Assembly: GCF_027257935.1 (NCBI RefSeq)
Contig: NZ_JANZKW010000001.1
Location: 1,054,001-1,118,000 of the forward strand
DNA length: 64,000 bases
Direction: 5' to 3'
Source: Chitinimonas sp. BJYL2
Lineage (GTDB): Bacteria > Pseudomonadota > Gammaproteobacteria > Burkholderiales > Chitinimonadaceae
Below, one piece after another: positions 1 through 64,000 of this stretch (its first letter is position 1; every line of letters starts with the position of its first letter). The position numbers were made by a program, and so were the translations under genes. A model generated the notes under the pieces. The model saw nothing but the letters and a program-made list of their open reading frames with translations, ran no database searches and was not told where the DNA came from.

Positions 1-314
1 TGCAGATCGGCGCGCAGCGCTGCCAGTTCGGCCATCTTTGCCTCCACCACGGCGAGCTTGCTGCGCAACAGCGCCGCAATCGCCGCCGCCTGATCGTCGG
101 CCTGGCGCAGCGCCAGCAGGTTTTCGCCGATTTCCGCCAGGCTGAAACCGAGTTTCTGCGCGGTCTTGATATACAGCAGGTACTGCACCGTGTCGGGCGC
201 GTACTCCCGGTAGCCGTTGTCGCGGCGGCGCGCAGCAATCAAACCCTGTTGCTCATAGAAGCGCAGGCTGTCGCGGCTCAGTCCGCTGGCGCTGGCCAAT
301 TCTCCGATGCGCAT
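1..314 (-). CDS. MerR-family transcriptional regulator (partial, C-terminus outside window)
   Basis: The minus-strand reading starts MRIGELASASGLSRDSLRFY, the winged-helix DNA-binding start of MerR regulators. A Y-rich wing (RRRDNGYREY) follows, then the long dimerisation helix with SLAEIGENLLALR and a coiled-coil stretch of Leu/Ala heptads up to the window edge. About 104 residues are visible, so the effector-binding end cannot be seen and the inducer is unknown. The start is supported by a strong GGAGG-containing site 4-8 nt upstream. A MerR-type operator/promoter lies in the divergent gap and points at the neighbouring membrane protein gene. The family normally distorts such over-spaced promoters to activate them. 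Assignment to MerR is firm; the target is inferred. Confidence 0.92.
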   Translation of the reverse strand, partial: MRIGELASASGLSRDSLRFYEQQGLIAARRRDNGYREYAPDTVQYLLYIKTAQKLGFSLAEIGENLLALRQADDQAAAIAALLRSKLAVVEAKMAELAALRADL

Positions 315-332
315 GGTGCCTCCTCTCCTTGC

Positions 333-363
333 TTGACCTTGGAGCATACTCCACGGTTTAGAT
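333..363 (+). promoter_or_regulatory. MerR-type operator/promoter with elongated spacer
   Basis: A -35 TTGACC (333-338) and a -10-like TTAGAT (358-363) are separated by 19 bp. The spacer holds the imperfect dyad TTGGAGCATACTCCA. Long spacers with a dyad between the hexamers are the hallmark of promoters activated by MerR proteins. The promoter reads rightward into the 397 gene, away from the divergent regulator gene. Binding by the adjacent regulator is inferred from position. Confidence 0.75.
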
Positions 364-396
364 TGGCGGTCCTTCTTCATTACCCCCGAGGACGCC

Positions 397-825
397 ATGT
401 GGACACTCCGGCAGTATCGCCAGATCGTGCGCGCCAGCGCAGCCTATGACCTGATCGTCACCGCACCCTTTGCTACCCCATGGACCTTTGCGCTGGTACA
501 CCAAGGCTTGGTCTGGCTGGATACCACCCTGGGTTTGCCAGGCCATATGCCGGCATTCGACCCGATTCATATCCTGATGGCCAATCTGCTGGGGTCCGTG
601 GTGTGTGTGTGGTCGGTATTGCGTCTGCGCTCGCCACAACGCCGCTATGGCCGCTACGATGCCTACGCCCGGGCGTTGTTTTCGGCCTGGCAAATTTATG
701 CACTGGCCCACGGTGCCAGCGCCATCATCGTCGTCTTTCTGGTCATTGAGATGGCTTTCGGGCTGGCGCAGGCCCTGCCTGTGACTACGCGGCAGCGCTA
801 CATGCCCGGCTTGGTCAGCAGCTAG
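397..825 (+). CDS. Small membrane protein of unknown function
   Basis: The 142-residue product has hydrophobic segments at about 24-42, 58-75 and 99-127, so it is probably an inner-membrane protein with three or four helices. No catalytic motif is recognisable, and the function is unknown. A GAGG sequence 6 nt before the ATG supports the start. It lies immediately downstream of the MerR-type operator and divergent from the MerR gene, so it is the most likely direct target of that regulator. A dienelactone hydrolase follows after 35 nt and may be co-transcribed, which could link the pair to a stress or detoxification response. That functional link is speculation. Confidence 0.72.
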   Translation: MWTLRQYRQIVRASAAYDLIVTAPFATPWTFALVHQGLVWLDTTLGLPGHMPAFDPIHILMANLLGSVVCVWSVLRLRSPQRRYGRYDAYARALFSAWQIYALAHGASAIIVVFLVIEMAFGLAQALPVTTRQRYMPGLVSS

Positions 826-860
826 AATCGCGATCTGATCCACTGTCCACCCAGGCCGCC

Positions 861-1598
861 ATGCTGATCCAGTCCCACGCCGTTGACCTTGCCACGCCCA
901 CGGGCACCATGCGCACCTATGTGCACCGCCCGGCGGGCGAGGGCCGCTACCCGGCCATCCTGTTCTATTCAGAGATTTTCCAGCAGACCGGGCCGATCGA
1001 GCGCGCGGCCAAGATCATGGCCGGCCACGGCTATGTGGTGCTGGTGCCCGAGGTCTTCCACGAACTGAACCCCATCGGTACTGTGCTGGGCTACGACGAT
1101 GCGGGTCGCGATAAAGGCAACGCCGACAAGGCCGCCAAGCCGGTCATGGCCTACGACGACGACAATGCGGCCATGCTGGCCTGGCTGGATACGCAGCCCT
1201 TTTTCAGCGGCAAGGTCGGGGCGATGGGCTTTTGCCTCGGCGGGCATCTTGCCTTCCGGGCGGCGCTCCACCCGCGTGTAGCTGCGACGGCTTGTTTCTA
1301 TGCCACCGATCTGCACACGCATGTCATCCCCGATGCGCCGGGCCAGCACAGCATGGATCGCCTCGCCGAGATCGGTGGCGAGCTGCTGATGATCTGGGGC
1401 AAGCAGGACCCGCATATTCCGGCTGCCGGCCGGGCCGAGGTGTACGCCAGACTCAGTGCCGCTGGCCTGTGTTTCACGTGGCACGAATTCAACGGCCAGC
1501 ACGCCTTCATGCGCGACGAGGGCGAGCGATATGACCCCGAGCTGGCCATGCTGGGCTATCAGCTGGCGCTGGGCTTGTTTCGGCGCGTGCTGGGCTAG
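861..1598 (+). CDS. Dienelactone hydrolase family protein
   Basis: This is a 245-residue cytoplasmic alpha/beta hydrolase. It shows the dienelactone-hydrolase cysteine nucleophile elbow GFCLGGH (Cys about 120), the acid in WGKQDPHIP and the catalytic histidine in NGQHAFMRDE. The classical reaction is ring opening of dienelactone in chlorocatechol degradation. Most chromosomal paralogues act on other esters or lactones, so the substrate is open. Length fits the family (about 230-250). The gene sits 35 nt after the small membrane protein and ends before rlmF, with no aromatic-degradation genes nearby, which argues against a dedicated catabolic role. Confidence 0.9.
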   Translation: MLIQSHAVDLATPTGTMRTYVHRPAGEGRYPAILFYSEIFQQTGPIERAAKIMAGHGYVVLVPEVFHELNPIGTVLGYDDAGRDKGNADKAAKPVMAYDDDNAAMLAWLDTQPFFSGKVGAMGFCLGGHLAFRAALHPRVAATACFYATDLHTHVIPDAPGQHSMDRLAEIGGELLMIWGKQDPHIPAAGRAEVYARLSAAGLCFTWHEFNGQHAFMRDEGERYDPELAMLGYQLALGLFRRVLG

Positions 1599-1706
1599 TT
1601 CGGGTCCAGGCGGGCACTCGGCGGTTGCGGGCGATGCCGACGCGGCGGCCTGCAAGCCTTACAATACGCATCCAAGCTTAGAGCCGTTGCGGCCAGACCG
1701 GAACCC

Positions 1707-2690
1707 ATGCCCAAAAAACCGACCTCGCCGCGCCCGCCCGTTACAGAGAAAGCCGGCCTGCATCCACGCAATGCGCATCGCAGCCGCTACGACTTCCCGG
1801 CCCTGATGGCTGCCAGCCCCGAGCTGGCGGGTTTTGTCGCCATCAATGCCTATGGCGATGACTCGATCGACTTCTCCAACCCCGCAGCGGTCAAGGCCCT
1901 GAACCGTGCCTTGCTGGTGCAGTTTTACGGGGTGCAAGGCTGGGACATCCCCGCCGACTACCTGTGCCCGCCCATCCCTGGTCGTGCCGACTACCTGCAC
2001 CATCTGGCCGATCTGTTGGCCGATAGCGTGGACGGCAAATTGCTACGCGGGCCGGATATCCGCGTGCTCGATATCGGCGTTGGCGCCAATGCCATTTACC
2101 CGCTGATCGGCCATGCGGTGTATGGCTGGTCCTTTGTCGGTACCGAGGTAGACCAGCTCGCACTGGACAACGCCGCGGCCATCCTCGCCGCGAATCCTGC
2201 CTTCGAGCAGGCTATCGAGCTGCGCTTGCAGACCGAGGCGACGCAGTTTTTCCACGGCGTGATCCAGCCCGGCGAATGGTTCGACCTGTGCCTGTGCAAC
2301 CCGCCGTTTCATGCCTCGCTGGCCGATGCGACGGCCGGCTCACAGCGCAAGTGGCAGAACCTGGGCAAGGCCGAGGCGGCCGGCAAGCAGCCGGTGCTGA
2401 ACTTTGGCGGCCACGGTGGTGAGCTGTGGTGCGATGGCGGTGAAGAAGCCTTCATCTGCCGCATGATTGCCGAGAGTGCCACCCTGCCCACGACCTGCGT
2501 CTGGTTCACCAGCCTGGTCTCCAAGGTCGCTAGCCTGCCCGGCATCTACCGGGCGCTGGAACAAGCGGGCGCGGTGGTCAGCCATACAGTGGATATGGCC
2601 CAAGGCCAGAAGCAGAGTCGCTTCGTGGCTTGGACCTTTCTCGACAAAAGTGAGCAGAGCGCCTGGCGCAAGATGCGCCTGGGTCGTTGA
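1707..2690 (+). CDS. rlmF: 23S rRNA (adenine-1618-N6)-methyltransferase RlmF
   Basis: The 327-residue product is an SAM-dependent methyltransferase. It has the Rossmann motif VLDIGVGANAIYPLIG (about 118-133) and the N6-adenine catalytic motif NPPFH (about 200-204). The N-terminal LHPRNAHRSRYDFPAL and the NFGGHGGELWCDGGEEAF block are characteristic of RlmF (YbiN), which modifies A1618 in 23S rRNA. Length fits the family (about 308-340); the first 20 residues are Pro/Lys-rich and probably disordered. It is convergent with the DUF1501 gene, only 4 nt away, and stands alone as a transcription unit. Confidence 0.93.
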   Translation: MPKKPTSPRPPVTEKAGLHPRNAHRSRYDFPALMAASPELAGFVAINAYGDDSIDFSNPAAVKALNRALLVQFYGVQGWDIPADYLCPPIPGRADYLHHLADLLADSVDGKLLRGPDIRVLDIGVGANAIYPLIGHAVYGWSFVGTEVDQLALDNAAAILAANPAFEQAIELRLQTEATQFFHGVIQPGEWFDLCLCNPPFHASLADATAGSQRKWQNLGKAEAAGKQPVLNFGGHGGELWCDGGEEAFICRMIAESATLPTTCVWFTSLVSKVASLPGIYRALEQAGAVVSHTVDMAQGQKQSRFVAWTFLDKSEQSAWRKMRLGR

Positions 2691-2694
2691 GGCA

Positions 2695-4077
2695 CTAGCC
2701 CAGAAAGCCCAGATTCCTGGTAGAGAAGTTGCCGATATTGGGCACTACCAGTGGCAGTTCCGAGGCCGACACCCCCATCCAGGTTGCTAGCGTGGCAGCG
2801 AGCTGATCCACGCTGGTGGTCGGCAGCAGGCGCCCCTGACCCACATCGTCGGGGCCGTTGACCGATACGCTGGGCAACTGGCCATAGAAGCGCCCGCCCT
2901 GCACCGCGCCACCCATCACGAAATGGTGGCTGCCCCAGCCGTGGTCCGAACCATCGCCGTTGGAACTCAGCGTGCGGCCAAAGTCCGACGCGGTGAACGT
3001 AGTGACCTGGTTGGCCACCCCCAGCTCGACCGTGGCGTTGTAAAAGCTCGCCAGCGCGTTGCTGACATTGGCCAGCAAGCCCGGATGCTGAGTGCCCAGA
3101 TAATCGTGCAGGTCAAAACCGCCGATCGACACAAAGAACACCTGCCGCTGCGTGCCCAGCACGCTGCGTGCGGCGATCAGCTTGGCCACCATCTGCAACT
3201 GGCTGGCAAGATTGTTGGCGGGGTCGAACGGTGTAGCAATCGGCGATAGCCCGGCCAGCGCCGTAGTGACCTGCGAGTTGGCGCTGAGCGCCCGCCGCAC
3301 CACCGTGCTGTGTTCGGCTTCGAGCAGATTGCTGCTGCCTTGCGCCGTGATCAGACTTTGCAGCGCGGTGGAGCAGGCGCTTGAGCCATACAGCGGCTTG
3401 GCCACGCCATTGAGTGCCACGGCCCCGCTGGGACTGAGCTGATACTGCACGGCGGCCTTACCCGACATATACACCGCGTTGCCGCTCACATTGATACAGG
3501 TGAAGGTGCTGGTGGCATTGCTGTTCAGGAACAGATCGCCGATGCGCCCACCCCAGCCGGAGGTGGCGCCTTCGGGGGAGGACGCCTGCCATACGGATTG
3601 CTGGTCGTTGTGCGAGAACAGCTTGGGCGGCAGGGGTACGCTGGCGGCCTTGTATTGCGCCAGCGTGGTGGGCTGGATCAGGGTGCCGATATTGAGCAGC
3701 ACGCCGAGTTTGCCCTGATCGAAGATCGGCTTGAGCGCCGACATGCTCGGCGCCAGCGCCATCTGACGGGCGTCGGGCAGGGCCACCGTGGGGTTCAGCG
3801 CGGTGGCCGCCAAGGTGTCCCGTGGCGTGGCAAGGGCCTGACGGATTGCGGCATAGGCGTTGTAGCTGGCCGTGTCGTAGGGCACCAGCGTATTGCCGTA
3901 ATCGTTACCGCCATACAGGAACACGCACACCAAGGCTTTGTAGCCGCCGCTGGCGTTGGCTGCGGCAGCTTCACCGATACTGGCAAGGCTCATGGCCCAG
4001 GGTGCGGCGGCACCGGCCAGGCTCAGGCTGGCGCTGCGGCGCAGGAATTCGCGACGGGTGATCTCTTTGAGTGACAT
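2695..4077 (-). CDS. DUF1501 domain protein, Tat-exported
   Basis: The 460-residue protein starts with a twin-arginine signal (RREFLRRS followed by a hydrophobic stretch and an Ala-rich cleavage region near residue 40), so it is exported folded to the periplasm or cell surface. The mature part is DUF1501, related to the alkaline-phosphatase/sulfatase fold. Visible blocks are LVCVFLYGGNDYGNTLVPYD, FSHNDQQSVWQ, GGFDLHD, ASDFGRTLSSNGDGSDHGWG and the C-terminal WMGVSASEL. Conserved Asp/His residues suggest metal binding. It follows the DUF1800 gene by 11 nt on the same strand, the usual pairing of these two families. The molecular function is not known, so only the family call is firm. Confidence 0.93.
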   Translation of the reverse strand: MSLKEITRREFLRRSASLSLAGAAAPWAMSLASIGEAAAANASGGYKALVCVFLYGGNDYGNTLVPYDTASYNAYAAIRQALATPRDTLAATALNPTVALPDARQMALAPSMSALKPIFDQGKLGVLLNIGTLIQPTTLAQYKAASVPLPPKLFSHNDQQSVWQASSPEGATSGWGGRIGDLFLNSNATSTFTCINVSGNAVYMSGKAAVQYQLSPSGAVALNGVAKPLYGSSACSTALQSLITAQGSSNLLEAEHSTVVRRALSANSQVTTALAGLSPIATPFDPANNLASQLQMVAKLIAARSVLGTQRQVFFVSIGGFDLHDYLGTQHPGLLANVSNALASFYNATVELGVANQVTTFTASDFGRTLSSNGDGSDHGWGSHHFVMGGAVQGGRFYGQLPSVSVNGPDDVGQGRLLPTTSVDQLAATLATWMGVSASELPLVVPNIGNFSTRNLGFLG

Positions 4078-4088
4078 GGTCGCGCTCC

Positions 4089-5822
4089 TTATTTGGCAAT
4101 CAGGTATTCGGGCGATGCCATCGTCAGCAGCAAGGCAGCCTGAATCCGGTTGAGTCGTGCCGCATCGCTGCTGGCCGTAATCGCATTCACGGCGTTAGTG
4201 ATGGTGTTCTGCGTGCTGCTCGATAGCTGGCCCGCCGCCAGCAGCAGATTGCAGCGCGCGACGAGCGCCGCGGCATCGTTGGCGAGCGTGAGCCAGCCGC
4301 TGTAGTCGGGCTTCACCTCGCCGACACCGTTCTGGATCACGGTCTGCATATAGTTGAGGTAGGCCACCACGGTGGATTCGTTGGTGATCTGGAACTCGGG
4401 CGCGACGAGCCCCGTGGTGCCGAGGCTCGTATTGGGTGGTACATAGCCGGGGCGGAAGAAGTTGAACACGCTAGGCGAGCGCAGCGGGCTCTGACCCAGC
4501 CGGGTACTGGCACTGGAGGTATCGCCGATATTCCACAGATCGGTCGGCGATTTCACGGCCGCCGTGCGCGCCCACTGCACGAAACGCAGTACTGGCTCGC
4601 GCAATTTGCCCCAGCTGGCGGGTTGCGCTGCCGGCGCACTGCGTGCCTCGGGGTCCAGTAACACCGCGCGCAGGGTGGCTTTAAGATCGCCCCGGATGCC
4701 GTTGGTGTTGTTGAAGGCGGTGGCCACGCGGCCCACATAGGCCGCGCTGGGATTGCTGGTCACCAGCCGCTGGATTAGCTGGCGGCCGATGAAAGGGCCG
4801 ACATTGGGATGGTTGGCAATCGTATCCAGCGCGATCTTGAGCGCGTCGACACCCGGCGTGCTGCCGGGGATGGTGACGCCCAGAAACGTCTTGTCCAAGG
4901 TGGAGTGGCGGCTGGCGACCAGGCTCATGGGCCGGCGCTGGAAATCGGGCTTGGTCTTGTCGTAGGCCGTGTAGTCCCAGCCGGTGAATACGCGGGCCAG
5001 ACCGCTGATATCGGCCTGCGCGTAGGTGTCGAGCGGTTTGCCATCGGCACCGGTTTTGACCGTGCCGTCGTTATTAAGCTGATACAGGCCCAGCGAGAAT
5101 AGTTGCAGCACTTCACGCGCATAGTTCTCGTCGGGCACACGGCCCTTGGCATCTTCTTTCTGGTTGCCGCGCATGTTCAGGTAGTTGCCCATGCCGGTCG
5201 ACAAGGTCACGGCTTCGAGCAGGCCGCGGTAGTTGCCGAAGGCATACTCTTCCAGCGTGTCCACATAGGCGGCCATACAGAAACCCCGCCAGGGCACGGG
5301 CAGGCCGGTCATGGACACCACGAAGATTTCCGACAAGGCCAGCACCATGCGCTGGCGCAGCGTGTCTGGGGCGCTGATCAGCTTGCGCCACAGGGTGTTA
5401 TCGGTGCCCTGGAAGCCGTTCGCGTTGTTCGGGTCGTTCTGGTAACCCCGGGCAATCATCCAGTCCCAGTGGCCCTGATTGCGGGGCAGGGCAAACTGCG
5501 CGTCCAGCCAGCCGCTGTAACCCGCGGCCTTTACCTGGGCCAGATCGGCGTCCGTGACCGCCAGTGCGGCTTGCATCAGAAAGCGCGCGGCGTCCGGGTC
5601 CGTGATGGCAGCGGGAGGCGGGCTTGGCGCCGGCGTGGGGGTTGGCGTGGGCGGGGTACCGCCTGCTGGTGGCGGCGAGCCACTGCCGCCATCACCACCG
5701 CCACCGCAGGCGGCCAGCAAGCTGGCGGCGAGCGCCGCGCTGGCCAGGCCGGGTGCCGGGCTTGTGACGGGCGGAGTGTCGGCAATATCGACGGATGGCG
5801 CTATGACGTCCTGGGTGTCCAT
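4089..5822 (-). CDS. DUF1800 domain protein with lipobox-like N-terminus
   Basis: The product is about 577 residues from the ATG at 5822; an upstream ATG at 5969 is less likely because the added 49 residues look non-coding and the 5822 start has an AAGGGA site. The N-terminus holds a hydrophobic run ending in LLAAC (Cys about 39) followed by a Gly/Pro-rich linker to about residue 75, which resembles a lipoprotein signal. It lacks the usual basic residues before the hydrophobic core, so lipidation is uncertain. The rest is a full DUF1800 domain (FLMQAALAVTDADL, LALSEIFVVS, YLNMRGNQKEDAKGRVPDEN, REVLQLFSLG, GWDYTAYD, FLGVTIPG, RFVQWAR, FNFFRPGY). It leads the two-gene operon with DUF1501. Its role is unknown. 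Confidence 0.9.
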   Translation of the reverse strand: MDTQDVIAPSVDIADTPPVTSPAPGLASAALAASLLAACGGGGDGGSGSPPPAGGTPPTPTPTPAPSPPPAAITDPDAARFLMQAALAVTDADLAQVKAAGYSGWLDAQFALPRNQGHWDWMIARGYQNDPNNANGFQGTDNTLWRKLISAPDTLRQRMVLALSEIFVVSMTGLPVPWRGFCMAAYVDTLEEYAFGNYRGLLEAVTLSTGMGNYLNMRGNQKEDAKGRVPDENYAREVLQLFSLGLYQLNNDGTVKTGADGKPLDTYAQADISGLARVFTGWDYTAYDKTKPDFQRRPMSLVASRHSTLDKTFLGVTIPGSTPGVDALKIALDTIANHPNVGPFIGRQLIQRLVTSNPSAAYVGRVATAFNNTNGIRGDLKATLRAVLLDPEARSAPAAQPASWGKLREPVLRFVQWARTAAVKSPTDLWNIGDTSSASTRLGQSPLRSPSVFNFFRPGYVPPNTSLGTTGLVAPEFQITNESTVVAYLNYMQTVIQNGVGEVKPDYSGWLTLANDAAALVARCNLLLAAGQLSSSTQNTITNAVNAITASSDAARLNRIQAALLLTMASPEYLIAK

Positions 5823-5853
5823 GGCCGATTCCCTTTCTCGCCGGGCGGCGATC

Positions 5854-5900
5854 AAAAATATGACATCAGTATATTCTGCTTGCGCGCTAAAAATATGACA
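5854..5900. repeat. Two 12-bp direct repeats upstream of the DUF1800/DUF1501 operon
   Basis: The sequence AAAAATATGACA occurs at 5854-5865 and exactly again at 5889-5900, 35 bp apart, in an A+T-rich island between the divergent DUF1800 and decarboxylase genes. On the minus strand it reads TGTCATATTTTT, with TATACT between the copies as a possible -10. Repeats about three helical turns apart just upstream of a start are likely binding sites or promoter elements. The binding protein is unknown. Confidence 0.55.
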
Positions 5901-6038
5901 AAGTCGTAAGCAGGTGGCCTGGTATGTAAATCTTTGCAAGTGCCCCGACGAACGGCAGGCACAAGCCACGCGCTGGCAGGGAAGTCGCCAGACGGCTTAT
6001 GCTTTGCGCCCAAGCTGCCGTGTTGTGTAAAGGCCCCC

Positions 6039-7157
6039 ATGCACCCTCAAGAACACCCCGACTTGCCCCTGCTTCGGAATGCGCTGGCGCAGGGCCACCC
6101 TACGCCCTTGCTGCTGATGAAGGCGACGACGCTTACAGCGCAGGTCCAGCGTTTCCGGGCCGCCTTGCCCCGCGTGATCCCCCACTTTGCCGTCAAATGC
6201 AATCCCGATCCGGCTGTGCTGCGTACGCTGCGGGCAGCCGGAGCAGGTTTTGAGATCGCTTCGCCGGATGAGCTGCAACGGTGTCTGGCACTCGGGGTGC
6301 CGGCGGCTGAACTGTATTACAGCAACCCGGTTCGCGCGCGCGATGCCATTGCCCAAGCGGCGCGGGCGGGCGTGCAGTGGTTTGTGATTGATAGCATCGA
6401 AGAGCTGCACAAGGTGCATGCCATCCACCCCGGCGCCAGCCTGTATCTGCGCCTGCACACCAGCAACGAAGGCGCGGTATCGCCGCTATCGGACAAGTTC
6501 GGCGTTCTGGAGGCAGATATTGCGCCGCTGCTGGATGAGGCGATGCGCTTGCGTGCGGATCTGGCGGGGGTCACGTTTCACGCGGGCTCACAGTGCTTGA
6601 ACCCCGACAACTGGCTGATCGGCATTCGTGCGGCGCTGGCGGTATTCGGGCAGATGCGTGAGCGCGGATTGCGGCCAAGGTTGTTGAATCTGGGCGGTGG
6701 CTACCCGGTCCGCCACCGTGAACCGGTGCCTGATATCGAGACCATCGCCGCGCAGGTCAATACGTTGCTCGCCAGCGTTCCGGACGAGGTGCACATCATT
6801 GCCGAACCGGGCCGGTTTCTGGTGTCGGAAGCCGGTTGGTTGCTGACACGTGTGATCGGTACCACGGTCAGACGGGGTCAGCCTTGGGCCTATCTGGATG
6901 CGGGGGTATTCCAAGGTTTGCTCGAAAGCATTACCGGGATTGAATACGATCTGTACACCGAGCGGCACGGGCCCAGGGTGCCTTGGGTGATTGCCGGGCC
7001 GACCTGTGATTCGATGGATATCTGCCATCGCGCCCAGCCTATGCCTGCGGATCTGCGCGAAGGCGATCTCGTCTACGTGCGCAACGCCGGTGCCTACAGC
7101 AATGCCTGCAGTAGCGGCTTCAATGGCTTTGCGCTGCCCGAGGTGGTGCTGGTGTAG
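6039..7157 (+). CDS. PLP-dependent ornithine/lysine decarboxylase (alanine-racemase fold)
   Basis: The 372-residue enzyme belongs to fold-type III decarboxylases (eukaryotic-type ODC family). The PLP lysine lies in FAVKCNPDP, followed by HAGSQ, the glycine-rich LGGGYP, the phosphate-binding EPGRF and the active-site cysteine block PTCDSMD. Family members decarboxylate ornithine (to putrescine) or lysine (to cadaverine); the motifs do not separate the two. The ATG at 6039 is preferred because it has AAGG upstream and places the first barrel strand at the usual distance; an in-frame ATG at 5934 would add 35 atypical residues. It stands alone, divergent from DUF1800, with no other polyamine gene in view. 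Confidence 0.9.
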   Translation: MHPQEHPDLPLLRNALAQGHPTPLLLMKATTLTAQVQRFRAALPRVIPHFAVKCNPDPAVLRTLRAAGAGFEIASPDELQRCLALGVPAAELYYSNPVRARDAIAQAARAGVQWFVIDSIEELHKVHAIHPGASLYLRLHTSNEGAVSPLSDKFGVLEADIAPLLDEAMRLRADLAGVTFHAGSQCLNPDNWLIGIRAALAVFGQMRERGLRPRLLNLGGGYPVRHREPVPDIETIAAQVNTLLASVPDEVHIIAEPGRFLVSEAGWLLTRVIGTTVRRGQPWAYLDAGVFQGLLESITGIEYDLYTERHGPRVPWVIAGPTCDSMDICHRAQPMPADLREGDLVYVRNAGAYSNACSSGFNGFALPEVVLV

Positions 7158-7175
7158 ACCTGCTGCACCGCCGTT

Positions 7176-7190
7176 TGTAGTCGGACTCAA
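7176..7190 (+). promoter_or_regulatory. TGTAGT-type operator candidate upstream of tkt
   Basis: TGTAGTCGGACTCAA is a near-palindrome of TGTAGTC-G-GACTACA (two mismatched positions). The same TGTAGTC core recurs upstream of gap, the gene between gap and pgk, and fba in this window. It lies about 180 nt before the transketolase start. The shape recalls RpiR-family HexR sites of sugar metabolism, but the regulator is inferred. Confidence 0.5.
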
Positions 7191-7369
7191 CAAATTGCCA
7201 TTCCTGCGGAGTAGCAAAGTTACGATAGAGGTCTAAATTATGGCTATTTATCAACGACTTGGCTTGCCTGCGCGGGCCTGAGACGCGATAATGCGCGCGC
7301 TTCTTATACGGCCACCCCGGCATAAAGGTGGCCCGTCTTATTGCTTCCTGTTTAAAGAGACCTTTCCTG

Positions 7370-9367
7370 ATGGCTGCAACCTGCAAGCAACTCGCCGATG
7401 CAATCCGTGCCCTGTCCATGGATGCTGTGCAACAAGCCAATTCCGGTCACCCCGGCGCCCCCATGGGCATGGCCGAAATCGCACTGGCGCTGTGGGGTGG
7501 CCATCTGCGTCACAATCCGAGCAACCCGCTGTGGGCCGACCGCGACCGTTTCGTGCTCAGCAACGGCCACGGCTCGATGCTGATCTACTCCTTGCTGCAC
7601 CTCACCGGCTACGCGCTGCCGATTGAAGAACTGAAGAACTTCCGCCAGTTCCACAGCAAGACCCCGGGCCACCCCGAATACGGCTACGCCCCCGGCGTGG
7701 AAACCACCACCGGCCCGCTGGGCCAGGGCATCACCAATGCCGTGGGCATGGCACTGGCCGAAAAGATGCTGGCCGCGCAATTCAACCAGCCTGGCCACGC
7801 GATCGTTGACCACCACACCTATGTGTTCATGGGTGACGGCTGCCTGATGGAAGGCATCAGCCACGAGGCCTGCTCGCTGGCCGGCACCTGGAAGCTGGGC
7901 AAACTGATCGCCTTCTGGGACGACAACGGCATCTCCATCGACGGCCATGTCGAACCCTGGTTCAGCGACGACACGCCCAAGCGTTTCGAATCCTACGGCT
8001 GGCAAGTGATCCGCGCGGTCGATGGCCATGATGTCGACGCCGTCGATGCCGCCATCCGCGCCGCCAAGGCCAATGCCGACCAACCCGCCCTGATCTGCTG
8101 CCGCACCGTCATCGGCAAGGGCTCGCCCAACAAGGCTGGCACGCACGATGTGCACGGCGCCGCCCTGGGTGCCGCCGAAGTCGCCGCCACGCGTGAAGCA
8201 CTGGGCTGGGCGCATGCACCGTTCGAGATCCCAGCCGATGTGTATGCGGGCTGGGATGCCAAGGCCAAGGGCGCGACCCTGGAAACCGAGTGGAACGCCA
8301 AGTTCGCCGCCTACCGTGCCGCCCACCCCGCGCTGGCTGCCGAGTTCGAGCGCCGCATGAAGGGCGAGCTGCCCGCCAATTGGGCTGAAACCAAGGCCGC
8401 CGCCATCGCCAAGATCAGCGACGCCGCGCAAACCGTGGCCAGCCGCAAGGCCAGCCAGATCGCGATTGAAGCGTACTCGCCGTCCTTCCCCGAATTCGTC
8501 GGCGGCTCGGCCGACCTGACCGGCTCGAACCTGACCAACTGGACCGGCAGCAAGTGGATCGATGCCGCGACCGGCGCCGGCAACTACATCAGCTACGGCG
8601 TGCGCGAGTTCGGCATGGCCGCGATCATGAACGGCATGACGCTGCACGGCGGCCTGCGCCCCTACGGCGGTACCTTCCTGATGTTCAGCGAGTACGCCCG
8701 CAACGCGCTGCGCATGGCGGCGCTGATGAAGATCAACCCGATGTTCGTGTTCACCCACGATTCCATCGGCCTCGGCGAAGACGGCCCGACGCACCAGGCC
8801 GTGGAACAGACCGCCACGCTGCGTTACATCCCCAATATGGACGTCTGGCGTCCGTGCGACACCACCGAAACCGCCGTGGCCTGGGCGCATGGCATCGAGC
8901 AGAAGTCGCGCCCGAGCAGTTTCATCCTCAGCCGCCAGAACCTGATGTTTGTTTCACGTGACGCCGATCAAACCGCCAATATCGCCAAGGGCGGCTATGT
9001 GCTGCGCGAAGCAACCGGCGGCGCACCCAAACTGATCCTGATTGCCACCGGTTCGGAAATGGAACTGGCGATCAAGGCCCGCGAGCAGCTCGAAGCCGAA
9101 GGCACGCCGACGCGCGTGGTATCGATGCCGTGTACCAATGTGTTCGACCGCCAGGATGCTGCCTACCGTGCCGCCGTGCTGCCCAAGGGTGTCGTGCGCG
9201 TGGCGATTGAAGCCGGCGTCAGCGATTTCTGGCGCAAGTACGTAGGCCTCGACGGCGATGTGGTCGGTATCGACACCTTCGGCGAATCGGCCCCGGCGGG
9301 CGTGCTGTTCAAGCACTTCGGTTTTACCGTGGAGAACGTGGTCGCCAAGGCGCGCGCCGTACTGTAA
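7370..9367 (+). CDS. tkt: Transketolase
   Basis: The 665-residue cytoplasmic enzyme transfers two-carbon units between pentose-phosphate and glycolytic sugars using thiamine diphosphate. The N-terminus ([20 protein letters not shown], then [10 protein letters not shown]) is the classic transketolase start. The ThDP-binding block [18 protein letters not shown] and the middle-domain blocks [18 protein letters not shown] and [14 protein letters not shown] are intact, as is the C-terminal domain. The ATG at 7370 is chosen over one at 7328 because it matches the usual transketolase N-terminus. A TGTAGT-type site lies upstream, as for gap and fba, and the Lar-like small gene follows a hairpin downstream. 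Confidence 0.97.
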
Positions 9368-9393
9368 GCCCGCGCGGCCAGCCGTAACCTGCC

Positions 9394-9417
9394 AAGCCGG
9401 CCTGAGGGCCGGCTTGT
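9394..9417 (+). terminator. Hairpin downstream of tkt
   Basis: AAGCCGGCC-TGAG-GGCCGGCTT is a perfect 9-bp stem starting 26 nt after the tkt stop. Only a short T-run follows, so it may be a partial terminator or an mRNA-stabilising hairpin that lets some transcription into the next small gene. Confidence 0.6.
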
Positions 9418-9454
9418 GCATTGCAGGCAGCCCGCATTGAGCAAGGAAAGAACA

Positions 9455-9649
9455 ATGAGTGAAGCGCCAGCTCTTGAACCCAAACGGTGCAAGAAATGCG
9501 GCTTTCCCGGCCTCGTCATGAAGGCCGGTTCCAACCGCTGGTGGGTCGAATGCGAGAAGTTCGGCCGCAATGGCAACTGCAAGGCCATCAGCGATCAGGC
9601 CAGCACGCGCAAGGCGGCGATCCAGAACTGGAATGCCAACTGCGCTTGA
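9455..9649 (+). CDS. Small Lar-like zinc-ribbon protein
   Basis: The 64-residue protein has CKKC (Cys12, Cys15) and a second pair at Cys33 and Cys42, spaced as a zinc ribbon, then KAAIQNWNANC. This layout (CPxCG... C..C... AIxxWN) matches the Lar restriction-alleviation family seen in phages and bacterial chromosomes. Phage Lar proteins modulate host type I restriction, but chromosomal homologues are mostly uncharacterised, and no restriction genes occur in this window. The ATG at 9455 has an AAGGAAAG site 7 nt upstream. It sits between the tkt hairpin and a strong terminator, so it may be expressed by read-through from tkt or from its own promoter. Confidence 0.75.
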   Translation: MSEAPALEPKRCKKCGFPGLVMKAGSNRWWVECEKFGRNGNCKAISDQASTRKAAIQNWNANCA

Positions 9650-9666
9650 ATCCACGGCCACGCCAT

Positions 9667-9699
9667 AAAAAAACGCCACCTGAGGGTGGCGTTTTTTTT
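9667..9699 (+). terminator. Rho-independent terminator
   Basis: A-run, then ACGCCACC-TGA-GGGTGGCGT and eight T residues form a perfect, T-tailed hairpin after the Lar-like gene. The flanking A- and T-runs make it potentially bidirectional. Confidence 0.93.
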
Positions 9700-9763
9700 A
9701 TGGCTGCCGATGCGCGAGCAAACATAAGCTACGCGAACAACATAGATGAGGAGGAAGTAAGCC

Positions 9764-10852
9764 ATGAAATGGCGATCGATCTGGACAGCACTGCTGATCA
9801 TGCCACTGCTCAACTACGCAGAGGACCTACGGAAGTTAAACGCAGCATGTGTCCCCGCCGCATTCTCTGAGGCATTTTTCAAAGGTTTGAGACGATCTTA
9901 TGCATCGCTGACCGTTTGCAGATTCCATCAAGACGTGGAGGTAGTAGTCAAAGCAGATGCGCAAGGCCGGTTGCGGGTTGAGCGCATCAGCAATGACTTG
10001 CCGCACCTGACGGATATGCTGTTTGACGGGCTGATGGCTGCGCCTCTGCGCTGCGCCCTCCCGCCTGATCAAGCCCACCGGATGCAATTCGCGTTCCAGA
10101 TGAGTGTCGATAGCAGCTTCCCTGAGTGTGCGCGGCATGATAAATCCGAGGATCTGACCAATCAGGTCCTGCTCAACATTGCCGCCAAATCGCCCGCCAA
10201 CTGGCCAGCGGCTTTGCAGTACGACAAGCCGCCTGCGTTTGATACGGTAGAGCGGATCATGCTGCCGGCAGCATTGCTCAGAAAGTCGGCCTCGCTAGGC
10301 AAGGCGCGCCTGCTGTTGCTGGTGGATGAGCAAGGCTCGGTCAGTGTTGCCGGCATGGAGGGCGCGGACGAACCCACGCTTGCTGCCAGCCTTAAAGCCG
10401 CGGTGGCGACCTGGAAACTGCGACCCGCCCAGCGCGACGGCAAGCCCACAACTACCCTGCTGACCATGCCGATGATTTTGCGCGTGGCGGAGTTTCCATC
10501 CGATCTGGCGCATCCCTTTGTCCAGGTAGCCCAAGGCGGTGCCGCCTTGCTGCATACACGGCACGACACGCTGCCGGGTGTGGAGACATTGGATGCGCCC
10601 CTGCAGGCTTTCTATCAGCCAGCGATAGAGATTCCGGAGGTGAACGACCCGAGCCTGTCTGGAAAGACCGTGGAGGCCTCGGCCATTGTCGACAAGACAG
10701 GCCGTGTTCATTGGCCCGAAATCATCACGCCAGTGCAGGAGGACATCGATGCGGCAGTGCTGCACCGGCTGGGGCAGTGGCGCTTTCACCCACCGCTGCG
10801 TGCGGGCAAGCCGGTGGTTGCCAGGCTCAAGGTTGACGTAACAATCCCTTGA
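9764..10852 (+). CDS. Secreted protein with three TonB-C-terminal-like repeats
   Basis: The 362-residue product starts with a signal peptide (KWR, hydrophobic 6-18, cleavage near Ala19). Three segments then share a pattern: residues 57-114, 180-240 and 302-360. Each has a beta strand (VEVVVKADAQGRL, ARLLLLVDEQGSV, VEASAIVDKTGRV), a helix, then W/R-x-x-PP/A and a final strand (FAFQMSV, LTMPMILRV, RLKVDVT). The second and third resemble the TonB C-terminal fold, with KLRPAQRDGKP and RFHPPLRAGKP as the diagnostic loop. The first is degenerate. There is no N-terminal TonB membrane anchor with a proline-rich spacer, so it is not a normal energy transducer. A GAGGAGGAAG site precedes the ATG. Function unknown. 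Confidence 0.75.
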   Translation: MKWRSIWTALLIMPLLNYAEDLRKLNAACVPAAFSEAFFKGLRRSYASLTVCRFHQDVEVVVKADAQGRLRVERISNDLPHLTDMLFDGLMAAPLRCALPPDQAHRMQFAFQMSVDSSFPECARHDKSEDLTNQVLLNIAAKSPANWPAALQYDKPPAFDTVERIMLPAALLRKSASLGKARLLLLVDEQGSVSVAGMEGADEPTLAASLKAAVATWKLRPAQRDGKPTTTLLTMPMILRVAEFPSDLAHPFVQVAQGGAALLHTRHDTLPGVETLDAPLQAFYQPAIEIPEVNDPSLSGKTVEASAIVDKTGRVHWPEIITPVQEDIDAAVLHRLGQWRFHPPLRAGKPVVARLKVDVTIP

Positions 10853-10955
10853 AGTGTGGCTCCTCGATTTGGAGCAGGCTGAATCTTCGTCTTGACGACT
10901 CTTGTCTTTAACACCACGCGAAATCCGGCTTTGACGCCCATGAGATCAACTGGTA

Positions 10956-10967
10956 GAAAGCGCTTTC
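10956..10967. promoter_or_regulatory. 12-bp palindrome upstream of the antiporter gene
   Basis: GAAAGCGCTTTC is a perfect palindrome with a central CG, the general shape of LacI/GalR-family operators. It lies 25 nt before the antiporter start, close to where a promoter would be expected. The binding protein is unknown, and a 12-bp palindrome could occur by chance. Confidence 0.35.
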
Positions 10968-10991
10968 AAGGAAAATATAAACGAGAGACGC

Positions 10992-12203
10992 ATGTCGCAC
11001 GCCATGAACACCACCGAGCTGTTCCTGCTCGCTATGATCATCATCTTTACCTTGCCCTACCTGATCTGGCGGCTGGGGAAGACGGATTACTACGCGCCGC
11101 TGGTGGTGGTGCAGATCATCACCGGCATCCTGCTGGGCCCCGGCGTCATGGGCAAAGCGTTTCCCGAGTACTACCAGTTCATCTTCACGCCTGCCGTCAT
11201 CCAGTCGCTCAACGGGATTGCCTGGTGGGCGGTGATGATCTTCGTGATGATTGCCGGTATCGAGCTGGATTTGAAAAAGGCTTGGGAACACCGCCGCGAG
11301 AGCCTCGTGACCGCCGGATTTGCCCTGGTGACGCCACTGGCCTTTGGTGCTGTTGCCGCCATCGGCATGCTCCAGTACGCCGGCTGGGTCGGCCCCAAAG
11401 GCATGGACTGGCAGTTCGTGCTGGGTGTGGGCATGGCCTGCGCGGTCACCGCCTTGCCGATCCTGATCCTGTTGATGGAAAAGCTTGAAATCCTGCGCCA
11501 GCCCATCGGCCAGCGCATCCTGCGTTATGCGAGTGTGGACGATATTGCTATCTGGGGGGTGCTTGCGCTGATCCTGCTGGATTGGGAGCGTGTGGGGCGC
11601 CAGGCGGGATTCCTGCTGGCCTTCATTCCCATCACGCTGCTGTATCGCAAGCTGATGAGCAAGCTGCAGGAGCGCGACCGCTGGTTCGTAATCCTGATCT
11701 GGCTGGCGCTGTGTGGCTTTGCGGCAGACTGGGCGGGTCTGCATTACATGGTGGGCGCCTTCCTGGCGGGTGCGGTCAGCGATGCCGACTGGTTTGCGCA
11801 GGAAACCCTGGATCAGCTGCGCCACCATATCCTCCTGGTGGTGATGCCGGTGTTCTTCCTCAGCACCGGTCTGCGTACCAACTGGGAAGTGGGCGGTGCG
11901 GCCGTGTTCATTGCGGCGGCCGTGCTGCTGGTGGCATCGGTCAGCGGCAAACTGATCGGCGTCCGAATCGCCGGCCGTATTCTGGGCTGGGCACCGGGCG
12001 AGGCGTCGATCATTGGCTGGCTGTTGCAGACCAAGGCGCTGATCATGATCATCTTCGTCAATATCCTGCTGGATAAAGGCATCATCACCAGCGAAACCTT
12101 TACCGCGCTGCTCTTGATGGCTGTGGCCAGCACCATGCTGACGATCCCGGTGGTGTATCCCAAACTGCAGCGGATGAAGGAGCTGGTTTTCCGCACCGCC
12201 TGA
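10992..12203 (+). CDS. Cation:proton antiporter (CPA2 family)
   Basis: The 403-residue integral membrane protein has about 11-13 hydrophobic segments. It has the CPA2/NapA-type layout: glycine-rich GILLGPGVMGK early, the discontinuous-helix block VTALPILILLMEK (about 155-167), AGAVSDADWF and the conserved LLQTKALIMIIFVNILLD near the end. Such proteins exchange Na+ or K+ for protons across the inner membrane. No C-terminal RCK/TrkA-N domain is present, so it is not a full KefB/C. It appears monocistronic, after the TonB-C-like gene and before gap. Ion specificity cannot be read from the sequence. Confidence 0.88.
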   Translation: MSHAMNTTELFLLAMIIIFTLPYLIWRLGKTDYYAPLVVVQIITGILLGPGVMGKAFPEYYQFIFTPAVIQSLNGIAWWAVMIFVMIAGIELDLKKAWEHRRESLVTAGFALVTPLAFGAVAAIGMLQYAGWVGPKGMDWQFVLGVGMACAVTALPILILLMEKLEILRQPIGQRILRYASVDDIAIWGVLALILLDWERVGRQAGFLLAFIPITLLYRKLMSKLQERDRWFVILIWLALCGFAADWAGLHYMVGAFLAGAVSDADWFAQETLDQLRHHILLVVMPVFFLSTGLRTNWEVGGAAVFIAAAVLLVASVSGKLIGVRIAGRILGWAPGEASIIGWLLQTKALIMIIFVNILLDKGIITSETFTALLLMAVASTMLTIPVVYPKLQRMKELVFRTA

Positions 12204-12269
12204 TCCGGGGCCCAGCCCCGGCATTTCTCCGTGGCCAGCGCACGTTGCAGCGCAACAAAAAGTCGCGTT

Positions 12270-12337
12270 TGTAGTCGCCTTTCAAGGACTTGGGCGGGTA
12301 CAATCGCGCCTTTGTAGTTTTGCGGGCGACGACTACA
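12270..12337 (+). promoter_or_regulatory. gap promoter region with TGTAGT-type operators
   Basis: A TGTAGTCG element starts at 12270, a good -10 TACAAT lies at 12299-12304, and a second element pairs TGTAGT (12313-12318) with CGACTACA (12330-12337), giving inverted TGTAGT/ACTACA arms 13 nt apart. One element sits at the -35 position and the other just past the likely start point, a layout typical of repression. The same core recurs before tkt, the gene between gap and pgk, and fba. A HexR-like regulator is a plausible but unproven binder. Confidence 0.6.
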
Positions 12338-12370
12338 TGTCGCCCGGCCTTGCCACGGAGATCCCCCAGC

Positions 12371-13384
12371 ATGTCCATCCGCATCGCCATCAACGGCTAC
12401 GGACGCATCGGCCGCAATGTGCTGCGCGCACTGTATGAGCTCAATCGCAACGAAGAATTCAAGATCGTGGCGATCAACGCCTCGGGCGATATCGAGACCA
12501 ATGCGCATCTGACCCGCTTCGATACCGTGCACGGCCGCTTTGCCGCCGATGTGAAGGCCGATGGCGACTGGTTGCGGATCAACGGCGAGAACATCCGCTT
12601 TTTCTCCACCCGCAATCCGGCCGAATTGCCCTGGGGTGATCTGGGCATCGATATCGTGCTCGAATGCACGGGTGCCTTCACCAGCAAGGCCAAGTGCGCT
12701 GCCCACCTGCAGGCTGGCGCCAAGAAGGTGCTGATCTCTGCCCCTGGCGACAAGGATGTGGATGCCACCGTGGTCTACGGCGTGAACCACAATGTGCTGA
12801 CCGGTGACATGACCGTGGTGTCGAACGCCTCGTGCACCACCAATTGTTTGGCACCTGTCGCCAAGATCCTTAACGATCACATCGGCATCGAGAAGGGTCT
12901 GATGACCACGATCCACGCCTACACCAATGATCAGGTGCTCACGGATGTGCGCCACAAGGACCTGCGCCGCGCCCGTTCGGCCACGCAGAGCCTGATCCCC
13001 ACCAAGACCGGTGCCGCCGCGGCCGTGGGCCTGGTGCTGCCGGAACTGAACGGCAAGCTCGATGGCTTTGCCGTGCGCGTACCCACGATCAACGTCTCGA
13101 TGGTGGACCTGACCTTCATCGCCGGTCGCAACACCAGCAAGGAAGAGATCAACGCGCTGATGCGTGACGCGGCCGGTGGCGAGATGAAGGGCGTGCTTGG
13201 TTACAACGACCTGCCGCTGGTGTCGATCGACTTCAACCACACCAACGAAGCCTCGATCTTCGACAGCACGCTGACCAAGGTCAGCAATGGCAATCTGGTC
13301 AAGATCGGTTCCTGGTACGACAACGAGTGGGGCTTCTCGGTGCAGATGCTCAACACCGCCCGCGCGATGATGCTGGCCAAGTAA
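12371..13384 (+). CDS. gap: Glyceraldehyde-3-phosphate dehydrogenase, type I
   Basis: The 337-residue enzyme oxidises glyceraldehyde-3-phosphate to 1,3-bisphosphoglycerate with NAD(P). It has the nucleotide-binding start [16 protein letters not shown] and the active-site cysteine in [12 protein letters not shown] (about residue 155). The substrate loop [18 protein letters not shown] and the C-terminal [12 protein letters not shown] are also present. The ATG at 12371 matches the family start; a longer in-frame reading from 12290 is not credible. It is followed by a strong terminator, so it is probably monocistronic despite pgk lying downstream. Coenzyme preference was not determined. Confidence 0.98.
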
Positions 13385-13403
13385 GCCGTATCGCCCAGCG
13401 AAG

Positions 13404-13429
13404 AGGCCATGCTGTGCATGGCCTTTTTT
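13404..13429 (+). terminator. Rho-independent terminator of gap
   Basis: AGGCCATGC-TGT-GCATGGCCT forms a perfect 9-bp stem followed by TTTTT, 19 nt after the gap stop. Confidence 0.93.
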
Positions 13430-13446
13430 GCGTCAGATGCAAACAC

Positions 13447-13535
13447 GTAGGGTGCATCAAGCGCAGTGCAATGCACCGGAACTGTCTCGGATAACGCATC
13501 GGTGCAATGCGGCCTTTGGCCTTATTGCACCCTAC
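13447..13535. repeat. Intergenic GTAGGG...CCCTAC-bounded repeat, copy 1 (89 bp)
   Basis: The element is bounded by GTAGGGTGCA and TGCACCCTAC, exact inverted ends. The interior carries GCACCG and CGGTGCAATGCGGCC, then CCTTATTGCA. It aligns closely, in inverse orientation, with the element at 29631-29709 and shares its ends with the short one at 21031-21065. It has no coding capacity. The call is a non-autonomous palindromic repeat; mobility is inferred from multiplicity. Confidence 0.8.
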
Positions 13536-13546
13536 ATGGAGGGGCA

Positions 13547-13563
13547 TGTAGTCCGGTATTACT
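13547..13563 (+). promoter_or_regulatory. TGTAGT-type operator candidate upstream of the zinc-ribbon gene
   Basis: TGTAGTCCGGTATTACT resembles the TGTAGT/ATTACA sites at tkt, gap and fba. It is about 55 nt before the gene that precedes pgk, immediately after repeat copy 1. A weaker match than those at gap and fba. Confidence 0.42.
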
Positions 13564-13617
13564 GGGCCACAAACGCTGGGCTGCCTACAATGCGTGAACC
13601 TGTGCCGGAGTATGCCC

Positions 13618-14697
13618 ATGCAGACCGTCCCGCAACCGACTTCCCGTCCTGAAAAACTGGCCCGCTTTGCGTCCTGGGTGATCGCGATCCTGTTCGCGAT
13701 CATGCTCAACTACCTGGGCGGCCTGGTCATCCGTGACCTGTTCTACCTGCCTGGCGATGGCCCGCCGCAGTACACGGCGTATCTGGACACGCCCGAGATC
13801 CAGACGCTCAAGCAGCAACGTGAATCGCTCAATGACCAGTTGCGTACAGCGCGGGAAACCGAGTCGCTACTTGCCACGAACCACACCCGCGCCGAGCAAC
13901 GCTACCGCGAGACCCGCCAGACCTTCGACAACTGGATCGCCACGCGCGGCACCACGGCCGATCGGCAGCATGATGCCGAAGTACTGGCCCGCACGCGCGA
14001 GCTGGACGGTCTGCTCAAGGAGGCGTCCGACTGGCGCACCAAGCTCAATACCGCGCAGGACGATGTGACGGCCCTGACGCGGCAGATCGAGCCGCTGGAT
14101 ACCGCGCGCTATCAAGCCGAGCGTGTGGCGCGAGATCGTTTCGATACCGATATGCGCAGCTACCAGATCAAGGTGTTTGCACTGCGGCTGGTGGTGGTGT
14201 TGCCCTTGCTGCTGTTGGCGCTATGGCTGTTCCGCCGCTACCGCCAGCACCGCTACTGGCCGTTTGTGTATGGCTTCGGCTTTTTTGCGTTGTTTGCGTT
14301 TTTCTTTGAGCTGGCCCCGTATCTGCCCAGCTTTGGCGGGTATATCCGCGCCGTGGTCGGTATCGGCCTCACCGGCTTGGCGGGCGTTTACCTGATCCGC
14401 TGGTTGCAGGGCTATCTCGAACGCAAACGGCAGGAACAGGCGCAGAACCAGTCCAAGCGAGCGCAAGGCATTGCCTACGACCGCGCCATGATCGCTTACC
14501 GCAAGCACCTGTGCCCGGGCTGCGAGCGTGATTACCGCATGGCCGGCGATCAGGCCAACTACTGCCCGCACTGTGGCCTGACGCTGTTTGCCCAGTGCAG
14601 GGCATGCAGCCACCGCAACTTTGCTTTCTTCCCCTATTGCTCAGCCTGTGGCGCGAGCGCGCCAGCGGCCAAGACCGAATCCAATCCCGCTTCCTAG
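13618..14697 (+). CDS. Membrane-anchored coiled-coil protein with C-terminal double zinc ribbon
   Basis: The 359-residue protein has a membrane helix at 17-38 and a long charged, Gln/Arg/Glu-rich coiled coil at about 58-178. Three closely spaced helices follow at 187-205, 214-235 and 242-262. It ends with a basic linker and two zinc ribbons (Cys299/302 with Cys316/319, and Cys327/330 with Cys341/344). The ATG at 13618 has GGAG about 9 nt upstream; an ATG at 13612 is possible. The coiled coil is probably periplasmic and the ribbons cytoplasmic, given even helix counts. It ends 9 nt before pgk, so the two are likely co-transcribed. No known family was recognised and no glycolytic role is evident. 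Confidence 0.75.
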   Translation: MQTVPQPTSRPEKLARFASWVIAILFAIMLNYLGGLVIRDLFYLPGDGPPQYTAYLDTPEIQTLKQQRESLNDQLRTARETESLLATNHTRAEQRYRETRQTFDNWIATRGTTADRQHDAEVLARTRELDGLLKEASDWRTKLNTAQDDVTALTRQIEPLDTARYQAERVARDRFDTDMRSYQIKVFALRLVVVLPLLLLALWLFRRYRQHRYWPFVYGFGFFALFAFFFELAPYLPSFGGYIRAVVGIGLTGLAGVYLIRWLQGYLERKRQEQAQNQSKRAQGIAYDRAMIAYRKHLCPGCERDYRMAGDQANYCPHCGLTLFAQCRACSHRNFAFFPYCSACGASAPAAKTESNPAS

Positions 14698-14706
14698 AGG
14701 TTCCCC

Positions 14707-15879
14707 ATGAAATTCAAGAAACTCACCGATCTCGACCTGGCCGGCAAACGCGTGCTGATCCGCGTGGACATGAATGTCCCGGTCAAGGACGGCGTGATTG
14801 GCGACGACACGCGCATCCGCGCCAGCCTGCCGACCATTGAGCACGCCCTCAAGGCCGGTGCCGGCGTGATCCTGATGACGCATCTGGGCCGCCCGACCGA
14901 AGGCCAGATCAACGAAGAGGACAAGCTCGCCCCCGTGGCCAAGCGCCTTGGTGAGCTGATGGGCCGCAATGTGCCTGTGATTGCCGACTGGCAAGGCTAT
15001 GGTGTGAAGGCCGGCGAGCTGGTCATGCTGGAAAACATCCGCACCAATGTCGGTGAAAAGAAGAACAAGGATGAGCTCGGCCAAGCCTACGCCGCACTGT
15101 GCGATGTGTTTGTGCACGACGCCTTCGGTACATCGCACCGTGCCGAAGCCTCGACCTATGCCGTGGCCAAGTTCGCCCCGGTGGCGTGCGCCGGCATCCT
15201 GATGGCCGCCGAACTCGACGCGCTGGGCAAGGCACTGGCCCAGCCGGCGCGGCCCCTGGTTGCCATCGTGGCCGGTTCCAAGGTATCGACCAAGCTGACC
15301 ATCCTCGAAGCCTTGGCCGACAAGGTCGATCAGCTGATCGTCGGCGGCGGCATCGCCAACACCTTCCTGCTGGCCGAGGGCAAACAGATTGGTAAATCGT
15401 TGGCCGAGGCCGATCTGGTCGACCAGGCGCGCGCCGTTATCGCCAAGATCCGCGCCCGCGGCGGCGATGTGCCGCTGCCGACCGATGTGGTCGTGGGCCA
15501 GAAGTTCGACGCCAACGAGCCCGCCGTGACCAAGCCACTGGCAGCCGTGACGGATAGCGACATGATCTTCGATATCGGCCCCGATTCGGCCAAGGCGCTT
15601 GGCGATATCGTCGCCAAGGCCGGCACCATCGTGTGGAACGGCCCTGTTGGTGTATTCGAGTTCGACCAGTTCGGTGGCGGCACCAAGACCCTGGCCCAGG
15701 CCATTGCCAACAGCCCCGGCTTCTCGATTGCCGGCGGCGGCGACACGCTGGCGGCCGTGGCCAAGTACGGCATCACCGAACAGATCAGCTATATCTCGAC
15801 CGGTGGTGGTGCCTTCCTGGAGTTCCTGGAGGGTAAGACCTTGCCGGCGGTGGAAATTCTGGGCCAGCGCGCCGATTGA
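14707..15879 (+). CDS. pgk: Phosphoglycerate kinase
   Basis: The 390-residue two-domain kinase transfers phosphate from 1,3-bisphosphoglycerate to ADP. The N-terminal substrate-binding blocks [15 protein letters not shown] and [10 protein letters not shown], and HLGRPTEG, are intact. So are the hinge GSKVSTKL, the nucleotide-domain [17 protein letters not shown] and the C-terminal [13 protein letters not shown] and [14 protein letters not shown]. Length is normal for bacteria. AGAGG precedes the ATG, and the gene begins 9 nt after the zinc-ribbon protein. In several related genomes pyruvate kinase lies between pgk and fba; here fba follows directly after a promoter-like gap. Confidence 0.98.
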
Positions 15880-15949
15880 TTCTCCACGCCCCGCCCGCCA
15901 TCGAGCGATGCCAGGCGGGGCGCTTGGGTATCCCCGCACATCAGCGAAA

Positions 15950-15986
15950 TGTAGTCGGGATTACAACACTACAACTCAGGTAAAAT
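15950..15986 (+). promoter_or_regulatory. fba promoter with TGTAGT-type operators
   Basis: TGTAGTCGGGATTACA (15950-15965) is followed by CACTACA (15967-15973), so TGTAGT and ACTACA arms also face each other across 12 nt. TAAAAT at 15981-15986 is a plausible -10. The site therefore covers the -35 region. It is the same element as at gap and tkt. Confidence 0.58.
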
Positions 15987-16017
15987 CCGCGCCGACCATT
16001 TACCTTCGGAGTCATCC

Positions 16018-17082
16018 ATGCCTCTCGTCTCGATGCGCCAGCTGCTCGACCATGCAGCCGACAACGCCTACGGCCTGCCGGCCTTCAATGTGAACAACCT
16101 CGAACAGGTGCTGGCCATCATGCAGGCCGCCGACGAGTGCGACAGCCCGGTCATCATGCAGGGCTCGGCCGGCGCGCGTAAGTACGCGGGTGAAGCCTTT
16201 CTGCGCCACCTGATTCTGGCTGCAGCCGAGGCCTACCCGCATATTCCTATCGTGATGCACCAGGATCACGGCGCCAGCCCGGCCGTGTGTATCCAGGCCA
16301 TGCGCTCGGGCTTTTCGAGCGTGATGATGGATGGCTCGCTGCTAGAAGACGCCAAGACCCCGTCGAGCTACGACTACAACGTGGACGTGACCCGCAAGGT
16401 GGTGGACATGGCCCACGCCATTGGCGTGAGCGTGGAAGGCGAGCTGGGTTGCCTGGGCTCGCTGGAAAGCGGCATGGGCGAGAAGGAAGACGGCCACGGC
16501 GCCGAAGGCGTGCTGAGCCACGACCAGCTGCTGACCGACCCCGATGAGGCTGCCGATTTCGTCAAGAAAACGCAGGTGGATGCCTTGGCCATTGCCATTG
16601 GTACCAGCCATGGCGCTTACAAGTTCACACGCAAGCCCACCGGCGACATTCTGGCGATCGAGCGCATCAAGCAGATCCACGCGCGCATCCCCAACACTCA
16701 CCTGGTGATGCACGGCTCCAGCTCGGTGCCGCAGGAATGGCTGGAAATCATCCGCCAGTACGGCGGCGAGATGAAGGAAACCTACGGCGTACCGGTGGAA
16801 GAGATTGTCACCGGTATCAAGCACGGCGTACGCAAGATCAATATCGACACCGATATCCGCCTGGCGATGACGGGCGCGACTCGCCGCTTCCTGGCCACCC
16901 ACAAGAGCGAATTCGACCCGCGCAAATTCCTCAAGGATGCCACGGCCGCCGCCAAGGATATCTGCAAGGCACGCTTCGAAGCCTTTGGCTGTGCCGGGCA
17001 AGCCAGCAAGATCAAGCCGGTTTCCATGGAAAAGATGAGCGACCTGTACAAGCAGGGCAAGCTGGCTGCCATCGTCCAGTAA
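16018..17082 (+). CDS. fba: Fructose-1,6-bisphosphate aldolase, class II
   Basis: The 354-residue zinc-dependent aldolase cleaves fructose-1,6-bisphosphate to two triose phosphates. It begins with [20 protein letters not shown]. The metal- and substrate-binding blocks VMHQDHGAS (His pair), [35 protein letters not shown] and [11 protein letters not shown] are all intact. Length and motifs fit the long (type B, Calvin-cycle-like) class II group. GGAG lies 8 nt before the ATG. A TGTAGT-type site precedes it and a terminator follows, so it is a single-gene unit. Confidence 0.98.
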
Positions 17083-17256
17083 ACCCCGTCCCGGCGAGCG
17101 TGCGAGCCTGTTTGCCGCTCACCGCTTGGGCTAAGTCTTTGAAGTCACACGCATGTAACAAATACCGTTTAGCGCCTCGCTGCGCGTAAATGGTCAACAG
17201 CGGCTAACATGCTTCAAACGTTCGACCGCCAACGACCGGCGTTTTTCGAGAGACTC

Positions 17257-17286
17257 GCCCCGCCTTGCGCGGGGCATTCTTTTTTC
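17257..17286 (+). terminator. Rho-independent terminator after fba
   Basis: GCCCCGC-CTTGC-GCGGGGC followed by ATTCTTTTTTCT. It lies 175 nt past the fba stop. The 317-nt gap 17083-17399 holds this terminator and otherwise no gene or clear site that I can support. Confidence 0.85.
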
Positions 17287-17399
17287 TGCGCCCGCCGGCT
17301 TGTCGGTTTGCCGCCGCTCAAGCAAATGCACAAACAGTATTTGGCGGCCTGCGGATGGGCAGGCACGATGTACGCGTCCCCCGCACTGCGATGCCTGTC

Positions 17400-18548
17400 A
17401 TGCCATTCACGTCCAAATTCCCCGGTCTGGGCCTTACCATCTTCAGCCAGATGAGCGCGCTGGCGCAGGAAACCGGCGCCATCAACCTCTCGCAGGGATT
17501 CCCCGACTTTGCTGTCTCGCCCGGCTTGCTCGACGGCGTCAGCGCCGCCATGGCGGCAGGGCACAATCAATACGCACCGATGCCGGGCTTGCCGGCGCTG
17601 CGCCAGGCGATTGCGACCAAGCTGCAAGCCACGCAAGGCATCGATATCAACCCGGATACCGAGATTACGGTAACGGCCGGTGCCACCCAGGCCCTGTATA
17701 CGGTGATTGCCACCGTACTGCGGGCTGGCGACGAGGCGCTGATTCTGGAACCGGCGTACGACAGCTACGCGCCGGCCATCGTCGCGCAGGGGGCATTGCC
17801 TGTGCGAGTCAGCCTGAGCGCGCCGGCTTTTGCGATCGATTGGGATGCAGTCAATGCCGCCATCAGCGCGCGCACCCGGCTGATCATCATCAACAACCCC
17901 AACAACCCGGCCACCAGCGTGTTCAGCGCGGCCGATCTCGAAGCCTTGGCCGCCTTGGCCGAGCGCCATGATCTGCTGGTGCTCAGTGACGAGGTTTACG
18001 AGCATCTGGTGTATGACGGCCAGCCGCACCGCAGCGTGCTGGCCCATCCGCAACTGGCATCTCGCAGTTTTGCCGTGTATTCCTTCGGCAAGACTTTCCA
18101 TGCCACGGGCTGGAAAGTCGGCTATTGCATCGCCAGCGCGCCACTGATGGCGGAATTCCGCAAGCTGCACCAGTACCTGGTGTTCTCGGTGTCCACCCCC
18201 ATGCAGGTGGCGCTGGCCCAGCATCTGGCCGACCCTGCGAGCTGGCAGACCCTGGCCCCGTTCTACGCGGCCAAGCGCGATCATCTGGCGACCGGTTTGC
18301 AGGTGGCGGGCTTTACGCTTTTGCCCTGTGCGGGCACTTACTTCCAGCTGGCGGACTATTCGGCCATCCGCCCCGAACTATCGGAAATCGACTTCGCGCG
18401 CTGGCTCACACGCGAGATCGGCGTGGCCAGCATTCCGCTCAGCCCCTTTTATGCCGATGGCCGCAATCAGCACTTGGTGCGCTTCTGTTTTGCCAAGCGC
18501 GAGGTCACGCTGGACGCGGCCATCGAAAAGCTGGCCAAGCTAGCCTGA
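17400..18548 (+). CDS. Pyridoxal-phosphate aminotransferase, methionine aminotransferase type (YbdL-like)
   Basis: The 382-residue class I/II aminotransferase has the start GAINLSQGFPDF typical of YbdL/kynurenine-type enzymes. It shows NPNNPATSVFS, the DEVYEHLVYD block, the PLP lysine in SFGKTFHATGWKVGY (about 230) and the C-terminal RFCFAKREVTLD. Enzymes of this branch transaminate methionine, aromatic residues or kynurenine; methionine aminotransferase is the best guess. The ATG at 17400 fits the family; longer starts read into non-conserved sequence. No strong ribosome-binding site is visible. It is convergent with the DUF4386 gene. Confidence 0.9.
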   Translation: MPFTSKFPGLGLTIFSQMSALAQETGAINLSQGFPDFAVSPGLLDGVSAAMAAGHNQYAPMPGLPALRQAIATKLQATQGIDINPDTEITVTAGATQALYTVIATVLRAGDEALILEPAYDSYAPAIVAQGALPVRVSLSAPAFAIDWDAVNAAISARTRLIIINNPNNPATSVFSAADLEALAALAERHDLLVLSDEVYEHLVYDGQPHRSVLAHPQLASRSFAVYSFGKTFHATGWKVGYCIASAPLMAEFRKLHQYLVFSVSTPMQVALAQHLADPASWQTLAPFYAAKRDHLATGLQVAGFTLLPCAGTYFQLADYSAIRPELSEIDFARWLTREIGVASIPLSPFYADGRNQHLVRFCFAKREVTLDAAIEKLAKLA

Positions 18549-18598
18549 ATCCGCTGCGGGCCCGCCAAAGCACGCAGTCGGCGTGGCGTTGAGACTGA

Positions 18599-19339
18599 TC
18601 AGGCAGGCAGGGAAGCGGGTTGTTGCATCGCTCGCAGGCGCGCTTGCCAGACATCGAGCTTGATGCCACGGCATATCAGCCAGAGGCTGAGGGCGAGTTC
18701 GCCGATCAATGACGGCAACAGCACCCAGGGGAACAACATGCCGGCGAGTGCAGGGGCGAACAGCAAGGCGGCACTGTTGATCAGGTAGCTCACACCAGCC
18801 GCCAGCAGCAGGATGCCGAGGGTCGCAGGCAGGAACCCCGAACGGACAATCAGGTAGCCGCGTATCAGGCAGGTAAAGCCGAAGAAAATCAGCCCGATGG
18901 CAAAGCCGTGGCCATGCAGGTTGACGGCGAACTGGGTCAGGGCCGCATGCAACTGCGGCGACACCGCAGCAGGGCCCAGATAGTCAGCCGCGAGCAGCAA
19001 TGGCGCCAGCAGGGTCAGCTTGTTGGCGGCGAGCACGGCGGTCTGGACGATATTGAGGATCGTCGCGCACAGGGCGAGCGGCTGGCTGATGGGCCTGAGC
19101 AGCAGATAGAACAGGACGATCAGCGGGATATCCAGCAGTTGCATGACGAGATCGCCCGCGATCCCGGCGCGCCAAAGGCCGGGCGACTGGGCGATATTGC
19201 TGGCCGTCGCCATGGCATCACCTGCCACGATCAAGGTGCTGCGTACAAAGGCCTCGCCGAACAGGCCCAGCAGGATATTGGCGAGGTAAGCGATGCCCCC
19301 GGCAAACAGATAGCGCCGCAGGTGGGTTTCAAAATGCAT
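18599..19339 (-). CDS. DUF4386 family membrane protein
   Basis: The 246-residue protein has about six hydrophobic helices (roughly 12-30, 62-82, 88-110, 136-156, 166-188, 196-220). The N-terminal FAGGIAYLANILLGLFGE and the middle QLLDIPLIVLFYLLLRP with NIVQTAVLAANKL match DUF4386, an inner-membrane family of unknown function. It is the last of three leftward membrane-related genes (BPSS1780 family, dgkA, this), but the 34 nt to dgkA does not prove an operon. Confidence 0.82.
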   Translation of the reverse strand: MHFETHLRRYLFAGGIAYLANILLGLFGEAFVRSTLIVAGDAMATASNIAQSPGLWRAGIAGDLVMQLLDIPLIVLFYLLLRPISQPLALCATILNIVQTAVLAANKLTLLAPLLLAADYLGPAAVSPQLHAALTQFAVNLHGHGFAIGLIFFGFTCLIRGYLIVRSGFLPATLGILLLAAGVSYLINSAALLFAPALAGMLFPWVLLPSLIGELALSLWLICRGIKLDVWQARLRAMQQPASLPA

Positions 19340-19373
19340 GGACAGGTTCCGGTGGGAATGCGGGTTCGTGGGT

Positions 19374-19757
19374 TCAGCGATTCAGCAGCACGATGGCCCA
19401 GATGATCGCGATATTGAGCAAGCTGGCCAGTTGCGCGGCGCTGCCCAGGTCCTTGGCGCGCTTGGCAAGCAGATGGTGATCCAGCGAGGTGTGATCGACG
19501 GCGGCTTCAATTGCCGAGTTGAGCAGCTCCACCACCACGCTGAGCAGGTGGGCAAACACGATCAGCCCACGACCCCAGCCCGGCAGCGGCAACCACAGCG
19601 ACAGCCCGATCCCGAAGACGGCCTTGAGGCACACCTGCCGGAAGGCCGACTCATGCCGCCAGGCTGCGCGAAAGCCATCGATCGAATAACCGGTGGCGTT
19701 GATCAGGCGGCGCAGGCCGGTCTTGCCCTTGAACGGGCTCTCGCTAGGTGCAGTCAT
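19374..19757 (-). CDS. dgkA: Diacylglycerol kinase
   Basis: The 127-residue integral membrane kinase phosphorylates diacylglycerol to phosphatidic acid, recycling lipid released during membrane-derived glycan or lipopolysaccharide modification. It has GLRRLINATGYSIDGFRAAWRHE at the N-terminal amphipathic part, then ESAFRQVCLKA, the catalytic block VVELLNSAIEAAVDH and AKDLGSAAQLASLL. Three transmembrane helices fit. The start at 19757 is preferred over 19817 because it gives the usual length. It begins 4 nt after the BPSS1780-family gene stop, so the two are probably one transcript. Confidence 0.95.
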   Translation of the reverse strand: MTAPSESPFKGKTGLRRLINATGYSIDGFRAAWRHESAFRQVCLKAVFGIGLSLWLPLPGWGRGLIVFAHLLSVVVELLNSAIEAAVDHTSLDHHLLAKRAKDLGSAAQLASLLNIAIIWAIVLLNR

Positions 19758-19761
19758 CGAA

Positions 19762-20538
19762 TCACTCTTCAGGAATGTGCTCGGGCATGTCGGCAAAGAT
19801 ATCGCGGTAAGCGGCATACATGGCGGCGGTCATGACCGGCATCAGAACCAGAAAGCCCAGCATCAGGGGAATCACCGCCACAATCATCAGCAGCAGGCAA
19901 ATCAGGCTGAAAACCAGCAACGGTGCCCAGTTGGCCAGCATGGCGGCAATCGAGGCGCGCAGCGCCGGCAGGGCATCGGCACCGCCCAGGGCGACGAGGC
20001 CCGGCGCAAAGGTCAGCGGTAGCAGGATGATCAGATAGATCAGCAAGGCGATGAGGCCGATCAGCACAAGCAGCAGCACGCTGGCCCCCAAGCCTGCAGC
20101 ACCGGCGGTCATTTCGACCGGGTTATCTCCCATGCCGGCGAAGACGCCGCTGAATATCGCGCCCAGGCCCGCCACCATGGCCAAGCCGATCACGATGGCA
20201 AACAACACGATCTGGGCCACCAGCAGGATCAGGCCGATGAGGACGAGGGGGGCAAACGGCTTCTGGAAACCCGCAAACAGGTGGGCCACTTCCAGCTCCT
20301 CGCCGCGCTTGAGTTGTGCGCAGCCTATCATCAGGCCGCCCAGCAAGACGGGCGTGAACAGCGTGGCCAGCACCTGACCGAAGGGCACGACCGATACCAT
20401 CAAGGACGCGATGAACCAGATCACGATCACCCCGATCCACACGCCCGGCTGACGCCGGAACAGGTCAAAGCCTTCGCTTATCCAGGCGGCGCCGCGACCG
20501 GCTGCCACGGTCCGGAATTCGAGTTCTGAGTGGATCAT
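19762..20538 (-). CDS. BPSS1780-family inner-membrane protein
   Basis: The 258-residue protein has the N-terminal VAAGRGAAWISEGFDLFRRQPGVW signature seen in BPSS1780-type betaproteobacterial proteins, then about six hydrophobic segments rich in Ile/Leu/Gly. FGQVLATLFTPVLLGGLMIG and the middle HLFAGFQKPFAPLVLIGLIL are typical. Function is unknown. A GGGAGAG site lies upstream of the ATG. It is the first gene of the probable unit with dgkA. Confidence 0.8.
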   Translation of the reverse strand: MIHSELEFRTVAAGRGAAWISEGFDLFRRQPGVWIGVIVIWFIASLMVSVVPFGQVLATLFTPVLLGGLMIGCAQLKRGEELEVAHLFAGFQKPFAPLVLIGLILLVAQIVLFAIVIGLAMVAGLGAIFSGVFAGMGDNPVEMTAGAAGLGASVLLLVLIGLIALLIYLIILLPLTFAPGLVALGGADALPALRASIAAMLANWAPLLVFSLICLLLMIVAVIPLMLGFLVLMPVMTAAMYAAYRDIFADMPEHIPEE

Positions 20539-20708
20539 GCTGAGGGCTCTCCCTGAGGGTTGAATGATGATCGAAGATTGTGACAGCCCATATTAGGGCC
20601 AGCCGCCGTGTGACGCCATGCCTGGCGTGCGCGCGAATGTTGCAGCGCGCATGGTCAGTACCGTCCGGCAGTGGGTACAGTACGTGTGTACAACTTCAGG
20701 AGACGGCC

Positions 20709-21008
20709 GTGGCCTACGCGAGCTTCCGCGAGTTTTATCCGTACTACCTTGGGGAGCATCAGAACACCATCTGTCGCCGCTTGCACTTTGTGGGCAGTGC
20801 GCTGGTGCTGGGGGTGCTTGCCGGGGCGCTGGTCACGGCGCAATGGCGCTGGCTGTGGGCGCTGCCGCTGATCGGCTATGGCTTTGCCTGGGCGGGCCAT
20901 TTCTTTTTCGAGCACAACCGCCCCGCCACGTTCAAGCACCCGGTTTACAGCCTGATGGGCGACTGGGTGATGTTCTGGCAGATGCTCACCGGGCGTATCC
21001 GCTTTTGA
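20709..21008 (+). CDS. Mpo1-like (DUF962) membrane protein, GTG start
   Basis: The 99-residue protein starts at a GTG with an exact AGGAGA five nt upstream; the upstream ATG at 20580 would add 43 residues of non-family sequence. It has the FYPYYLGEHQNTICRRLHFVG start, then two or three helices and the conserved GHFFFEHNRPATFKHPVYSLMGD. These His/Glu positions match the Mpo1/DUF962 family. Yeast Mpo1 is an iron-dependent dioxygenase of 2-hydroxy fatty acids. Whether the bacterial form has that activity is not shown. Repeat copy 3 lies just after its stop. Confidence 0.85.
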   Translation: MAYASFREFYPYYLGEHQNTICRRLHFVGSALVLGVLAGALVTAQWRWLWALPLIGYGFAWAGHFFFEHNRPATFKHPVYSLMGDWVMFWQMLTGRIRF

Positions 21009-21030
21009 GTTGCGCGCAGGCCGTCATCGC

Positions 21031-21065
21031 GTAGGGTGCAAAGCGCTGTGCTGGTTGCACCCTAC
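21031..21065. repeat. Intergenic GTAGGG...CCCTAC-bounded repeat, copy 3 (35 bp)
   Basis: GTAGGGTGCA and TTGCACCCTAC flank a short core (AAGCGCTGTGCTGG). It looks like an internally deleted form of the elements at 13447-13535 and 29631-29709. It can fold as a single hairpin and lies in the convergent gap between the Mpo1-like gene and the DUF3141 gene, where it could also act as a weak terminator. Confidence 0.75.
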
Positions 21066-21093
21066 GCGGGCTTTTGCTGCGCCTGGATGGCTA

Positions 21094-23472
21094 TCAACCC
21101 TTGGTAGCGGGTTTTCTTTTGCTGGCGGCGGCTGGTTTGCTTGGGGTGTCGGCCGGCTTGGCCAGCTTGGCCGCGCCGTTGACGCTAGCTGGGGCACGCT
21201 TCTTGGCCGCTGGCGCGCGTTTGGCAGGTGCGGGTTTGGCTGGCGCGCTGGCGACTGCTTTGGCGACGACTTTCGGCGCAGGCTGGATTGGTGCGTCTGC
21301 CTTGGCGGGTGGCTTGGGCGCCGTATCCAGTTCCAGAATCCGTCGTACCTGCGCATAGCGCTGGGCGCTCGAGTCTTCGGGTTTGATCGGCCCGGCCGCG
21401 CTGAACAGGCGCAGTACCGCGTCCATGAGCCGGTGCCGGTCTTCCATCTTGGGTAACAGCTTCGGCAGACCTTCCAGCGCACGCTCCTCATCCAGCATCA
21501 GCACCACCGACTGGCGCTGCACGGCGGCGCGGAATTCGGCCAGCGAGGCGGTTTCCACCTGTCCGTCCGTTACCATCTGCTGCAGCAGTTTGTAGGCGCG
21601 CTCATCCACCGCGTGCTCTTCGGCGATGTAGGCCATGATGCGTACAAAGGCATCGAGCGCCGAGCCGTGGTCGAAATTGCGCAACGCTTCCTTGATATTG
21701 AGCCGCTCCAGCTGCTTGCGCAGTGACTGTGCCTGCCGCGCCGGGTTCGGGCGGTTCAGTTCCACACCAAGCAGGGTGGCCAGCCAGGGCGAGCCGTAGG
21801 TGTGCTTGAACAGTTGCTCGTAGAACTGGTCGCGCTGGTCGCGGTAGTGATCGAGCTGCTTTTCCACCAGCCGGGAGAACTGCTTTTCGAGCTGCAGGAA
21901 AGGGTTGTCGGTGCTCACGGGTGCGCGCTGTGCCTTGACCTGCTCGGTCAGCGATTTGAGCCCCCAGCACAGCGGGTTCAGGTCGGAAATGCTGTAGCGT
22001 TCGAAGCGCGAGGGATGCAGGGCGCGGCCGATATGGGCGGTGATTTCGTTACTGCCGGCGCGTACCCAAGGGGATACGAACTGGTCATACAAGGATTGAT
22101 TGATCTTGGCCAGCCGGTTTACCACCTCGAACTGCCGTTCCGACTCGCGGCCGTCACCGAGCGCCAGAATGTCGCTGACTTCGCGCGGTTCAAAGCGGAT
22201 CAGGTAGCGGTCGCCGATCAGTTCGAGATTCGGCATGTCGGGGCGCGTGTCTTCGATCTTGGCTTCGTAAAGCCCCGGCGGCAGCATGTCGATCAGGTCC
22301 ACGGCGCTGACAATCTGCGCATGTTCACGGTTGGCCACGCTGGCCGACACAAAGATGCCCAGATGGCCGATCTTGTCGTGCAGGCAGTAAACAATCACCT
22401 GGCCGTGCGCGCGGATGTCTTCCACATCGGCATAGAGGTCGGGAATCCAGTTCAGCGCTTGCTGTGGCGGGGTGATGTTGTCGCCCCAGGAGGCAAACAC
22501 CACGATGGGTGAGCGGATATTGCGCAGGTCGACCTGATGTTCGCCATCGGCGCTCACCAACTCGCCCGAGGTGAGCTTGTTGCCCACGAACAGGTTCTGC
22601 ACGATCCAGTCGATTTCCTCGCGGTTGAGCAGGAAATGCCCGCCCCACCAGCGTTCAAAGGTGAGAAAGCGCTCACCCTCGGTATCAGACTTGGCGTACA
22701 GGTTGTAGAGCTTGCTCCAGTAGGTGTTGGCCGGGTCCAGCTGTTCAAAGTTGTGCACCAGCCAGGCACCATCGAAATGGCCATTGCCGATATCGCCAAG
22801 GAACGAAGCTGGCCAGGTGCCGCCGTTGAGCCCGCCGTTGTAGCGCATGGGGTGCTTGCCCTCTACCCCGGCCCAGTAAGACAGCGGCGAACCCGCCAGC
22901 AGCAGCGGGCCGACCAGTTCGGGCGCGACCGAGGCCAGGATCATCAGCGCCCAGCCGCCCTGGCAGTTGCCGATCACCAGCGGCCTGCCTTCGCTATCCG
23001 GGTGCAGATCGCGCACCTTGCGCAGGAACGCCACCTCGGCCCGTGCCACGCATTCGATCGTCTGACCCTTTACGGGTTCGGGGAAGAACATCACGAAGTA
23101 ACAGGGGTGGCCGTTGCGCAGCGCCAGACCGATCTCGCTGTCGATCTTGGAACCCCCGATACCGGGTCCATGACCTGCGCGCGGGTCGATGACGACAATC
23201 GGGCGTTTGTCGGCGTCAATCCGACAACCCTCAGGTGGCACGATGCGCACCAGCGCGTAATTGGCCGGGCGTTCCAGCGTGCGGCCATCCACCACCATCT
23301 CGTAATCGAATACCAGCACGGGCGGCTGGCCGGCCTGCGAGTGTTCGAGATACAGATTGCCACGCTGGCGCAGCAGATCCAGTGTGAGCACGCTGCGCTC
23401 CATGGCGTCGCGCCAGTATTCGCCGGCGGCACCAAGGTTTGCATCGAAAGATGTGGGGAAGGGGTGGGCCAT
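21094..23472 (-). CDS. DUF3141 alpha/beta-hydrolase with basic C-terminal tail
   Basis: The 792-residue protein has an alpha/beta-hydrolase core. The nucleophile elbow GNCQGGWA has cysteine (Cys170) at the place of the usual serine, as in PHA synthases. DPRAGHGPGIGGSK (about 96-109), SPIVVFASWGDNITPPQQ and HDKIGHLGIFVS supply the likely Asp and His. These blocks match DUF3141, which is PhaC-related but has no proven reaction. After about residue 720 the sequence becomes a repetitive Ala/Lys/Pro tail resembling histone-H1-like domains, absent from the catalytic core. It is followed leftward by repeat copy 3 and precedes nothing co-directional within 100 nt. Confidence 0.85.
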   Translation of the reverse strand: MAHPFPTSFDANLGAAGEYWRDAMERSVLTLDLLRQRGNLYLEHSQAGQPPVLVFDYEMVVDGRTLERPANYALVRIVPPEGCRIDADKRPIVVIDPRAGHGPGIGGSKIDSEIGLALRNGHPCYFVMFFPEPVKGQTIECVARAEVAFLRKVRDLHPDSEGRPLVIGNCQGGWALMILASVAPELVGPLLLAGSPLSYWAGVEGKHPMRYNGGLNGGTWPASFLGDIGNGHFDGAWLVHNFEQLDPANTYWSKLYNLYAKSDTEGERFLTFERWWGGHFLLNREEIDWIVQNLFVGNKLTSGELVSADGEHQVDLRNIRSPIVVFASWGDNITPPQQALNWIPDLYADVEDIRAHGQVIVYCLHDKIGHLGIFVSASVANREHAQIVSAVDLIDMLPPGLYEAKIEDTRPDMPNLELIGDRYLIRFEPREVSDILALGDGRESERQFEVVNRLAKINQSLYDQFVSPWVRAGSNEITAHIGRALHPSRFERYSISDLNPLCWGLKSLTEQVKAQRAPVSTDNPFLQLEKQFSRLVEKQLDHYRDQRDQFYEQLFKHTYGSPWLATLLGVELNRPNPARQAQSLRKQLERLNIKEALRNFDHGSALDAFVRIMAYIAEEHAVDERAYKLLQQMVTDGQVETASLAEFRAAVQRQSVVLMLDEERALEGLPKLLPKMEDRHRLMDAVLRLFSAAGPIKPEDSSAQRYAQVRRILELDTAPKPPAKADAPIQPAPKVVAKAVASAPAKPAPAKRAPAAKKRAPASVNGAAKLAKPADTPSKPAAASKRKPATKG

Positions 23473-23556
23473 GCATATCTCCGGGCGCGATGGTGCGCCG
23501 CAACATGGCTCAAGTTAGGCGGTAGGGGCCGTAGCGTCAAGGGCCGGCTGGCGGGC

Positions 23557-23585
23557 AAAATAAAAACGCGGGCACAAGGCCCGCG
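23557..23585 (-). terminator. Terminator of fadH (minus strand)
   Basis: Read on the minus strand, CGCGGGC-CTTGT-GCCCGCG is followed by TTTTTATTTT, 40 nt after the fadH stop. Confidence 0.88.
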
Positions 23586-23624
23586 CTGGTTTCACGTAGC
23601 ACCGCGCATTGGCGCGGTAAAGGA

Positions 23625-26062
<2,438 letters not shown>

Positions 26063-29000
26063 ATGGGAGCACCCGTTTCCCTCGACGACAAGTACGCGCT
26101 CGAACAGGGCCGCGCCTTTCTGAACGGCACGCAGGCGCTGGTGCGCTTGCCCATCCTGCAACATCAGCGCGATGTCGCCGCAGGCCTCAATACCGCGGGT
26201 TTCATCTCCGGTTACCGGGGATCGCCACTGGGCGGCCTGGACCAGGAGTTCGCCCGCGCCAAGAAATTCCTTGAGCCCCGCCATATCGTCTTCACGCCCG
26301 GTGTGAACGAAGATCTGGGCGCGACCGCTGTGTGGGGTTCGCAACAGGTCGGTCTGTTCCCCGGTGCCAAGTACGATGGCGTGTTCGCCATGTGGTACGG
26401 CAAGGGCCCGGGCGTGGATCGCTCGGGCGATGTGATCCGCCACGGCAACGCGGCGGGTTCGTCGGCGCAGGGCGGTGTGCTGCTGATTGCAGGGGATGAC
26501 CACGCCGCCAAGTCGTCCACCCTGCCGCACCAGACCGATCACGCCTTCGATGCCTTCATGGTGCCGGTGCTCAATCCGGCCGGCGTGCAGGAATTCCTCG
26601 ATTTCGGTATCCATGGCTGGGCCATGAGCCGCTACTCCGGCTGCTGGGTCACGCTCAAGGCGATTACCGATACGGTTGAAAGCTCCAGCATCGTCGAGAT
26701 CGATCCGAACCGCGTGAAGGTGACGCTGCCGGCCGATTTCAACATGCCCGAAGGCGGCCTCAATATCCGTTGGCCCGATCCGCCCCTGGTGCAGGAAGAA
26801 CGCCTGCTGCACCACAAGCTCTACGCCGTGCTCGCCTATGTGCGTGCCAACGGCCTGAACAAGATCGTGGTCGATTCGCCCAAGCCGCGTCTGGGCATCA
26901 TGACCGCCGGCAAGAGCTATCTCGATGTGATGCAGGCGCTCGACGACCTGGGCATCGATGAGAAGCTCGCGGCCGATATCGGCCTGCGTATCTTCAAGGT
27001 GGGCCTGACCTGGCCGCTCGAACCCAACGGCACCCATGCATTCGCCGAAGGCCTCGACGAAATCCTCGTGGTCGAGGAGAAGCGTCAGGTACTCGAATAC
27101 CAGCTCAAGGAACAGCTCTACAACTGGCAGGAATCCGTGCGTCCGCGCGTGATCGGCAAGTTCGACGAGAAAGGCGAGTGGACCCTGCCCGAAGGCAACT
27201 GGCTGCTGCCCGCCGCGGGCGAGCTGACGCCGGCGATGATCGCCCGCGTAATCGCCAGCCGTATCGCGCGCTTTTACACCAGCCCCATCATCGAGGAACG
27301 CCTCAAGTTTCTCGATGAGAAGGAAAACCAGCTCAAGCGTCCGCGCGAGATCATCCTGCGTCAGCCTTACTTCTGCTCGGGCTGCCCGCACAACACGTCT
27401 ACCAAGCTGCCCGAAGGCTCGCTGGCGCTGGCCGGTATCGGCTGCCATTACATGGCCATGTGGGTGACGCCGGGCACCAAGATGTTCAGCCAGATGGGTG
27501 GCGAAGGCGTGACCTGGGCCGGTATCCAGCCGTTTACCGACACCAAGCACATGTTCGTGAACCTGGGCGACGGCACCTACTTCCACAGCGGCATCCTGGC
27601 CATCCGCCAGGCGATCTCGGCCAAGCTCAACATCACCTACAAGCTGCTTTACAACGATGCCGTGGCGATGACGGGCGGCCAGGCTGTGGACGGCACGCTG
27701 ACCGTGCCTATGCTCACCCGCCAGCTCGAAGCCGAAGGTGTGAACAAGATCATCATCACCACCGACGACCCGGCCAAGTACCAGGGTGTGCAGGGGCTCG
27801 CAGCGGGCATCACCGTGCATCACCGCGATGAGCTGATGACCATCCAGAAGCAGCTGCGCGAGATTCCCGGCGTGACCGTGCTGATCCACGATCAAACCTG
27901 TGCCGCCGAGAAGCGCCGCCGCCGCAAGCGCGGCAAGATGATCGACCCGCCGCGTCGTGTGGTCATCAACGAGCGCGTCTGCGAAGGGTGTGGCGACTGC
28001 TCCAAGCAATCGAACTGCCTCAGCGTGATTCCGGTGGAAACCGAATATGGCCGCAAGCGCAAGATCGACCAGAGTTCGTGCAACAAGGACTTCAGTTGCC
28101 TGAAGGGCTACTGCCCGAGCTTTGTCACGCTGGAAGGCGAAGTCAAACCCAAGCGCAGCAAGCTGGGCGCCGAGGCGTTCACCAGCCTGCCCGAGCTGCC
28201 GCAGCCCAAGCTGCCGGTGCTGGATCACCCATGGAGCGTGCTGGTCACGGGGGTGGGCGGTACCGGTGTCGTCACCATTGGTGGCGTGCTGGGCATGGCC
28301 GCGCGTCTGGATGAGATTGGCGCTACGGTGCTGGATCAGACCGGCCTCGCGCAAAAGGGTGGTGCGGTTACCACCCACCTGCGCTTTGCCGCCACGCAGG
28401 ACAAACTCCACGCCGTGCGTATTGCCGCGGGCGACGCCAATGTGGTGCTGGGCTGCGATATGGTGGTTACGGCCACCAACGATTGTCTGGCCAAGATGCG
28501 CCGTGATCACACCTATGCGGTGATGAACGGCTTCGAAGCTGCCACGGGCGATATCACCAAGAACCCGGACATGGTGTTCCCGGCCAACTCCATGCTCAAG
28601 ACCATCGAGCAGGCCGTGGGTGAGCAGCACTTCGATGTGGTTGATGCGACGCAGATTGCCACGGCACTGATGGGCGACAGCATTGCCACCAATATGTTCA
28701 TGCTCGGCTTTGCCTGGCAGCGTGGCCTGATTCCGGTGTCGGAGGCCTCGATCCTGCGCGCCATCGAACTCAACGGCGCAGCCATCGACATGAACAAACA
28801 GGCCTTCATCTGGGGCCGCCATACCGCCGTGGATCGCATCCGCGTTGAAAAGATCGCTTTCCCGCAGGTGCAGATGGCGATCAAGCTGGCCAACCAGACG
28901 CTGGACGAGTTCATCGCCCGCCGCGTGGCCGACCTGACCCAGTACCAGGACGCCGCTTATGCCGCCCGCTACACCACGCTGATCGAACGTGTACGCAACG

Positions 29001-29572
29001 CCGAGCGTCGCGCCACGCCCGAATCGGAACTGCTGAGCTGGGCTGTGGCCCGTGCCTACTTCAAGGTACTGGCTTACAAGGACGAGTACGAAGTCGCCCG
29101 TCTGTACACCGACGGCGAGTTCCAGAAGAGCATTGCCGAGCAGTTCGACGGCAACTTCAAACTCAACTTCAGCCTTGGCCCGACCTGGCTGCAATGGATG
29201 GCCAAGCACGGCCAGACGCGCAAGTTCCGCTTCGGCAGCTGGGTCATGGGTGCCTTTGGTGTCCTCGCCAAGCTCAAGGGCTTGCGCGGCACCGCGCTCG
29301 ACGTCTTCGGCCGCGCCGAAGACCGGCAGATGGAACGCCGTCTGATCGGTGAATTCGAGCAGGGTCTGGATGCACTGCTGGCCGGCCTCAACGCCGACAA
29401 GCTGCCCCAGGCCGCCGAGATCATCGGCCTGATCAACAAGGTGCGTGGCTATGGCCACATCAAGCTGGCAGCTTACGAAGCGTTCAAGCCCGAATGGGAC
29501 AAGCGCCTCAAGGACTATCAGTCGGCCACCACGCCGGCGCCGGTGGCCAAGGCCATGCCGATCCGCATCTAG
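26063..29572 (+). CDS. Indolepyruvate ferredoxin oxidoreductase, single-chain type
   Basis: The 1169-residue thiamine-diphosphate and iron-sulfur enzyme decarboxylates aryl or branched-chain 2-oxoacids to acyl-CoA using ferredoxin. Residues 1-400 carry the alpha-type pyrimidine domain (FISGYRGSPLGGLDQ). The ThDP domain lies at about 400-600 with GIGCHYMAMWV and NLGDGTYFHSG. A cysteine-rich cluster CEGCGDCSKQSNC starts near residue 640, and the gamma-type domain follows with VGGTGVVTIGGVLGMAA and DQTGLAQKGGAVTTHL. Such fused chains replace separate IorA/IorB subunits in many proteobacteria. A strong AAGGAGA site precedes the ATG. It stands alone with a terminator. Substrate preference is not readable. 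Confidence 0.93.
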   Translation: MGAPVSLDDKYALEQGRAFLNGTQALVRLPILQHQRDVAAGLNTAGFISGYRGSPLGGLDQEFARAKKFLEPRHIVFTPGVNEDLGATAVWGSQQVGLFPGAKYDGVFAMWYGKGPGVDRSGDVIRHGNAAGSSAQGGVLLIAGDDHAAKSSTLPHQTDHAFDAFMVPVLNPAGVQEFLDFGIHGWAMSRYSGCWVTLKAITDTVESSSIVEIDPNRVKVTLPADFNMPEGGLNIRWPDPPLVQEERLLHHKLYAVLAYVRANGLNKIVVDSPKPRLGIMTAGKSYLDVMQALDDLGIDEKLAADIGLRIFKVGLTWPLEPNGTHAFAEGLDEILVVEEKRQVLEYQLKEQLYNWQESVRPRVIGKFDEKGEWTLPEGNWLLPAAGELTPAMIARVIASRIARFYTSPIIEERLKFLDEKENQLKRPREIILRQPYFCSGCPHNTSTKLPEGSLALAGIGCHYMAMWVTPGTKMFSQMGGEGVTWAGIQPFTDTKHMFVNLGDGTYFHSGILAIRQAISAKLNITYKLLYNDAVAMTGGQAVDGTLTVPMLTRQLEAEGVNKIIITTDDPAKYQGVQGLAAGITVHHRDELMTIQKQLREIPGVTVLIHDQTCAAEKRRRRKRGKMIDPPRRVVINERVCEGCGDCSKQSNCLSVIPVETEYGRKRKIDQSSCNKDFSCLKGYCPSFVTLEGEVKPKRSKLGAEAFTSLPELPQPKLPVLDHPWSVLVTGVGGTGVVTIGGVLGMAARLDEIGATVLDQTGLAQKGGAVTTHLRFAATQDKLHAVRIAAGDANVVLGCDMVVTATNDCLAKMRRDHTYAVMNGFEAATGDITKNPDMVFPANSMLKTIEQAVGEQHFDVVDATQIATALMGDSIATNMFMLGFAWQRGLIPVSEASILRAIELNGAAIDMNKQAFIWGRHTAVDRIRVEKIAFPQVQMAIKLANQTLDEFIARRVADLTQYQDAAYAARYTTLIERVRNAERRATPESELLSWAVARAYFKVLAYKDEYEVARLYTDGEFQKSIAEQFDGNFKLNFSLGPTWLQWMAKHGQTRKFRFGSWVMGAFGVLAKLKGLRGTALDVFGRAEDRQMERRLIGEFEQGLDALLAGLNADKLPQAAEIIGLINKVRGYGHIKLAAYEAFKPEWDKRLKDYQSATTPAPVAKAMPIRI

Positions 29573-29589
29573 TTGCTGGCTGCGTGAAA

Positions 29590-29624
29590 AACAAAACGCC
29601 ACCTTTCGGGGTGGCGTTTTGTTT
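29590..29624 (+). terminator. Rho-independent terminator after the ferredoxin oxidoreductase
   Basis: AACAAAACGCCACC-TTTCGG-GGTGGCGTTTTGTT is a long perfect stem with flanking A and T runs, so it is probably bidirectional. Confidence 0.93.
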
Positions 29625-29630
29625 GGTGTC

Positions 29631-29709
29631 GTAGGGTACGAATAAGGCCGCAGGCCGCATTGCACCAATGACCAAGGCGGTGCAATGCGCTGCGCTTATT
29701 GCACCCTAC
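29631..29709. repeat. Intergenic GTAGGG...CCCTAC-bounded repeat, copy 2 (79 bp)
   Basis: Bounded by GTAGGGTACG and TTGCACCCTAC. Reverse-complemented it matches copy 1 (13447-13535) across nearly its full length, including AAGCGCA, GCATTGCACCG and GGTGCAATGCGGCCT. It separates the terminator from the DinB gene stop. Confidence 0.8.
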
Positions 29710-29715
29710 AGGGCA

Positions 29716-30252
29716 TCAACCGTTGGCAATCTGTCGCGCATTCGCCAGGCTGTCCTGCATCTCCCTGCGGTAAAACAGGTAGTCGAACTCGGGCGCGGGT
29801 GCACCCAGGCGGGTGGCGATGGCGCCGATCTGGCCGCGGATGCCGGCGCACTGGTGGCAAAAGTGGGTCAGCACATCGTGTACCCACTGGCGATGTTCGA
29901 GCGTGCCGCCCTGGAGGTAGCGCAGTTCCTGTTCAAAGAACTCAGGCGGCTGGGCTTGCAGCCAGTGCTGCAGCTGACGGGCGCTTTGCTTGAGGGCGAG
30001 CTTGAGTTCGCGCCAATCGTCGTGCAGCTGGCTGTCGAGCCGCAGTTCGGGCGATTCGCCGTTGAGGCGACCGGACCAGATCAGGTTTTGCACCAGCAGG
30101 TGGTTCACCGTGCCATGGATGCTCTTGTAGAACAGGCCTTCATCCTGCTTGCGCAGATCGTCCGAGAGCTTGTCCAGGCTTTCGAACAGGCGCTCGTTGG
30201 CCCAGTGCTGGTAGTCGATCTGGTATTGAAAGTAGGTCTTCCAGGCAATCAT
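29716..30252 (-). CDS. DinB-family protein
   Basis: The 178-residue protein has the four-helix DinB/YfiT shape: HWANERLFESLDKLSDDL at the start and KSIHGTVNHLLVQNLIWSGRL in the middle. QWVHDVLTHFCHQCAGIRGQIGA gives the third conserved His-containing helix. The His positions could bind a divalent metal, as in thiol-S-transferases of this superfamily. True function unknown. It lies 77 nt after the TlpA-like gene on the same strand, with a CAAGGAGAA site at its start, so a weak operon is possible. Confidence 0.88.
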   Translation of the reverse strand: MIAWKTYFQYQIDYQHWANERLFESLDKLSDDLRKQDEGLFYKSIHGTVNHLLVQNLIWSGRLNGESPELRLDSQLHDDWRELKLALKQSARQLQHWLQAQPPEFFEQELRYLQGGTLEHRQWVHDVLTHFCHQCAGIRGQIGAIATRLGAPAPEFDYLFYRREMQDSLANARQIANG

Positions 30253-30329
30253 GAATATTTTCTCCTTGCCTGAGCTTAGACAGCGCCTTGCGGCACCGCA
30301 ACAGCCGTATGATCGGCCTTAACAGCCGC

Positions 30330-30833
30330 TCATGTCTCGCGCAGCTTTTGTTCGATCAGCGTGTGCAGCTGTTTGAAGTCCGGCTCGCCCAGATAGCGCT
30401 GTACCACCTTGCCCTGTTTGTCGATCAGCACTGTGGTGGGGGTGAGTTTGATATCGCCAAAGGCCTTGGCAATGCTGCCGTCGGTATCCAGTGCCACAAA
30501 GAATGGCAGCTGGGCTTTCTCGGTATAGGCCGACACGTAGTTGGGCGGGTCGTAGCTCATGGCCACGGCCACGGTTTCAAAGCCCTGCTCGGCGTATTTC
30601 TTGTGGGTTTCGATCAATTTGGGCATCTCGGCCATGCAGCCGGTGCAGCTGGTGGCCCAGAAGTTCACCAGTACCACCTTGCCCTTGAGCGCGGCCTGGC
30701 TGGTTTGCTGACCCTTGATCGAAACGTACTGTACGGCAGGAGCGCTAGGCTGGGCGGCGTTGCCAAGGATGATGATGCTGGCTACGGCGGCGGCCACGGC
30801 GGCGCCGATGGCGAATTTGAAGGCGGATTTCAT
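30330..30833 (-). CDS. TlpA-like thioredoxin-fold protein, membrane-anchored or secreted
   Basis: The 167-residue protein starts with a basic N-terminus and hydrophobic 8-25 segment, a signal peptide or anchor. A thioredoxin fold follows with VVLVNFWATSCTGCMAEMP, where the active-site CTGC replaces the more usual CxPC, then VAVAMSYDPP and the cis-Pro loop LTPTTVLIDKQGKV. Such TlpA/ResA-type proteins reduce or shuffle disulfides in the periplasm, often for cytochrome c maturation. No cytochrome genes are near, so the client is unknown. The start at 30833 is preferred over the longer 30890 reading. Confidence 0.9.
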   Translation of the reverse strand: MKSAFKFAIGAAVAAAVASIIILGNAAQPSAPAVQYVSIKGQQTSQAALKGKVVLVNFWATSCTGCMAEMPKLIETHKKYAEQGFETVAVAMSYDPPNYVSAYTEKAQLPFFVALDTDGSIAKAFGDIKLTPTTVLIDKQGKVVQRYLGEPDFKQLHTLIEQKLRET

Positions 30834-30933
30834 GGTCTGGGGCAATCGGGCTGATGGCGTTTGGATCGGCAATCGGCCGGCAAGTTGCAAAGCCGGTATT
30901 GTATTGATTTATCGGCCTTTCTGCGCATAACGG

Positions 30934-30939
30934 TATAAT
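30934..30939 (+). promoter_or_regulatory. -10 element upstream of rbgA
   Basis: An exact TATAAT, 32 nt before the rbgA start, with no good -35 at the usual distance. It is a likely promoter for the rbgA pair. Confidence 0.4.
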
Positions 30940-30970
30940 CCGCCGCCTATTCAGTACAGCGAGCACAGCG

Positions 30971-31882
30971 ATGGCAATCCAGTGGTACCCCGGCCATATG
31001 AACAAGGCGCGTAAGCACATCGCCGATACCATGGCCAAGGTGGACATGGTGATCGAAGTGCTCGACGCCCGCTTGCCGCGCATCACCACCAACCCGCTGA
31101 TCCGCGAGTTGCGGGTGCATCGTCAGCGTCCCAGTCTCAAGGTGCTCAACAAGGCCGATCTGGCCGATCCGCAAGTCACCGCGGCTTGGGTGCAGCATTT
31201 CCGCCAGGAAGCCAACACCGCCGTCATTACCCTCGAAGAGGCCACGAAGCATCGCGATATGGGCAAGCTGATCAAGCTGTGCCGCGAGCTGGTGCCGCAT
31301 CGCACGGGGGGCGAAAAGCCGGTGCGGGCCATGATTCTGGGCGTGCCCAATGTGGGCAAGTCCACGCTGATCAACGCACTGGCCAAGCGCAAGCTGGCCA
31401 AGGTGGCCGATACGCCGGGCGTGACCCAGAGCCAGCAACGCATCGAACTGCCCGACGGCACCATCCTTGTCGATACCCCCGGCATGATGTGGCCCAAGAT
31501 CGCATCCAATAACGATGGCTACAAGCTCGCGCTCTCGGGCACCATCGGCCGTAATGCTTTTGATGCGGTGGATGTGGCCTGGTACGCGCTGGAGTGGTTG
31601 TCGGTCTATGCGCCCGAGGCGCTCAAAACCCGTTATCGCCTTGCCGATACCAGCCAGCCGCCCGAAGTGCTGTTCGAGCAGGCGGGGCGCAGCCTGGGAT
31701 ATGTGATTGGCGGCAACCGCGTCGATGACCAGAAAACCGCCGAGCGCATCCTTACGGATTTCCGCGCCACCACGCTGGGCCGCGTTTCGCTGGAGCGTCC
31801 GGACCAGGCGCTGGATCTCGATCTGCACGAAACCGAAGACGAAGCACCCTACGCCAGCGGCGACGCTGATGCCGAGGCATGA
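30971..31882 (+). CDS. rbgA: Ribosome biogenesis GTPase RbgA/YlqF
   Basis: The 303-residue GTPase has the circularly permuted motif order of the YlqF family: NKADLAD (G4) at about 58, then GVPNVGKSTLINAL (G1) at about 126, and DTPGMMWPK (G3). The N-terminal IQWYPGHMNKARK is the family signature. It acts late in 50S subunit assembly. It ends with an ATGA overlap into the cobalamin-type binding protein, a translational coupling of unrelated functions. Confidence 0.95.
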   Translation: MAIQWYPGHMNKARKHIADTMAKVDMVIEVLDARLPRITTNPLIRELRVHRQRPSLKVLNKADLADPQVTAAWVQHFRQEANTAVITLEEATKHRDMGKLIKLCRELVPHRTGGEKPVRAMILGVPNVGKSTLINALAKRKLAKVADTPGVTQSQQRIELPDGTILVDTPGMMWPKIASNNDGYKLALSGTIGRNAFDAVDVAWYALEWLSVYAPEALKTRYRLADTSQPPEVLFEQAGRSLGYVIGGNRVDDQKTAERILTDFRATTLGRVSLERPDQALDLDLHETEDEAPYASGDADAEA

Positions 31883-32745
31883 GCGGGCTGCGTAGCACGC
31901 TGTGGATGTTGATGGCGGCGCCGGTGCTGGCAAGCGTCAGCGTGCGTGACGACAGCGGCAGCACGGTTGAACTGTCTCAGCCGGCGCGGCGCATTGTCAG
32001 CCTGAGCCCGCATGCGACCGAATTGCTGTATGCCATGGGTGCGGGTGCCTTGCTGGTCGGGCGCGATGGCGCCAGCGACTATCCGGGCGCTGCGCGGGCG
32101 CTGCCGGTGGTGGGGGTGTATGGCGCCTTCAATGCCGAGGCCATCATCGCGCTCAAGCCCGATCTGGTCATTGCCTGGGAAGGCCCGCGCGCGGGCACGG
32201 CGCTGGATACGCTCAAGCGCCTGGGCATCCCCATTTTTGCCAGCCAGCCTGCGACCGTACGCGATATCCCCGCTGCGATGCGCGCCTTCGGTGTACTCAC
32301 CGGACGCGATGGCGCCACTCCCGCCCGTCGCTTCGAGCAGGAATGGCGCGCCATCGAGGCCCGTTATGCACGCGGACCGATACTCACGGTGGTGCCCCAG
32401 GTGGGCGATGAACCGGCCATGACGGTCAATGGACGGCAGTTCGTGAGTGCCGTGTTTGCCGCTTGCGGCACGCGCAATCCGTTTGCGGACGAGGTAGCCG
32501 CCGTGCCGCTGTTGTCGGCCGAGGCTTTGCTGGCCGCCAGACCGCAAGCGATAGTGGCATTGGCAGAGCCGGTCATGGCGGCGCAGTGGCTCAAGCGCTG
32601 GCAGCCGCTGCCCTTGAAGGCGGCGCTGCTGGACGCATCACCCGACACGTTGGGCCGCCCCGGTCCCCGTGTGCTGGCCGCGGCCAGCACCCTGTGTGCA
32701 AGGCTTGATAAGCTGCGCAAGGCCAGCCAGCGCAAAATCGACTAG
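31879..32745 (+). CDS. Cobalamin/corrinoid-type periplasmic binding protein
   Basis: The 288-residue protein starts with a short signal peptide (hydrophobic 6-18, Ala-Ser cleavage) and the BtuF-like start PARRIVSLSPHATELLYAMGAG. DYPGAARALPVVG and the ALKPDLVIAWEGP strand follow, with VAVPLLSAEALLAARPQAIV in the second lobe. This fits substrate-binding proteins of BtuCDF cobalamin or siderophore importers. There is no permease or ATPase gene nearby, so the transporter partner is unlinked. It overlaps rbgA by 4 nt. Confidence 0.85.
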   Translation: MSGLRSTLWMLMAAPVLASVSVRDDSGSTVELSQPARRIVSLSPHATELLYAMGAGALLVGRDGASDYPGAARALPVVGVYGAFNAEAIIALKPDLVIAWEGPRAGTALDTLKRLGIPIFASQPATVRDIPAAMRAFGVLTGRDGATPARRFEQEWRAIEARYARGPILTVVPQVGDEPAMTVNGRQFVSAVFAACGTRNPFADEVAAVPLLSAEALLAARPQAIVALAEPVMAAQWLKRWQPLPLKAALLDASPDTLGRPGPRVLAAASTLCARLDKLRKASQRKID

Positions 32746-32778
32746 AATTCGCCGGCAAACCGTCATCACCGCGAGCCC

Positions 32779-33000
32779 ATGGAAGCCGAACTCAGCAATC
32801 TAGAAGACCGGGTCACCACGCTGGCCATGCTGTGCCAGCAGCTGCGCCGCGAGAACCTTGAGCTGCGCCAGTCTGCATTGGCACTCAAGAACGAGCACCG
32901 GCGCGTCCAGGACAAACTCGACGCCACCCTTACCCGCGTGGAGCAGCTGATCGGCCAGCTCCCCGACGACGAGGACGACGCAGAGGAAGAAAGCGCATGA
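32779..33000 (+). CDS. Small coiled-coil protein, TIGR02449/ZapB-like
   Basis: The 73-residue protein is almost entirely a coiled coil (LEDRVTTLAMLCQQLRREN, then LALKNEHRRVQDKLDATL) ending in an acidic tail (DDEDDAEEES). That is the layout of the small TIGR02449/ZapB-like proteins found before zapA. It overlaps zapA by 4 nt, so the two are translationally coupled; a role at the Z-ring is likely but inferred. Confidence 0.85.
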   Translation: MEAELSNLEDRVTTLAMLCQQLRRENLELRQSALALKNEHRRVQDKLDATLTRVEQLIGQLPDDEDDAEEESA

Positions 33001-33305
33001 GCGAAGCCCGTCAGCTCGACGTCAACATCATGGGGCGCGACTTCCGCGTTGCCTGCCCCCCCGAGGAAGAACAAGCGCTACGCGAAGCCGTGGCCTACGT
33101 GGAACGCAAGATGCGCGAAATCCGCGATGGTGGCCATGTGATCGGCCTCGACAAGATCGCCATCATGGCGGCGCTGAACATTGCCCACGAATTCATGCAT
33201 ACACGGGTGACGGGCGGTTTGGACGTGGCCGACTTTCGGCGTAGAATCACCGCCATGCAGGACACCATTGACGAGGCCCTCAAGGAACAGCAGCAGCTGT
33301 TCTGA
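32997..33305 (+). CDS. zapA: Cell division protein ZapA
   Basis: The 102-residue protein binds and bundles FtsZ filaments at midcell. It has the ZapA start QLDVNIMGRDFRVACPPEEE, the EAVAYVERKMREIRD helix and IAIMAALNIAHEFM, then a C-terminal coiled coil. It overlaps the ZapB-like gene and is followed by the 6S RNA gene and fau, the conserved arrangement in proteobacteria. Confidence 0.95.
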   Translation: MSEARQLDVNIMGRDFRVACPPEEEQALREAVAYVERKMREIRDGGHVIGLDKIAIMAALNIAHEFMHTRVTGGLDVADFRRRITAMQDTIDEALKEQQQLF

Positions 33306-33345
33306 GCCGGCAACAAGCGATGGTCGCCCCAACCAGTTTTCAAGT

Positions 33346-33522
33346 TTCCCTGCGGCGCTCGACCCGGTTCGATATTCTTTGAACCAATATATTGACCTCG
33401 GTTTCTGGCTAGATGCGTCTGTTGTGCGCTACCCGTTTGTGGTGGTGCCTGATTTCAGCATCGCTGGTTACCACTTGAACCGTTCGGTTCAAGATGTGAG
33501 CCGGGACGGCGCCCGCGGGGAT
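33346..33522 (+). ncRNA. ssrS: 6S RNA
   Basis: The 240-nt space between zapA and fau is where 6S RNA lies in many proteobacteria. The closing stem pairs CCCTGCGGCGC (33348-33358) with GGCGCCCGCGGGG (33508-33520), and CCCGG with CCGGG. The apical-side hairpin CTTGAACCG-TT-CGGTTCAAG (33474-33493) matches the diagnostic TTGAACC...GGTTCAA element of known 6S RNAs. A large central bubble separates the two. 6S RNA mimics an open promoter and holds sigma-70 RNA polymerase. Ends are approximate. Confidence 0.82.
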
Positions 33523-33544
33523 CCCCACCCCGCACAAATCCCCC

Positions 33545-34087
33545 ATGAACGATAAAACCCGCCTCCGTAGCGAACTGCGCCGGCGGCGCAAGGCCTTGTC
33601 GCCAGCGGATCGTGCGCGGGCCGAGCGGGCTGTGCTGAGCCGGCTGAGGCCGCTGCTGCAGCGCGGTCGACGTATCGGCGTGTATCTGGCCATGGGCAGC
33701 GAGCTGGATCTGCGCGGGGTGCTGGCCCTGATGCAGCAGCGTGGCACACAGGCACTGGCACCCATGGTGCCGCGGCGTGGGCGTCGTCTGCGATTTGCGG
33801 CATTGCCGATCCGGCATGGTTGCCGAGACACGGTATCCGCACGTGCGCTGGACGCGGTGCTGGTGCCGCTGGTGGGATTCGATGCACACTGCGGTCGTCT
33901 GGGGCAGGGTGGTGGTTACTACGACACGAGCTTTGCTTTCCGCCGTTACACCAGCCGGCCGCGCCTGATCGGTGTGGCGTTTGAATGTCAACGTCTGGCG
34001 GTGGTGCCCATGGCACCGCATGATCGGCGTCTGGATGCCGTGCTGACCGAACTGGGCTGGTATGGCCGCAAACCTGTCCGCTTGTAA
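33545..34087 (+). CDS. fau: 5-Formyltetrahydrofolate cyclo-ligase
   Basis: The 180-residue enzyme converts 5-formyl-THF to 5,10-methenyl-THF with ATP. The N-terminal basic LRSELRRRRKALSP, the GVYLAMGSELDLRGVL block and the C-terminal GRLGQGGGYYDTSFA are characteristic. Length is typical. Its place after 6S RNA suggests processing from the same primary transcript. It is convergent with the CDF gene. Confidence 0.93.
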   Translation: MNDKTRLRSELRRRRKALSPADRARAERAVLSRLRPLLQRGRRIGVYLAMGSELDLRGVLALMQQRGTQALAPMVPRRGRRLRFAALPIRHGCRDTVSARALDAVLVPLVGFDAHCGRLGQGGGYYDTSFAFRRYTSRPRLIGVAFECQRLAVVPMAPHDRRLDAVLTELGWYGRKPVRL

Positions 34088-34094
34088 GCCAGAT

Positions 34095-35000
34095 TCAATC
34101 GGCCTTGTCGGGCGCTACAAAAAGCCAGCGCACCTGGGGAAACGCCGCACGGATATCCGCTTCAAGCCGATTGATCTCCTCGACCAGCTCGGTGGGGGAT
34201 TCGGCACGGATATCCGCTTTGACTGCCACCATCAGCCCGGCACCCATGGGTAGTGCCAGCAGATTGAACACCCGCACCACGGCCGGGTCCGCATCCAGCT
34301 GGCGGCGAAGCGCATCGCGTATTTCAGGGGGCACGGCCCGGCCGACGAGCAGCCCCTTGATCTCGACGCCGACAAAGATGGCAACCCCGATCAGCAGCAG
34401 ACCTATCACTATCCCGCCTATCGCGTCGAAGATCGGGTTCTCGGTAAGCAGTGACAGTACGATCGACAGCAGAGCCAGCAGCAGCCCGAGCAGCGCGGCG
34501 ATATGTTCGCCCACCAGGAGCACCTGGGCTCGTCGGGGTGTATGGCGCACCCAGCGCCACAGCGCCTGCCCGCCTTGCCCCTTGCGGATATCGTTCCAGC
34601 AGCACCAGAGCAAGGCCGACTGGAGGAGCATCCCGAACAGCAGGGCCGCTATGGCAATCCATGGTGCTTCGATTTCCTCGGGCTCACTGAGTTTGTGCAT
34701 GCCCTCATAGATGGCAAACAGCCCGCCCAGGCTAAAGAGCATCAGTGCGGCAATGAACGACCAGTAATAGATGGCCTGTCCATAACCCTGAGGATAGTCT
34801 GGCGATGGCGGGGCCTTGGCGCGGCGGATGCCCCAGATCAATAGCAGCTGGTTGCCGCAATCGGCAAACGAATGGACGGAGCTGGCCAGCATGGCGCCCG
34901 AGCCGGTGTAGAGGGTGGCGCATAGTTTGGCGATAGCAATCAGGGCGTTGCCGCCCAGCGCATAAATCACGGGACGGGACGATGCAGCATGGGCTGACAT
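34095..35000 (-). CDS. Cation diffusion facilitator family transporter
   Basis: The 301-residue membrane protein carries the CDF signature ASSVHSFADCGNQLLLIWG (about 35-53) with the metal-binding His/Asp of helix 2. Five to six helices follow and a cytoplasmic C-terminal domain ends ADIRAAFPQVRWLFVAPDK. The conserved PIFDAIGGIVIG in helix 5 fits. CDF proteins export Zn, Fe, Co or Mn in exchange for protons. The ATG at 35000 has an exact GAGGAGGAAG site; the longer 35084 start does not fit the family. Confidence 0.92.
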   Translation of the reverse strand: MSAHAASSRPVIYALGGNALIAIAKLCATLYTGSGAMLASSVHSFADCGNQLLLIWGIRRAKAPPSPDYPQGYGQAIYYWSFIAALMLFSLGGLFAIYEGMHKLSEPEEIEAPWIAIAALLFGMLLQSALLWCCWNDIRKGQGGQALWRWVRHTPRRAQVLLVGEHIAALLGLLLALLSIVLSLLTENPIFDAIGGIVIGLLLIGVAIFVGVEIKGLLVGRAVPPEIRDALRRQLDADPAVVRVFNLLALPMGAGLMVAVKADIRAESPTELVEEINRLEADIRAAFPQVRWLFVAPDKAD

Positions 35001-35146
35001 GGACTTCCTCCTCGCTTCAGAGTCTAGCCGGTATTCGCCGTAGCGCGAGTCGGCATTCGCGACCGAAAATATTCCTCTTGCCACCTTGCCGCCTTGACCT
35101 GCAAGGGAGATAGTCCCGGCGCAGAGAAACCGCGCGGGAGACAGAC

Positions 35147-35614
35147 ATGCGCTACTGGCTGATGAAAGCCGAACCCGACGATGTGAGCATCGATGATCTG
35201 GCTGCCATGCCCGATCAGACTGTGGGATGGTATGGCGTGCGCAATTATCAGGCGCGCAATTTCATGCGCGATGCCATGCAGATCGGCGATCTGGCGTTGT
35301 TCTATCACAGTGGCTGCGCCGAACCCGGTGTGGCCGGCATTGTGCGCGTGTGCACGCCGGCCTACCCCGACCCGACCCAGTTCGACGCCAGCAACAAATA
35401 CTACGACCCCAAATCCACCCCCGAGGCGCCGCGCTGGCAGCAGGTGGATGTACAGCTGGTCAAGAAGACTGCTTATCTGAGCCTGGCCGCCATGCGCGCC
35501 GTGCCCGAACTGGAAGGCATGCTCCTGCTCAAGCGCGGCAACCGGCTGTCGATCACGCCGGTGGAGCCAGCCCACTGGCGCACGGTGATGGCGCTGATCG
35601 GCGAGCCGGCATGA
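35147..35614 (+). CDS. EVE-domain protein
   Basis: The 155-residue protein starts MRYWLMKAEPDDVSIDDLA and continues with WYGVRNYQARNFMRDAMQIG, DLALFYHSGCAEPGVAGIV and the final KRGNRLSITPVEPAHWRTVM. This is a full EVE (PUA-like) domain, which binds modified bases in DNA or RNA; plant, animal and bacterial members (thymocyte nuclear protein 1-like) share these blocks. The ligand is unknown here. It overlaps the TauE gene by 4 nt (ATGA). No restriction genes are near. Confidence 0.9.
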   Translation: MRYWLMKAEPDDVSIDDLAAMPDQTVGWYGVRNYQARNFMRDAMQIGDLALFYHSGCAEPGVAGIVRVCTPAYPDPTQFDASNKYYDPKSTPEAPRWQQVDVQLVKKTAYLSLAAMRAVPELEGMLLLKRGNRLSITPVEPAHWRTVMALIGEPA

Positions 35615-36414
35615 GCCTGCTGGCGATACTGGCTTTTCTGGGCACCGGGGCGGTTGCGGGTGTGCTCGCCGGTTTGCTGGGCGTGGGTGGTGGCCTTGTC
35701 ATCGTGCCGGCGCTGGTGCTGGTGTTCGAATCGCTCGGGTTTCACGTGGCACATATCCAGCATCTGGCACTGGGTACCTCGCTAGCCAGCATCCTGTTCA
35801 CCTCCGTTTCCAGCGTGCGCGCCCACCATCAGCGCGAGGCCGTGGATTGGCTTACCGTGCGCCGTATGGCCGCTGGCCTGGTGATAGGTACCTTTGCCGG
35901 CAGCTGGCTGGCTGCGCGATTGCCGTCACATGGGCTCCAGTGGTTTTTCGTGGTGTTTGCCCTGATCGTGGCGGCGCAGATGCTGTCGGGTTACAAACCC
36001 AAGGCCGGCCGCACCCTGCCGGGCATGGCCGGTACCTCGGCGGCGGGCGGGGTGATCGGCGTGATATCCAGTTTTGTCGGGATCGGTGGCGGTTCGTTAT
36101 CGGTGCCTTTCCTGACCTGGTGTAATGTCGCCATGCAGCGTGCCGTGGGAACCTCGGCGGCGCTGGGCTTTCCGATTGCCATGGCCGGCTTTGCCGGTTA
36201 TGCCCTCAACGGCTTGGGGGCCATGCAGCTGCCGCCCGGCAGCTTCGGCTACGTCTACTTGCCGGCCTTGGCGTCCATTGTGCTGGCTAGCGTCATCACC
36301 GCGCCGTTGGGAGCAGCATTGGCGCACCGCTTGCCGGTGCCTACCCTGAAAAAGTGTTTCGCGGCACTGCTGATCCTGATTGCCTGCCGCATGCTCTATG
36401 GACTGATCTCATGA
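35611..36414 (+). CDS. TauE/SafE-family membrane transporter
   Basis: The 267-residue protein has eight or so helices. The two TauE repeats show GVLAGLLGVGGGLVIVPALVLV near the N-terminus and IGVISSFVGIGGGSLSVPFLTW after the middle, both with the family's Gly-rich turn. Such proteins are proposed sulfite or sulfoacetate exporters; substrate here is unknown. It is joined to the EVE gene before and the iminopeptidase after by ATGA overlaps. Confidence 0.88.
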   Translation: MSLLAILAFLGTGAVAGVLAGLLGVGGGLVIVPALVLVFESLGFHVAHIQHLALGTSLASILFTSVSSVRAHHQREAVDWLTVRRMAAGLVIGTFAGSWLAARLPSHGLQWFFVVFALIVAAQMLSGYKPKAGRTLPGMAGTSAAGGVIGVISSFVGIGGGSLSVPFLTWCNVAMQRAVGTSAALGFPIAMAGFAGYALNGLGAMQLPPGSFGYVYLPALASIVLASVITAPLGAALAHRLPVPTLKKCFAALLILIACRMLYGLIS

Positions 36415-37373
36415 CCCAACGCGATGCCTTGTACCCACCCATCGAACCGAACCGCAGCGGCAGGTTGCCGCTCGATGATGTGCACACCATGTACTGGGAA
36501 GAATCGGGCAACCCGAATGGGGTGCCCGTGCTGTTCCTGCATGGTGGCCCCGGCTCGGGCGCCAGCCCCAAGCATCGCCAGTTCTTTGATCCGGCGTTCT
36601 ACCGCATCGTGATATTTGATCAGCGTGGCGCGGGCCGTTCCACGCCGGTGGGCAATCTGCACGACAACACTACCCAGCATCTGGTGGCCGACATCGAACG
36701 CCTGCGCGAGATGCTGGGCGTGACGCGCTGGCTGGTGTTTGGCGGCAGCTGGGGCTCGACGCTGGCGCTGGCCTATGGCGAAGCCCACCCCGAGCGCTGC
36801 CTGGGTTTCGTTTTGCGTGGCATCTTCCTGTGCCGGGCATGGGAGATCAGCTGGTTCATGCGCGGCATGCGCCAGTTCTTTCCCGAGGCCTGGCAACGCT
36901 TTGCCAACCATCTGCCCGAGGTCGAACGCGGCGATCTGCTCGCGCACTACCACCGCCGGCTGGCCGACCCGAACCCGGATATCCACCTGCCGGCCGCACG
37001 GGTCTGGAGCGTGTACGAGGGCGAGTGTGCCACCCTGCATCCCGATCCAGCGGTGCAGGCCAACTACGGCAGCGATGGCGTGGCGCTGGGCGTGGGCCGG
37101 ATCGAGGCGCATTACTTTGTGAACCGCATCTTCCTGCCCGAGAACGCCCTGCTGGACAACGTAGGGCGGATCAAGCACCTGCCGATGATCACGATTCAAG
37201 GCCGCTACGATGTGCTTTGCCCACCGGTCTCTGCTTGGGAGCTGCATCAGGCCTGGCCGGGATCGACACTGGAAATCGTGCAGGATGCCGGCCATTCGGC
37301 TTGGGAGCCGGGCATCACGCGCGGCTTGGTGCGGGCTTGCGAGCAGATGAAGGCACGCTTGCAGGCCGCTTGA
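36411..37373 (+). CDS. pip: Proline iminopeptidase
   Basis: The 320-residue alpha/beta hydrolase removes N-terminal proline from peptides. It shows the N-terminal YWEESGNPNGVPVLFLHGGPG (oxyanion HGGPG), FDQRGAGRSTP, the nucleophile GGSWGSTLAL and the C-terminal Asp and His (GRYDVLCPP; DAGHSAWEPG). It is cytoplasmic. It overlaps the TauE gene by 4 nt; an ATG at 36354 lies inside that gene and is not used. It ends the three-gene unit. Confidence 0.92.
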   Translation: MTQRDALYPPIEPNRSGRLPLDDVHTMYWEESGNPNGVPVLFLHGGPGSGASPKHRQFFDPAFYRIVIFDQRGAGRSTPVGNLHDNTTQHLVADIERLREMLGVTRWLVFGGSWGSTLALAYGEAHPERCLGFVLRGIFLCRAWEISWFMRGMRQFFPEAWQRFANHLPEVERGDLLAHYHRRLADPNPDIHLPAARVWSVYEGECATLHPDPAVQANYGSDGVALGVGRIEAHYFVNRIFLPENALLDNVGRIKHLPMITIQGRYDVLCPPVSAWELHQAWPGSTLEIVQDAGHSAWEPGITRGLVRACEQMKARLQAA

Positions 37374-37437
37374 CGCATATCAAAGGGGCTGGCAGGCCTT
37401 GGGTTCAGGATGAGGGTGTCTGAACCAGGAGCCCACC

Positions 37438-37686
37438 ATGCATATTGAACATCACCCCCTGATTGCCGAGTTTCCCGAGCACCGCGATACCATTCATGCC
37501 CTCAAGCTGGAAAATGCGCACTTCAGCCGTCTGGCGGCCGATTTCGAGCATATCGACAAAGCGGTAACGCGCATCGAGAACGGTGAGGAGCGCACCGATG
37601 CAGTCACACTGGAGAACATGAAGAAGCAGCGTCTGGCAGTGCTGGACGAGCTGTACGGCATGATCAGGGCCTCAGTGCCCGCCTGA
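37438..37686 (+). CDS. YdcH-family (DUF465) small protein
   Basis: The 82-residue helical protein has the family start HHPLIAEFPEHRDTIHALK with NAHFSRLAADFEHIDKAV and a C-terminal NMKKQRLAVLDELYGMI coiled helix. DUF465 proteins are abundant small cytoplasmic proteins of unknown role. A CAGGAGC site precedes the ATG, and the perfect terminator at 37701 follows. Confidence 0.9.
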   Translation: MHIEHHPLIAEFPEHRDTIHALKLENAHFSRLAADFEHIDKAVTRIENGEERTDAVTLENMKKQRLAVLDELYGMIRASVPA

Positions 37687-37700
37687 TTAAAAGGGCGCAA

Positions 37701-37740
37701 CAAACAAAAAGCCGCGTTGACCCACGCGGCTTTTTGTTTG
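37701..37740. terminator. Bidirectional rho-independent terminator
   Basis: CAAACAAAAAGCCGCGT-TGACCC-ACGCGGCTTTTTGTTTG is a perfect 17-bp stem with A- and T-runs on both sides, between the convergent YdcH-like and HDOD genes. Confidence 0.95.
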
Positions 37741-37754
37741 TCCGCGGGCGGGAC

Positions 37755-39137
37755 TCAGACCACCTCTTCCACCCATAGCAGCGCTTCGATCTGTGCGCGG
37801 TTGGCCTCGGTCTGGGTCACGCCGGCAGCCTCGAACAGCGCGGGGTCGTCTGGCAGGTCACCATCCTCGCAGGCCAATGCCAATGCCAGCATGCCGCCAT
37901 AAGGGCCGCGCTGGTAAAGCAGGGCTTCGTTGACGGCCGCCGGCAGGTTGAGTTTCTCGAGGATCTTGTCCATGGGCTGGCGCAGCAGCGCTTCGAGCAT
38001 AGAGAACATGCCGGTGGTGAACAGCAGATCCAGCTCATCGCGCTTGAAGCGCTTGCCGCCCAGCGTTTCCATGATGCGGCCACGCAGGAGCGAGGTTTCC
38101 AGCAGGATGTTGTGATCGCCGTCCTGGCGCTCGTGGCTGAACAGCAGCAGGGTGAGCCAGCGGTAAAGCTGTTTGTGGCCGAGTACGATCATCGCGCGAT
38201 CCAGCGTATCCACCTTGGCCAGCAGCCCCGAACCCGGTGAATTCACATAGCGCAGCAGCTTGAACGAGAGCATGGGGTCGTACTTCATGGCGTTGGCGAT
38301 GACCGTGGGTTCGGCCTCCGTGCGCACCAGATTCAGGACTTCGAGCAGGCGCAGATAGCTGGCGTCCACCGCATCGGCCTCGGAGATTTCCTTGCGGCGC
38401 AGATAGCTGCCCTGCAGGAAATGCACCTGCAACTGGCGGCAGACCTGCAGCTCCTCGAAGAAATGGATATCACCCACCAAGAGTTCGGCATCCGGCGCGG
38501 CATGGGCCGTGGCCGAGATGGCCTTGGAGAGTTCGGTCACATCCTTATCGGTGACCGAGAGCTTGTGGTAATCGGCAATGCTGAACAGCGGTAGCAACGG
38601 CGGGTCGAACGGGAAGTTGTCGAAACCCAGCTGGAAACCATCGGCTTTGACCTGTTTGAGCAGCTCGGCCTGCGCCATGGGGTCACGGAAGAACTCGGCA
38701 TCGTAATGCAGCATCAGCACGAATCGGCCGCGTGGCAGCTTTCTCAATAGCGGGCTGTCGAGCGACCAGACGGAGATCTCCAGAAAGATGCGCTTCTGGC
38801 CGAAGGCCTTGCTGGATTCTTCGGCAATGAAATTCCTTAGCAGGACTTCGTCGTAAAGCTTCCATACCGAATGGGGAATTTTGGATTTGCGCTTGAGCAC
38901 GCTCTCGCGCAGGCGGAAGTCGTAGCCCACGACCTTGAGTTCGCGGTCGAGCACGATTTCGCGCTGCAGCATGGTATCGACCGGGGTGCCCGCCACAAAA
39001 CCGGCCTGGCCGGGTGCGGCACCGAGCGCGCTGGTCGCGGGCGTCGCGCTAGTGGGCGCACGTGAGGAGATGGGGCTGGGTGCCGGGGCGGGCGTATCGT
39101 TGCCGCCGAACATTTTTTTGATCAGTCCGAAGACCAT
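37755..39137 (-). CDS. EAL-like plus HDOD signalling protein
   Basis: The 460-residue protein has a Pro/Ala-rich N-terminus, then a degenerate EAL-like barrel (about 55-240), and an HDOD domain (about 255-440; TVIANAMKYDPMLSFKLLRYVNS and DTLDRAMIVLGHKQLYRWL). The EAL motif is missing: the position reads GYDFRL, and DNFPFD replaces the catalytic DDFGTG. It is therefore not expected to degrade c-di-GMP and may bind it or serve as a scaffold, as proposed for YuxH/CdgJ-type proteins. It stands alone at the end of an otherwise metabolic stretch. Confidence 0.9.
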   Translation of the reverse strand: MVFGLIKKMFGGNDTPAPAPSPISSRAPTSATPATSALGAAPGQAGFVAGTPVDTMLQREIVLDRELKVVGYDFRLRESVLKRKSKIPHSVWKLYDEVLLRNFIAEESSKAFGQKRIFLEISVWSLDSPLLRKLPRGRFVLMLHYDAEFFRDPMAQAELLKQVKADGFQLGFDNFPFDPPLLPLFSIADYHKLSVTDKDVTELSKAISATAHAAPDAELLVGDIHFFEELQVCRQLQVHFLQGSYLRRKEISEADAVDASYLRLLEVLNLVRTEAEPTVIANAMKYDPMLSFKLLRYVNSPGSGLLAKVDTLDRAMIVLGHKQLYRWLTLLLFSHERQDGDHNILLETSLLRGRIMETLGGKRFKRDELDLLFTTGMFSMLEALLRQPMDKILEKLNLPAAVNEALLYQRGPYGGMLALALACEDGDLPDDPALFEAAGVTQTEANRAQIEALLWVEEVV

Positions 39138-39235
39138 GGCTAGGGCCGTTTCGCGGTTATTTTTCCTGACGCATCACCAGAATAGCTTGCCCGTCGCAGA
39201 GTCCCAAATCCATTACCCAAAGGTTGGATGACCGG

Positions 39236-39267
39236 CAAGAAAAAACCCGGCCATATTGGGCCGGGTT
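39236..39267 (-). terminator. Terminator of purC (minus strand)
   Basis: On the minus strand AACCCGGCC-CAATAT-GGCCGGGTT is followed by TTTTTTCTT, just after the purC stop. Confidence 0.92.
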
Positions 39268-39277
39268 GGGGGCAGGC

Positions 39278-40159
39278 TCAGGCGCCGGTGAGCTTTTCCA
39301 GCGCTTCGCGGTACTTGGCGGCGGTTCGCTCGGCCACTTCCAGCGGCAGGGCCGGCGCGGGTGGCGTCTTGTTCCAGCCCGTGGTTTCGAGCCAGTCACG
39401 TACGAACTGTTTGTCGTAACTGGGCGGGTTGCTGCCCGGTGCGTACTGGTCGGCCGGCCAGAAGCGGCTCGAATCCGGCGTCAGCGCTTCGTCCATCAGG
39501 CATAGCGTGCCATCAGTATCGAGACCGAACTCGAACTTGGTATCGGCAATGATGATGCCGCGCGTGGCAGCGTACTCGCTAGCAGCCAGATAGAGCTTGA
39601 TGGCGGTATCGCGGACCTTGGCGGCCAGCTCGGCACCGATCAGGTCGCAGGTCTGTTCGAAGGAGATCGGCTCGTCATGGTTACCCACGGCGGCCTTGGT
39701 GGACGGTGTGAAGATCGGTTCGGGCAGTTTCTGTGCTTCGACCAGACCGGCCGGCAGCTGGATGCCACTCACCGCGCCGGTTGCCTTGTAGTCTTTCCAG
39801 CCACCACCGACGATATAGCCACGCACCACGGCCTCGACCGGCACCGGCTTGAGGCGTTTGACGACCACGGCGCGACCTTCGACCTGCGGGCGATCGGCAG
39901 CGCTGACCACGTCTTCCGCCTTCTCGCCGGTGAAGTGGCTGGGCACCAGATCCTTGAGTTTGTCGAACCAGAAGTTGGAGATCGCGGTGAGGATCTTGCC
40001 CTTGGCCGGAATCGGTTCGTTGAGGATCACATCAAAGGCCGAGAGGCGATCAGTAGCGATCATCAGCATGCGGCGCTCGTCGATCTCGTACAGATCGCGG
40101 ACCTTGCCGCTGTAGATCTTCTTGAGGCTGGTGAGGTTGGTGGTGGTCAGGCCATCCAT
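39278..40159 (-). CDS. purC: Phosphoribosylaminoimidazole-succinocarboxamide synthase (SAICAR synthase)
   Basis: The 293-residue enzyme joins aspartate to CAIR with ATP in purine synthesis. The start [19 protein letters not shown] and [19 protein letters not shown] are typical, with [21 protein letters not shown] (residues 90-110 region) and the C-terminal [11 protein letters not shown] and [14 protein letters not shown]. It is the long form found in yeast and many betaproteobacteria. The ATG at 40159 fits the family; an upstream ATG at 40228 falls in the purK-purC gap. The purK-purC gap carries a strong inverted repeat. Confidence 0.96.
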
Positions 40160-40177
40160 GGTGCATATTCCCGTAGC

Positions 40178-40221
40178 TCGGGTTTGAACCCGATATTTCG
40201 ATGTATCGGGTTGAACCCCGA
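40178..40221. repeat. Inverted repeat in the purK-purC gap
   Basis: Arms TCGGGTTTGAACCCGATA and TATCGGGTTGAACCCCGA pair with only two mismatches around a loop TTTCGATG. The 44-nt hairpin lies between purK stop (40234) and purC start (40159). It has no T-run, so it is more likely an mRNA processing/stability element or operator than a terminator. It could uncouple purC expression from purEK. Confidence 0.7.
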
Positions 40222-40233
40222 CCTGCAAATGCT

Positions 40234-41385
40234 TTACAGCGTGTCTTTGAGTGCTTCGGCCTGTTCCAGCGCGGCTTCGGCCGAGCCGGCCAGCACGCAG
40301 AAGTGGCCCATCTTGCGACCCGGACGTGCCTGCTTCTTGCCGTAAAGGTGCAGGTGCGCGTTGGGCGCCTGCATCAGCACATCCCAGTTCGGCTCACCGC
40401 CGTCCTCTTTCCAGACGTCGCCGAGCAGGTTCACCATCACCACGGGCGAGAGCAGATCGGGCTTGCCCGGATGCAGGCCACACATGGCGCGCACCTGCTG
40501 CTCGTACTGGCTGGTGAGGCAGGCGTCGATCGTGTAATGGCCCGAGTTGTGCGGGCGTGGCGCCATTTCGTTGACGACCAGTTCGCCACCATCGAGAACA
40601 AAGAACTCCACGGCCAGCACACCCACATAATCAAGCGCCTCAGCCAGCTGCTGCGCCATGGTTTGCGCTTGCGCGGCGAGATGGATGTCGACCTGGGCCG
40701 GCACGATGCTGATGTCGAGGATGCCCTTGGCGTGGCGGTTTTCCGCGACCGGGAAGACGGCGCTTTCATGCGCGCTGCTACGGGTGACGATGGCCGAGAT
40801 TTCGCACACCAGCGGCATCATCTTTTCCAGTACGCAGGCCTGGCCGCCGAGATCGGCATAGGCGGCACGGGCTTCTTCGGCTGTCTTGACGCGCACCTGA
40901 CCCTTGCCGTCGTAACCGAGGCGGGCGGTCTTGAGGATGCCGGGCAAATAGGGCGCGAGATCGTGGTTCAGGTCATCCACGGTTTCGAGCGCCAGGTACG
41001 GTGCGGTGGCGAGGCCGGCTTTGCGGATCCAGGACTTCTCCTGAATGCGGTCCTGGGCGATGGCGACGCAATCGCCGGAGGGGCTCACCGGCACATGCTG
41101 GGCGAGCCAGCGCATCGAGTCGGCGTTCACGTTCTCGAACTCGGTGGTGATGGCGGCGCAGGTTTCGGCCAGCTCCTTGAGCGCGGCGTGGTCGTTGAAC
41201 GCAGCACACAGATGCACATCGGCAAAATCGGCAGCCGGCGCGCTGGCATCAGGATCGAGCACGGTGACGCGGTAGCCCATGGTCTTGGCGGCCACGGTGA
41301 ACATGCGGCCGAGTTGGCCGCCGCCGAGTATGCCGAGCATGGCCGGCGGCAGGATGGGGCGTACCAGGGGATAACGCTGCGTCAT
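40234..41385 (-). CDS. purK: N5-carboxyaminoimidazole ribonucleotide synthase
   Basis: The 383-residue ATP-grasp enzyme carboxylates AIR with bicarbonate. The start [22 protein letters not shown] is diagnostic. [21 protein letters not shown], the metal site [24 protein letters not shown] and [16 protein letters not shown] are intact. It starts 4 nt after the purE stop and is the second gene of the purEK unit. Confidence 0.96.
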
Positions 41386-41388
41386 GAC

Positions 41389-41877
41389 CTACTCTACTTC
41401 CGGCAGTTCCATCGCGAGTACCGTGTTCTTCTGGTCTTCGCGGAACTGATTGAGGCGCGCACGCAGTTCAGGGATTTCGTTGGCCAGCAGGGCCACGGCG
41501 AACAGGCCGGCATTGGCGGCACCGGCTTCGCCGATGGCGAAGGTGGCCACCGGAATGCCCTTGGGCATCTGCACGATGGACAGCAGCGAGTCTTCGCCGC
41601 GCAGGTACTTGCTGGGCACGGGGACGCCGAGCACCGGAATGGTGGTCTTGGCGGCCAGCATGCCGGGCAGGTGGGCTGCGCCGCCAGCGCCGGCGATGAT
41701 GGCCTTCAGGCCACGCGCTTCGGCGGTCTCGGCGTACTCGAACAGCAAGTCCGGCGTACGGTGTGCGGAGACGACGCGGGCCTCGAAGGCCACGCCGAAG
41801 GCTTTGAGCTGACGCGCAGCATGCTGCATGACTTCCCAGTCAGAGTTGCTGCCCATCACCAGGCCGACCTGAATCAT
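41389..41877 (-). CDS. purE: N5-carboxyaminoimidazole ribonucleotide mutase
   Basis: The 162-residue enzyme converts N5-CAIR to CAIR. It has the class I start [17 protein letters not shown], then [15 protein letters not shown], the active-site [18 protein letters not shown] and [22 protein letters not shown]. Upstream, on the minus strand, a -10-like TAGAAT (41905-41910) is the probable start of the purEK transcript. The next gene leftward is purK. Confidence 0.97.
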
Positions 41878-42002
41878 CGGGTAATCCCCTGTTTCAAAAG
41901 GCGGATTCTACCGAAAATCGGCTTTGCGCCATATGCCGATGATGCGACGGGGATTTGTAGCTGTCGCAGGGTACTTACAGACCGGCTGCCGTTGCGGCGC
42001 AC

Positions 42003-42035
42003 CAATGAAAATGGCCTGTCAGGTGACAGGCCATT
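42003..42035 (-). terminator. amtB terminator hairpin (minus strand)
   Basis: AATGGCCTGTCA and TGACAGGCCATT form a perfect stem (42010-42021 with 42024-42035), followed on the minus strand by TTTCATT. It ends the glnK-amtB transcript ahead of purE. Confidence 0.8.
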
Positions 42036-42050
42036 CTCTTTGTCCGGCGA

Positions 42051-42070
42051 CTGGCGGAGGGCACCGCCAG
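42051..42070. other. Short hairpin downstream of amtB
   Basis: CTGGCGG-AGGGCA-CCGCCAG is a perfect 7-bp stem 22 nt past the amtB stop and just before the terminator hairpin. It may help block exonucleases or assist termination. Confidence 0.5.
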
Positions 42071-42092
42071 ACCGGGTTAAAGCTGCAGCTGC

Positions 42093-43622
42093 TTACAGGT
42101 TGTAAGCCTTCTCACCGTGGCTGGTGACGTCGAGGCCTTCGCGCTCTTCGTCTTCCGGCACGCGCAGACCGATCACCAGATCAATCAGCTTGTAAGCCAC
42201 GACCGAGACCACACCCGACACCACCAGCGTGACCAGCACGCCCTGGGTCTGGATCCAGACCTGCGAGGCGATCGAGTAGTTCGGGGCGACGGCGTTGGCG
42301 ACGTAGTCCCACACACCGGTACCGCCGAGGGCCGGATCGGCAAACACGCCGGTCAGGATGGCGCCGAGGATACCGCCCACGCCGTGCACGCCGAATACAT
42401 CCAGTGCATCGTCAGCACCCAGCAGGCGCTTGAGGCCATGCACGCCCCACAGGCAGACCACACCAGCCAGCGCGCCGATGACCATGGCACCACCGACACC
42501 GACAAAACCGCAAGCCGGAGTAATGGCAACCAGGCCGGCTACCGCGCCTGAGGCAGCGCCCAGCATGGAGGGCTTGCCCTTCCAGATCCACTCGACGGCG
42601 GTCCAGGCACAGGCGGCCAGTGCGGTGGCAACCCAAGTGTTGATGAAGGCCAGTGCGCCAATGCCGTTGGCTTCGAGAGCCGAACCGGCGTTGAAACCAA
42701 ACCAGCCGAACCACAGCAGCGAAGCACCGATCATGGTCATGGTCAGGCTGTGCGGGGTCATGGCTTCCTTGCCCAGACCGACGCGCTTGCCGACGAAGTA
42801 GGCACCGACCAGGCCGGCCACGGCTGCGTTGATGTGCACCACGGTGCCACCAGCGAAGTCCAGCGCGCCCTTGGCGAACAGCCAGCCAGCAGCAGCGGTA
42901 GCGGCTTCGGCAGCCTTGGCATCGATATAGGCATCAGGGCCGGACCAGTACCAGACCATGTGTGCCATGGGCAGGTAGCTGAAGCTGAACCAGATCACCA
43001 CGAAGGCAAGCACGGCCGAGAACTTCACGCGTTCTGCAAAGGCACCGACGATCAGGCCGCAGGTAATGGCGGCGAACGCGCCCTGGAACACCACGTAGAT
43101 CAGTTCGGAAATATAGATACCCTTGGACCAGGTAGCGGCCAGGGAATCCGGCGTTACGCCTTTGAGGAACAGCTTGCTGAAGCCGCCCACGGCGCTGTTG
43201 AGGCTGCCACCATCGGTGAAGGCCACGCTGTAGCCGTAAACAACCCACAGCACGGAAATCAGCGAGAACACGACAAACACCTGCATCAGCACGCTGAGCA
43301 TGTTCTTGGCGCGCACCAGGCCGCCGTAGAACAGGGCCAGACCAGGGATCGACATCAGGATGACGAAAGCGGTGGCCACAAAGATCCAGCCGTTATCGGC
43401 CTTGCTCAATGTGGGGGCCGGTGCGGCAACTGCCGGGGCAGCCTCGGGTGCGGCGGCTGCCACAGGGGCGGATTCGGCAGGTGCTGCTGCCGGGGCCGCT
43501 GCGGACTCGGGCGTGGCCGCAGCCGCTTCGGCGACGGGTGCGGCGGCAGGCGCTTCTTCTGCCCATGCACTGCCGAAACTCATGGCGCTGGCCAGTGCCA
43601 GCGCGGTCAGTAGTTTCTTCAT
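42093..43622 (-). CDS. amtB: Ammonium transporter with Ala/Pro-rich periplasmic extension
   Basis: The 509-residue protein is an inner-membrane ammonium channel. It starts at the ATG at 43622 with a signal peptide (MKKLLTALALASAMSFGSAW). Residues 22-71 are an Ala/Pro/Glu-rich low-complexity segment. The Amt core begins NGWIFVATAFVILMSIPGLALFYGG and has 11 helices. Family blocks include DFAGGTVVHINAAVAGLVG, HSLTMTMIGASLLWFGWFGFN and ALDVFGVHGVGGILGAILTGVF (His pair of the channel). It follows glnK by 22 nt and is controlled by the same sigma-54 promoter. GlnK shuts the channel when nitrogen is ample. Confidence 0.95.
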   Translation of the reverse strand: MKKLLTALALASAMSFGSAWAEEAPAAAPVAEAAAATPESAAAPAAAPAESAPVAAAAPEAAPAVAAPAPTLSKADNGWIFVATAFVILMSIPGLALFYGGLVRAKNMLSVLMQVFVVFSLISVLWVVYGYSVAFTDGGSLNSAVGGFSKLFLKGVTPDSLAATWSKGIYISELIYVVFQGAFAAITCGLIVGAFAERVKFSAVLAFVVIWFSFSYLPMAHMVWYWSGPDAYIDAKAAEAATAAAGWLFAKGALDFAGGTVVHINAAVAGLVGAYFVGKRVGLGKEAMTPHSLTMTMIGASLLWFGWFGFNAGSALEANGIGALAFINTWVATALAACAWTAVEWIWKGKPSMLGAASGAVAGLVAITPACGFVGVGGAMVIGALAGVVCLWGVHGLKRLLGADDALDVFGVHGVGGILGAILTGVFADPALGGTGVWDYVANAVAPNYSIASQVWIQTQGVLVTLVVSGVVSVVAYKLIDLVIGLRVPEDEEREGLDVTSHGEKAYNL

Positions 43623-43644
43623 TTGGCTCATCTCCCTCGTAGGC

Positions 43645-44061
<417 letters not shown>

Positions 44062-44111
44062 TTAATTATCAATAAGATGCTTCGCCTTCCCCGGCGATGC
44101 GCCGCAATATT

Positions 44112-44176
44112 GCACCGCATTGGTGCGCCCGGGCGCTGCCCTGCCTGCCCTTGGTGCGCGCGCATGATCACGGTGC
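44112..44176. promoter_or_regulatory. NtrC-type enhancer sites upstream of glnK
   Basis: GCACCGCATTGGTGC (44112-44126) is a perfect match to the NtrC pattern GCACC-N5-GGTGC. A weaker second site GCATGATCACGGTGC lies at 44162-44176. Relative to the sigma-54 start they fall near -98 and -148, normal for NtrC enhancers. Confidence 0.82.
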
Positions 44177-44223
44177 GATTTGCTATCCTTGTGTCATCCC
44201 CTTTGTGAAGCAGGAGCGTCCCC

Positions 44224-44499
44224 ATGCTGGCTCAACGTCTGTTCGATGAAGTAAGTGGCAAGCTAGCTGAAGTGATGGCGGCGGGACCTGGGCGCGATAT
44301 CGAGAAGAATGCGCGTGCGGTACTCTCGGCGGCATTCGCTAAACTGGATCTGGTGACGCGGGAAGAGTTCGAGGTCCAGCAGGCCGTATTGGCGCGTACC
44401 CGTGAAGCGCTGGCAGCACTGGAAGCCCGTGTGCAGGCGCTGGAGGCCCGTCGCGGTGATGCCGCGCCGGCCCAAGACAATCCACAGGACGATTTCTAG
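44224..44499 (+). CDS. ubiK: Ubiquinone biosynthesis accessory factor UbiK
   Basis: The 91-residue protein (YqiC family) is a coiled-coil trimer that helps assemble the ubiquinone synthesis complex. It shows MLAQRLFDEVSGKLAEVMAAG, KNARAVLSAAFAKLDLVTREEFEVQ and a C-terminal Leu/Ala heptad stretch. It diverges from glnK and shares the nitrogen-control gap upstream, and it converges on the GGDEF-EAL gene. Confidence 0.93.
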   Translation: MLAQRLFDEVSGKLAEVMAAGPGRDIEKNARAVLSAAFAKLDLVTREEFEVQQAVLARTREALAALEARVQALEARRGDAAPAQDNPQDDF

Positions 44500-44513
44500 G
44501 CGATCAGTGGCGT

Positions 44514-44534
44514 CGCCACGGTGGGCCCGTGGCG
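44514..44534. other. Hairpin in the ubiK/GGDEF-EAL convergent gap
   Basis: CGCCACGG-TGGGC-CCGTGGCG is a perfect 8-bp stem with no T-run. It may serve both converging transcripts as a weak terminator. Confidence 0.4.
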
Positions 44535-44550
44535 CGCACGGAGACCAGTG

Positions 44551-47469
44551 TCAGGCAGGGGTGGTCTGGAAATCAGCGACCCACTCGGCCAGATCGGCAG
44601 CCGGCATGGGCCGCGCAAAGTAGTAGCCTTGCGCCACATCGCAACCCTCGCCATCGAGGAAGTTGAGCTGCTCCAGGGTTTCGACTCCCTCGGCTACCAC
44701 GGTCATGCGCATGCTCTGGCCAATGCGGACGACGGCACTGGCCAGCGCGCGGTCGCCTTCATCCTCGCCCAGATCGCGGACAAAGCTCTGATCCAGCTTC
44801 AGCTCACTGACCGGAAAGCGTTTCAGATAGCCCAGGCTCGAATAGCCTGTCCCGAAGTCGTCCACCGCCAGGGCAACACCCATCTCGTCCAGTTGTGACA
44901 AGGCGTTGAGCGTCTTGTCATCGCGCATCATCATCAGGCTTTCGGTGATTTCCAGTGTCAGCCGGCTGGCGGGCAGGCCATGCCGTTTGAGGCACTCGGC
45001 CACCAGCGCCGGCACATCGTCATGGCGGAACTGGCGGGGCGAGAGGTTGACCGAAATCCGCGGGATCGCCAGTCCTTCGGCATCCCACTGTGCGAGCTGG
45101 CGGCAGGCTTCGTTGAGCACCCAGATACCGATCTCATCAATCAGCCCGCTTTCCTCGGCGATCGGAATGAACCGTGCTGGCGAGACCATGCCCCAGTTAG
45201 GGTGCTGCCAGCGGATCAAGGCTTCGAGACCGTGCAGATGTTGCGTGGCGATGCCGACCTGAGGCTGATAGAACAGGCGCAGTTCACGGTTCAGCATGGC
45301 CTGGCGCAGGGCGGCTTCCATTTCCAGTCGCGCCGCCGCGTCGTCGTTCATATCGTGGCTGTAGAAGCAGAAGGCGTTGCGACCCAGTTCCTTGGCGCGG
45401 TACATGGCGGTATCGGCATGCTTGAGCAGGGTGTCGTAATCTTGCCCGTCCTCGGGGAACAGGGCGATGCCGATACTGGCTGAGCCGTTCAGGGTCAGCC
45501 CGTCCATATCGATGCGTTCGGCCACGGCGGCGATCACCTTGCTGGCCACGGCGGCGGCGCCTTCGGCACCGCACTCGGGCAGCAGCATCAGGAATTCGTC
45601 ACCGCCGAGACGGCAAACGGTGTCGGAGTCACGCAGCACGGTCTCGAAACGCTTGGCCACGGTCTGCAGCAAACGGTCGCCCACCGCGTGGCCGAGGGAA
45701 TCGTTGATGGTCTTGAAGCGATCCAGGTCCACGAACATCAGCGCCAGCGGCCAGCCATTGCGCTGAGCCTGTGCCAGCGACAGCTCGACCCGGTCGGCCA
45801 GCAGTGAGCGGTTAGGCAGGCCGGTGAGCGCATCGTAGAAGGCCAGCGCATGGACGCGGTCTTCTGCCTCGCGGTGCTCGATGGCGATGCCTGCAAGATG
45901 CGTGCACGCTTCAACGATACGGCGCTGGAACGCATCAGGCCCGCGTGCTGTCCGGTAATACAGGGCAAAGGTACCGACAACGCGGCCATCGCGGGCGCGG
46001 ATCGGGCTCGACCAGCAGGCAGCGAGGCCGTGCTCGCGCGCCAGCTCTGCGTAATCGGCCCAGCGCGGGTCGGTGGCAATGTCGGTCGCGTTGACTTCCT
46101 GGTTCAGATAGGCCGCCGTGCCACATGAACCGCAGCGTGGACCGATGATGCTGCCATCCACCGCACTAGTGAAGCTGGCCGGGACACTGGGTGCTGAGCC
46201 GGTATGCAGCGTATCGCCGTCCAGCAGCAGGATCGAGCACAGGGCATCGGGGGCCAGCATTTCCACGTTATGGGTGATCTGATCCAGGATGTCCCGCAGG
46301 GGTTGCCCCGAGGCAATATTGCCGAGCACGGCATGCTGCAGATTCAGCATCTGCTCCGAGCGCAGTTCCTCTTCGATCCCCCGCGCATAGGCGACCACGC
46401 ATTCGGTGCCGTCGAAGGCCAGATGGCTGGCATGGATCTCGATCGGGATCATCTGTCCGCGCGCACTGCGGAAGTGGCTACGGAAGCTGTGCCCGCCGCT
46501 ATCCTTGATCGTGTCCCACAGCGACGCCCAGCGTGACTCATCCAGACTGGGATCAAATGCCCAGATGGGCCGCCCCAGCAAGGCATCGTGAGGGATTTCC
46601 AGCATCTTGCCGGTGTGGAAATTGGCATCGCGCAGGGTGCCGTCCGGATTCAGCCAGATCACGGCAATACTGGCTTGCTGTACGGTGAACTCGATGAACC
46701 GCAGGCGCTGCTCGGTTTCGCGCTGCTGGCCGATATCGCGGATGATCAGATACAGCAGCTGCCGGCCACCGACCTGAATCGCAATCGCGTGTACGGCCAC
46801 TTCACGCACACGACCGTTGCGGCATTGATGACGGCTGATGAAAAAGTGTCCTTCCTCCAGCCTTGCCTGTTCCAGCGATGTCAGGAAATCGCCACGGATG
46901 ACGTCGGTGGCCAGCTCACCGATGCGCAAACCCAGAAATGCTTCGTTGTCATAGCCATAGAACGCTCGAGCCGCGGCATTGGCCGCGAGGATTTCCCCCT
47001 GCACCGGATCAATCACCAGCTTGGGTGCGAGACTGCGCTCGAAAACCTGCCGGTACGCGGTTTCGCGTTCCTGCAATGCTTGCTCGGAGGCTTTGCGTTT
47101 GTCGATGTTGGCAATAAAGGCAAAGGCACCGTCGTAGTTGCCGGCGGCATCGAACAGCGGGGCGGTGGAGACCTCGCCCCAGAAGCAGCTGCCATCGCGG
47201 CGACGGAAGTGGAATTCGTGAATTTCCCGCACACCGCTACGGCGGCGCTCGACATTCGCCTCGGCCTGGGGGCGCGCGCCCTCTTCGACAAAGTCCCATA
47301 GCGGACGGCCTATCAGCGCCGCTTCGGCTTCGCCGAGCATCCGTGCCATGGTGGCATTGACGTACACGGTCCGGCTGTCTGCGTCGATGACCCAGACTCC
47401 GTCTTCCGCTTCCTCCACCAGACGCCGGTAGAACGCCGGGTCATCAAATAGGTTGTGTTGGGCTGCCAT
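44551..47469 (-). CDS. Multi-sensor c-di-GMP protein: PAS-PAS-PAS-GAF-GGDEF-EAL
   Basis: The 972-residue cytoplasmic protein has three PAS-type repeats (about 10-375, e.g. DGVWVIDADSRTVYVNATMA and RDIGQQRETEQRLRFIEF), a GAF domain (about 390-530), a GGDEF domain (about 545-705) and an EAL domain (about 720-970). The diguanylate-cyclase motif RLGGDEF is intact with an RxxD inhibitory site (RDSD) five residues before it. The phosphodiesterase motifs LEALIRW, ITESLMM and DDFGTGYSSLGYLKRF are intact too. Both activities are therefore possible. No membrane helix. The ATG at 47469 is used. It is monocistronic. Confidence 0.95.
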   Translation of the reverse strand: MAAQHNLFDDPAFYRRLVEEAEDGVWVIDADSRTVYVNATMARMLGEAEAALIGRPLWDFVEEGARPQAEANVERRRSGVREIHEFHFRRRDGSCFWGEVSTAPLFDAAGNYDGAFAFIANIDKRKASEQALQERETAYRQVFERSLAPKLVIDPVQGEILAANAAARAFYGYDNEAFLGLRIGELATDVIRGDFLTSLEQARLEEGHFFISRHQCRNGRVREVAVHAIAIQVGGRQLLYLIIRDIGQQRETEQRLRFIEFTVQQASIAVIWLNPDGTLRDANFHTGKMLEIPHDALLGRPIWAFDPSLDESRWASLWDTIKDSGGHSFRSHFRSARGQMIPIEIHASHLAFDGTECVVAYARGIEEELRSEQMLNLQHAVLGNIASGQPLRDILDQITHNVEMLAPDALCSILLLDGDTLHTGSAPSVPASFTSAVDGSIIGPRCGSCGTAAYLNQEVNATDIATDPRWADYAELAREHGLAACWSSPIRARDGRVVGTFALYYRTARGPDAFQRRIVEACTHLAGIAIEHREAEDRVHALAFYDALTGLPNRSLLADRVELSLAQAQRNGWPLALMFVDLDRFKTINDSLGHAVGDRLLQTVAKRFETVLRDSDTVCRLGGDEFLMLLPECGAEGAAAVASKVIAAVAERIDMDGLTLNGSASIGIALFPEDGQDYDTLLKHADTAMYRAKELGRNAFCFYSHDMNDDAAARLEMEAALRQAMLNRELRLFYQPQVGIATQHLHGLEALIRWQHPNWGMVSPARFIPIAEESGLIDEIGIWVLNEACRQLAQWDAEGLAIPRISVNLSPRQFRHDDVPALVAECLKRHGLPASRLTLEITESLMMMRDDKTLNALSQLDEMGVALAVDDFGTGYSSLGYLKRFPVSELKLDQSFVRDLGEDEGDRALASAVVRIGQSMRMTVVAEGVETLEQLNFLDGEGCDVAQGYYFARPMPAADLAEWVADFQTTPA

Positions 47470-47584
47470 CGCGTTTTTTGTGTGCGCGGAATTATATATA
47501 TAGGGCGCACGCCAGCATTTGCCCAAGCCCGAAGCAAGATCTGTTGCGTTTAGTCAAAGGAAGGCGGCAAAGGCGCCACCCGGC

Positions 47585-47767
47585 TCAGGCCAGCAGTCGC
47601 TGCAGGAACAGGCCGATCAGGATGAAGGCGAGCAGGCCAAGTGCACTGAAGCCGACCCAGCGGCGACGCCGTCGCCATAGCGCATCGCCGCTGCGCTTCT
47701 CCTTCCACAGGCACAGTGCCCAGGCGAGCAGGAGCAAGAGGAACAGGACGCGCAGCAGGGTGAACAT
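47585..47767 (-). CDS. Small two-helix membrane protein
   Basis: The 60-residue protein has hydrophobic helices at 3-20 and 40-58 joined by a very basic loop (RRRRRW). It starts 3 nt past the lpxC stop, so it may be translationally coupled, but no clear ribosome-binding site is seen. It lies in the lpxC/GGDEF gap. Similar short membrane proteins are often overlooked. Confidence 0.5.
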   Translation of the reverse strand: MFTLLRVLFLLLLLAWALCLWKEKRSGDALWRRRRRWVGFSALGLLAFILIGLFLQRLLA

Positions 47768-47770
47768 GGT

Positions 47771-48688
47771 TCAGATCGCGGCCGGGCTGTAACGGTGGAA
47801 GGCGGCGGGCACGTCGTCGGCGTGCTGAAAGCTGACAAACTCGTAGTTGTCCGGATCGGCCAGGAGTTCGCGCAAGAGCTTGTTGTTCATGGCATGACCT
47901 GATTTGAAGCCTTCAAACGCGGCAATCAGCGGGTAGCCGAGGATGTACAGGTCGCCAATCGCGTCGAGCGCCTTGTGGCGCACGAATTCGTCTTCGAAAC
48001 GCAGGCCTTCCTGGTTAAGCACCTTGTACTCATCGAGCACGATGGCGTTTTCCATACTGCCGCCTTGGCCCAGGTTATTGGTGCGCATGTACTCGACCTC
48101 ATGCATGAAGCCAAAGGTGCGCGCCCGTGCGACCTCTTTGATGTAGCTGGTCTCGGCGAAATCGAGCTCCACCGTCTGCGCGGCCTTCTGGAAGGCCGGG
48201 TGCTTGAACTCGATGGTCAGGCTGATCTTGTAGCCTTCGTGCGGCTTGAAACGTACCCATTTGTCGCCTTCGACGGCTTCGACGGGCTTCTTGACGCGCA
48301 CATAGCGCTTGCGAGCGGGTTTCTGTTCCTTCACGCCGGCCTGCTGGATCAGGTACAGGAACGGTGCTGCGCTGCCATCCATGATGGGCATCTCGGACGC
48401 AGTGACATCGACGATCACATTGTCGATACCCAGGCCGGCAAAGGCCGACATCAGGTGCTCGATGGTGGCCACGCGCACGCCATCCTTGACCAGCGTGGAC
48501 GAGAGCCGCGTGTCATTGACCAGATCGGGACCGACCTTGAACGAGGGTTTGTCGGCCAGATCGGCACGGCGGAACACGATGCCGGTATCGGCCGGCGCGG
48601 GCGACAGCGTCAGCTCGACCTTGTCGCCCGAGTGCAGACCCACGCCCACGGCGCGGATGGATTCTTTGAGGGTGCGCTGGTAAATCAT
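47771..48688 (-). CDS. lpxC: UDP-3-O-acyl-N-acetylglucosamine deacetylase
   Basis: The 305-residue zinc enzyme commits UDP-GlcNAc to lipid A. It begins [20 protein letters not shown] with [19 protein letters not shown] (zinc His) and the C-terminal [14 protein letters not shown] and [14 protein letters not shown]. The ATG at 48688 fits the family; an ATG three codons earlier (48697) is possible and a start at 48835 is not. It is the usual gene downstream of ftsZ. A 118-bp inverted repeat lies between the two. Confidence 0.96.
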
Positions 48689-48897
48689 CTGGCTCATCCA
48701 GTCGGTGATGTACCCCCGGCCTGCTGGCGGGATGCTCGCTCGCCATCGTACGCCGGACGCCCCGGGAGAGGGCGGAACGTCCGGACGTGCGGCAGACGCA
48801 AGGGGCACGCAGCCACCGATTTTGCCATATCGCAAAACCGGAACCGATTGAACCTTGCTATTGCGGCGTTAGGTCGTGTTACCACCTAGCGCTGTTA

Positions 48898-49015
48898 GGA
48901 TGGAAAGGAATCGTAGCGAGCAGCCCGTGGCGTGGTCGAGAGGCGCAGTCGTACGTCATGTACGACGAGCATCGCAGGCCGCGTCACGGGTTGCGCAGTA
49001 GATTCTCTTCCATCC
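48898..49015. repeat. 118-bp near-complete inverted repeat between ftsZ and lpxC
   Basis: The ends GGATGGAA and TTCCATCC match perfectly, then AGGAATC and GATTCTC, GCAGCCCGTG and CACGGGTTGC, and the centre GTCGTAC-GTCAT-GTACGAC is perfect. The element folds as one long, slightly bulged hairpin. It starts 4 nt after the ftsZ stop. There is no T-run, so it is not a simple terminator. The rest of the 330-nt gap, 48689-48897, carries no gene I can support. It could be a mobile palindromic repeat, an mRNA stabiliser or a regulatory RNA element. Confidence 0.85.
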
Positions 49016-49018
49016 GAC

Positions 49019-50200
49019 TCAGTCAGCCTGCTTGCGCAGGAAGGCCGGAATGTCCATGTCACCACCGGCAAACACGGCGCCACGCGACGATTCCACCGAA
49101 GCACCCACGCTGCCGGCGCGGCGGCCGGTGCGGAACACGGCAGGGGTATCGAGCTCGTCGTAGTTCATGGCCGGCATGGCATCGTCGGTACCCGTACGCT
49201 GCACCACCGTCAGGTTCGGCATCTTCTTGTCGACACGGCCACCCAGACCCGTGGCGACCAGGGTCACGCGGATGCTGTCGCCCATGTTTTCGTCGAAGGC
49301 GGTACCGAAGATGATGCGGGCATCTTCCGAGGTGTAGGCCTTGATGGTGTCCATGACTTCATGGACTTCCTTCATCTTCAGGCTGTAGTCGGCGGTGATG
49401 TTGACCAGCACGCCGCGGGCGCCGTTCAAGCTGATGTCTTCCAGCAGCGGGCTGTTCACAGCCGATTCGGCAGCCTGGCGTGCACGATCCACGCCCTCGG
49501 CATGGGCCGAGCCCATCATGGCCATGCCCATCTCGGTCATCACGGCCTTCACGTCGGCGAAGTCCACGTTCACGAGGCCAGGCACATTGATGATTTCGGC
49601 GATGCCGGCCACGGCACCCTTGAGCACGTCGTCGGCGGCCTTGAAGGCATCCTTGAACGAGACATCCTCACCCAGCACCTGCATCAGCTTGTCGTTGGGG
49701 ATGATGATCAGCGAATCAACGTGCTTCTGCAGCGCTTCGATACCGGCTTGCGCAGCCTTCTGGCGCTTGCCTTCGAAAGCGAACGGACGGGTCACCACAC
49801 CGACGGTGAGGATGCCCTTTTCACGCGCGACTTCGGCCACGACCGGTGCAGCACCGGTGCCGGTGCCGCCACCCATGCCGGCGGTGATGAACACCATGTC
49901 GGCGCCTTCGAGCAGTTCCGAAATGCGTTCACGGTCTTCTTCGGCCGCGGCGCGGCCGATATCGGGATTGGCGCCTGCGCCCAGACCCTTGGTCAGCGTA
50001 CCGCCGAGCTGAACCAGGTTGTCGGCGCGGTTGCGCTTGAGCGCTTGTGCGTCGGTGTTGGCGCAGATGAACTCCACGCCGGTGACGCCGGCGGCGATCA
50101 TGTGATCGACAGCGTTACCGCCGCAACCACCGACGCCGACGACCTTGATACGGGCGACCGGCACCACGTCTTGTGCTGCTTCCAGAAACGAAATAGGCAT
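49019..50200 (-). CDS. ftsZ: Cell division protein FtsZ
   Basis: The 393-residue tubulin homologue polymerises with GTP at midcell. It has the GTP-binding start [17 protein letters not shown] and the tubulin signature [16 protein letters not shown], then [11 protein letters not shown] and a linker. It ends with the conserved tail [11 protein letters not shown], which binds FtsA and ZapD-type partners. A GAGGAGAG site precedes the ATG. It is the last dcw gene; a long inverted repeat follows. Confidence 0.98.
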
Positions 50201-50278
50201 TGCTCTCTCCTCGTTGCCCTACAAACTTCAAACATTGAACAAGTGACGCGGCCAAGGGCCGCACTCAAAAACCGGAAA

Positions 50279-51517
50279 TCAGAAATTGCCCTGGAACCAC
50301 GCCTTCATGCGTTCGACGAGGTTGCCCAGGCTGGCGCCCTGCATGGCCTTGAGGCCGTTGCGGTGCGCTTGCTGCTTGCCAATCATCAACAAGCCGACGA
50401 CGGTGGAGAACCGCGGGTTCTTCACCACCTCGGCCAGACTGCCGGTGTACTTGGGCACGCCCAGGCGTACCGGCAGGTGGAAAACTTCTTCACCGAGCTC
50501 GACCATGCCCTGCATCTGGGCTGATCCCCCGGTGATCACGATGCCGCTCGACAGCCGCTCCTCAAAACCCGAGCGGCGCAGTTCGGCCTGCACCAGGCTG
50601 TAAAGCTCCTCAACGCGCGGTTCGATCACATCGGCCAGCGTCTGCCGGGCCATCTGCCGCGAACCGCGCTCGCCCACGCCGGGCACTTCGATCATCTCTT
50701 GCGGATCGGCGAGCTGGCGCAGGGCGATGCCGTGGGCACGCTTGATGTCCTCGGCTTCCTTGGTCGGCGTGCGCAGGGCCATCGCGATATCGTTGGTGAT
50801 CTGGTCGCCGGCAATCGGAATCACCGCCGTATGACGGATCGCCCCTTCGCTGAACACGGCGATATCGGTGGTGCCGCCACCGATGTCGATCAGGCAGACG
50901 CCCAGTTCCTTCTCGTCCTCGCTGAGCACGGCGTGGGCGCTGGCCAGCGGTTGCAGGACCAGATCGCTCATCTCCAGGCCGCAGCGACGCACGCACTTGG
51001 TGATGTTCTGCGCGGCCGAGATCGCGCCGGTCACGATGTGCACCTTCACTTCCAGACGCACACCGCTCATGCCCAGCGGTTCCTTCACGTCTTCCTGCCC
51101 GTCGATGATGAATTCCTGGGTCAGGATGTGGAGGATCTGGTGTTCGGTGGGTACCGGGATGGCGCGTGCGGTTTCGATCACGCGGTCCACGTCGGCCTGG
51201 CCGACTTCCTTGTCCTTGATGGCGACCATGCCGTGCGAGTTGAAGCTGCGGATGTGGCTGCCGGCAATGCCTGTGAGCACTTCGCGGATCTTGCAGTCGG
51301 CCATCAGCTCGGCTTCTTCGAGCGCGCGCTGGATGGCGCCCACGGTGGATTCGATATTGACCACCACGCCCTTCTTGAGGCCCTTGGACGGCGCCTGGCC
51401 GAGGCCGATGATCTCCATCCGGCCATCGGGCTGGATCTCGGCCACCAGCGCCACGATCTTCGAGGTACCGATATCGAGGCCGACCAGCAGGTTTTGTGTT
51501 GCGTTCGGTTTGTTCAC
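50279..51517 (-). CDS. ftsA: Cell division protein FtsA
   Basis: The 412-residue actin-like ATPase tethers FtsZ to the membrane. It begins VGLDIGTSKIVALVAEI. Its SHI/1C domain, the phosphate-2 block CLIDIGGGTTDIAVF and ITGGSAQMQGMVELGEEVF are intact. It ends in the amphipathic helix VERMKAWFQGNF. The GTG at 51517 is chosen: a CTGGAGA site lies upstream and the product then matches FtsA. A longer reading to 51679 enters ftsQ and is rejected. Confidence 0.95.
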   Translation of the reverse strand: MNKPNATQNLLVGLDIGTSKIVALVAEIQPDGRMEIIGLGQAPSKGLKKGVVVNIESTVGAIQRALEEAELMADCKIREVLTGIAGSHIRSFNSHGMVAIKDKEVGQADVDRVIETARAIPVPTEHQILHILTQEFIIDGQEDVKEPLGMSGVRLEVKVHIVTGAISAAQNITKCVRRCGLEMSDLVLQPLASAHAVLSEDEKELGVCLIDIGGGTTDIAVFSEGAIRHTAVIPIAGDQITNDIAMALRTPTKEAEDIKRAHGIALRQLADPQEMIEVPGVGERGSRQMARQTLADVIEPRVEELYSLVQAELRRSGFEERLSSGIVITGGSAQMQGMVELGEEVFHLPVRLGVPKYTGSLAEVVKNPRFSTVVGLLMIGKQQAHRNGLKAMQGASLGNLVERMKAWFQGNF

Positions 51518-51584
51518 CGTTGTTCTCCAGACTGCTTTGTCTTGTTGCCGGCGCCTGTCGTCGCCGTCTTGTTGCTGTTCGTAT

Positions 51585-52325
51585 TCATGTTGCTGTCGCA
51601 GCTGCCACTGTTGCCGCCGCTCTGCTTGCACCTTGCGGCATGCGCACGGCGAAGCCGTTCGGATAACGCAGATCCACATAGCTGACGGGCCGTTTCAGCG
51701 TGGCCAGGGTGGTCGGATACACGCGGATGAACTTGCCCAGGCGCTCCTCCACATCATCCCTACCGATTTCCAGTACCAGCGTATGGTCGAGCTGTACGCG
51801 CCAGGCGCGCCGTGCAGACAGCCAGACATGCGTAGGCTTGCGGTTGATGGCTGCCAGCCGGTCGCGGAAGGTCTGATAGCCTGCCGCAAGATCCGCCTCA
51901 CTGCCTTCGGGGCCTTCGAGCACCGGCAGGGGTTCGTTGCTGGCCGCATCGAAACGCTCGCCCAGGGTATTCACCAAGCCGACGGAGCCCCACCGTGCCA
52001 GTGCGACATGTTCATCAATCTGCACATCCAGTCGGTCGGGCCAGCGGCGGCGCAGGCTGACCTTGCGCACCCAGGGCAGCTTCTCGAAGGCCTGCCGGGT
52101 CTTGTTGAGATCCAGCGTGAAGAAGGTGCCGCGCAGCTCGTTCTTCACGATGTACTGCAGCTGCTCGCGCGTGACATGCGCGAGCTTGCCCTCGACCTTG
52201 ATCTGTCGCACCGGGAACAAGGGCGAATGCACCACCAGCAGCAAGGCCGTGTAAAGGAACAGCAGTACAGCCAGACCGATCAGCAGATTGGCGAGCCAGT
52301 TCAGCGCTTGGGGTTTGTCCCACAT
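51585..52325 (-). CDS. ftsQ: Cell division protein FtsQ
   Basis: The 246-residue bitopic protein has a membrane helix at about 11-32, a POTRA domain (FPVRQIKVEGKLAHVTREQL; then FFTLDLNKTRQAFEKLPWV) and the beta domain with DVQIDEHVALARWGSVGLVN. It bridges early and late divisome proteins. The C-terminal tail is Ala/Thr-rich and ends near the ftsA upstream region. It lies 124 nt after ddl, the only wide gap within the mur-fts run. Confidence 0.93.
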   Translation of the reverse strand: MWDKPQALNWLANLLIGLAVLLFLYTALLLVVHSPLFPVRQIKVEGKLAHVTREQLQYIVKNELRGTFFTLDLNKTRQAFEKLPWVRKVSLRRRWPDRLDVQIDEHVALARWGSVGLVNTLGERFDAASNEPLPVLEGPEGSEADLAAGYQTFRDRLAAINRKPTHVWLSARRAWRVQLDHTLVLEIGRDDVEERLGKFIRVYPTTLATLKRPVSYVDLRYPNGFAVRMPQGASRAAATVAAATAT

Positions 52326-52449
52326 CAGCGGGTCCCTCCTTGCGCCGGTGCCACGTGAAACACGCGCGCAAGCACCACCGGACGCGTGGCGTCGGTGCGA
52401 TGCAGGCAGCGGTTTGTCGTGGCGATGAACATGGTGTGTCGCGGGTCCT

Positions 52450-53370
52450 TTACAGCGTGGTGTCCAGAATCTTCAGGACGACATCTTCGTAGCTCATGCC
52501 GACGGCCTTGGCCCCCATCGGGAACAGGCTGTGGCTGGTCATGCCGGGGGCGGTATTCACTTCGAGCAGATAGGGGTTGCCGACTTCATCCATCAGGAAA
52601 TCGACGCGCCCCCAGCTTTTGCCGCCAATCGCCCAGAAAGCCTGCTTCACCAGCTCGGCGATCTCGGCTTCCTGCGCGGGTGCCAAGCCGCACGGGCAGT
52701 GGTAGACGGTGTCGTCGCGGAAATACTTGGCCTGGTAGTCGTAGAACTCTGTAGCCGGTTCGATCTTGATCATCGGCAGTACCGTGTAGCCGCTGACGGC
52801 GTCGCCCAGTACCGGCGCGGTGTATTCGCCACCGCCCACAAAGGCTTCGGCCAGGACCAGGCGGTCGTACTTGCGCGCTTCCTCGAAAGCGGCTTTCAGC
52901 TCGCCCGCGGCCTTCACCTTGGTCACGCCGACACTGGAGCCTTCGGTGGCCGGCTTCACGAACAGTGGCAGGCCCAGCTGCTGTTCGATGGCGGCAAAAT
53001 CGCTGTGCTCGTCGAGCAGTTCAAATGCTGGAATCGGCAGGCCCAGCGCGCGCCAGATCAACTTGGTGCGTAGCTTGTCCATGCCCAGTGCCGAGGCCAT
53101 CACGCCGCAGCCGGTGTATGGCATGCCGAGCATGTCGAGCGCGCCCTGGATCGTGCCGTCTTCGCCACCGGGGCCGTGCAGGATCAGGAAGACGCGATCA
53201 AATCCTTCGTCCTTGAGCGCGCTCAGCGGCTGGTCCTTGGGATCGAAGGCATGCGCGTCCACGCCGCGCGATTTCAGTGCCGACAGTACGCCCGCCCCGC
53301 TCATCAGCGAGACTTCGCGTTCCGACGAGGTGCCGCCCATGACGACGGCGACTTTTCCGTATTGCTTCAT
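52450..53370 (-). CDS. ddl: D-alanine--D-alanine ligase
   Basis: The 306-residue ATP-grasp enzyme joins two D-alanines for the peptidoglycan stem. It has [17 protein letters not shown] at the start, [42 protein letters not shown] and the metal-binding [18 protein letters not shown]. It overlaps murC by 4 nt. It is the DdlB type found in dcw clusters. Confidence 0.96.
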
Positions 53371-54761
53371 GCTTGTCCTACCAGTTTGGCCGGCACATTG
53401 CCGATGGAGCCGGCGCCCATGGTGACGATCACATCACCATCGCGGGCGTGGTCGAGGATCGCTTGCGGCAGCGCGGCGATATCCTCGACGAACAGCGGTT
53501 CAACCTTGCCGTGCACGCGCACGGCGCGGGCCAGCGAGCGGCCGTCGGCGGCGACGATGGGCGCTTCGCCGGCGGCATAGACCTCGGCAAGCACCAGCGC
53601 ATCCACGCTCGACAGGACGCGGGCAAAGTCTTCGAAACAGTCGCGCGTGCGGCTGTAACGGTGCGGCTGGAAGGCCAGCAACAGGCGCTTTTCAGGGAAG
53701 GCACCGCGCACGGCGGCCAGCGTGGCGGCCATCTCGACCGGGTGGTGGCCGTAATCGTCGATGACGATGGCACTGCCGCCCGAAGGCAGCGGGGCCTCGC
53801 CGTAGCGCTGGAAGCGACGACCTACGCCGCCGAACTCGGCCAGTGCCTTCTGGATGGCTGCTTCGGAAGCGCCGACTTCCAGGCAGATGGCAATCGCGGC
53901 CAGGCTGTTGAGTACGTTGTGGTGGCCGGCAGCATTCAGCGTGATGGGGATGCGTACCTCGATACCGTTCTTCCACACCGCGGTGTAGCGCATCTGCCCG
54001 CCGGGCAGGGCTTCGATATCGATTGCGCGCAGCATCGCGTCGTCGGCCACGCCATAAGTCGTAACCGGTTTTTGCACGCGCGGCAGGATGGCGCGCACGT
54101 TGGGGTCGTCGATGCACACGGCGGCGCGACCGTAGAAGGGCAGATGGCCGAGAAAATCGACAAAGGCCTGTTTGAGCTTGTCGAAGTCCTGACCATAGGT
54201 GTCCATATGGTCGGCATCGATATTGGTAATCACTGCCAGCATCGGCGAGAGCAGCAGGAAGGAGGCGTCGGACTCATCGGCCTCGACGACGATCAGCTCG
54301 CCATTCCCAGCGCGTGCATTCCCGCCGGCCGCGTTGAGCTTGCCGCCTATCACGTAGCTCGGGTCCAGCCCGGCTTCCATCAGGATCGAGGCGATCAGGC
54401 TGGTCGTCGTCGTCTTGCCATGTGTGCCGGCCACGGCGATGCCCTGCTTCAGGCGCATCAGCTCGGCCAGCATCATGGCGCGCGGAATCACCGGGATGCC
54501 GCGCTCGCGGGCGGCGATGACCTCGGGGTTGTCGGCTTTCACGGCCGTAGAGGTGACCACGACTTGGGCATCGTGCACATGCGCGGCGTCGTGGCCTATG
54601 GCAATGCGTGCACCGGCTGCGCGCAGGCGCTGCGTGGCTACACCGTCGCCAAGGTCGGAGCCACTGACGGCAAAACCCTGGGTGACCAGCACTTCGGCGA
54701 TGGCGCTCATGCCTGCGCCGCCAATGCCGACAAAGTGGATGCGTTGGATCTTGTGTTTCAT
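53367..54761 (-). CDS. murC: UDP-N-acetylmuramate--L-alanine ligase
   Basis: The 464-residue Mur ligase adds L-Ala to UDP-MurNAc. It has the N-terminal Rossmann motif [18 protein letters not shown], the P-loop [30 protein letters not shown] and the C-terminal [17 protein letters not shown] with FQPHRYSR. The start at 54761 is used; it overlaps murG by 4 nt. Confidence 0.97.
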
Positions 54762-55825
54762 CGGATGATTTCCTCGACGACATCGGCCACGCGGCGGGTG
54801 GCGTCGGGCAGGGCTTGCGCGCGTGCGGCGGTGGCCATGGCCAAGAGGCGCTCGCGGTTCAGCGTTTGCAGTTGTTGAGCAAGCCACTCGGGCGTCAGTG
54901 CGCGCTGCTGGATCAGCAGGGCAGCACCGTGGTCGGCCAGGTAGGCGGCATTGCCAGTCTGGTGGTCATCCACCGCGTGCGGGAAAGGCACGAGGATGGC
55001 ACCCACGCCAGCGGCGGAGAGTTCGGCAATGGTCAGCGCGCCGGCGCGGCAGATCACCAGATCCGCCTCGGCATAGGCCTGCGCCATATTGTCGATGAAG
55101 GGCACGCAGGCACCGGCCACGCCAGCATCGCTGTAGTGCTGGCGCAGCGCGTCGATCTGCTTCTGACCCGCCTGATGCGTAACCAGCGGGCGCTGTGCTT
55201 CGGGCAGCAGTGCCAGCGCCTTGGGGACGACTTCGTTAAGCGCCGCGGCGCCCAGACTGCCGCCCACCACCAGCACGCGCAACGCACCGCTACGGTCAGC
55301 AAAGCGCTCGGCGGGTGCGGGCACCGCTGCGATATCGGTACGCACCGGGTTGCCGACGACTTCGGCTTTGCCCTTGAAGGCACTCGGGAAACCAGCCAGC
55401 ACACGGCGCGCGATATGCGAGAGCACGCGATTCGTCAGGCCCGGTACCGAGTTCTGCTCGTGAATCACCAGCGGACGCCAAAGCAGCAGCGAGGCAATGC
55501 CGCCGGGGAAGGCGGTAAAACCTCCGAAGCCGATCAACGCTTGGGGGCGGTGGCGATAGATGGCGGCACAGGCTTTCAGCAAGGCTCGGGCTTGTTCGAG
55601 CGGCAGCATCAGCTTGCGGACAAGGCCCTGACCGCGTACGCCGGCCACGGGCAGCAGCTCGATCGGGATGCCGTGGCGCGGCACGAGGTCGGCTTCCATC
55701 TTGCCGGCGGCACCCAGCCAGACGATGTGCCAGCCACGCGCCTGCATTTCCTTGGCGACGGCGAGCGCCGGGAAGATATGACCGCCAGTACCGCCGGCCA
55801 TGACCATGAGGGTACGCGTGCTCAT
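54758..55825 (-). CDS. murG: UDP-GlcNAc--lipid I GlcNAc transferase
   Basis: The 355-residue peripheral membrane glycosyltransferase makes lipid II from lipid I. It has the N-terminal [20 protein letters not shown], the hydrophobic [14 protein letters not shown] patch and the C-terminal [13 protein letters not shown] and [17 protein letters not shown]. The start at 55825 is used; longer readings run into ftsW. It overlaps ftsW and murC by 4 nt each. Confidence 0.97.
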
Positions 55826-56985
55826 ACGGTGTACCCCCGCATCAGCTGGCGGTTTTCCCAGTCCACACGCAACAGCACGGCCAGCGCGACCAGGTTCATC
55901 AGGATGCCGGAGCCGCCAAAGGACAGCAGCGGCAGGGTCAGACCTTTGGTGGGCAGGATGCCGACATTGACGCCAATATTGATGATGGTCTGCACGCCTA
56001 GCCAGATGCCGATGCCCTGCGCCACCAGCGCGGCGTAGTAGCGTTCGAGCTTGGCGGCCTGGATGCCGATGGCGAAGGCGCGGAACACGACCCAGGCAAA
56101 CAGCAGCACGACCACGCTGATGCCGATGAAGCCGAATTCCTCGCCGATGATGGCCATCAGGAAGTCGGTATGCGCTTCGGGCAGGTAACTCAGCTTTTCG
56201 ACCGAGCCGCCCAGGCCCACGCCGGTCCACTCGCCACGGCCGAAAGCGATCAGGCTGTGGCTGAGCTGGTAGCCCTTGCCGTAAGGGTCTTTCCATGGGT
56301 CCATGAAGCCGACCACACGGGCCATGCGATAAGGCTCGATGACAATGAACAGCACAAAGCCCATCAACAGCATGATCACCAGACCGCCGAACAGCCGCCA
56401 GTCGAAACCGCCGAGGAACAGCGTGCCCATCGCGATCGCCGTAATCACGGCCAGCGCGCCGAAGTCGGGCTCGGCCAGCAGCAGCACCCCGGTGAACAGC
56501 ATCACCATGAACATGGGGAAGAAACCCTTGACCAGGCTGTGCATGTAGGCGGCTTTGCGCACCGTGTAATCCGCGGCGTAGAGCACGACGAAGAACTTCA
56601 TCGCCTCGGAGGGCTGGAAGTTGACGACGAACAGGCTCAGCCAGCGCCGTGATCCATTGACCTCACGGCCTATACCCGGGATCAGAACCAGGATCAGCAG
56701 GGCCATCCCCAGCAGGAACAGGTACGGCGAGTATTGCTGCCAGAAGCGGAGCGGGATCTGGAACACGACCACCGCCGCCGTCATGGCCACGGCCAGGAAG
56801 ATGCCATGGCGGACCAGATAGTAGGTCGAGCGAAAGCCCGTGTCCTTGTCCACCTCGGCGGCGGCAATCGACGCCGAGTACACCATCACCAGCCCGATCG
56901 CGAGCAGCAGCAAGACCGACCAGACCAGAGACTGGTCATAGCCGAGCATCGCGGGGCGTTGGCGGATGGCCTGGAACAGCTTCAC
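55822..56985 (-). CDS. ftsW: Peptidoglycan glycosyltransferase FtsW
   Basis: The 387-residue SEDS polymerase has about ten helices, the start [26 protein letters not shown], the catalytic [14 protein letters not shown] and the C-terminal [26 protein letters not shown]. It polymerises septal glycan with FtsI. It overlaps murG by 4 nt and follows murD by 4 nt. Confidence 0.97.
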
Positions 56986-56989
56986 GGCA

Positions 56990-58363
56990 TCAGGCTCCCA
57001 ATGCCTTCACGGCTGAAATGAACACTTCAGCGCGGTGAGCGTAGTTCTTGAACATGTCGAGGCTGGCGCAGGCGGGCGACATGAGTACCACGTCACCGTC
57101 GTGTGCTTCGGCCGCGGCCAGTTTGACAGCGGCTTCCATGTTATCGGCTCGGATCAGCTTGATGCCGCTGGGGGCCAGTGCATCGTGCAGTTGCTGGGCG
57201 TCACGGCCGATCAGCACGGCGGCGCGCACCTTGCCACGCACGGCGTCGGCCAGCGGGCGGAAGTCCTGACCCTTGCCGTCGCCACCGGCAATCAGCACGA
57301 CCGGGCGTGTCATCCCTCTGAGCGCGGCTTCGGTCGCACCCACGTTGGTACCCTTGGAGTCGTCGTAGTAATCCACACCACGCACCTGGGCGACGAACTC
57401 GACGCGGTGCGGCAGACCCTTGAAGTGGCGCAGGGCGTTGACCAGTGGCATGGTCGGGAGGCCGATGGCGCGGGTGAGCGCCAGCGCAGCCAGCGCATTG
57501 GCGGCGTTGTGCAGGCCGGCGACGGGCAGCTCGGTGGCCAGCATCAGGGCGTAATCGCCGCAGACCAGCTCGTGGCCCTGGCCGAAGGGGCGCAGGCCGT
57601 ACTCGGTCGGTGAGCGTGGCGCATCCAGCCCGAACCAGAACACCTGCCTGCCGGGGCGCACCATGCCGCGGCAGTAGCCATCTTCACGGTTCAGCACCAT
57701 GGCGCCCAGACCTTCAAAGATGCGCGCCTTGGCCATGGCGTAGTGCAGCATGCTGTCGTAGCGGTCGAGGTGATCCTCGCTGAGGTTGAGCACCGCGGCG
57801 GCATCCGGAGCCAGGCTCAGGGTGGTTTCGAGCTGGAAGCTGGACAGCTCCAGTACCCACACATCCGGCTCGGCCCGTGCGCCGCTGTCGATTTCGCTCA
57901 GCGCATCGAGCACCGGTACGCCGATATTCCCTGCCACGGTGGTGATCAGTCCGGCCGATTCGCACATCGCGCCGACCATGCTGGTCACGGTGGATTTGCC
58001 GTTGGAACCGGTAATCGCAATGATCTTGGCGCGCGATTTGTTGGTATGCAGTGCGCGGGCGAACAGTTCGATATCGCCAATGGCCTCGATACCACGGCGG
58101 ATTGCGTCGGCCACGGCGGGTTCGGCCAGCGATACGCCGGGGCTCACGATCAGACTCTCGGCGCCGGCAAACGTGGTGTCGGTGAACGGGCCAAGCTTGA
58201 CCGGTACATCGGGCAGGCTGGCGCGCAGTTCGGCGAGTCCTGGTGGTTCGGCACGGCTGTCGGCCACGGTGACGACAGCGCCCTGGCGCGCGAGCCAGCG
58301 CGCAGCCGAGAGGCCAGTGGCGCCCAGTCCAACCACAGTGAGGTGTTTGCCTTGCCAGTTCAT
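56990..58363 (-). CDS. murD: UDP-N-acetylmuramoylalanine--D-glutamate ligase
   Basis: The 457-residue Mur ligase adds D-Glu. It has [19 protein letters not shown], the P-loop [47 protein letters not shown] and the C-terminal [20 protein letters not shown]. It sits between mraY and ftsW. Confidence 0.97.
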
Positions 58364-58380
58364 CGATGCGTTCTCCGCTA

Positions 58381-59466
58381 TCAGCGCAGCTTCAGCGTGG
58401 CGAGACCCGCCAGCACCAGCAGCATGGTGATGATCCAGAAACGCACGACCACCTGCGTTTCCTTCCAGCCCTTGAGTTCATAGTGGTGATGCAGCGGCGC
58501 CATGCGGAACACACGCTTGCCGGTGAGCTTGAAGCTCGCCACCTGGATCATCACGCTCAGCGCTTCCATGACGAACACGCCGCCCATGATGAACAGCACG
58601 ATTTCCTGGCGCACGATCACGGCCACGGTGCCGAGGCCGGCGCCGAGTGCCAGCGCGCCCACATCGCCCATGAACACCTCGGCGGGATAGGCGTTGAACC
58701 ACAGAAAGCCCAAGCCCGCACCGGCCATCGCCGCGAGGAACACGGCCAGCTCACCGGCGCCGGGGATATGCGGCAGCAAGAGGTAAGCCGCGAACTTGGC
58801 GTTACCGGCTACATAGGCAAAGATCGCCAGCGCCGAGGCCACCATCACGGTGGGCATGATGGCGAGACCATCGAGGCCATCGGTCAGGTTCACCGCATTG
58901 CTGGTGCCCACGATCACGCAGTAGGTCAGCACCACGAAGCCGACCGCGCCAAACGGGTAGGCGATCTGCTTGAAGAACGGGACGATGAACTCGGTGTTGG
59001 CCGGCAAGGTCGCGGTGTTGGCCAGGAAGCCGCCCGCGGCGAGCGCAATCACGCTCTGCCAGACCAGCTTCTGACGTGCCGAGAGGCCTTTGGGATTCTT
59101 CAGCGCGACCTTTTTGTAGTCGTCGATGAAGCCGATGATGCCGTTGCCGAGCGTGACGGCCAGCACCACCCATACATACTTGTTGCTGAGATCCGACCAC
59201 AAGAGCGTGGTCAGCCCGATCGACAACAAGATCAGCGTGCCGCCCATGGTCGGCGTGCCGGCCTTGACCAGATGGGTTTGCGGGCCGTCATCGCGCACGG
59301 CCTGACCCACCTTGAGTTCGGTGAGCTTGCGGATGACCCAAGGGCCAAGCACAAAGCTGATGACCAGTGCGGTCATCGTCGCCAGCACGGCGCGCAGGGT
59401 CAGGTAGTTGAAGACGTTGAACGCCCTCACGTTTTCGCCCAGCAGATTGGCAAGCCAGAGCAACAT
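58381..59466 (-). CDS. mraY: Phospho-MurNAc-pentapeptide transferase MraY
   Basis: The 361-residue polytopic membrane enzyme makes lipid I on undecaprenyl phosphate. It has [15 protein letters not shown], the catalytic [17 protein letters not shown] and [18 protein letters not shown], then [29 protein letters not shown]. Ten helices. An AGGAAGGA site precedes the ATG and the murF stop is 1 nt away. Confidence 0.97.
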
Positions 59467-59467
59467 A

Positions 59468-60853
59468 TCAGTGTCCTTCCTGCTCGGTCGCAGTCAGTGC
59501 GTCGACCACCTGTTCCATGCGCATGAAGCGCGAACCCTTCACCAGTACGGTGGCGTCGGGGGTCAATTGGCTTTGCAAGGCCGCTGCCAGTGCGGCGTGG
59601 CTGTCGAACCACTGGCCGCCCTCGCCAAACGCGGTCACCGCATGGCGCATGCTCTCGCCCACCGCGTACAGGGCGGGTAGCCCTTTGCTGCGCGCATAGC
59701 TGCCCAGTTCGGCATGGCGGGCGGCGATATTGTCGGTTTCGCCGATATCACCGAGCACCAGCCAGCGTGGGCCGCTTTGGCTGGCCAGCACATCCATCGC
59801 GGCGTGCATCGAATCGGGGTTGGCGTTGTAGCTGTCGTCGATGACCAGCGCACCGTTGCTTGCACGCTTTTGCTGCAAGCGGCCCTTGCTGCCGGCAAAG
59901 CGCGCCAGGCCTGCGGCGATGCCGGCCACATCGAGGCCCAGCGCATGACAGACCGCAGCGCAGGCCAGCGCGTTGCGCACGTTGTGCAGGCCCGGCGTGG
60001 GCAGGGTCAGCGCGGCTTCGCCGGTGGGGGTGATCAGCGTGAACTGGCTGCTGAGTGCGCCGGCGGCCAGATCGCGTGCCTGTACTTGACCTTGCAGCAA
60101 GCCAAAGCCGAGGATGCGGCGCGACTTATTGAGGCTTTTCCAGTAGTCGGCGAAGTCATCGTCAAGGTTGACTAAAGCCGTACCCTGATTGGTGAGGCTC
60201 TCGAAAATCTCGCCCTTGGCCTGGGCAATACCGGCCACCGAGCCGAGGTTGCCGATATGGGCGGTGCCGGCGTTGTTGACCATTGCCACATCGGGCAGCG
60301 CCAGCCGGCTCAGGTAGGCAATCTCGCCGAAATGGTTCATGCCCATCTCGATCACGGCATAGCGGTGGGCGGCGCGCAGGCGCAGCAGCATCAGCGGCAC
60401 GCCGAGGTGATTGTTGAGGTTACCGCTGGTGGCCAGCACGGCATCGTCGCCGACGGCATGGCGAAGCACGGTGGCGACCATGTCCTTGACGGTGGTTTTG
60501 CCGCTGGAGCCGGTAATGGCCACCACAGGCAGGCTGAACTTGCGGCGCCAGGCTTGGGCCAGTGCGCCCAGTGCTGCGACGGTGTCGGCGACTTCAATGA
60601 CCGGTGCATCGGCCGGCAAGCCCGCCAGCCGCGGATGGCCCGCTTCTACCAGCGCCCCCACGGCACCTTGTGCCAAGGCGGTTGCCACAAAATCATGGCC
60701 GTCGAAGCGGTCGCCCTTGATGGCCACGAACAGATCGCCAGCACGGATATCGCGACTGTCGCTGCTGACGCGCGTGTACACGGCCTCGCCACCCGCGCGT
60801 AGCGGGGCGGCAAGATCCAGAGCGGCGGCGTGCAGGCTTTGCATGGCAGACAT
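59468..60853 (-). CDS. murF: UDP-MurNAc-tripeptide--D-Ala-D-Ala ligase
   Basis: The 461-residue Mur ligase adds the D-Ala-D-Ala dipeptide. It has the N-terminal [24 protein letters not shown], the P-loop [29 protein letters not shown] and [18 protein letters not shown]. Its start overlaps the murE stop by one base. Confidence 0.97.
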
Positions 60854-62349
60854 CAGTTCAAGGGTTTCCAGACGGCTAGCGCGGCCATCGCGTGGTGTTC
60901 ATCGCTGAACGGGTGCTTGACCCCGTTCACGTCTTGATATTCCTCATGGCCCTTGCCGGCGATCAGCACCACATCGCCGACCTGGGCGATCTCGATGGCG
61001 GAACGTATGGCGGCGGCTCGGTCACTCTGTACCGTGTAGTCCCCGCGCAGTTGTGTATCCGCTGCGGCACCGTCCACGCCGTCGACAATGTCGCGGATGA
61101 TGCGTTTGGGATCTTCGGTACGCGGGTTATCGCTGGTGACGATCACGGTATCGGCCCAGGAACAGGCAATGCGCCCCATGATCGGGCGCTTGCCGCGATC
61201 ACGGTCACCGCCGCAACCGAATACGCAATACAGCCTGCCCACCTGCGGCATGGCTTCACGCAGGGTGATCAGCGCCTTCTCGAGCGCATCGGGCGTGTGG
61301 GCGTAGTCCACCACCACAAGAGGTTTGCTGTCGCCGCCAAGCCGCTGCATGCGACCCTTGGCCGAGACGATCTGGCCAAGTACGGCCACGGCGGTATCGA
61401 GCGACACCCCGCTCTTGAGCAAGACACCCAGGCAGGCCAGCAGGTTGTAAGCGTTAAAGCGACCCACCAGCGAGCTGCGCAGCTCGGCCTTGCCCCATGG
61501 CGAGTCGATGGCGATATGCAGACCGTCGAGGCTGGCATCGATGCGGGTGGCACGCAGCTCGCCGCCGTCCATGCCATAGCCGAGCGCCAAGCCGGCGGGC
61601 AGCGTGGCCAGCAGCTCCGCGCCGAAGGGGTCGTCGGCATTGATGACGGCGGCTTTCAGGCCCTCCCACTCGAACAGCTTGCGTTTGGCGGCGCCGTAGC
61701 TGGCCATATCGCCGTGGTAGTCGAGGTGATCGCGGGTCAGATTGGTGAACACGCCGATATCAAACGCCACGCCGTGGGCGCGGCCCTGGTCGAGCGCGTG
61801 CGAGCTGACTTCCATGCTCAGATGGCTGGCGCCCTGTGCACGGTAATCGGCGATCAGGGTTTGCAGCGTCAGGGCATCCGGCGTGGTGTGGCTGGCATCT
61901 CCCAGCGCATCGATAAAGCCGTAACCGATGGTGCCGATCAGCATGGCTTTGTGTTGCAGCAGGCCGAATGCCTGCGCCAGCCAGTGCGCGCAGCTGGTTT
62001 TGCCGTTGGTGCCGGTGACGCCCACGCACCACATGTCCCGGCTGGGTTCGCCGGCCAGATGGGCGGCGATCAGGCCTGCTTGCAAGCGCAGCTGAGGTAC
62101 GCCCAGATTCGACACGGCGTCATGCTCGGCCGGCCAGGCAAAGCCTTCGCTTTCCCACAGGATGGCGCTGGCACCGCGGGCGATGGCGGCAACCAGATGC
62201 TGGCGGCCATCGGCACGCTCACCTGGAAAAGCCAGAAAGACATCGCCGGGCTGAATCTGGCGGCTGTCCATGCGCAGGGTGCGCCCGGTCGCCAGGGGGG
62301 TGATGGCGGCCAGATCCAGGGGCGGGAGGGGGATGGAGACCGGCTTCAC
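60853..62349 (-). CDS. murE: UDP-MurNAc-dipeptide--meso-diaminopimelate ligase
   Basis: The 498-residue Mur ligase adds the third stem residue. It has DSRQIQPGDVFLAFPGERADG, the P-loop GTNGKTSCAHWLAQAF and TPDALTLQTLIADYRAQGASH. The DNPR motif in TSDNPRTEDPKRI marks meso-diaminopimelate specificity. It follows ftsI with an overlap of 4 nt. Confidence 0.97.
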   Translation of the reverse strand: MKPVSIPLPPLDLAAITPLATGRTLRMDSRQIQPGDVFLAFPGERADGRQHLVAAIARGASAILWESEGFAWPAEHDAVSNLGVPQLRLQAGLIAAHLAGEPSRDMWCVGVTGTNGKTSCAHWLAQAFGLLQHKAMLIGTIGYGFIDALGDASHTTPDALTLQTLIADYRAQGASHLSMEVSSHALDQGRAHGVAFDIGVFTNLTRDHLDYHGDMASYGAAKRKLFEWEGLKAAVINADDPFGAELLATLPAGLALGYGMDGGELRATRIDASLDGLHIAIDSPWGKAELRSSLVGRFNAYNLLACLGVLLKSGVSLDTAVAVLGQIVSAKGRMQRLGGDSKPLVVVDYAHTPDALEKALITLREAMPQVGRLYCVFGCGGDRDRGKRPIMGRIACSWADTVIVTSDNPRTEDPKRIIRDIVDGVDGAAADTQLRGDYTVQSDRAAAIRSAIEIAQVGDVVLIAGKGHEEYQDVNGVKHPFSDEHHAMAALAVWKPLN

Positions 62350-64000
62350 ATTTCCTCCGTCGTCTCGGTATTGAGCATGTCCACGACCTGGCTTTGTTGC
62401 GCATCCGGTGCAATGCCCATCATGCGCAAGGAGCCGGCCACCACCGCACTGAAGACCGGGGCGGCGACGTCGCCGCCGTAATACTTGCCGCCTGTAGGCT
62501 CATCGATCATCACCGCGACGATGATGCGTGGCTCGGAAATGGGGGCGATGCCGACAAACGAACCCACATAGCGCTTGGCGGCATAGGTGCCGCCTTCGAG
62601 CTTGTGGGCTGTGCCGGTCTTGCCGCCAACGCGATAGCCGACCACCCTCGATTTGAGGGCGGTTCCACCGGGTTGCGTCACCATTTCGAGCATTTTGCGC
62701 ACCGCCAGGGCCGTTTCCGGCTTGATCACCTGACGCCCCGGCAGGGGCGCCACCAATTTCTGAAAACTGACCGGACGGATTTCGCCATCGGTCGCAAATA
62801 TCTGATAAGCCCGCGCAATCTGCAGCACGCTTACCGAGATGCCATGACCGTACGACATTGTCGCCTGGTCGATAGGCACCCAGTTCTTCCAGGGCCTTAG
62901 ACGGCCCCGCACTTCACCCGGGAAACCACTCTTGGGCAGCTGGCCGAAACCCAAGCTGTCATAGAAGTTCCACAGGTATTCCCTGTCCATCGCGAGTTGC
63001 AGTTTCGATGTCCCGACGTTGCTCGACACCTGGATCACCTGCTCCACCGTGAGCGCACCGTGAGGTTTGGTGTCGTGCACCACATTGGGGCCGATGGCGA
63101 AGTTGCCATTGCCTGTCTGGATGATCGTGTCGGGCTTCGCCGTACCACCATCCAGCGCTGCGGCAGCGGTAAACGGCTTGAGCGTGGAACCCGGCTCGTA
63201 GGTATCCGTCAGTGCACGGTTACGCCGTGTGGCAGGATCCAGCTTCTCCCGTTTGTTGGGGTTGAAGGCCGGCATGTTGGCCAGGGCCAGCACCTCACCG
63301 GTGCGGGCGTCCAGCACCACGATGCTGCCGCCCAGCGCGCGGTTGTCTTCCACCGACTTCTTCAGTTCGCGGTAGGCGAGATACTGGATCTTGCTGTCCA
63401 GGCTCAGCACCAGTGTCTGGCCATCACGCGGCTTCTCGATGCTGGTCACGTCTTCGACGATATAGCCACGCCGGTCCTTGATCACCTGACGGCTGCCGGG
63501 TTTACCGGCCAGCATGGATTCGCGCGTCAGTTCGAAGCCTTCCTGACCTTTGTTGTCGATGCCGGTAAAGCCGATCACATGCGCCATCACCTCGCCTGCC
63601 GGGTAATAGCGGCGGTACTCGGTGAGCTTGGCAATGCCGGGTATGCCCAGGCCGAGCACGCGTTGTGCATCCTCGGGGCTCATCTGCCGGCGCAGATAGA
63701 CGAAATCCCGCTTCTTGTCTGACAGCTTGCGCAGCACGTCCTGCGCGGGCAGCCCCAGTGCCTGCGCCAGATTGGCCAGTTTGGTGGCGCTGAGCACCGG
63801 CACATCGGACGGGCTGGCCCACACCGATTGCACCGGGGTGGAGATGGCCAGCGGCTCGCCATTGCGGTCGGTGATCATGCCGCGGTTGGCTTCCAGGGTG
63901 AGTCTGCGGCTGTAACGCGCCTCACCCTGCTCGCGCAGGAACTCCTCCTTGTAGCCCATCAGGTAGGCGGCGCGGGCAATGAGCACGAGGAATAGCGCCA
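62346..64000 (-). CDS. ftsI: Peptidoglycan D,D-transpeptidase FtsI (PBP3), N-terminus outside window
   Basis: About 551 residues are visible; the reading stays open to the window edge, where the N-terminal membrane helix (ALFLVLIARAAY) continues upstream. The periplasmic enzyme cross-links septal peptidoglycan. It shows the pedestal start RRLTLEANRGMITDRNGEPL, the active-site STLK in YEPGSTLKPFTAA, SSN in VSSNVGTSKL and KTGT in VGGKTGTAHK. A GTG at 63986 would truncate the membrane helix and is not the likely start. It ends overlapping murE by 4 nt. Confidence 0.96.
   Translation of the reverse strand, partial: ALFLVLIARAAYLMGYKEEFLREQGEARYSRRLTLEANRGMITDRNGEPLAISTPVQSVWASPSDVPVLSATKLANLAQALGLPAQDVLRKLSDKKRDFVYLRRQMSPEDAQRVLGLGIPGIAKLTEYRRYYPAGEVMAHVIGFTGIDNKGQEGFELTRESMLAGKPGSRQVIKDRRGYIVEDVTSIEKPRDGQTLVLSLDSKIQYLAYRELKKSVEDNRALGGSIVVLDARTGEVLALANMPAFNPNKREKLDPATRRNRALTDTYEPGSTLKPFTAAAALDGGTAKPDTIIQTGNGNFAIGPNVVHDTKPHGALTVEQVIQVSSNVGTSKLQLAMDREYLWNFYDSLGFGQLPKSGFPGEVRGRLRPWKNWVPIDQATMSYGHGISVSVLQIARAYQIFATDGEIRPVSFQKLVAPLPGRQVIKPETALAVRKMLEMVTQPGGTALKSRVVGYRVGGKTGTAHKLEGGTYAAKRYVGSFVGIAPISEPRIIVAVMIDEPTGGKYYGGDVAAPVFSAVVAGSLRMMGIAPDAQQSQVVDMLNTETTEEM

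Follow-up and report, generated by a model that had tools for sequence, protein, structure and literature searches.

The Beta-proteobacterial repeat element (BRE) is described, in the accessible text of Hot et al. (2011), as ~90 bp long, intergenic and variable in copy number, with up to 29 copies, in Polaromonas, and as forming tandem arrays in which no or few nucleotides lie between the units; a copy in B. pertussis Tohama I is placed at 3605317-3605401 (PMC3110155). The GTAG/CGTC REPs are characterized, in the part of the source available, as dispersed sequences of 20-40 bp with one short hairpin, mostly located downstream of genes, the GTAG kind being linked to RAYTs (PMC3733652). ERIC and NEMIS, as far as the corresponding extract goes, have short TIRs ending in TA and are associated with target-site duplications (PMC2229807).

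The window, i.e. the whole 64,000-nt stretch of Chitinimonas sp. BJYL2 DNA that was analysed, contains a 118-nt hairpin the base of which is 3 nt beyond the stop codon of ftsZ (49021-49019, - strand), rather than 4 nt as stated in an earlier note on this sequence. The next - strand gene beyond ftsZ is lpxC, and Pfam confirms both gene identities (Table 1). The end-to-end fold proposed there is also supported, in that the named arms are present and the fold of the 136-nt stretch 48890-49025 has a z of -8.7, equalled by none of 200 shuffles. The term 'near-perfect' was, however, an overstatement, because asymmetric internal loops and mismatches interrupt the stem and an ungapped self-comparison of the element matches at 46 of 118 positions. 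As RNA, the + strand of the element is predicted to form 46 pairs (-73.4 kcal/mol) and the - strand 45 pairs (-54.1 kcal/mol). Scans of 48600-49300 gave no T-tailed terminator-like site on either strand, in agreement with the lack of a T-tail reported previously, and no promoter-like site by a simple sigma-70 scan.

Table 1. Coordinates of the hairpin, its parts and the neighbouring genes in the window
Feature	Position	Strand	Basis or remark
ftsZ	49019..50200	-	Pfam Tubulin, FtsZ_C; stop abutted by element
lpxC	47771..48835	-	Pfam LpxC; longest ORF, true start probably further in
Whole element	48898..49015	+	Better-folding strand; antisense to ftsZ and lpxC; z -8.7
Outer stem, 5' arm, variable	48898..48912	+	A2 columns 6-20
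Outer stem, 3' arm	49001..49015	+	A2 columns 110-124; ends 3 nt from ftsZ stop
Boundary motif GTAGCGAGC, first CGAG side	48913..48921	+	Alignment; partly pattern-selected
Boundary motif GCGCAGTAG, first CGCAG side	48993..49001	+	Alignment; partly pattern-selected
Middle stem, 5' arm, variable, 15 nt	48922..48936	+	Arm length, covariation
Middle stem, 3' arm, variable, 15 nt	48978..48992	+	Arm length, covariation
Conserved core, two further CGAG/CGCAG internal loops and apical stem-loop	48937..48977	+	Pattern match, alignment
Apical stem-loop within core	48948-48954 / 48960-48966	+	

The genome and its relatives were searched by DNA and by a covariance model, as the note had suggested. At the DNA level, the own genome (8 contigs, 3.45 Mb) was found to have one further copy, 79% similar, ahead of carA, and both copies were also found by the covariance model (R1), which was built from 62 rows, the window copy among them, and matches the window at 48893-49021 (E 9e-30, 116.6 bits). 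Within the genus, 4 of 7 genomes have a DNA match and 5 of 7 a covariance-model match. R1 matches are present in 82 of 399 genomes, and 46 of 159 genera, of the order and in 18 of 274 genomes of a class-wide draw, the own genome being included in both counts; copy numbers obtained with R1 saturate and are lower bounds only, since 8 to 13 candidates were scored per genome. Sequence patterns gave a compatible distribution, with the core pattern matching in 12 of the 399 genomes (reversed control, 0) and the outer-motif pattern in 58 (six matches in all for the reversed pattern), the richest by the latter being G076 (26 copies), G223 (24), and G176 (19).

In named genomes, the core pattern matches at least 120 stretches, mostly betaproteobacterial, including in Massilia, Ralstonia, Zoogloea, Azoarcus, Herbaspirillum, Variovorax, and others; a contig of Chitinimonas viridis (L163) also carries the core. 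A few non-betaproteobacterial titles are among the matches listed, e.g. Solimonas, Methylovulum, two clostridial bins and two haloarchaea; by eye the Solimonas copy has the flanking motifs, whereas the clostridial and Halosimplex matches do not. A longer version of ~150 nt has the same outer motif and outer stem with a different interior. In the family of genome G144, R1 gives weak matches in 28 of 250 genomes (best 41.8 bits), with mainly the apical module in common; long-armed related hairpins in this family (L239, L241, L243-L246, L248, L249) often follow an AGGAG..ATG-like start, and some, judging by this arrangement, may be translated.

The window element had no match in an E. coli collection (5,426 genomes, blastn, E 0.01) or in phage and plasmid records, nor did a Ralstonia copy match plasmids. 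No viral contig matched the core pattern; the outer-motif pattern gave 18 viral stretches, of which by fold only two look like real elements. These two full elements are in IMG/VR contigs (L253 at 2481-2596, L257 at 535-645), which may be prophages or miscalled chromosome pieces. Rfam has no family at gathering score over the element, the permissive best being 18.6 bits, below every cut-off.

The evidence for a conserved shape comes from 109 distinct copies, all aligned, that fit the pattern boundary motif, core, boundary motif; these comprise 93 of the 120 listed named-genome loci and 16 copies from other sources, the 27 other loci having been dropped as chance matches, duplicates or altered-boundary copies. 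Because the copies were chosen by a pattern with those motifs, the invariance of the boundary motifs is in part by construction. Arm lengths were free in the pattern (10-24 nt), and the left middle arm is nonetheless 15 nt in 105 of the 109 copies and the right 14-16 nt in all of them. Covariation was assessed for 62 of the 63 copies with 15/15 arms (L065 omitted), with rows treated as independent, i.e. ignoring kinship, as in the strand-bias statistics below; 95.0% of cells pair, compensatory change is seen at 31 of 44 pairs, including 13 of the 14 counted in the outer stem, and there are 498 double-change cells, compared with 145.7 in shuffles (reached in 0 of 500) and 80 to 137 in a slid-arm control. 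The fold is thus maintained through compensatory change. Unpaired features also recur; by reading of the fold, the CGAG-facing-CGCAG loop is present three times, and there are recurrent unpaired sites, e.g. a G opposite A at columns 37/94 in 55 of the 62 rows.

Two individual variants of the shape were observed. In the L022 copy (core at 1501, - strand), the right outer arm complements the left one exactly, boundary motif included, as though template switching inside the palindrome had corrected it. Near rpsT-like genes, the L085 and L118 copies depart from the usual 3' boundary, additional sequence being present ahead of GCGCAGTAG.

The earlier note had considered a chance or decayed palindrome probable if the element were single-copy and not conserved and no transcript end or processed RNA mapped to it; the first two parts fail, given the second copy and the family across genera. 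That the hairpin has such an origin, or is an ordinary intrinsic terminator, might be argued from the presence of only two copies in its own genome, but is extremely improbable in the light of its z, the conserved covarying family and the lack of a T-tail. The existence of the family refutes chance pairing in itself.

The aligned copies also carry information on which strand folds. Among the cells of the 62 rows, read on the + strand, G.T occurs 129 times and A.C 39 times, compared with a composition-predicted ratio of 1.46 and at most 1.65 in 500 shuffles; since this G.T excess is beyond that expected from composition, the + strand appears to be the folding strand. The + strand is, moreover, predicted to fold lower than the - strand in 102 of the 109 copies. 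The G.T/A.C bias suggests that the + strand, antisense to ftsZ, is the selected folding strand rather than that of the ftsZ mRNA. Local GC skew over 8 kb, taken as a proxy for fork direction, mixes in gene orientation and carries no inference here; by it the + strand is G-rich in 29 of the 49 copies that abut a stop and in 8 of the 33 that do not.

The position of the copies relative to genes follows a sharp rule. In 60 of 109 copies, an antisense gene has its stop codon at -6 to +8 nt relative to the hairpin base, taken as the foot of the 15-bp outer stem on its 3' side, compared with 2.3% for random placement in 262 intergenic gaps at the same loci; on the other side, abutment of a sense gene occurs in 6 of 109 (control 2.1%). 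Gene calls were made with our own codon-usage caller, without annotation, and the calls fit ftsZ and lpxC. For 46 of the 60 abutting copies, base and stop are 0 to 3 nt apart, a closeness that random insertion alone leaves unexplained. The remaining 49 copies show no such abutment within the limits used, 40 of them having no antisense stop within 500 nt and the others one further off than the limits. Clustering sorts the 60 abutted genes into 46 groups, and their stops are of all three kinds (TGA 35, TAA 14, TAG 11); the stop rule is therefore not a matter of one short target sequence. Pfam names among them include FtsZ, ribosomal L7/L12, DNA polymerase III beta, KAS III, ABC transporter ATPase, and SRP54. 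This spread over clusters does not sustain, as a rule, the special tie to dosage-sensitive genes raised in the earlier note, and any influence of the element on ftsZ is a possibility drawn from position alone. The ftsZ stop is abutted both in Chitinimonas and in Burkholderiales bacterium 8X (L078), the outer stem of the latter looking unrelated.

It may be that the element acts mainly in the 3' UTR of the abutted mRNA, as REPs do in E. coli, and is kept because a stop-proximal hairpin stabilizes the message or slows termination. The stop-codon abutment is consistent with such a role, as is the presence of some predicted hairpin behind ftsZ in most relatives, and ribosome stalling is reported, in the portion of the source available, for REPs that lie no more than 15 nt from a stop (PMC12306157). 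However, A.C on the + strand corresponds to G.U on the other, so selection on the abutted mRNA predicts a bias opposite to that observed, and the G.T excess persists (84 vs 28) when the count is restricted to the 39 abutting copies of the alignment. The mRNA strand is the less stable fold in nearly all copies, and the non-abutting copies also argue against this role, which we consider unlikely.

Alternatively, the copies may be, or contain, antisense small RNAs, such that a folded transcript of the + strand acts on the opposing gene at its 3' end. That the favoured folding strand is antisense to the abutted gene accords with this possibility; in addition, according to the accessible parts of the reports, the BRE copy bprJ of B. 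pertussis was detected as an RNA antisense to both neighbours (PMC3110155) and changes in an RNase III mutant (PMC8386462). The link to BRE is, however, one of description only, no promoter-like site was found near the window element, the flanks of different copies have no common promoter by eye, and presence differs between congeners. We regard this small RNA reading as rather unlikely.

Comparison with the described systems brings out which features are shared. Integron attC sites have a folded strand that is antisense to the gene, a base near the stop and a variable stem with conserved unpaired features, all of which are also seen here; by contrast with attC sites, the genes abutted by the element include housekeeping genes. 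With BRE, the element shares a betaproteobacterial distribution, an intergenic location, occurrence in multiple copies of variable number and, at some loci, a tandem arrangement; its boundary-to-boundary stretch is ~88-90 nt compared with ~90 bp for BRE. Tandem arrays were observed at G003:C1:551402-551661 (two units among those listed) and G006:C9:133735-134198 (several units), the same two genes flanking both. The units in Chitinimonas recur every ~110-130 nt, whereas BRE units, as described, are nearly contiguous. The element is probably related to BRE, as the same or a sister family, a likeness by description since the available BRE text gives neither a fold nor a comparable sequence. Six core sequence strings of the element occur in none of 5.39 million papers, and BRE, in a text without structure, is the one likely earlier description found in the literature searched.

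Like the GTAG/CGTC REPs, as far as their accessible description goes, the element is palindromic, dispersed and located downstream of genes, with a GTAG-like foot (PMC3733652). By contrast with the single REP hairpin with its unpaired terminal GTAG, the element is ~118 nt long with three repeated internal loops, its GTAG (or GTCG) lies inside the stem between the outer and middle helices, and it lacks the association with a RAYT (Y1), copy-rich genomes being without one. ERIC and NEMIS, in the extract available, resemble the element as intergenic, non-autonomous long stem-loops of about 100-200 bp (PMC2229807), but differ from it in that no target-site duplication was detected here and the E. 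coli collection holds no DNA match. The unusual points of the element are that its folding strand is antisense and that the stop-codon rule is so sharp. The strongly covarying fold, the preferred folding strand and the strict placement defined here make the spread and effect of the element directly testable and provide a covariance model absent from Rfam.

As to how copies might move, Y1 transposase genes (Pfam PF01797) are present in 13 of 20 genomes searched, including the own genome. None was found in the copy-rich G109, G184, and G176, nor in G004 and G006, and none adjoins the element among the matches listed for the 20 genomes; a dedicated RAYT as mobilizer is thus not supported. Flank repeats of at least 4 nt occur in 21 of 109 copies, compared with 17.3 in permuted pairs (maximum 30), and target-site duplication at the ends is therefore not supported, with the proviso that the stem ends were set by a scoring rule, which might overlook short duplications. 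Nor did the congener sites compared include a clean empty one with exact junctions. Since these searches gave no mobilizing enzyme, target-site duplication or clean empty site, movement is inferred from distribution.

The hairpin belongs to a set of sequences that is multi-copy, keeps its shape, favours the + strand and has about half of its sampled copies at an opposite-strand stop codon. On balance, we think it probable, with modest confidence, that it is one copy of a non-autonomous dispersed structured repeat of betaproteobacteria, mobile or once mobile, the best reading of its kind being a non-autonomous mobile palindrome like REP/ERIC. The palindromic mobile repeat that the earlier note listed among its options has thus gained from the two own-genome copies, the many in other genera, and the site states that differ among congeners. 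Such a repeat would, given the strand bias, have folded single-stranded DNA or RNA as its moving form, with the enzyme encoded outside the element; copies immediately after a stop codon would be retained since insertion at that place costs no coding sequence. Transcription of ftsZ would yield the complementary strand, with a weaker, but still long, 3'-UTR hairpin, which might be a passive 3'-end barrier between ftsZ and lpxC. With about half of the sampled copies behind the stops of varied genes, all facing the same way, the spread and function of the repeat constitute a testable puzzle.

A broader proposal, which we regard as doubtful, is that of a superfamily of shape-encoded mobile hairpins, ~118 to 150 nt long, with modular CGAG/CGCAG internal loops and variable but compensated arms, that settle behind any stop codon with the folded strand antisense. 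If true, insertion would follow a route that recognizes where translation of a message ends, e.g. through an RNA or single-strand intermediate, by an enzyme yet to be named.

The non-autonomous repeat favoured above is consistent with the states of individual sites. Behind ftsZ, the element is present in the own genome (G000) and G005 and, by eye, as a decayed one in G004; G003 and G006 have a short hairpin, the outermost bases of which resemble the G005 stem, G002, G007, G008, and G009 have other predicted hairpins near the stop, and G001 has no compact predicted hairpin. At the carA site, the element is in G000 only, and six congeners have, by eye, a short hairpin or short spacer. These differences fit gain and loss, in either direction, where a hairpin is tolerated.

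Other structures were observed at these sites and elsewhere. Behind the ftsZ stop of G002 (L039), there is a different long palindrome, of GTGAAACGTGAAA-like repeats. All seven genus genomes have a conserved leader hairpin (GGGAACGGGATAGG...CCTATCCCGTT) ahead of carA (L228-L234), which may be an attenuator or other leader control. The window also contains a 6S RNA at 33344-33525 (+) (Rfam RF00013, 51.3 bits).
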